Positions 1 through 32,151 of a stretch of DNA of 32,151 bases are shown one piece after another. How positions within the stretch are numbered: position 1 is the stretch's first letter; every line of letters starts with the position of its first letter. Position numbers and translations under genes: made by a program. This DNA is from Saprospiraceae bacterium. Lineage in GTDB: Bacteria; Bacteroidota; Bacteroidia; Chitinophagales; Saprospiraceae. Location of the stretch: NCBI GenBank assembly GCA_019634045.1, contig JAHQWA010000362.1:1-32151 (forward strand), in the 5' to 3' direction. The notes below the pieces were generated by a model. It ran no database searches. It saw only the letters and a list, made by a program, of their open reading frames with translations, and was not told the origin of the DNA.

Positions 1-539
1 CGGTTCTTTCTACTGCTTAAGTATGACATGATGTGTAAGTGATCCCGGGAGGCTTAGAGTATTTGTTTTTATATGTCGGTTTATCAAGTACTTGTGTTTT
101 TATTTGTTTATACTTAGATGTTTTTTAGAAGTTTTTTTTCGAGAAATTTACGCTTGGTTTGGGCTTGGTCTATCTATACCGAAGAGTAGATTTTTTAACT
201 TTTAAGGATGTATCTAGTGTACAGCTTACTATAGGTATTTTAAGCTTGATCTAGCTTATGTGTAGAATTGCTTTCAACGTGGACTCTCCTTAATCTTTTG
301 GCATGATTACCACCAACAATGAATGGGGTATAACGCTTATTGGGTTGATCGAAGGAAAATACCTCAGCACTCAAATCACTCCACCAACTCCTTACAGTGT
401 CGCTTCAACTGAACTTCCAAATGACTAATCGACCCCTCTAGTAGTACTATCGCCTCCGCTTTCAATTCCAAGTGTTTGTAAGGTTTATGAAAGTGCTTAC
501 CTTAGTGGAGTTCCAGTGTAAGAACAAAGACAAAACGAA

Positions 540-3344
540 ATGACCAAAACTTTAACAACAAGCCTTGCCTTGCTGGGCATGCTATTGCTGTTTGCATGCG
601 ATTCTCCAACAAATTCAGCCATACCGGATTTTCCTGAGATAACGACGAATACTAAGCCCTGGACCCGCTGGTGGTGGCACGGTAGCCAGGTGGATCGCGC
701 AGGTATTACCGCCGAATTAGAGGCACTCCACGAAGCTGGAATCGGAGGGGTGGAATTAACGCCAATTTATGGCGTACAAAATCAGGATGAGGCTTTTATC
801 GAATATTTATCAGAAGCATGGGTAGACCTGCTTTTACATACCCTCCAAGAAGCGGAGCGTTTGGGGTTGGGGGTAGATATGGCGACTGGAACGGGCTGGC
901 CATTTGGTGGTCCATGGGTCCAAGAAAATATGGCGAGTAAGTATATAGCCCATCGTCGATTTCAACTGAACGAAGGGGAGCAACTAAAAGAGAAGGTTAC
1001 CCTGATGCAAAGTCCTATTCTCAGAACGGTGCAATCGACTGAATTGACTATTCAAGATCTGAAGCAGCCTATTACTGCCAATGAAAACCTCCAACATCTA
1101 GCCATTGATCAAGTTCGCTTTGAGGAGGAGCTGCCCCTACAGGTATTAATGGCGTATTCTGATGAGGGGCAAAAGGTAGATTTGACCACCAAGGTAGATG
1201 AAGCTGGCCAATTGGATTGGGTTGCCCCAGCAGGTACATGGGAGCTATATGCACTTTTTCAAGGAGCGCATGGTAAAATGGTGGAACGCGCAGCTCCTGG
1301 CGGTGAAGGACTGGTGATCGATCATTTTGATCGCGATCCCATCAAAGCCTATTTGGCAAAGTTCGATGAGGCACTGGAAGGGAAAGAGATAAGTTCTCTA
1401 CGGGCTTTTTTTAATGATAGTTACGAGGTAGATGATGCGCGTGGACAGGCCAACTGGACACCAAAACTTTTTGAGGAGTTTGAGAAAAGACGAAGCTATG
1501 ATCTCCGGCAGGAGTTGCCTGCCTTGCTCGGAGAGGACGAGTCAGACAAAAATCGCCGGGTGCTCACGGATTATAGGGAGACAATTTCGGACCTATTGTT
1601 AGAAACTTTTACCAAGGACTGGTCTAACTGGGCAAGGGAAAAGGGAGCGGTGATTCGTAATCAGGCGCATGGCTCCCCCGCCAATATTCTCGATCTTTAT
1701 GCCGCTTCCGATATCCCCGAAACAGAAGGCACGGATATCATCAAGGCGAAAATGGCCAGCTCAGCGGCCCATGTCAGTGGGAAACCCTTGGTATCAGCCG
1801 AGGCGGCCACCTGGCTCGGCGAACACTTCACCACCAATCTCGCTGATCTCAAGGAAAATATTGATCGGTATTTTGCAGCTGGCATCAATCATATCTTTTA
1901 TCACGGGACCTGCTATTCTCCAACTGAGGAGGAGTGGCCTGGCCGCCTCTTCTACGCCGCCATTCACGCCAACCCGCGTAACTCCCTATGGCATGATTAT
2001 CCTGCCTTGAATCAGTACATTGCCCGGGTGCAGTCTTTTCTGCAATCTGGAGTGCCAGATAATGATGTGCTTTTGTATTTCCCAGCCTATGATCGATATG
2101 CAGAACGCGGTAAGGAATTGCTCGATCATTTCCACGGAGAGGCAGCACCCAGAGGCGGCTCTTCCAAGGTGCGCGAAGTGGCAGAATGGTTACAGGAAGG
2201 TGGCTTCGGTTTTGACTTTATTTCGGATAAACAATTAAGACAAGTGGAGCTAGATGGGGGGGAGATCAAAGCTGGCAGTGCCAAGTATCAAGTCATTTTG
2301 ATCCCGACTACCGAATATATGCCGCTAGAGACCCTGCAACAACTACAAAAACTAGCACAGCAAGGCGCTACAATTGTTTTTCAATCATGGCCTGCACAAG
2401 TGGCCGGTTGGGATAGGTGGGAAGAGCGGCAAGCCGCCTTTGAACAAATGAAAGTGAATTTCCCAAAAGACAATACGATTGTGGAAACGGATCTTGCTGT
2501 AGGCATGGCAAAGGCCGAGGTATACGGTGAGGATCTAGTTAGTTACGGTCTTTCTTTCCACCGCCGACAACTAGAAGATGATTATATCTATTTCGTTGCG
2601 AATGGGGCGGATGAGCCCGTTGATCAGTGGTTGCCTTTACAAAAGACTGGCAAGAGCATTATTCTTTACGATGCTCTTAATGGTCGAATCGGTAAAGCGG
2701 AAACCAAAGAGGTAAATGGATACAACCTTGTTCGTTTACAACTCAACAGCGGAGAAGCCCTCCTTATTAAAGTTTCCGAAGAGGAGGTCAAGGCTAAAAA
2801 TTGGCTGTATCGTCCAGGTACTGAGGACAAAATCCAATTGGATGATCCCTGGGAACTTAGTTTTATCAAAGGCGGCCCGGAACTACCCGCCGCTCAACAG
2901 CTCGATCAGGTACAAAGATGGACAGCGCTCGAAGGGGACGAGTTCCAGCATTTTTCCGGCACGGCCTCCTACCGTACTAGCTTTGATTTGCCTGATGGCT
3001 ACGAGCAAGGAATACTTTTGGACTTAGGGGAGGTATCGGAAACGGCTACGGTAAAAGTGAATGGGCAATCGGCGGGTACGGCCTTAGGTCCCATTTATCA
3101 GGTGCTCATACCTGCAGAAGTGCTGGAAAAAAGCAATACCTTATCCGTTGAAGTTTCCAACCTAATGGCGAATCGAGTGATGTATCTGGAGAAAAATGGT
3201 ACGCGTTGGCAACGCTATTATAACATCAATATTTCAGCACGATTGCGGGAGAACCTAGGCCCGGATCGGGTTTTCACCACCGAGGCTTGGGCGCCTTTTC
3301 CTTCTGGCTTGGCCGGGCCAGTTTCCATCACGCCTTTACGATAA
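540..3344 (+). CDS. GH106-type alpha-L-rhamnosidase, secreted/lipoprotein
   Basis: 934 aa ORF; N-terminal lipoprotein-like signal (LALLGMLLLFACDS); 'KPWTRWWWHGSQVDRAGITAELEALHEAGIGGVELTPIYG' and 'GLGVDMATGTGWPFGGPWV' are typical of the GH106 N-terminal domain; C-terminal beta-sandwich-like region. Confidence 0.9.
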   Translation: MTKTLTTSLALLGMLLLFACDSPTNSAIPDFPEITTNTKPWTRWWWHGSQVDRAGITAELEALHEAGIGGVELTPIYGVQNQDEAFIEYLSEAWVDLLLHTLQEAERLGLGVDMATGTGWPFGGPWVQENMASKYIAHRRFQLNEGEQLKEKVTLMQSPILRTVQSTELTIQDLKQPITANENLQHLAIDQVRFEEELPLQVLMAYSDEGQKVDLTTKVDEAGQLDWVAPAGTWELYALFQGAHGKMVERAAPGGEGLVIDHFDRDPIKAYLAKFDEALEGKEISSLRAFFNDSYEVDDARGQANWTPKLFEEFEKRRSYDLRQELPALLGEDESDKNRRVLTDYRETISDLLLETFTKDWSNWAREKGAVIRNQAHGSPANILDLYAASDIPETEGTDIIKAKMASSAAHVSGKPLVSAEAATWLGEHFTTNLADLKENIDRYFAAGINHIFYHGTCYSPTEEEWPGRLFYAAIHANPRNSLWHDYPALNQYIARVQSFLQSGVPDNDVLLYFPAYDRYAERGKELLDHFHGEAAPRGGSSKVREVAEWLQEGGFGFDFISDKQLRQVELDGGEIKAGSAKYQVILIPTTEYMPLETLQQLQKLAQQGATIVFQSWPAQVAGWDRWEERQAAFEQMKVNFPKDNTIVETDLAVGMAKAEVYGEDLVSYGLSFHRRQLEDDYIYFVANGADEPVDQWLPLQKTGKSIILYDALNGRIGKAETKEVNGYNLVRLQLNSGEALLIKVSEEEVKAKNWLYRPGTEDKIQLDDPWELSFIKGGPELPAAQQLDQVQRWTALEGDEFQHFSGTASYRTSFDLPDGYEQGILLDLGEVSETATVKVNGQSAGTALGPIYQVLIPAEVLEKSNTLSVEVSNLMANRVMYLEKNGTRWQRYYNINISARLRENLGPDRVFTTEAWAPFPSGLAGPVSITPLR

Positions 3345-3368
3345 ATTTGAAGTGAGGTTAGCACAACC

Positions 3369-3387
3369 ACAAAATCAGAGATTTTGT
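3369..3387. repeat. Perfect inverted repeat ACAAAATC-AGA-GATTTTGT in the GH106 / IolB-like intergenic region
   Basis: 8-bp perfect arms with 3-nt spacer read directly; no T-tract afterwards, so not a clear terminator. Confidence 0.6.
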
Positions 3388-3409
3388 AACGAAAAACAAC
3401 TGAAGACAC

Positions 3410-4330
3410 ATGGTAGTACCAAAAACAAATGGAAGTGACCGGCGTATCCCTGCTAAACCCGCTTCAGCGAGGCGGCAAGATATACAGCTTATGGTTCCGA
3501 AATCTCATCTTGTTCGCACCGTCGAAGCTTTTGATGCCACGCCAGCTTCGGGCGTCAGCGAAATCATCACCGCCGAAAACTCCAGCTTTAATTTCCTGCG
3601 TTTGACCAGAATTAAGCTGACACCCGCTGTGATAGCTACGCGAGTCTTAGAAAAAGAAGAGGCCGTTTTTTACTTCAACCGTGGGACGGCCAACATACAG
3701 GTACAAAACGATAGCTAGGTCTTGGAAAAAGGAGATGTCCTCTATGTAGGGATTGAAGAACAGATCTCGATTAGTACTGAAAGCCAGTGTGATGTCAGCG
3801 AATTTAAGGCCGTGAAATGTCATACGAAATATCCTGTACAAGGGGTTAGGCATAGCGATATCGAGGGGGCCGAACTCGCTGATCACTTAGGCAATAAGCG
3901 TCCCATGTCAGAACGTACCGTATTTAAATTGGTGGATAAGAATGTTCAGGCTTGCCGCTTGCTCTTCGGCGACACCTATATGGCTAATCGCGGAGGCGTA
4001 GGTAGCTATCCGCCACATTTCCATGGGCCGGATGGGCCTCATGGTCTGGGTGCCAACGCCAAGGAAGAGATCTACCACTTCCGCTGTGAAACAGACTTTG
4101 AAGGCGATGTGCCCTATGTACTGCAGAATTGTGCCCTTCCAGGAGAGAAAGTAAATATGTATGCTCATGTATTTGATGAAGAGGCCATAAATGTCACACC
4201 CACTTACCATGATACCATTGCTCCGCCCTCCGTCGATCTTATGTTTACTTGGTGTTCAGCCAGTTTTACAGAGGGGCATCGAGATTGGGCTGAAATCTAC
4301 AATACGCCCGGTTTTGAAAACGAATGGTGA
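3410..4330 (+). pseudogene. IolB/KduI-like isomerase interrupted by an in-frame TAG (3716-3718)
   Basis: ORFs 3410-3718 and 3722-4330 share one frame and are separated only by TAG: ...TANIQVQNDS*VLEKGDVLYVGIEEQ...; C-terminal 'GGVGSYPPHFHGPDGPH...KEEIYHFR' resembles the IolB/KduI cupin metal-binding region. Confidence 0.75.
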
Positions 4331-4376
4331 TTCTTAATCCAGAACTTGCGTGACTTCTAGCAGGAAAGGCCCTAAT

Positions 4377-5807
4377 CTACAAATCCGGAAGCGTAACTAG
4401 CTTCCCATTAATGGTAGTGTTTTGAAGATCAAGATGCTCTACTTGTTCAAGTAGAAATGGCTCCTCAACTTTTTCTATGATTACATCTTTAAAGGTGATT
4501 TGCTCAATAGGCATCTCTGGGTGCCCTTTGGCAAGTATGGCATGTTTGCCTCCGTTCTTTACCCGGACATTTTGCAGATGTATCTTCCGGACCCGTGGGA
4601 TATGAATTCCCTCCTGATCTGCATAGGTCGCATAAAACAGATTAATCTTCAGTAAGGCTTCCTTCACTTGTCCAACTTGCAGGTCTCTGACGTACACGCC
4701 TTCCACAAAACCACCTCTTTTTGTGTTGGTCTTAATTCGAATAGCCCGATCTAGATTTGGACTATCCATGACACAATTATCGACATAGACGTTACGCACT
4801 CCTGCGGATATTTCGCTGCCCATAACGACTCCACCATGACCATCCAGCATTTTGCAATCTTTTACCACAATGTTTTCACTTACCAACCCGACACGACGTC
4901 CGTCCTCATCCCGACCCGATTTTATGGCAATACAATCATCCCCAGTATTGAACAGACAATTCTTAATGACTACGTTACGACAGTATTCCGGATCACAACC
5001 ATCATTATTGGGCCCATGGCTGTCCACTTCAACACCATCTACCGTTATATTGCTGGACTTGATGGGGTGGATAATCCAAAAAGGAGCCTGGATAATCTTT
5101 ACGCCCTGAATTAGAATGTTTTGGCAGTCAAAGAATTCAACAAAAGAAGGCCTGAGATAGTAGCCTGCTCCAAATACTCGCTCCTCTACTGGTATACCCT
5201 GGGCCGCCAGTTCAGTCAATCTGATCCGATTATCTGCCTGGTTTTGATGAGGCAATCCCTCTTTCCATCCATATTCTTCTTGCCCTTTCCAGATCCACCA
5301 ATTTTCTCGGCTGGCCTGCCCGTTGAGTAAGCCTTTGCCGGTAATCGCTATATTCTTTTTCTGGTAGGCATAAATTAGAGGAGAGTAATTCATTAGTTCT
5401 GTGCCTTCAAAGGAGGTCTGTACGACGGGTAAGTAATCAGTAGGGTCAGTGCTAAATTGCAGTACAGCATCTTCAGCAAGATGTAAATTCACATTGTTTT
5501 CCAGATGAATGGCTCCTGTATTGAATACACCTTTGGGCACTAATACGCTGCCACCGCCAGCCTTGGTACAGGCTTGAATAGCCTGCTGAATGGCATCGGT
5601 ACTTTTATCCGAGCTGCCTTCCTTAGCTCCATAATCTAGGATATTGAAAGTTTGATCCAAAAAAACCGGAGGTACGACTTCATTCAGGATGGCTTGCGCC
5701 TCGTTCCAAATGACCGTAGAGGCATCAACCACTTGCTCGGGCGTTCGATCTTGCGCCTGACAAGCTAAAAATAGTAAAGGGAGTATAGCTAATAGGGGCT
5801 TATGCAT
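4377..5807 (-). CDS. GH28 family polygalacturonase-like lipoprotein
   Basis: ORF track runs 4377-5873 with a GTG start; the internal ATG at 5807 gives a lipoprotein signal MHKPLLAILPLLFLACQAQ. 'FNILDYGAKEGSSDKSTDAIQQAIQACTKAGGGSVLVPKG', 'SHGPNNDGCDPEYCRNVVIKNCLFNTGDDCIAIKSGRDEDGR' and 'GHGGVVMGSE' are GH28 motifs. Confidence 0.92.
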   Translation of the reverse strand: MHKPLLAILPLLFLACQAQDRTPEQVVDASTVIWNEAQAILNEVVPPVFLDQTFNILDYGAKEGSSDKSTDAIQQAIQACTKAGGGSVLVPKGVFNTGAIHLENNVNLHLAEDAVLQFSTDPTDYLPVVQTSFEGTELMNYSPLIYAYQKKNIAITGKGLLNGQASRENWWIWKGQEEYGWKEGLPHQNQADNRIRLTELAAQGIPVEERVFGAGYYLRPSFVEFFDCQNILIQGVKIIQAPFWIIHPIKSSNITVDGVEVDSHGPNNDGCDPEYCRNVVIKNCLFNTGDDCIAIKSGRDEDGRRVGLVSENIVVKDCKMLDGHGGVVMGSEISAGVRNVYVDNCVMDSPNLDRAIRIKTNTKRGGFVEGVYVRDLQVGQVKEALLKINLFYATYADQEGIHIPRVRKIHLQNVRVKNGGKHAILAKGHPEMPIEQITFKDVIIEKVEEPFLLEQVEHLDLQNTTINGKLVTLPDL

Positions 5808-5869
5808 ATCTGATGGATCTTGGATAGATTTCAAATAACTCAAAGATAAGAAAGCTAAGTCATCCTTTC

Positions 5870-8566
5870 TCACTTAATCTTTATCTCAATGGTTCCTGCC
5901 TTTAAGGGGATTTTATAAGCATTTCTCACCTTTTCATACGGCAATTCCAGCGTAGTATTCGCTCTTAAAAAGGCATGAGGGGTATGTGGATCTTTTGGAT
6001 GTAAGGTAATCACTGCCTCTTCTGTGTTCGTATCGTAGCTTACCGATTTAATGGTCCCAGCATCTAGCCTTACCCATAGTTTCTTCGGTTCGATAAAGAT
6101 GCGGGACTTAGCAGCGGTAGTGAGTTCAAGGGTGAGGATGTTGTCTTGTTGCCTTAAATTGCCCCCAAAAGCTAACCAGCCCAAGTCTCCGTGATACGTT
6201 AAATAAGCGGAGGAATTCACCGCATAGCCATAGAAGCCAGAGCCATAATCCCCCGAGATGCCATCTATTTGTAAGGTAGAAGGAAAAGAATGAAAGGCCG
6301 CTGGTCCGAAACCATCCTGGGTCACATTTGAAATACTGCCCATCAGACCGCCATAGCCTATTTTTAATAAATGGAAATTTTCTGGATGCTTCCGATAGTG
6401 ATGTAGCACCGGAATCGCATTAAGGGCTGAGCCATAATGATGGATTTGTCGTTCTACTCTCGAGGTTTTCCCTGATTTGCCACCGTACAAGAAATCCCAA
6501 TATCGATGAGCATTCCCATTGTAGGCCCAATGGGCAATGGCGGGCATATACGCTAAAATGGCCTTGAGTGTGACTTCAGCCTTCCGATCATAACCAAAAT
6601 AATCTGACCACATATACACCTCTTCCTGCCCCGTACAGTCCCAAGGCATTTCGCTACCAAAAGGATACTTTAGGGCCTTCCAATGAACCGCTCGATCTTT
6701 CATTTTGGTGCTCAAGTCAGTGGCTAGCTCATTGAATTGTTCATGCTGCAAATCTTTCAATATGAACAAGAACACGGACCCCTCCATTTGCCCAAACTGC
6801 GCATAATAGGGCGCATGCTCAACCATAGCAACGATCGTATGATAGGCTTGCTGGAGATACCAGTCCCAGCTTCTGTTATTCACCAATCCCTGATGATATC
6901 GGGCCAATCGATACATGCACCAGTAAGCCGCAGCTACGTGCGGATAGTTGTACGACCGCCCGACACTTTCGGCATGTTTTTGATTCCAGGCAGCCCAAGT
7001 GGTGTAATTGATGCTATCGCTATAGGTTCCAGGCGGCAAGGAATCCGGTTCATAGAAAAAAAGGCTCTTCCTGACGGCATATTTCAGCGGACCGTCCTTG
7101 TACTGAATGCCACCCCACAGCGTACTATCTATAAAGAGTTGCAGCTTGCCGATCTCCTCCTTATCGGGCTGCACCAGCTGCTTCATCATAGCGGCTAACC
7201 AGCTACCCGCGCCACCTTCATCACTCAAACCTGCTATCCAGGCTCGGCGATCTTGCCTTATTTGGGTTTTGGTGTCATAGTCATAACTAATGACGGAATG
7301 GGTTCGATTAAAATGGGGATCCGCTTGATCAAACCATTGTTCAGTAGTCAGAAAATGCCCTAGATCATCGACGACCTCCGTTTCGGGTTTGATAACTTTA
7401 TAGTGAATCGTTTGCTTCAGACCATCGCTGTAAATGACGGTCAATCTGGATTGTCCCCATATTTTTCCGCTAAGGGTATACTTTTTTAGCCCGCTTTTGG
7501 TTTGTCCAGCTGGGGTTATTTCAAGGCTACCCGTCGGTGCGACTTCGATAGATTTTATGCCTTCTCGATAGTTGAGGAACAACTGGGCCTCTACATCTTG
7601 GGGAATCACATAACCAGGGATACCGATGCCTACGGGATGACCAATTGCTGCTAACCTTTGGGGTACACCGGCAATACTATCGGCTAGCACGAAGCGTACG
7701 GAAAAATTTTTGCTTTCCCCTGGAGCTAAGAATACAGAACTTGCGTTGTTCCATTGTTGAACACCTTTCCATTCATTTTCAGCATAGGCCTTCGAGCAAC
7801 TCATCCACTCGTGAAAGCCCTCGAATACGACCGACCTGCGAGAGGGGTCATCCAACAAAGGGCGATAAGCTTCAAAGGCCATGTTTTCGTTGGGTAAGAC
7901 CAGTAAAGTCGGTCCGCCCCCATGCAATCTTTTGACTTCCAAATAACCTGCCTCCAGGCCGATGTAAGGATCGAAAAACACATTCTGCGCATGCGCTTCA
8001 TCCAAAGATTTACCTTCCAATATATTGTTAAAGATCATGGGGATACCCAATGCGCCAATTTCAACCGCCCTGGCCACCTTATTGCTGATCTCAAATCGGA
8101 GTACCAATTGCTCCTGGTCGATTTCGTAAAACCTCTTAATGTTGACCGGTATATCAGGAGCTAAAGTATTGGCCAAATCTGCCCCCGCCAGTATGTTGTC
8201 GGTGCTGGCTAATGCGGTTACCGCAGCACGCTGGGTAGCCGTAGAATACTGCTTCCAGTCTCCCTCCGTTATTCTTAATCGGAGATTGATATCTCCCAAA
8301 TGGTAGAGGCCATCTTTATCTCTGATTTCCAACCTATCGCCTGGCGTAAAATCGAACTTAGGGTCTTCATTGGGGCGAAAAGCAGCAACGGTCTGCGAGG
8401 CCTTGACTAACTTCAGCTGAAATTGCGGCGTTTTAAATTTTTGAAACACTTCAGCGATGCCTAAGGTGGGTTTTTTCTCTGCTATGGCTTTCCAATAATC
8501 CTGCGCTTTCAGGTTTAGCAAAGGCAATAATAAGAAGGATAGGCAGATATAAAGTGGACTTTTCAT
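5870..8566 (-). CDS. DUF5695-like secreted protein, putative glycan-active enzyme of unknown specificity
   Basis: 898 aa with signal peptide (MKSPLYICLSFLLLPLLNLKAQ); N-terminal beta-rich half and Trp/Tyr-rich alpha-helical C-terminal half. Starts 5 bp after the GH127 stop on the same strand. Family name from memory of similar PUL proteins. Confidence 0.6.
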   Translation of the reverse strand: MKSPLYICLSFLLLPLLNLKAQDYWKAIAEKKPTLGIAEVFQKFKTPQFQLKLVKASQTVAAFRPNEDPKFDFTPGDRLEIRDKDGLYHLGDINLRLRITEGDWKQYSTATQRAAVTALASTDNILAGADLANTLAPDIPVNIKRFYEIDQEQLVLRFEISNKVARAVEIGALGIPMIFNNILEGKSLDEAHAQNVFFDPYIGLEAGYLEVKRLHGGGPTLLVLPNENMAFEAYRPLLDDPSRRSVVFEGFHEWMSCSKAYAENEWKGVQQWNNASSVFLAPGESKNFSVRFVLADSIAGVPQRLAAIGHPVGIGIPGYVIPQDVEAQLFLNYREGIKSIEVAPTGSLEITPAGQTKSGLKKYTLSGKIWGQSRLTVIYSDGLKQTIHYKVIKPETEVVDDLGHFLTTEQWFDQADPHFNRTHSVISYDYDTKTQIRQDRRAWIAGLSDEGGAGSWLAAMMKQLVQPDKEEIGKLQLFIDSTLWGGIQYKDGPLKYAVRKSLFFYEPDSLPPGTYSDSINYTTWAAWNQKHAESVGRSYNYPHVAAAYWCMYRLARYHQGLVNNRSWDWYLQQAYHTIVAMVEHAPYYAQFGQMEGSVFLFILKDLQHEQFNELATDLSTKMKDRAVHWKALKYPFGSEMPWDCTGQEEVYMWSDYFGYDRKAEVTLKAILAYMPAIAHWAYNGNAHRYWDFLYGGKSGKTSRVERQIHHYGSALNAIPVLHHYRKHPENFHLLKIGYGGLMGSISNVTQDGFGPAAFHSFPSTLQIDGISGDYGSGFYGYAVNSSAYLTYHGDLGWLAFGGNLRQQDNILTLELTTAAKSRIFIEPKKLWVRLDAGTIKSVSYDTNTEEAVITLHPKDPHTPHAFLRANTTLELPYEKVRNAYKIPLKAGTIEIKIK

Positions 8567-8571
8567 TTAGT

Positions 8572-11500
8572 CTATTGTTTAAGCGTGACATCAAGATAAA
8601 CAGAATGGTGGCCATAGGACTCGTAAAATGGCTTGAAGGGTACCCCCTCAATTTCAAATTCTAATTTTTTAGGATCCCCCTTAATGGATTGGCTAATGTC
8701 TGCCGCCGATAAAGTGATGACTCTCCAATCTTTTCGAGCTTCCGTTTCCTCGGCGGCTAGCAAAACTGGACCATAAAATAAACTGGCAATATTTTGCTGA
8801 TCCATGAGTGGAGCTAGATGGAACTGAAAAGGAAAATGGATTTCTATTGTATCCCCATTTTTCCATTTTCTCCGCAATTTGACATAACTCCCCGGCGTGG
8901 TATTGATAGCCTGCGGCTTGTCATTAATGGTAATGAAAGCACCTTGGGTTGCCCAATGAGGAATTCGTAGGTTAATTTCAAATTTGCCCTTGCCTTTTAT
9001 CAATATTCGACTACGGTCTTCTTTCGGAAAGGCAGTTTGTTGGACGATGCTGATCTTTCGTTCTGTCCAATCGAGGGTAGAGGGGATAAATAGATTGACA
9101 TAGAGTTGCTTATTGTCCTGACTCCTGAAGTAAATGGAATTTTGCAGCTTGGTACTGCTTTCCAAGGCCGTTCCGTTGCAACAAGTAAAGCCATTCATCT
9201 TCGCATTACCAAAATGCTTTTTCGACCCCGGTCGTAAGGGGACATGATAGGTGTTGGCGGGGCTATCCGCTGCGACCGAAGCTAATATGTGATTGTATAA
9301 AGCACGTTCATAGTAGTCCATCAATTCGCCACGTTGATCAAAAAGGAATAAGTTTTTTGTCAACTTGAGCATATTGTAGGTGGCGCAAGTTTCATTTTGC
9401 CCGCCTACGGATAGTCCATGCTCATATAAGCTGGCAGGTTCGATGGTAAAGCATTCTGCATTGGCGGGTGTCCTTGCCCCAGCCACGCCTCCGATACTAT
9501 AACTGTAATCTTGTGTGGCCTTATACCAAAAGTTATCGGCAATATGATAGTAGCTGGGGCGCTTTGAATTGCGATACATTTCCAATGCGCCTACGATCTG
9601 AGGAATGTGCTGATTGGCATGTAAGCCCCTGAAAGTATCGACATTCTTAGCTAAGCCATGGCTGCGTTTAGCATCGCCGTAAAAAACTTTAATATTGTCA
9701 AATAATTGGGCGAGTTCAAAGTAGTGTTTTTCATTCGTTAGTCGATAGAGTCTTGCCATGACTTCGTTCATGCCCCCATATTCACCGGCGATGTAGGTAT
9801 TCCACATCTTGATCAGGGTTTCATGGGGTAACTGACTGAGCCTTGCATGTACCCAAGTTCCCATCCCTTTAGCTACTTCTAGTGCCTTTTCATTACGCGT
9901 AATTTCATATATATCCAGCAGTCCTGTCAATATTTTATGCAAGGTGTAATAGGGGGCCCAAACCTTGGTGCTATCTCTACCATATTTTGCTCCTTGTTCC
10001 AGCATAATGAACTGATCTGGCGGATAAGCACTTAGGTAGCCCTTACCCCAATTCCAATAGTCAGTTCGAATGCCATTCTCGCTCAAGTCAGAATCAAAAT
10101 CAGGTTTTTCGGCGCTTGGTGGGATGGCTACAGGATCAGCATGATAGGTGCCCTGCGCTTCCTCCTGCTGATTGGGTTGACCAGATAACTGCGATAATTG
10201 ATAGAGTACGTCGACCATATACTCCATTTTATTATAAAAATTATCCTGCAGCGTTTTTGAATAGCCTGTGCTTGCATAGGCCTGCGCAAGCGCTGTGAGA
10301 TAATGACCCGTAGCATGTCCTCGCAATTTCGTTTCCTGAGAATCCCAGCCCTTCAGGGGAACGGCCCGTTTAGGTTGTTCCTGACCAAAGGCATTTCGAA
10401 ACATATACAGGAAGGCATCTGGATGGGTCTGTGCTAAGGTTGAAAGGAATAAATCTCGATGCTTGATAAACGGGGTAGGTTGACCGTGTATATCTTTGTC
10501 CAGTTGCACTTGGTGGAGGGAAAAGGGCGCTAAATTTCGGTTGGCCGCATGGGAATGATCCTTGTCAAGCACTCTGATGAAAGCCTTGGGTTTAAAAGCC
10601 GTACCGGCCACTGTGCCCGTAATCGTATATTGCCTGGGGTTCAACACCTGAAGATTGTCTGCCGGAGTAGGCCATTGGACTCGCACTTTCCCCGTCGTGA
10701 CCGCCGCTTGGTATTGGGCGGGGATGTAGCGTGGTAATCGGGGTAAATGGCCTAAGGAGGTTGTTAGCTCTATGTTAGGCACATCGATTAAGTATGGGTT
10801 GTACAGTTGCGGCCTGTTTTCATTAAATGGTGGAAGATCATCATTCGGTTGCTTTCTTTCATTGACAACAGCAGCCTCAATTTGTATAGCCTTACGATAC
10901 ATGGTAGTAATTTGTTCCTTCCTAAGTGGGATGCTATAAAACCGGAAATCATGTAGATGGGCAGTTAGAAAAATAGGCTTAGCCGCCAGGGATCGGCCTA
11001 TATAAAGTCTAGTTGCATCTGACACCTCTTGGGCGAATAGCTGTCCCAAGTCTAGATTGGGAATGTGCTTCTCTTCCGCAAGCATTCCATCCACATAGGT
11101 ATTGATGGATGGATTAGCGGGATCAACCACCACTGCAAAATGATGCCACTTTTCAGCACTTAAGGCTATCGGGCTGGCATAGCTATTGGTATCAAGGGGG
11201 GCGATAGACTCTTCATGATCATCGATGCTTTTAGCAACGATAGAAAACCTTGAGCGCTCCTCACTACCAAAGTCAAGGATGGTTTGATTAGGTTGAGTGG
11301 TAAGCATATAGACCCATCCCGTAATGCTAATTGCCTCTCCGCTCACCAACATTTTATGGGGTAGTTGAATATAATTTGCGGTGGCTGCCGAAAGGTAAAG
11401 TACTTTTCCAAAAGTATCATCACTAAGCCATTGCTGCACGCCTACTATTTGCCCATTAAAATCATTTCTGGACCAATCTTTAGCAGAATCATCCAGAATA

Positions 11501-11628
11501 TAACGAGCAATCAGCCCAGTTTCTCCGATGCCGTCTAGGAATTGATCTCCCTCTTGTGAGAAGCTAGTACTTATTGTTAAGAAATAAAGGCAGCAACAAA
11601 GAAGGTTGGATATTTTAGAATGGATCAC
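8572..11628 (-). CDS. GH127-type beta-L-arabinofuranosidase (DUF1680 class) with N-terminal LamG/concanavalin-like domain
   Basis: 1018 aa with signal peptide; N-terminal 'LIARYILDDSAKDWSRNDFNG...YIQLPHKMLVSGEAISITGWVYM...WHHFAVVVDP' is LamG-like; 'GHATGHYLTALAQAYA', 'GGQNETCATYNMLKLTKNLFL' and 'GFTCCNGTALESSTKLQNSIYF' match the GH127 catalytic Glu/Cys cluster region. Confidence 0.9.
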   Translation of the reverse strand: MIHSKISNLLCCCLYFLTISTSFSQEGDQFLDGIGETGLIARYILDDSAKDWSRNDFNGQIVGVQQWLSDDTFGKVLYLSAATANYIQLPHKMLVSGEAISITGWVYMLTTQPNQTILDFGSEERSRFSIVAKSIDDHEESIAPLDTNSYASPIALSAEKWHHFAVVVDPANPSINTYVDGMLAEEKHIPNLDLGQLFAQEVSDATRLYIGRSLAAKPIFLTAHLHDFRFYSIPLRKEQITTMYRKAIQIEAAVVNERKQPNDDLPPFNENRPQLYNPYLIDVPNIELTTSLGHLPRLPRYIPAQYQAAVTTGKVRVQWPTPADNLQVLNPRQYTITGTVAGTAFKPKAFIRVLDKDHSHAANRNLAPFSLHQVQLDKDIHGQPTPFIKHRDLFLSTLAQTHPDAFLYMFRNAFGQEQPKRAVPLKGWDSQETKLRGHATGHYLTALAQAYASTGYSKTLQDNFYNKMEYMVDVLYQLSQLSGQPNQQEEAQGTYHADPVAIPPSAEKPDFDSDLSENGIRTDYWNWGKGYLSAYPPDQFIMLEQGAKYGRDSTKVWAPYYTLHKILTGLLDIYEITRNEKALEVAKGMGTWVHARLSQLPHETLIKMWNTYIAGEYGGMNEVMARLYRLTNEKHYFELAQLFDNIKVFYGDAKRSHGLAKNVDTFRGLHANQHIPQIVGALEMYRNSKRPSYYHIADNFWYKATQDYSYSIGGVAGARTPANAECFTIEPASLYEHGLSVGGQNETCATYNMLKLTKNLFLFDQRGELMDYYERALYNHILASVAADSPANTYHVPLRPGSKKHFGNAKMNGFTCCNGTALESSTKLQNSIYFRSQDNKQLYVNLFIPSTLDWTERKISIVQQTAFPKEDRSRILIKGKGKFEINLRIPHWATQGAFITINDKPQAINTTPGSYVKLRRKWKNGDTIEIHFPFQFHLAPLMDQQNIASLFYGPVLLAAEETEARKDWRVITLSAADISQSIKGDPKKLEFEIEGVPFKPFYESYGHHSVYLDVTLKQ

Positions 11629-11632
11629 GAGT

Positions 11633-11658
11633 TAATTATTGAAGCGTGTTAATAATTA
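11633..11658. repeat. Inverted repeat TAATTATT-(10 nt)-AATAATTA just upstream of the GH127 start
   Basis: 8-bp perfect arms read directly; lies 5 bp upstream of the GH127 start codon (minus strand). Confidence 0.45.
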
Positions 11659-11681
11659 GAAGAATGGTCGGGCTTATTTAC

Positions 11682-11695
11682 GGTAATGAATTACC
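11682..11695. promoter_or_regulatory. Palindrome-like GGTAAT-GA-ATTACC in GH127 upstream region
   Basis: 6-bp perfect arms, 2-nt spacer; half-site GGTAAT recurs at 11765-11783. Confidence 0.35.
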
Positions 11696-11764
11696 TTAGG
11701 AAGTTGAAAATAGAAGAAATCTTCAAAATTCCTCGTGACGCTGAGGACAAAAAATAAATACGCT

Positions 11765-11783
11765 ATTACCTCATGGAGGTAAT
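11765..11783. promoter_or_regulatory. Perfect inverted repeat ATTACCTC-ATG-GAGGTAAT in GH127 upstream region
   Basis: 8-bp perfect arms with 3-nt spacer; shares half-site ATTACC/GGTAAT with 11682-11695. Confidence 0.45.
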
Positions 11784-11864
11784 GAAAATGGATCCTTTGT
11801 TGATTAAGTAAGAGAGCAAATCTAACTTATCATTTTATTGTGGCCATCGATCCTTGAACCCCGA

Positions 11865-12875
11865 CTACCATTTCAGCGGGTATGGAGCTTCTGAATAACC
11901 AATGACCCACGGAAAATACAAAGGCGCTTTGACGCCATGGTACCAAATTCGGAGTTTACCGTCCTCGATCATGCCATCTGGAGCGGTGACTTCACTATCC
12001 CAAGCGAATTGTGGCGAGACGATGGCTTCCGGATACACTTGATAGGAATCGGTAAAATGTAGGGCTCGTGCTATCCCAATGGAGGAAGCTGTAGAAAAAG
12101 GGATATACCAATAGCCATCATCAGACCGAATCAGGCTCGCTTCGTTGATATCATTACTATAAGTTACTTCGGTAGGATCAATGAGCGTAGCAGGTAGCTT
12201 TGTCCAATGTAAACCATCAGTTGAGGTGGCGCCTAATATTCGGATACCCGCATTGGATCCCGTCCAGTTGTTGGTTACATTCCAGCCGGCATAGATCATA
12301 TAGTAGGTGCCACTTTCGTACACCACTCCCGGACTAGTCATGGCATGTCTGTCTCTTGTGTTTTCATTTGAGGTATCTCTTGCGAGAATGGGACCGTTGA
12401 TACTATTGGGATGTCTTAGAAAGTTGATCCCATCAGGGGATACGGCTAAGCCAATGGCATAATTCTCGACGTGTGGATTATCCGCTTCTCCTTCGCGATA
12501 GCCTGTGTAGTACATCAGGTATTGATCTCCGACTTTGATTACATCCACCGTTTCTAGGGTATTATCCCAGTTATCCGGCTGTCCGGTCAAGGCTGCATAG
12601 TCCGTTTGGGGATCCATCCCCGGGTTAATCCAGTTGGAACCATTATCTAGGGAATACACAACTCCAATTTTCTGATTCTCCGCCGAATAATACATGAATA
12701 AAGTATCTCCCGATCTGAGCATAGCGGGATCGGCAGCAATATTGAGCGGGCTTTCAAAGATCGGAGTAGACAGCCGATCAAATGTTAAATCTGTAGTGGT
12801 ATTGGATTCCTCTTTTTGACAAGTAAGTAGAGAGAATACGAGTAGAGATAATAAAAATGATACCTGCTTTTTCAT
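11865..12875 (-). CDS. Five-bladed beta-propeller glycoside hydrolase-like lipoprotein (GH43/GH32/GH130-like fold)
   Basis: 336 aa; lipobox LLTCQKEE; repeated propeller-like blades 'ADPAMLRSGDTLFMYYSAENQ', 'VDVIKVGDQYLMYYTGY', 'SPGVVYESGTYYMIYAGW', 'APDGMIEDGKLRIWYHG'. Exact family not assignable by eye. Confidence 0.7.
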   Translation of the reverse strand: MKKQVSFLLSLLVFSLLTCQKEESNTTTDLTFDRLSTPIFESPLNIAADPAMLRSGDTLFMYYSAENQKIGVVYSLDNGSNWINPGMDPQTDYAALTGQPDNWDNTLETVDVIKVGDQYLMYYTGYREGEADNPHVENYAIGLAVSPDGINFLRHPNSINGPILARDTSNENTRDRHAMTSPGVVYESGTYYMIYAGWNVTNNWTGSNAGIRILGATSTDGLHWTKLPATLIDPTEVTYSNDINEASLIRSDDGYWYIPFSTASSIGIARALHFTDSYQVYPEAIVSPQFAWDSEVTAPDGMIEDGKLRIWYHGVKAPLYFPWVIGYSEAPYPLKW

Positions 12876-13219
12876 TTTTGACCGATTAGAAGACTAAAAA
12901 AAATATTTTACTCCTAATAACTTCGAGACATAACTTTACCCTACCCGAATTACGAGAGATTTATAAAATTCATCGATTTAGATTAATGAATTAGAGATAC
13001 ACTACTATTTAATATTTTGTTAGTTTTATAGCTTCTACTACATTTTTTTGTGGTTCCGTCTGGCCGCCGGACATGCCGATCTGGCTAGCTAGACAGGCAG
13101 CGTATTAGGGAAAAGAATGGCGCCCAACGGAAGTAAGATTTTTAGCTAAAAGGGGGACTCCAAAACACAAAAATCATCAGAGAACCGTTTTGTGATGGTG
13201 TTGACCGGAGTGCGGCACT

Positions 13220-13268
13220 AGTGTAAGAACAAGACAAAACGAGATGCCCCCATCTTTAACAACAAGCA
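13220..13268 (+). repeat. Degenerate second copy of the GH106 5' leader/start region (paralogous to 515-563)
   Basis: AGTGTAAGAACAAGACAAAACGAGATGCCCCCATCTTTAACAACAAGC vs AGTGTAAGAACAAAGACAAAACGAAATGACCAAAACTTTAACAACAAGC at 515-563; about 43 of 49 columns match by hand alignment. Confidence 0.7.
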
Positions 13269-13380
13269 CAAGCTTGATGAGCTTGCCTTGCCGATGATCC
13301 AAGAGCAGCTCAAAAAATAAATAGACTGCGCTACTAGAATAAGAAAGCAGGTGTAAACATAAACGAAAAACCAATAAGTT

Positions 13381-14856
13381 ATGCTACGACAAGCATCTCC
13401 TTTGTCGTGCCTGGGCACGCCTTTACCCACTTTTCCGTCCCTCCTGGTCATAGGTTTCTCTTTCCTTTGTTGTTTGTCGATTCCCAAGTACTCGAATGCC
13501 CAACATCGCGTATTCGTCTTGACGGATATTGAAAATGAGCCGGACGATGCTATGTCCATGGTTCGTTTCTTGATCTATGCCAACCACTTCGATATAGAGG
13601 GGCTAGCCGCCACTACCTCTATCCATCAACAGAATCGGGTAGCTACCTACCGGATCCGAGAAATCGTGGAAGCTTTTGCCAAGGTCAGAAACCAACTGGC
13701 GCAGCACGAGCCCGGCTTCCCGACAGCAGAACAAGTCCTTTCCTGTATTACGGAAGGCTTGCCGGAATACGGCATGCAGGCGGTTGGTGAAGGCAAAGAT
13801 TCTCCCGCTTCTGATAAGCTCATTACGGCCGTAGATAAAGATGATCCGCGACCCCTCTGGGTTACGGTATGGGGTGGTCCCAACGTACTGGCCCAAGCTT
13901 TGTGGAAGGTGAGGAAAACTCGGAGCGCAGAACAACTGAAGCAATTCGTTGCTAAGCTCCGCGTGTATACCATTTCTGATCAAGATGACAGCGGTCCTTG
14001 GATCAGGAAGGAGTTTCCGGAGCTATTCTATATCGTAAGCCCCGGCTTCAATAAGGGAGGCGCTTATCATCATGCTACGTGGAGTGGGATTAGCGGAGAC
14101 TATTTCCACGCTCGATGTGATGGAGCCGATTTTAGTCTGGTTACCAATGAATGGCTTGATCGAAATATCCGTCGTAAAGGTCCCTTAGGCGCAGAGTACC
14201 CGCATTGGGAATACTTGATGGAAGGCGATTCCCCTTCCTTTATGTTTCTGATCGATAATGGATTAAACGAGCCCGATCATCCCGATTGGGGGGGCTGGGG
14301 AGGTCGCTATGAGCTGTACACGCCCAGAATGAGAAAATGGCATCTCTATCCCGAAAGTCGCCCTATTTGGGCCGATGCGGAGGATGAAGTACTCGGCATA
14401 GATGGAAAATGGCATCAGGGCAATCACGAAACCATCTGGCGGTGGCGAGAAGCCTACCAAAACGATTTTGCGGCTAGAATGGATTGGACAATCAAGAAGA
14501 TCGAAGAAGTGAATCATCCGCCACTGCCAAAGTTAGGGCATGAGGCCAGATTAACCGCCAAAAAGGGAGATCGCGTACAATTAAGTGCCAAGGGATCTTC
14601 AGATCCTGACGGGGATGCATTATCCTACCGTTGGTTCTATTACAATGAGGCAGGTAGCTTTCCCGCTTCCAGTGCCCGAAGCGGGGAGGCGGTGGCTATT
14701 CAAAACTTTGATCAATCCGAAGCTTCCTTTGTCGTTCCAGATGGGCGAGTGATGCCCCCTGGCATAGGCAGTATGCACATCATTTTGGCGGTCACAGATC
14801 ATGGCTCCCCGCGTCTCACTCGTTATCAACGGGTAATTATTGACATTAAACCCTAA
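13381..14856 (+). CDS. DUF1593 (nucleoside hydrolase-like) secreted protein
   Basis: 491 aa; '[38 protein letters not shown]' and '[18 protein letters not shown]' typical of DUF1593; C-terminal Ig-like segment '[23 protein letters not shown]'. Confidence 0.85.
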
Positions 14857-14861
14857 TCCCT

Positions 14862-16008
14862 ATGAAAATGCCCTTTGATCTAATTTCAAATAGGAATATT
14901 GGCATTCAAAAGATGATTTGCTATGCTGCCCTTCTACTTTTAGTAGCATGCCCGTTGCTATCAAACCTCAAGGCCCAAACTTCAGTGGTAGCTGTTAGCT
15001 GGGGAGACATTCTAAAGCAGGTCCCGGATTGGTATGGAAGCCCCGAAGCCCTGCGGATTGCAGACAATGTCCTGGTCTACCAACATCGTAATGGAGGATG
15101 GCCAAAGAATAAGGATATGGCTAACATCCTAAGTTTGACGGAAGTAAAGGAAATAAGGCAAGCTCAACAGGATCTGGAAAGCGAGTTCAGTCGAACTACG
15201 ATCGATAATGGCGCTACACATACGCAAATGCGGTTTCTTGCCCAAGTGTACAAAAGGCAGCCAAAGCGAAAATACAAAATAGCCTTTCAGGCAGGCCTCC
15301 AATATCTCCTGGCAGCCCAATACCCAAACGGAGGATGGCCACAGTTTTTTCCGCTGAGAGAAGGTTATTATTCGCAAATTACCTACAACGATGATGCGAT
15401 GGTAGGTGTACTCAAAATATTGCAGGAGATAGCTTTGGATTCGTCAGACTTCTTATCACTTAAGTTGAAGAAGTCCTTGAAAGAAAAGGTAGCAAAGGCC
15501 TTTGATAGGGGGGTGAGCTGTATCCTAAATACACAGGTTTACCTTCAGGGAAAACCTACGGTTTGGCACAAATGATCGTCACACAATGGCCCCTGCCAAG
15601 GCTAGGAGCTATGAGCTGCCATCCTTGAGTGGTTCGGAGTCAGTGGGCATAATATTACTGCTAATGAACCTCGAAAAACCATCGCCTAAGATCATCGCTG
15701 CTGTGAACGCTGCCGTTGCCTGGTTAGAAAACCATAAGATCGAAGATGTCCGAGTGGAGAAACAATTGAATGCTGAGGGCAAAACAGATAAGGTAGTGGT
15801 AAAATCACCAGGTGCCCCTCCACTTTGGGGACGCTTTTATGACCTAGAGACGCAAAAACCGTACTTCTGTAGCCGAGATGGCATTAAGCGAAGGACCTTG
15901 GCGGAAATCAGTTACGAACGGCGCAATGGTTACCGTTGGTATACTTCAGCGCCAATACAAGTACTGTCGAACTATCCTCAATGGAAAGAAGACCTCCAGG
16001 CGAATTGA
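14862..16008 (+). pseudogene. PL10-type pectate lyase disrupted by a frameshift near 15565-15585
   Basis: 14862-15575 carries 'VYQHRNGGWPKNKDMA', 'TIDNGATHTQMRFLAQVY', 'AAQYPNGGWPQFFPLREGYYSQITYNDDAMVGVL'. It ends GKPTVWHK* where the family continues as VW..Q.D; 15586-16008 resumes in another frame with 'MAPAKARSYELPSLSGSESVGI...FYDLETQKPYFCSRDGIKRRTLAEISYERRNGYRWY'. Confidence 0.88.
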
Positions 16009-16043
16009 ATGTCGTTTTCGCTCTGAGCTTTTAATCGATCAAC

Positions 16044-16634
16044 ATGAAGACAATAATTGAATCTGTATTAAGTGTCCCACAAGCAGAGCCAAGGAGAGGA
16101 ATAAGGGTTTACACCTTATGCACCTTTTGTATATTGTGACTATTGGGGGCATGCCAGTCGGTGGGGGATACTGCTGAAGTTGCCAAGGCTAGATCCAGGG
16201 TCTATCATAATCATACCGATGAGCGGGATACGGTTCCTGCTTATGCGGTGGTCGAATGGACTTTTACAGATCCGGCTTGGCAGGAGGATTCGGGGACAGA
16301 AAGCATCTGGATAGAAATTGATGGTCAACGAATCGATGGGTTCTACAAGGGGAGTGGCATTTACAACATTCGTTTTGTTCCTAAAAGAGCGGATCAGTGG
16401 GCGTATGAAGTGCATTGTACTACCCCGCATTTGGATGGTACCACTGGTGGCTTTGTCAGCACTGTTCCCTGGCCAGGACAGGAAAAAGCAGGTGACCTGG
16501 AAGTAAACAGATGGTGGAGTGATCGGACGGAAAGCGACACCTACCTAGATCAATATCAAGGGGCCAAGACTGTAGCTCAGTGGCGAAAAGCATATCTCTC
16601 CGACTGGGCAAACGGGCTGCAATGGTTAAAGTAA
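16044..16634 (+). pseudogene. DUF5060-containing lipoprotein with in-frame TGA (16137-16139) inside its signal peptide; possible chimera with a different C-terminal tail
   Basis: ATG at 16044 is in frame with 16143: ...LCTFCIL*LLGACQSVGD..., so the TGA lies just before lipobox LLGAC. 'YAVVEWTFTDPAW...IDGFYKGSGIYNIRFVPKRADQWAYEVHCTTPHLDGTTGGF' is DUF5060-like; tail 'VNRWWSDRTESDTYLDQYQGAKTVAQWRKAYLSDWANGLQWLK' is not. Confidence 0.65.
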
Positions 16635-16662
16635 GATCTTGATTTAGACTATTGAGATTTTA

Positions 16663-17244
16663 TTACCCCCCAATCTGCACCGAAGTCATGGCAATTGAAC
16701 CGGCCAAAAGTTTATCATTGAATACCTTGAGTGGTTCCTGTTGCTCCTTCAAAGCGAGGGTGTAGAGCAAAGGTATGTAGTGCTCCGGGGTTGGAATCGA
16801 CAGCTGAAAGGATTTTCCTTGGGACCTGAAATCAATCAAGGCCTGGTGATTACCATCGTTAAGATACCCTTTCATCCGTTCGTTGGCTTCAATGGCCCAG
16901 TCATACCCATAATTATCAGCATTCATTTTATCCCAGGCAATCATGCTAAGATTGTGCACCATATTTCCACTGCCTATAATCAGCACGCCTTTTGCTCGTA
17001 AAGCAGAAAGCTCTTGAGCAAATTTGTAATGATACTGTGGAGATTTTCCTCGATCCAAGCTCATCTGAATCACGGGAATATTCGCATTGGGATAGAGATG
17101 TTTGATAACGCTCCATGCACCATGATCTAATCCCCAATGATGATCCATCCCCACTTCCGTCTGGGTAATCAACTTCACCGTTTCTTACGCCAATTCCGGG
17201 CTCCCAGGCGCTGGGTATGGGACTTCAAACAGTTCCTTTGGAAA
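16663..17244 (-). pseudogene. Truncated DODA-type (LigB family, class III) extradiol dioxygenase, N-terminus missing and in-frame TAA (17185-17187)
   Basis: 'MKLITQTEVGMDHHWGLDHGAWSVIKHLYPNANIPVIQMSLD' and 'GVLIIGSGNMVHNL' are typical YgiD/DODA. Reading upstream in the same frame gives FPKELFEVPYPAPGSPELA*ETVKLITQTEVG, i.e. the conserved YPAPGSPELA segment followed by a stop. Confidence 0.88.
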
Positions 17245-17267
17245 TCAGGTGTCTTGCCAGATACCGA

Positions 17268-20159
17268 CTATTCTATCTTCATGGCTTTTGGTCCGATATA
17301 GGACTGTTGCAGCCCGCCCGTATCAATGATGATCTTTTGAATGATCATGCCCGGATCGACCGCATAGATTTTCAGGGTGTGCTTTCCTGGTTTATATAGT
17401 TTGAAAGTTGACCTATTGATGGCGCTATTTCGAATGACGTTGCTTGCCCATTCTCGTGAATATTCCTTTACATCGTTAGATTGAACATTAGCTTCCAGAT
17501 CATCTACCTGAACGCGATAAGCCGTACCATGCTTTCGGTCTTTGGCAAACAAAGGTAGCATGTAGGTATGGATGGTTATTTCTCCCGCCTTGGCGACGTG
17601 GAAGTCGTAGGCTACAAATGAGTCTTCACCGGCATCGTACTTAGCGGATCCCAGTTGCAAGGACGTATTGCTATACCCTAGACCGGGGATTGTTTGGAAC
17701 TTTATCGCGCCATTCTCTTTCTTCCTATGAAAGTCGGAAGGGACAATACTGATGACACCATTGTACTCGCGGTAGAGTTTGGCCCGATCTTTCTTCGGAG
17801 CCTTGGCCTTTACAATAATGCGCTTCGTAGTTTCCCGGTCGGAGAGTTCAATGCTACCTTCTGCCCTAGATTTCGAAGGAAACGTAGCCCAATCAATGGT
17901 CACCTGGATTCGCTCTTGAGTGGCGGTCTTGCCTTCTTGCTTATCTAGTTTTATCCAGCTATCGGAAGCTTTGGCCTTCCATTCGAGCGCTTGCTTACTT
18001 TTATTGTAGACCTCGAAGAAATGAGATTCATTAAAGTCACGGTTGAAAGCCGGGAGTTCCAATGCTTGCTTCACCTCGCCTGGTTGTCCCTCCACAAATA
18101 GCCCCATTTCAGCACTATTGGTCAATTCAATCTGTTCCGTAGGGGGTAAATGAGGAGAAGGTAAAAAGCCAGGAGCAGTCATCATACCTTGCCATTTACC
18201 ATTTAGTAAACTATTGTATCGAGCCGTAATTTCGGCCAGGCTGTCTTGATAAGATTCGACTTCCTCCACTAGTTTATTTGCACTTGCGCGGCCCTGTCTG
18301 GCATACCATCTATTCTTTTGGGCTACTAATAACTTGTGATTGTAAAGCGATGCTCCCTTCACTGGATAATACACCAATTCGAAGAAAGAGGCTTTGAGGG
18401 ATGATGGAAGTTCTGCCAAGATTTCTTCGGCCATACTTGCAATTTGACTATACTCTTGTAACCTCGTTTCGGCCTCCTTGTAATGAACAAAGGATAATTC
18501 TGTATCTTTTATCTTGGGATGACGAAAGATGCTATTCCACGCCCAGTCCCAGGTCATGTATTCCGGCTTTCGGGTAAATCCGTGATAGTAATAGCGATCG
18601 AAGATATAGGCCAGGTTTTCTTTGTATTGCTCCCCAAATATGGAGGCTAGTTCATTAATTTGATAGTGGTTAATATTCTCAAAGTTGAATGCTTCAAAAT
18701 CCCAAGCCATATCCAAAAACAGTTGCATTCCCATTTCGCCCGGCTTGATGTCTCCCACGTTAACCAACCAGTAGGTGTCAGCGCCGAGCGTATAGGCTTT
18801 TTTCATTTCGGCATACATTAAGGCCGGCGGGGTGGTATTGAGCCACAGATAATCATTGGGCCATCCTAGATAAGAAATGTGGTAGTATACACCCGTTCCC
18901 CCAGATCGTTGCTGTTCTATCTTATTGCTTAGTTTTTTAATGTAGCCATAATTGTCATCTGGCCAAACGATGGTAATATCTTCCGGCAATTTCATGCCTC
19001 CCTCGTAGATATCTAAGACCTCCTTATAAGGCACAAAGATCTGTGGGATATCAGTAGCAGGTTTTTGAATATGCTTTTCCAATAGGTTTCTCTCTTCGCC
19101 TATTACTTCTTCCAACACCCCAGCCTTGGTAAATCCTTCTGGTACATCTCGCATGCCGGTATCGTGGATGCCGCGCATTCCCACCGTGTACACGTTTTCA
19201 TATGCGGCGGCTTCCGCCACTCTTTTGTCGAGCACATCCAACACCCCATCTTTGTTCTCTACATAGTCCCAGTTACCATTAACTAACTGTTGCCACTCGG
19301 TGGTGTTGTTATACAACAATGGTTCCGCATGGCTGCTAGTCATCATGATGCCGAACTTATCGGCTACTACTTTATTTTCTGGGTACTTAAAGAAAGCGCC
19401 GGTACACTCGTGCATAGCAGCTGCTACCATATTCCCTTTCAGTCGCAATACCAATTCAAAGACTTTTTCATAGGTACGGGGGCCAATATCTTTGATGGAA
19501 GGGTCCATTTGCTTGGCTGCCCAGGGCTGTAGGCCCCAATCTTCATCATTCAGGAAGATCCCACGAAACTTGATGGAAGGGGGCTTTGAAACGTAAGCGA
19601 TTCTAGGAAGGTATAGCTCTTTCTTCTTCTCGACAGGTACATCAGCCCAATAATACCAGGGGGAAACACCGATGGATTCCGAAAGCGTAAAAACGCCATA
19701 GGCCGCACCTCTCCGGTCGCTTCCCGCTATGACTAAGGCCTGTTTTATTCCCTCAAAGGGATTATCCAAGGTTTGGACAGCAAATCGTTCCCATTCATCC
19801 TTAATGCTTGATATCTCCAACTTTCCTTCTGCAATCAATTGATCTATCCATCGGTTCTTGCCAATTGTCCCAATGATGATTACAGGACTATTTGACTTCT
19901 TACTAGCTGAATTCACTTTTGGACTTCTTCCGGTGACCCTGGCAATATCTGCGGCCAACAAATCAGCCACTTCATGTACGACCTGATAGTCTTCTCGATC
20001 AATAAGAATTTCCGTCGTTTGTTTGGTATCAACTAAAGTGAAATAACCCTTTTCCTCTGGGACTTGACTACTTATCTGTAATTGCACCTCACCCATTTTG
20101 GGTAACAATAGGAGGGTAAAAGCAAAGGTAAGGCTGATGGACCAATGGAAGCGTCTCAT
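17268..20159 (-). CDS. GH115-type alpha-glucuronidase, secreted
   Basis: 963 aa; 'ILIDREDYQVVHEVADLLAADIARVTGR', 'ALVIAGSDRRGAAYGVFTLSESIGVSPWYYWADVPVEKKKELYL', 'KFRGIFLNDEDWGLQPWAAK', 'MVAAAMHECTGAFFKYPENKVVADKFGIMMTSSHAEPLL', 'VYTVGMRGIHDTGM' match GH115. Confidence 0.93.
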   Translation of the reverse strand: MRRFHWSISLTFAFTLLLLPKMGEVQLQISSQVPEEKGYFTLVDTKQTTEILIDREDYQVVHEVADLLAADIARVTGRSPKVNSASKKSNSPVIIIGTIGKNRWIDQLIAEGKLEISSIKDEWERFAVQTLDNPFEGIKQALVIAGSDRRGAAYGVFTLSESIGVSPWYYWADVPVEKKKELYLPRIAYVSKPPSIKFRGIFLNDEDWGLQPWAAKQMDPSIKDIGPRTYEKVFELVLRLKGNMVAAAMHECTGAFFKYPENKVVADKFGIMMTSSHAEPLLYNNTTEWQQLVNGNWDYVENKDGVLDVLDKRVAEAAAYENVYTVGMRGIHDTGMRDVPEGFTKAGVLEEVIGEERNLLEKHIQKPATDIPQIFVPYKEVLDIYEGGMKLPEDITIVWPDDNYGYIKKLSNKIEQQRSGGTGVYYHISYLGWPNDYLWLNTTPPALMYAEMKKAYTLGADTYWLVNVGDIKPGEMGMQLFLDMAWDFEAFNFENINHYQINELASIFGEQYKENLAYIFDRYYYHGFTRKPEYMTWDWAWNSIFRHPKIKDTELSFVHYKEAETRLQEYSQIASMAEEILAELPSSLKASFFELVYYPVKGASLYNHKLLVAQKNRWYARQGRASANKLVEEVESYQDSLAEITARYNSLLNGKWQGMMTAPGFLPSPHLPPTEQIELTNSAEMGLFVEGQPGEVKQALELPAFNRDFNESHFFEVYNKSKQALEWKAKASDSWIKLDKQEGKTATQERIQVTIDWATFPSKSRAEGSIELSDRETTKRIIVKAKAPKKDRAKLYREYNGVISIVPSDFHRKKENGAIKFQTIPGLGYSNTSLQLGSAKYDAGEDSFVAYDFHVAKAGEITIHTYMLPLFAKDRKHGTAYRVQVDDLEANVQSNDVKEYSREWASNVIRNSAINRSTFKLYKPGKHTLKIYAVDPGMIIQKIIIDTGGLQQSYIGPKAMKIE

Positions 20160-20229
20160 ATTCTTGTTTTGTCAGTTTTTCTTTCGGTTTTCACCATTTA
20201 TCATTTCTCTAAGAAGAAAAAATATGGAT

Positions 20230-20249
20230 TTACGAAATCGATTGCGTAA
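20230..20249. promoter_or_regulatory. LacI-type operator-like palindrome TTACGAAATCGATTGCGTAA
   Basis: 20-bp near-perfect palindrome centred on CG in the intergenic region between GH115 (minus) and + strand genes; same core as sites near 24150, 24427 and 24628. Confidence 0.65.
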
Positions 20250-20257
20250 AATAATTC

Positions 20258-20265
20258 TATTTTTG
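20258..20265 (+). promoter_or_regulatory. Candidate Bacteroidota -7 promoter element TATTTTTG (TAnnTTTG)
   Basis: Matches TAnnTTTG on the + strand 8 bp downstream of the palindrome; short motif, so weak on its own. Confidence 0.35.
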
Positions 20266-20369
20266 TAAAAGCATAAACAAATTGTCAAAAAACAGTGGTA
20301 ACACTCAGCTGGCCGGTCTAGTCCTAACTGAGCTCGATAGGGTGAGGCTTGCTTCAACAGAATTGTGAT

Positions 20370-20739
20370 ATGAAGTTTTTTCAGAACCTGGTCTTATTGA
20401 TTCTCCTGTTTGGAACTGGAGCCCTGCCCATTTACGGCCAACCCTTGGCCAAGTGGATGGATGTAAGATTGGATGCTTGTGAAAAAGCAGGTATAGATGT
20501 GTACCCTTTCACAGACTTCATTATTTTTCCGAAATCGGTCTGGCATAAATATGGCTTTCAGGAATAAAGTTGAAGGAAGTATTGGGGAGTTGGCCCAGCG
20601 CATAAGACAAATTCTTAAAGAACATAACGAAAGACCAGGTATTGCGAGTGACCTTATCAATTGCATTTATCCGTAGGGCCTCAAGACCCTAGACAACTTT
20701 TTACAAGATGATCAAAATTTTATTAACAAGCTTGAGTAG
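20370..20739 (+). pseudogene. Decayed secreted protein gene of unknown family (frameshift near 20555, in-frame TAG at 20674-20676)
   Basis: Signal peptide MKFFQNLVLLILLFGTGALPIYGQ then PLAKWMDVRLDACEKAGIDVYPFTDFIIFPKSVWHKYGF; frame +1 continues FRNKVEGSIGELAQRIRQILKEHNERPGIASDLINCIYP*GLKTLDNFLQDDQNFINKLE*. Confidence 0.5.
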
Positions 20740-23700
20740 ACCTCTAGCTATTGGCTTGCTACTACTTGCACTTGGATGTAAAAATGAGGCAAGTCTTGAT
20801 CAAGCAGAGCGAAACAAATCCACGCTCGCTTTCGAGTTAAAGCCCGGTAAGGAAACGGGCATTAATTTCAATAATCACGTAGAGGAAAGATATGAGACTT
20901 TCTTCGACAAATATGCATACATCTACACTGGGGGAGGGGTAGCGGTGGGAGATATCAATAATGATGGCCTCCAAGATGTCTACTTCACCGGAAATGAGGT
21001 AAGCGATAAACTCTACCTCAATCGCGGAAACTTCCAATTTGAAGATATAACCGACAGTGCGATTACAGCTGGACAGGACGGCTGGCACAACGGCGTCACG
21101 ATTCTAGACATCAATGCTGATGGGTTAAATGACATCTATGTCTGTAGAGGAGGCTGGAAGGAAACGCCGGATCAGCGCAAAAATCTACTATACATCAATT
21201 CCGGGGACGCCACATTTGTAGAAAGTGCTGAGGAATACGGTTTGGCAGATGAAGGTTATAGCATGCAAGCCTTGTTCCTAGATATTGACAACGATAATGA
21301 TCTGGATCTATACCTGACCAACCGCCCCGATGAATATTACCTACCCTTATCGGTCATGAAGGAGCGTGCTGCAAGTGGGCCAGATTGCTGCAGCGACCGT
21401 TTATATCGCAATGACGATGGCAAATTCGTAGATATCAGTCGTGTCGCTGGAATTGTAAACTACGGCTATTCCCTAGGCCTTGCGGCTGCCGATTTTAATA
21501 ATGATGGCCTAATCGATGTCTATGTGAGCAATGATTTTGCCACAGTAGACCACATGTATATCAATCAAGGAGACGGGACCTTTGTAGATAAACTGCAAGC
21601 GGCGACCAATCATATTTCCCTCTTCTCCATGGGTACCGATGTTGGGGATATCAATAATGATGGCTTGGAAGACATTATTGTCATGGAAATGCGTCCAGAG
21701 GATTATGTCCGATCCAAAGTCTCTATGCCTCCCATGAATATCGAAGGTTTTCATGCTATTGTAGATGCTGGCATGCATAAGCAGTATATGCACAACATGC
21801 TACATCTCAATCAGGGGAAAGGTCTTTTCAGCGAGGTGTCACAGATCGCAGGTATCGCCAAGACGGACTGGAGTTGGTCTGGTCTATTTGGAGATTTTGA
21901 TAAGGATGGGTATCGAGATCTATATGTGACTAATGGCATGCGAAGAGATCTTTTTGATGGGGATGCCCGCCGGAGACTCTCCAACTATGTGGAAGAAAAT
22001 CGGACTGCCTTTCAAGACACCGCAATTCTATTTGGAACTGGCTTCCAAGGGATTCTAGAGAATTACAAACCCTTGAAGTTAAAGAACTATTTGTTTCAAG
22101 GGCATGGTGATGTCTCCTTTACCAAAGCAAATGGAGGCTCTAGTACCAGCATACCCAGTTTTTCCCATGGTTCGGCGCTAGCAGATTTTGACAACGATGG
22201 GGATCTAGATATTGTGGTCAATAATATGGAAGATCAAGCTTTCTTGCTTGAAAATACATCTACAACTACTAATGCTTGGACAAAAGTCAAGTTGGAAGGA
22301 CCACAAAATAATGCCCATGGAATAGGTGCGAAGGTGTGGGCTCATAGCGATGGCCAGACTCAATTCTTCCAGCAGAAGATCATCAGAGGGTATCTCTCTT
22401 CCTGTGATCCCCATATCTTTTTTGGTTTGGGTGAAAATACCAGCTTAGACAGTCTTGTTGTACAATGGCCAGATGGCAAAAAAAGCATCTTGACTGATCA
22501 GCCTATCAATGAACGGGTCATCATAAAATACAAGGATGATCTGCCCATCGCGGAGGCTCAGCCAACTCAAAACAAACTATTTGCTGAAGGGAAGGCTTAT
22601 CTAGACCCACCTCATGTCGATGTAGAAAATGAAGTCTTTGAGTATGGCAAGCAGGTATTACTACCACATAGCTTTGCGACCGCCGGCCCCAAAATGTCAT
22701 CTGCCGACTTGAACGGTGATGGGGTAGAGGACTTTTACGTGGGTGGAAGCAGGAGTGAAGCAGGAAGCCTTTACCTGTCCTCAGGTGATAAATGGCTCAA
22801 AAGCGATCAAAAGGCCTTCTATTTGGATCGAATTTTTGAAGATATGGGATCGGTCTTCCTAGATATTGATTTGGACGGTGATCAGGATCTTTATGTCGTC
22901 AGTGGAGGGAGTGAGAGTGCCGGGGGCGAGCTGGTCTATCAAGATCGATTATATGAAAACCAAGCGGGAATATTTGTGAAATCAAATCTTCCACAAATTA
23001 GAGCCAATGGCTCTCAAGTTCTTAAGTATGACTTTGATCAGGATGGGGACCTGGATCTTTTTGTGACAGGCTTTGTACGTCCCAATGAGTATCCATTAGG
23101 GGATGCTTCCTTCTTTCTGGAGAATCAAGACGGCAACTTATCGCCCGTAAATTGGTATGGAGAACTGTTGTTTGACCTGGGGATCATATATGATGCAACC
23201 GTAGCGCAATTGGATGAAGATGCAGAGATGGAGTTAGTGCTAGTAGGAGAGTGGATGCCGATTACGATTCTAGATTGGACAGGTCAAGGATTTGAAAATA
23301 AAACGGAGATCTTTGGCTTGGAAAATACCGTTGGCTGGTGGACTAGCATTGAAAAAGCCGACCTAGACAAAGATGGTAAGGAGGACCTGATCGTCGGAAA
23401 TCTGGGAGAAAACTACAAGTTTAGCGTCGATAATGCACATCAATTTGAGGTATTTGCGGATGACTTTGATCAGAATGGAACCTATGATGTATTCCTGGCT
23501 ACCAGCTCGGAGTATGGTCATAAACCTGTTCGTGGTCTGGAATGCTCTTCAGAGCAGATGCCACAAATTTCTCAAAAGTTTGAGTCCTTCGCCTCTTTTG
23601 CCAGTGCGGAGATAGATGATGTCATTGGGCCCGGTATATCGAAAGCAGAGCATCGGAAAATCGACCTCTTCTCTAGTATGGTACTCTACAACAATGGAGA

Positions 23701-24037
23701 TAAGAGTTTTGAAATGAAAAAACTTCCGAAGGAGTGCCAGTTGTCTGTAATCAATGCAGTGGTCGTTAAAGATTTGGATGAAGATGGTTGGTTAGATCTC
23801 ATTACAGCAGGCAATAGGTTTAATGTTGAGGTAGAAACTACCCCTTCCGATGCCTCCATGGGAGCTGTACTGATTAACAAGGGAGATAGAACCTGGGCTA
23901 CCATGAGACCGATGGAAAGCGGAATTTACCTCAAAGGGGATGTAAAAGACCTAATCTTTATCAACGACAATTTGATTACTACGGAAAATAGTGGTCCGGT
24001 GCGGATCTTTACCAAGAAACCCCAAGCAGCCTTATAG
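20708..24037 (+). CDS. FG-GAP/VCBS repeat lipoprotein with ASPIC/UnbV-type domain
   Basis: 1109 aa; lipobox LALGCKNE; many D-x-[DN]-x-D-G-x-x-D repeats ('VGDINNDGLQDVYF', 'DFNNDGLIDVYV', 'DFDNDGDLDIVV', 'DFDQDGDLDLFV'); 'SLDSLVVQWPDGKKSILTDQPINERVIIKY' is ASPIC/UnbV-like. Confidence 0.9.
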   Translation: MIKILLTSLSRPLAIGLLLLALGCKNEASLDQAERNKSTLAFELKPGKETGINFNNHVEERYETFFDKYAYIYTGGGVAVGDINNDGLQDVYFTGNEVSDKLYLNRGNFQFEDITDSAITAGQDGWHNGVTILDINADGLNDIYVCRGGWKETPDQRKNLLYINSGDATFVESAEEYGLADEGYSMQALFLDIDNDNDLDLYLTNRPDEYYLPLSVMKERAASGPDCCSDRLYRNDDGKFVDISRVAGIVNYGYSLGLAAADFNNDGLIDVYVSNDFATVDHMYINQGDGTFVDKLQAATNHISLFSMGTDVGDINNDGLEDIIVMEMRPEDYVRSKVSMPPMNIEGFHAIVDAGMHKQYMHNMLHLNQGKGLFSEVSQIAGIAKTDWSWSGLFGDFDKDGYRDLYVTNGMRRDLFDGDARRRLSNYVEENRTAFQDTAILFGTGFQGILENYKPLKLKNYLFQGHGDVSFTKANGGSSTSIPSFSHGSALADFDNDGDLDIVVNNMEDQAFLLENTSTTTNAWTKVKLEGPQNNAHGIGAKVWAHSDGQTQFFQQKIIRGYLSSCDPHIFFGLGENTSLDSLVVQWPDGKKSILTDQPINERVIIKYKDDLPIAEAQPTQNKLFAEGKAYLDPPHVDVENEVFEYGKQVLLPHSFATAGPKMSSADLNGDGVEDFYVGGSRSEAGSLYLSSGDKWLKSDQKAFYLDRIFEDMGSVFLDIDLDGDQDLYVVSGGSESAGGELVYQDRLYENQAGIFVKSNLPQIRANGSQVLKYDFDQDGDLDLFVTGFVRPNEYPLGDASFFLENQDGNLSPVNWYGELLFDLGIIYDATVAQLDEDAEMELVLVGEWMPITILDWTGQGFENKTEIFGLENTVGWWTSIEKADLDKDGKEDLIVGNLGENYKFSVDNAHQFEVFADDFDQNGTYDVFLATSSEYGHKPVRGLECSSEQMPQISQKFESFASFASAEIDDVIGPGISKAEHRKIDLFSSMVLYNNGDKSFEMKKLPKECQLSVINAVVVKDLDEDGWLDLITAGNRFNVEVETTPSDASMGAVLINKGDRTWATMRPMESGIYLKGDVKDLIFINDNLITTENSGPVRIFTKKPQAAL

Positions 24038-24140
24038 CATCAGAAGCTGTACAGGAAAGATCGTAATCCATTGATCTGCTGTCTTTGCTAGCAAGTTCAT
24101 CCGGATAAGTTTGCGTCTTATGGACTGTTGTTTTCGTAAC

Positions 24141-24160
24141 ATCATGCAATCGATTGACTT
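24141..24160. promoter_or_regulatory. Weak LacI-type operator-like site ATCATGCAATCGATTGACTT
   Basis: Shares core GCAATCGATTG with the other sites; outer bases diverge. Confidence 0.4.
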
Positions 24161-24416
24161 GTTGCTTTATTAAACACTGATTATCAGGTTTTTAATGAAT
24201 AAAGATAGGCTTTTTAGATTTGAGGGCCCGATCCAAGCATAATAATCGCAAATCACTGAAATTAAGCCTTGGCCAGATTAGTCAGGTTCTTTGTACCTCG
24301 CTTGCCAAGCCCTATGTACACTAAATATCCCTTCGATAAAGTAGCTTGAATTTAGAATTAAATTTTAACCGATAACTCAGTATGGAATAATATTTTGCAA
24401 AACTTGTTTGAAATAT

Positions 24417-24436
24417 TTTCGCAATCGATTGTGTAA
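24417..24436. promoter_or_regulatory. LacI-type operator-like palindrome TTTCGCAATCGATTGTGTAA upstream of susC
   Basis: Core CGCAATCGATTGTG; 16 bp upstream of TATATTTG. Confidence 0.65.
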
Positions 24437-24452
24437 GTATTGATATGCATAT

Positions 24453-24460
24453 TATATTTG
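24453..24460 (+). promoter_or_regulatory. Candidate -7 element TATATTTG (TAnnTTTG) for susC/susD
   Basis: Exact TAnnTTTG in the long 24038-24775 intergenic region, next to an operator-like site. Confidence 0.45.
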
Positions 24461-24617
24461 TAATGGACAAAGTATAAATGCTATTCTGTTTTGTTTGATT
24501 TTAGGAAGGGAAGTGGACTATATCGCCTTGATGGAATTGCTAGATGACGATAAAATGAGCGAGAAATAGTTCATTTCCCTGACAGTTTTGACTATGCCAA
24601 GCCAATACTATAAATAC

Positions 24618-24637
24618 TAACGCAATCGATTGCTAAT
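24618..24637. promoter_or_regulatory. LacI-type operator-like palindrome TAACGCAATCGATTGCTAAT upstream of susC
   Basis: Core CGCAATCGATTGC; third copy in the susC upstream region. Confidence 0.6.
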
Positions 24638-24775
24638 GCCATGAAGGCTATTTGACATCCAACACAAATTGCAATTAAACACTAGAGTTGGACTGATTAG
24701 TCTCTAGACTAAGTAATCAGCTAAGAATAAAGCGTCAATTCAAAACATCAACACAACTAAACAAAATTATGGTTT

Positions 24776-27700
24776 ATGAAAAACTTAGAAGCTAGAACGT
24801 CAGGGAAAAGATTCCTGCTAGGGTTATTATTTACCCTCATGAACTTGGCCCTCGTTCAGGCCCAAGTCAATGTAACCGGAAGCGTTTCTGATGATACAGA
24901 TACCCCGCTTATCGGTGTAAATATTGTGGTTCAAGGGACTTCTACCGGGACGATCACTGATATCGATGGAAATTATACCATCGATGTTCCCGTAGATGCT
25001 GTTCTTCTATTTAGCTATACGGGCTTTGCCTCAAAAGAGGTAGCTGTCAATGGCCGGAGCCTCATCAATGTCACGCTGACTACCGATGCCAGCTTACTAG
25101 ATGAAATCGTGGTTACGGGCTATGGCTCAAGCAAAAGAAGTGATGTGACAGGATCCATTGTGACCTTGAAATCTGAAGAGTTAAAAGAGGTACCGGTAGC
25201 CGATATTGCTCAAGGACTGCAAGGAAGATTACCGGGCGTGGTTATACAACGAACCTCATCTAGACCGGGAGCAGGCTCCCAAATCAGGATTCGGGGAAAT
25301 CGCTCCTTGGGCTCTGATGAATCCGGGGTTAATGACCCACTTATCGTTGTTGATGGGATTCCGTATCAAGGTGGTAGTATTACAGATTTGAATCCAGATT
25401 TGATTGAATCGATTAACGTTTTGAAAGATGCCTCAGCCACTGCTATCTACGGTTCAAGAGGAGCAAATGGCGTGATACTTGTAACCACCAAGAAGGGGGT
25501 TCCAGGTAAGACGAAAATAACCTATAATGGTTACTACGGTACTTCTTCTGCCTTGGATAAGTATCCTGTTTTTGATGCGGCAGGTATTCAGGAGTTGAAA
25601 GAATGGTCTGCGTTCTACGGTGGTGTAGGGGAGCTATCTCCTGATGAGTTGGAAGGAATTCAAGTTGGAAGAGATGTCGACTGGCAAGATGAAGTGTATA
25701 AGAGCGGTCACATTTCCAATCATGAATTGACACTGTCTGGTGGTACTGAAGGCACGAGGTTTTCCGTTTCTGGTGGATACTTTTCAGAATCTACCATCAT
25801 CCTAGGGCAGGATTTTGAGAGATATACCTTAAGAGCTAATATAAATTCGAATGTGGCTAAGTGGATGAGAGTCGGCCTATCCACGATCAATACCGTTTCA
25901 AATAGAGGAGGAGAGAGTGCCAACCCCGTTGGTTCACTTAATAACCTAAGCCCCTTATTCAGAGCTTATAATGATGATGGTAGTATTTACCTTAATCCTG
26001 CAGTCAATACTTTGGATGAGCCCTTTACCAGGAACCCTTTGCTTATTCAAAACGAAGATAGCTGGAATGAAAATCGAAGAAGGCTACGGACTTTTAATAC
26101 GCTATATGGCGAAGTTGATCTTGCCAAGGGATTGTCCTATAGAATTAATGTGGGACTAGATTATTCTCAGGATGAGTACAACTCATTTTTTGGCAGTGAT
26201 ACTCCGTTTAGAGGAGGAGCTGCTAACCAGGCTCGCATTAGAAATAGAGATGACTGGGGCTATACCATTGAGAATATTGTCAAGTATGATCAATCCTTTG
26301 GACGTCATAACATTGGGTTGACTGGTCTTTTCAGTGTACAAGAACAAGAAAGTCAGCGAAGTGGCTTTAATGCGGAGGACGTATTCTCAGATTTGGTAGG
26401 TGCGAATAACTTTTTCCTTGCCGGGGATGTAAGTGTTCCTTCGAATCAATTTAACTATTCTCGCTGGGGGCTGATTTCCTACATGGGACGTGCCAACTAT
26501 GCCTATGCGGATAAGTTCGTACTCACGGCCACCTTCCGTGTAGATGGCTCTTCCCGCTTAGCAGATGGCAATAAATACTTTACCTATCCTGCTTTTGCCG
26601 CTGCCTGGAACATTGGCAATGAAGCTTTCATGAAAGATACAGGCTTTGATAACTTAAAACTAAGAGCAGGGTGGGGTAGAACCTCCAATCAAGCGGTAGC
26701 GCCCTATTCTTCTCTAGGAAGACTAAGCCGTTCACTATATCAACTTGGAGGTAACTCAGTCTCAGGCTTCGCGGTTACCAATCTACCGAATCCAAATTTG
26801 AGCTGGGAGTTTACCACTTCACAAAACGTAGGGATTGATTTCGGATTATTTGATTATCGCTTGACGGGCTCGATTGACTACTATTGGACTTCCACAGATG
26901 GAGTATTGCAGTCCAGAGCCTTACCAGCCACTAGTGGTGTTCCTAATCCGATCCAGGAAAACATTGGAGAAACTAAGAGTAGTGGTATAGAGATTTCATT
27001 GGCTGCAGATATCATTCGTGCCCCAGAGAAAGGAGGTTTCCAATGGGGAATGGACGTAAACTTCGCAGCCCACCAAGAAGAGATTGTAGCGCTAGGAAAT
27101 GGAGTGGAGCAAAACATTGGAAATGGCTGGTTTGTGGGTCACCCAGTAAATGTGATTTTTGACTATGAGAAAATCGGAATCTGGCAGTCGAATGAAGCAG
27201 ATGCTGCGACCCAATTTGGGGACTACCGACCTGGCGACATTAAAGTAGCAGATCTTGATGGCGATGGTGTACAAACAGGGGATGATCGAAAAATTTTAGG
27301 CCAGCTAGACCCGAAGTGGACTATGGGCATCACTACTAGGTTTTCCTATCGGAATTTTGACCTATCGGTAATAGGTTTTGCCAATGTAGGTAATATGCTG
27401 ATCGGAACCTTCTATCAAGGTGGAACCTTACTGGAAGGTCGTAGAAATGCTCCTTTGGTGGATTATTGGACGGATGAAAACCCAACTAATTCCTTCCCAC
27501 GCCCAGGTGATCAGGATCTCAGACACAATAGCCTCTTGGGCTATTTTGATGGAACTTTTGCCAAAATCAGAACGATCAACCTCGGATACACCTTTGACAA
27601 GGAAAATCTAGGGCCGTTTTCAGGGGCACGAATTTATGTAACTGCTAATAATCCTTTCAAAGCTTTCTTCTCGGACTATGTGGATTTCGGAGGAATTGAT

Positions 27701-27802
27701 CCAGAACCAAATGGTAGAGGAGGAGTAGGTAGAAGGTTATTGGTGGGCGAAGGGACGCCGTTCACTAAGTCCTTTATCGTTGGAGTTAACTTCTCACTTT
27801 AA
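24776..27802 (+). CDS. SusC/RagA-type TonB-linked outer membrane receptor
   Basis: 1008 aa; N-terminal carboxypeptidase-like domain 'VNVTGSVSDDTDTPLIGVNIVVQGTSTGTITDIDGNYTIDVP'; TonB box-like 'LLDEIVVTGYGSSKRSDVTGSI'; plug 'GLQGRLPGVVIQRTSSRPGAGSQIRIRGNRSL...LIVVDGIPY'; 'NVLKDASATAIYGSRGANGVILVTTKKG'. Confidence 0.97.
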   Translation: MKNLEARTSGKRFLLGLLFTLMNLALVQAQVNVTGSVSDDTDTPLIGVNIVVQGTSTGTITDIDGNYTIDVPVDAVLLFSYTGFASKEVAVNGRSLINVTLTTDASLLDEIVVTGYGSSKRSDVTGSIVTLKSEELKEVPVADIAQGLQGRLPGVVIQRTSSRPGAGSQIRIRGNRSLGSDESGVNDPLIVVDGIPYQGGSITDLNPDLIESINVLKDASATAIYGSRGANGVILVTTKKGVPGKTKITYNGYYGTSSALDKYPVFDAAGIQELKEWSAFYGGVGELSPDELEGIQVGRDVDWQDEVYKSGHISNHELTLSGGTEGTRFSVSGGYFSESTIILGQDFERYTLRANINSNVAKWMRVGLSTINTVSNRGGESANPVGSLNNLSPLFRAYNDDGSIYLNPAVNTLDEPFTRNPLLIQNEDSWNENRRRLRTFNTLYGEVDLAKGLSYRINVGLDYSQDEYNSFFGSDTPFRGGAANQARIRNRDDWGYTIENIVKYDQSFGRHNIGLTGLFSVQEQESQRSGFNAEDVFSDLVGANNFFLAGDVSVPSNQFNYSRWGLISYMGRANYAYADKFVLTATFRVDGSSRLADGNKYFTYPAFAAAWNIGNEAFMKDTGFDNLKLRAGWGRTSNQAVAPYSSLGRLSRSLYQLGGNSVSGFAVTNLPNPNLSWEFTTSQNVGIDFGLFDYRLTGSIDYYWTSTDGVLQSRALPATSGVPNPIQENIGETKSSGIEISLAADIIRAPEKGGFQWGMDVNFAAHQEEIVALGNGVEQNIGNGWFVGHPVNVIFDYEKIGIWQSNEADAATQFGDYRPGDIKVADLDGDGVQTGDDRKILGQLDPKWTMGITTRFSYRNFDLSVIGFANVGNMLIGTFYQGGTLLEGRRNAPLVDYWTDENPTNSFPRPGDQDLRHNSLLGYFDGTFAKIRTINLGYTFDKENLGPFSGARIYVTANNPFKAFFSDYVDFGGIDPEPNGRGGVGRRLLVGEGTPFTKSFIVGVNFSL

Positions 27803-27825
27803 TTCTAAGCTATTAATAACTAGAC

Positions 27826-29586
27826 ATGAAAAATATAACTAAATATACCGTCATTTTCGCATGTTTAGCCTGCTTGGCTTCATGTTCGGATGACATCTTG
27901 GAAGAAAACCCTAGATCGATCCTAACCCCTTCCTTTTTTGAAACGAAGCAAGGTATTGAAGGCGGGGTAATCTCCGCATACACGGCCTTGAAAACTATGA
28001 CTAGGCAAGGAGGTATGTTCTGTACCATTTGGGGTACAGATGAATATACCTATGGCCAACAGGTAGGAAATAATCGATTAAACAGTTATACCGCAATTGA
28101 TCCGAACAATGGTAATACCGCTACCTTTTGGAATGCTGCGTATCCAGCCATCAACACTTGTAATGGGGTGATCGAATTGGGGGGGAATGCTACTGGTCTG
28201 ACACCTGAAGAGTTGGCCGCTTTGGTAGCAGAAGCCAAATTCTTGCGCGCACAATGGTATTTCCTATTGGTACAAACCTACGGTGGAGCCACCTTAGATC
28301 TAGGATCTGGTCCATTGGCTTTTAATAGAAACCCTACGGATCAATTTTCCCTAAATAGTCAAGGGGAAGTATTAGCTGCCATTATTCAAGATTTGGAAGA
28401 GGCATCTAAGGAGTTACCCGATACCCCAAGAGAAGAAGGACGAGTTTGGAAAGCCTCCGCCTTGCACCTTCTAGCGAAAGCTTACCTAACTCGTGCCTGG
28501 TCCGATGCAGCACAGGGGGGGGACTACGAAGCCGCTTTATCCGCAGTACAGCAGCTCATTCCTGATGCCACCAGTCCAACCGCAAACTTCGGAACAAGAT
28601 TGATGGATGACTTTGCGGAAGTACATGCCGAGAATAACCATAACAATGCCGAAGTCTTGTTTGCCATTCAGGGAGAGATGTCAGATCGAAACGAATTGAA
28701 TAACAGAGGAGGTTGGCAGAATTTCTTCTTTAGACCTTTCTATGTGCAGTGGGCTGGAATGGCCCGGGACGTAGAAAATGGTAGACCTTGGATTCGTTTT
28801 CGACCTACTGAACACTTGCTCAACGAGGTCTACAACAACAAGGAAGTAGATTCTCGCTACGACAAATCTTATCAAACGGTGTGGATCGCCAATTCTGAAA
28901 CTGCTGGCGATAACCGACTTACGGGACAACAAAGTGTGAGAGGAATTCCTACATGGACGCAAGAGGAGGCGGATGCCGGATTCGTCGATCAATCTCAGGT
29001 TGGAGAATTGAAATTCAATGTGGGGGATACCGCCGTTTGGATGTTACCTGATCACATTAAATTCACGGATGAAGAAAAAGCCAAGAAAGGTTTTGCGGTA
29101 CTTAATACGGAGGACTATAATGACTCTGCTTATCCTTCATTGAAGAAGTATGATGCGAAGCAGCGTCCTTTCCCTGGCACTGGAACTGATCCCAATGTGA
29201 ACTCTTACCGACCGGTAATTATCTATCGTTTGGCAGGTACCTACCTATTGGGAGCTGAAGCGGCCTTAATGAGTGGTAACCAAAGCTTAGCAGCTGATTA
29301 CATCAACACCTTGAGAGTCAGAGCCGCATGGCCGGGAAAAGAGGATGAAAATAAAATTACCGCTGCGGATGTTGACATCGACTTCATTCTCGATGAACGA
29401 TCAAGAGAACTCAATGGAGAGATGATGCGGTGGTTTGACTTGGCCAGAACAGGTAAATTGGTCGAAAGGGTACAGAAATACAACGAACAAGGTGGCCAAA
29501 ATATTCAACCCCATCACGAGCGTAGACCAATACCGCAAAGTCAAATCGACTTATCCCCTGGCTTCCCACAAAATCCAGGATACTAG
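27826..29586 (+). CDS. SusD/RagB-type surface glycan-binding lipoprotein
   Basis: 586 aa directly after SusC; lipobox CLASCSDD; 'LVAEAKFLRAQWYFLLVQTYGGATL' and 'DFILDERSRELNGEMMRWFDLARTGKLVERV' are SusD/RagB motifs. Confidence 0.96.
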   Translation: MKNITKYTVIFACLACLASCSDDILEENPRSILTPSFFETKQGIEGGVISAYTALKTMTRQGGMFCTIWGTDEYTYGQQVGNNRLNSYTAIDPNNGNTATFWNAAYPAINTCNGVIELGGNATGLTPEELAALVAEAKFLRAQWYFLLVQTYGGATLDLGSGPLAFNRNPTDQFSLNSQGEVLAAIIQDLEEASKELPDTPREEGRVWKASALHLLAKAYLTRAWSDAAQGGDYEAALSAVQQLIPDATSPTANFGTRLMDDFAEVHAENNHNNAEVLFAIQGEMSDRNELNNRGGWQNFFFRPFYVQWAGMARDVENGRPWIRFRPTEHLLNEVYNNKEVDSRYDKSYQTVWIANSETAGDNRLTGQQSVRGIPTWTQEEADAGFVDQSQVGELKFNVGDTAVWMLPDHIKFTDEEKAKKGFAVLNTEDYNDSAYPSLKKYDAKQRPFPGTGTDPNVNSYRPVIIYRLAGTYLLGAEAALMSGNQSLAADYINTLRVRAAWPGKEDENKITAADVDIDFILDERSRELNGEMMRWFDLARTGKLVERVQKYNEQGGQNIQPHHERRPIPQSQIDLSPGFPQNPGY

Positions 29587-29618
29587 CGTAAAGTTTGCAT
29601 AATAAGAGTTGTAGAGTC

Positions 29619-29652
29619 GTCCGGTATTTTGCTGAATTAGCAAAATCCGGAC
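29619..29652 (+). terminator. Strong hairpin GTCCGG(T)ATTTTGCT-GAATT-AGCAAAATCCGGAC downstream of susD
   Basis: 14 paired bases with one bulged T and 5-nt loop, 33 bp after the SusD stop; no long T-tract, so terminator/attenuator/stabiliser role is uncertain. Confidence 0.6.
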
Positions 29653-29720
29653 ACTCACGCCCTATAAAGTCAAATCACATACATATTTATGACATACGTA
29701 GTACTGGCTATATCATCGAT

Positions 29721-29775
29721 GGTGGTGCCTCTTGGTACTATGGAGTTTATTCAATAAGCCTTTCGAGGCGCCACC
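29721..29775 (+). repeat. Second hairpin-forming inverted repeat GGTGGTGCCTC ... GAGGCGCCACC in susD-GH98 intergenic
   Basis: 11-nt arms (29721-29731 and 29765-29775), one G-T type mismatch, 33-nt loop. Confidence 0.45.
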
Positions 29776-29849
29776 AAACCTAAAGGTAAAGCGCTAACTG
29801 CCTCATTCTCCTTTCTTATGCCCAAATCTGAGATTTATTGCATAGCACA

Positions 29850-32151
29850 ATGAAAAGCATTTCAACTCAAATCGCCTGTACCGGACTTTTTATCCTATTC
29901 TCTTACCTCTGTTTCGGGCAATCAGATCCTGAATTGCGACGACCTATTTCTCCAGAACAACCCATGTGGCTCATCCATATTGACACCTGGAATAACCCCG
30001 ATCCACAAAAGATTATTGATTTAATTCCCAAGGATATTCTACCCTATGTAGTCATGAATATCTCACTATCGGTAAGTCATGATTCCGAGACGTATCGATT
30101 CAGAATTGCTGAAGATGGATATGAGATTGCTAAATCCTGGCTTAGGGTTTGTGCCGAGAACCGGGTTTGGGCTGTCGTTCAGCATGCAAGCGGTAGCTAC
30201 AAGCATTTCCCAGATGGAGACTTGTCTATTTACGAAGAGCTCTACGAAGAATTCCCCAACCTAATCGGCTTTAGTTATGCCGAACAGTCCTGGGGTTTTG
30301 GAGACCAGACCCCGATCAATGGGAGTTGGGAGGATAGAATGGATCACTTTGCTGACTTATTGGAACTCAGTAATCAGCATGGTGGATATCTGATCGTAAG
30401 TTGGACGGGCAATCGCTGGGTCCAAAGTATCAATCCCATCGCGATGCTAAAGCGACATCCTGGCTTCAGATCCGCTGCTTCTCGATATACAGAAAATTAC
30501 ATTCTATGCGAGAAATATACCTTCAAATCCTATCTGTCCGATATGGAGAGTCTATGCCTGGGTTCTTACCTATCGGGTTATGCCGGCCAATATGGAATAC
30601 GTTATGATGATTCAGGCTGGTCAGATGGAGAGGGTAATATTAATGAAAACTTCACCATGGCCACCTATGGCGCCCCCTTCCTAGAACATGTGACGCTAAC
30701 AGGTCAGACTGTAATCGATGCGCCCGAATTGATTTGGCGAAATTGTTTCCAGGAGGTCGAGGAAGAAGCTACCACGGATGGCTACACGGCTCGAAAATGG
30801 GAAACTTTCCCTCAATTTGATAACGTTAGTGTCGATCTTTTTAGAAAAGTGCTCGATGGCACCGTCCGTATTCCCAGCCGACAAGAGGTAATCGATCGCA
30901 CCAAGTTGGTCATCGTCAATAGCTTGGATGCAGGAGGGAGTGATGACGACTTATATAGTTCTCCGGAGAGCTTATTTGAGGGATTGTATCGTATGGACGG
31001 AGATGGAAACCTACGGGATAATATTACTTTCTTTAAAAAGACAGGACGTTACCCTACCATTCCCACCGTCTACCAACTAAATGATGACCCCGCTAGAAGC
31101 TTTCAACTCAAGATAAATAAGGCGAATTACGCCAACCGGTGGTCTGATATTTCGGATAAGCTAGCGGAGTTAAACGAACTATTTCCTGAAGAATATACGG
31201 GAGACCTATACGCGGGGCGCCACGAAAACACCTGGGTGACCTATAACCCTTACAAAACAGACCAGACTGCCAGTGCCAGTATTCCTTTTAAGTACAATAC
31301 AGCCGAGCGCATGGAACTCTCTTTCTCGCGCTACACCGCAGGGGTCATCAAGGAATTTCCGGGTCATCTAACAGTGTATTTGAGTAACTACGATATCAAG
31401 CTTGACCCAAGCTTGAAAACAGACATCATCAAAATCTACGGATGCACAGCCGAACCCACTGTGACCTATGAAGATAGAGGTGATCACCAGGGGAGTATCG
31501 TCTCAAAAAACTGGACGGATGGTTTGCTGACCGTGACGATTGAGCACAACGGTCCGATTGATCTTAGGATCAGTTGCTCTGGCACGGCTACCAATCGCTT
31601 AACTGATTTCACCCCCGCCAACCTGGTCACCCCTTTTCGACCACCTGTGTATATTGGAGCCCATCAATATGAGGCAGAAACCTTCGACTACAAAAACATC
31701 GCTGGCATCATCAAGCGAGGTGGGACGGATGGGGCTATCCGCAACTACACGGGGCAAGGTTACCTGGCCTTTGGAACCGGAGCTGCTGCTGCAGTGCGAG
31801 ACGAAGTTACGGTTCTTAAAGATGGAACTTACAAATTGGAAACTAGATATACAGTACAAGATCAGGATGTCAACACTGTAGATTTGTATGTTAATGGTAC
31901 CAAGGTCGGTACGCCCACCTTTACTGCTACCTCTTCCCTAAACAATTGGGGTATTCAAACCCAGCTCATACAATTGGTTGAAGGGGCTAATACCATCGCG
32001 TTCATTGCCAACGGAAGCAGGACAGAGACACTCTACCTTGACCATATCGTTATCGAAAATACGGACTCTAGCACGGATGGAATTTCTAATAATCAGCCGC
32101 CATTTGCCTTTGCTGGAAAGGATAAAACGGCCAGAGATGAGGATGGAGATA
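29850..32151 (+). CDS. GH98-type glycoside hydrolase with C-terminal CBM6/CBM35-like module and start of a PKD-like region; truncated by window end
   Basis: Open frame from ATG 29850 (MKSISTQIACTGLFILFSYLCFGQSDPELRRPISPEQPMWLIHIDTWNNPDPQKIIDLIPKDILPYVVMNISLS...) to the window edge with no stop seen; 'GFSYAEQSWGFG', 'GYLIVSWTGNRWVQSINPIAMLKRHPGF', 'GQYGIRYDDSGWSD', 'ATYGAPFLEHVTLTGQTVIDAPELIW' are GH98-like; later 'HQYEAETFDYKN...YLDHIVIEN' is CBM6/35-like. Confidence 0.88.
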   Translation, partial: MKSISTQIACTGLFILFSYLCFGQSDPELRRPISPEQPMWLIHIDTWNNPDPQKIIDLIPKDILPYVVMNISLSVSHDSETYRFRIAEDGYEIAKSWLRVCAENRVWAVVQHASGSYKHFPDGDLSIYEELYEEFPNLIGFSYAEQSWGFGDQTPINGSWEDRMDHFADLLELSNQHGGYLIVSWTGNRWVQSINPIAMLKRHPGFRSAASRYTENYILCEKYTFKSYLSDMESLCLGSYLSGYAGQYGIRYDDSGWSDGEGNINENFTMATYGAPFLEHVTLTGQTVIDAPELIWRNCFQEVEEEATTDGYTARKWETFPQFDNVSVDLFRKVLDGTVRIPSRQEVIDRTKLVIVNSLDAGGSDDDLYSSPESLFEGLYRMDGDGNLRDNITFFKKTGRYPTIPTVYQLNDDPARSFQLKINKANYANRWSDISDKLAELNELFPEEYTGDLYAGRHENTWVTYNPYKTDQTASASIPFKYNTAERMELSFSRYTAGVIKEFPGHLTVYLSNYDIKLDPSLKTDIIKIYGCTAEPTVTYEDRGDHQGSIVSKNWTDGLLTVTIEHNGPIDLRISCSGTATNRLTDFTPANLVTPFRPPVYIGAHQYEAETFDYKNIAGIIKRGGTDGAIRNYTGQGYLAFGTGAAAAVRDEVTVLKDGTYKLETRYTVQDQDVNTVDLYVNGTKVGTPTFTATSSLNNWGIQTQLIQLVEGANTIAFIANGSRTETLYLDHIVIENTDSSTDGISNNQPPFAFAGKDKTARDEDGD

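Follow-up and report, generated by a model that had tools for sequence, protein, structure and literature searches.

The window analysed here, a stretch of 32,151 nucleotides from a Saprospiraceae bacterium, carries at positions 5870 to 8566 of its minus strand an intact open reading frame with an ATG start. It encodes a protein of 898 aa (P0001) with a Sec-type signal (MKSPLYICLSFLLLPLLNLKAQ; residues 1-22, positions 8501 to 8566, minus strand, read from the translation by eye). The original prediction of a secreted DUF5695 protein at this place was borne out by the HMM search, in which the protein matched the Pfam profile PF18951 (DUF5695) with 1267.4 bits against a gathering cut-off of 25.2, residues 52-879 aligning to profile positions 1-830 of 857. 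Given such a full-length match, the frame is not a chance ORF, and P0001 is a full member of a family whose function is unknown. The motifs quoted earlier (WDWYLQQAYHTI, GQMEGSVFLF and EMPWDCTGQEEVYMWSDYFGYD) all occur in the translation. The Cys of a WDC motif was considered as a catalytic Cys and dropped, since most relatives have Ser at that position. No NCBIfam model matched the protein, and a literature search for DUF5695 or PF18951 returned no functional description, but one incidental and irrelevant table mention in a paper on a fungal regulator. The gene is present as a single copy in the genome of the window and is uncommon, occurring in 14 genomes of a phylum-wide sample of 396 Bacteroidota genomes. 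P0001 shares 57-86% identity with its relatives from Flavobacteriaceae, Sphingobacteriaceae, Prolixibacteraceae and other groups, the closest one being L002 (86%).

The preceding gene on the same strand (8572 to 11628) terminates at 8572 and leaves 5 bp up to the DUF5695 ATG, as had been described. According to profile searches, its product combines LamG and Big_4 modules with a GH127/GH146-type beta-L-arabinofuranosidase. The earlier assignment to GH127 needs correcting: the product is nearer to solved GH146 structures (5opj, BT0349, E 2.9e-66; 8k7y, 5.9e-35) than to those of GH127 (4qjy, 1.2e-18; 3wkw, 1.6e-9). Its residues E746-x-C748 and C816-C817 fit the Zn Cys3-Glu signature, and it shares this E-x-C...CC signature, the LamG and the Ig-like modules with the GH146/GH127 beta-L-arabinofuranosidases BT0349, Bll3HypBA1 and Bll1HypBA1 (PMC10850190). 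GH146 includes enzymes acting on Araf-beta-Hyp (XeHypBA1, Bll4HypBA1) as well as on Araf-beta-1,3-Araf of AGP (PMC10850190). The partner belongs to these families, whereas DUF5695 does not, and the partner would cleave some type of beta-Araf linkage. A role in the degradation of RG-II, suggested by a match of the partner to aceric-acid hydrolase, was dropped, since its score, 97 bits, falls short of the 950 required.

On the other side of DUF5695 lies, on the same strand, a GH28 gene (4377 to 5807), whose closest NCBIfam model, matched below its cut-off, is the alpha-D-galacturonidase BT4155. The automatic call (4377-5873) starts from a GTG that overlaps the stop codon of DUF5695. Judged from the sequence, the true start is probably an ATG in the same frame at 5807, which gives a lipoprotein signal (MHKPLLAILPLLFLAC), so that the GH28 gene is probably separated from DUF5695 by 62 bp. 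We found no GH28 gene beside DUF5695 in any of 80 other loci. GH28 is a local neighbour, not a conserved partner; we dropped it as a functional partner, and the pectic target that had been deduced from it is not supported.

The pair of GH146-like and DUF5695 genes sits in the window among GH106, KduI-like, GH28, Sde182-like, interrupted PL10, GH115 and SusCD genes, and the hydroxyproline (Hyp) cluster of this genome (DHDPS, epimerase and DAO) is found on another contig (C302). L002 keeps the pair, and its contig stops there. In the lineage of the window the pair may have moved into, or may serve beside, a pectin-type cluster.

Several further genes of the window deserve a comment. The gene for an Sde182-like protein with a nucleoside-hydrolase fold (13381-14856, plus strand; PF07632 and PF21027) adjoins that of a PL10-type pectate lyase (PF09492), which is split into two frames on the plus strand (14862-15575 and 15586-16008, covering profile positions 1-157 and 167-291 of 292) by a frameshift or an assembly error in the contig. 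Two short ORFs between the pectate lyase and GH115 (16143-16634, plus strand, and 16663-17178, minus strand), with matches to DUF5060 and LigB-dioxygenase, are probably gene remnants. Directly before the SusC/SusD pair, an FG-GAP repeat/ASPIC-UnbV protein of 1109 aa is encoded (20708-24037, plus strand); in L025, similar proteins (36-37% identity) are encoded immediately upstream of the pair of GH146 and DUF5695 genes.

An AlphaFold2 model of P0001, built with 61 homologues, reached a pLDDT of 86 and a pTM of 0.89. DSSP divides this model into an N-terminal beta-sandwich region (residues 41-392; positions 7391 to 8446, minus strand), part of which is profile-aligned to residues 205-381 of 5no8, a helical (alpha/alpha) toroid presumed to be the catalytic domain (residues 395-784; 6215 to 7384, minus strand) and a C-terminal beta-sheet domain (residues 787-897; 5876 to 6208, minus strand). 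In a Foldseek search against the PDB both entries of polysaccharide lyase family PL27, 5nok and 5no8, ranked first (E about 1e-25, TM 0.79 by target length), while the next match had an E of 8.6e-6 and a low TM; a previous model of lower quality agreed with this. PL27 enzymes consist of an N-terminal beta-sandwich plus an (alpha/alpha) barrel and cleave the Rha-GlcA of gum arabic by beta-elimination (PMC8377490). The computational evidence thus shows, at the level of the predicted model, a beta-sandwich and (alpha/alpha) barrel of PL27 type, in agreement with the beta-rich half and the toroid anticipated from the sequence. The L-rhamnose-alpha-1,4-D-glucuronate lyase BACCELL_00875 (5nok/5no8) has the same sandwich and barrel, whereas the C-terminal sheet is extra in DUF5695.

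Single-sequence comparison detects no similarity to PL27, and identity by structure is about 13-14%. Neither phmmer with P0001 nor a profile of 26 close homologues found any chain of the PDB, PL27 included. A divergent DUF5695 paralogue (L016 13379-16096), however, finds 5no8 by sequence alone (E 2.6e-4), and a joint profile including it has 5no8 as its only match (E 6.5e-11), the alignment covering parts of the sandwich as well as of the toroid. Remote homology of DUF5695 to PL27 is thereby shown computationally, by profile comparison. A clear match to a characterised CAZy family, named at the outset as a refuting outcome, was thus obtained only as a remote resemblance to PL27 in fold and profile, and there is no direct sequence match to such a family. 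The paralogue itself, a protein of 905 aa encoded on the plus strand of a metagenome-assembled relative about 6 kb from the canonical DUF5695 gene, scores 170 bits to PF18951, has 19-24% identity and lacks the RYWD and HHY motifs; it probably represents another subfamily bridging to PL27.

A search with a 212-aa fragment of 5no8 found no PL27 genes in the 396 Bacteroidota genomes and so gave no material for a profile from the PL27 side; instead, HMMER alignments with chimeric queries supplied the PL27 residues. In the motif R537-S-Y-N-Y-P-H543 (6938 to 6958, minus strand) R537, Y539, N540 and Y541 align with R447, Y449, N450 and Y451 of the PL27 motif R447-G-Y-N-Y451, and R537, Y541, P542 and H543 are invariant in 61 relatives. 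E639 of the motif S638-E639-M-P-W-D643 (6638 to 6655, minus strand) corresponds in a chimeric alignment to the E of the PL27 'HEVNYE'. The motif N683..R688-x-W690-D691 (6494 to 6520, minus strand), located in a loop with pLDDT below 50, is common to PL27 (N..R-H-W-D) by chimeric-query alignment; D691 is invariant in the 61 relatives, and N683, R688 and W690 are conserved in at least 90%. H709-H710-Y711-G-S713 (6428 to 6442, minus strand; at least 90% conserved) aligns with P-H-Y-W-S, and chimeric queries add Y634-P635, P762 and D768. Probable PL27 counterparts thus exist for Y539, Y541, Y711, R537, N683, R688 and H710, by chimeric query in the C-terminal part. The mapping past residue 543 of 5no8 is less certain, because it comes from a single chimeric alignment and the model is of low confidence in the loops 683-712 and 757-760. 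DUF5695 and PL27 hence probably have a set of toroid pocket residues in common (R-x-YNY, E, N..R-x-WD, HY-x-S), as far as alignments can tell. By contrast, H543, H759, E595, E648 and E649 differ or are missing in PL27; within DUF5695 the last three show no or almost no variation. The toroid does contain invariant acidic residues, as had been anticipated. Arg, Tyr, Asn, His and Trp are residue types used by toroid lyases, and a 2017 JBC paper on the PL27 structure reportedly assigns the role of the base to a tyrosine.

The gene neighbourhood was counted in 80 DUF5695 loci from named genomes. A LamG-Big4-GH127/146 protein of about 1018 aa is encoded near DUF5695 in 65-66 of them, followed in frequency by a DPP-IV/S9 peptidase (43-46), DUF885 (38), GH43 (34-35), the FAD oxidoreductase DAO (20-24) and the proline racemase family (17-18). 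Also recurrent are Xaa-Pro dipeptidase, an amino-acid permease, DUF6055, GH42, GH36, GH97, DHDPS, aldehyde dehydrogenase, the ornithine-cyclodeaminase family, and araA, araB and mutarotase together with an AraR-type NUDIX regulator. In L003, genes for DHDPS, ALDH, a proline racemase-type epimerase, GH146, DUF885, DUF5695 and GH43 follow each other in this order on one strand with gaps of -4 to 74 bp. An epimerase of this type, DAO, DHDPS and aldehyde dehydrogenase make up the pathway from trans-4-hydroxy-L-proline to alpha-ketoglutarate, and the epimerase retains both catalytic-type Cys. Distant DUF5695 members keep part of the neighbour set; one of them (G227) has a minimal DUF5695-DUF885-DPPIV unit among housekeeping genes, away from other CAZyme genes, while the neighbours of some relatives (L107, L108) are uninformative.

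A prolyl-peptidase or Hyp/Pro-catabolism marker was present in 58 of the 80 loci compared with 2 of 40 arbitrary 20-kb regions from six DUF5695-bearing genomes (Fisher 2e-13). As the 80 loci are phylogenetically non-independent, with many from Flavobacterium and Muricauda, the test on an independent phylum sample is the fairer one; there, 7 of 13 loci had the marker (3e-4 against the same controls), although a few of these 13 genomes may duplicate strains already represented among the 80. In 7 of the 14 genomes with DUF5695, the genome's sole PF05544 gene (proline racemase/Hyp epimerase) is 3.6-17.9 kb away from it (P about 7e-13 with genomes treated as independent), and 4 of the 14 have no such gene. 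DUF5695 also co-occurs with a long GH146: 14 and 12 of the 396 genomes have the one and the other, and 10 have both (P 3e-15).

The conserved prolyl peptidases, Hyp and arabinose catabolism, GH146 and GH43 point to a hydroxyproline-rich glycoprotein (HRGP) as the target. On balance, we favour with some reserve the reading that DUF5695 is a secreted, exo-acting enzyme of PL27 fold which deglycosylates HRGPs of the extensin type; we infer both the catalysis and the Hyp-linked glycan substrate. The pocket of DUF5695 would remove the outer part of a Hyp-linked glycan, such as the extensin-type Hyp-arabinosides of plants or algae, in an exo manner. The remaining arabinose would then be cleared by the GH146-like beta-L-arabinofuranosidase encoded next to it, joined in most relatives by GH43, prolyl peptidases (likewise in most relatives) would degrade the bared peptide backbone to free hydroxyproline, and this would be epimerised and oxidised to alpha-ketoglutarate. 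Of the side chains proposed originally, containing uronic acid or arabinose, the arabinose part survives, whereas the context gives uronic acid little support.

Three enzymes break down Hyp-arabinosides in Bifidobacterium and Xanthomonas: GH43 (alpha-1,3), GH121 (release of beta-Ara2) and GH127/146 (PMC6085000, PMC7263609). This trio logic of HRGP degradation (PMC6085000, PMC7263609, PMC10850190) speaks for the reading favoured here. Like the trio HypAA (GH43), HypBA2 (GH121) and HypBA1 (GH127 or GH146) of Bifidobacterium longum and Xanthomonas euvesicatoria (PMC6085000, PMC7263609), the DUF5695 loci encode GH43 and GH127/146; unlike it, they have DUF5695 in the third place and are extended by prolyl peptidases and a complete Hyp pathway. 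By analogy, DUF5695 may fill the role of GH121, a suggestion we make tentatively. Neighbour annotation, without a dedicated GH121 search, identified no conserved neighbour as GH121, and DUF5695 itself differs from GH121 (HypBA2 beta-L-arabinobiosidase), which is defined by its fold with conserved Glu383, Asp515 and Glu713: 6m5a was absent from the 50 best Foldseek matches of P0001, and there was no sequence match either.

Several observations count against HRGP deglycosylation by DUF5695. The window gene lies beside GH28, GH106, PL10 and GH115, a set resembling one for pectin or glucuronoxylan, with the Hyp cluster on a different contig; informative neighbours are lacking in L107 and L108, and PF05544 in 4 of the 14 genomes; and the residues shared with PL27, read in the C-terminal part from a chimeric query, appear to resemble a lyase site more than that of a known glycosidase. 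DUF5695 could also be read as a PL27-like exo-lyase which removes rhamnose (or other sugar) caps from the glucuronic acid ends of AGP by Tyr-based beta-elimination. The fold and profile matches are to PL27 only, the common Arg, Tyr, Asn and His, along with Trp, favour elimination, and AGPs are likewise rich in hydroxyproline, so that the peptidase and Hyp genes would fit as well. Elimination, however, needs a uronate, and GH88/GH105, required for the removal of the unsaturated uronate, was not found within 20 kb of DUF5695 in the 14 genomes (genome-wide, one lacks it entirely and three have weak matches only). RhaA was above its cut-off in none of the 14, although other rhamnose pathways exist, while L-arabinose isomerase is present in 12 and the conserved loci carry arabinose rather than uronate or rhamnose catabolism. 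The context thus argues against a rhamnose-glucuronate target, E595, E648 and E649 lack a PL27 counterpart, and we regard such a lyase as rather unlikely. For the reasons of co-localisation and sugar catabolism just given, a glycosidase acting on the arabinosylated part is our preference over the lyase, albeit a tentative one.

The view taken originally, in which DUF5695 works with GH28 and GH127 as an exo-glycosidase on RG-I or RG-II side chains containing uronic acid or arabinose, is supported by the neighbours in the window (GH28, PL10, GH106, GH115, KduI) and by the 62-bp spacing to GH28. With no GH28 beside DUF5695 in the 80 other loci, and peptidases, Hyp catabolism and GH146 as the conserved partners, we consider it improbable. 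Less probable still is a non-catalytic protein with a degenerate toroid, binding glycopeptides or serving as a processing partner of the GH146 enzyme; it would be compatible with the invariant residues being no more than catalytic candidates, but the very high conservation, with relatives from many Bacteroidota families 57-70% identical over 900 aa, and invariant pocket-type residues in common with an active enzyme, PL27, speak against it.

Among the components of the cell walls of plants and green algae, HRGPs are major and recalcitrant. Trios that degrade the glycans are already known from Bifidobacterium and Xanthomonas, and in the literature we found no description of a Bacteroidota locus joining deglycosylation, prolyl peptidases and hydroxyproline catabolism. 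It is quite possible, if somewhat short of probable, that DUF5695 founds a new PL27-fold CAZyme family for Hyp-linked arabino-oligosaccharides (or caps) and marks such an undescribed locus for the use of whole HRGPs. A specific role and a testable substrate for a functionally uncharacterised family would then lie behind an ordinary-looking CAZyme neighbourhood. In that case the gene could mark HRGP use by bacteria of marine, phycosphere and soil habitats, and the enzyme could serve as a tool for structural work on extensin or AGP. Neighbourhoods of DUF5695 with genes for HRGP use were seen in many marine and soil bacteria.

Two further protein families at these loci were noted. DUF885 proteins (L006 8207-9913, L098 11366-13081) have a signal-like N-terminus and could be secreted prolyl peptidases acting in this pathway. 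Proteins with DUF6055 are encoded next to DUF5695 in about 16 of the 80 loci (for instance L065 15118-16719, L045 20621-22663 and L032 15120-17798) and may be another unknown part of a glycoprotein-degrading locus.
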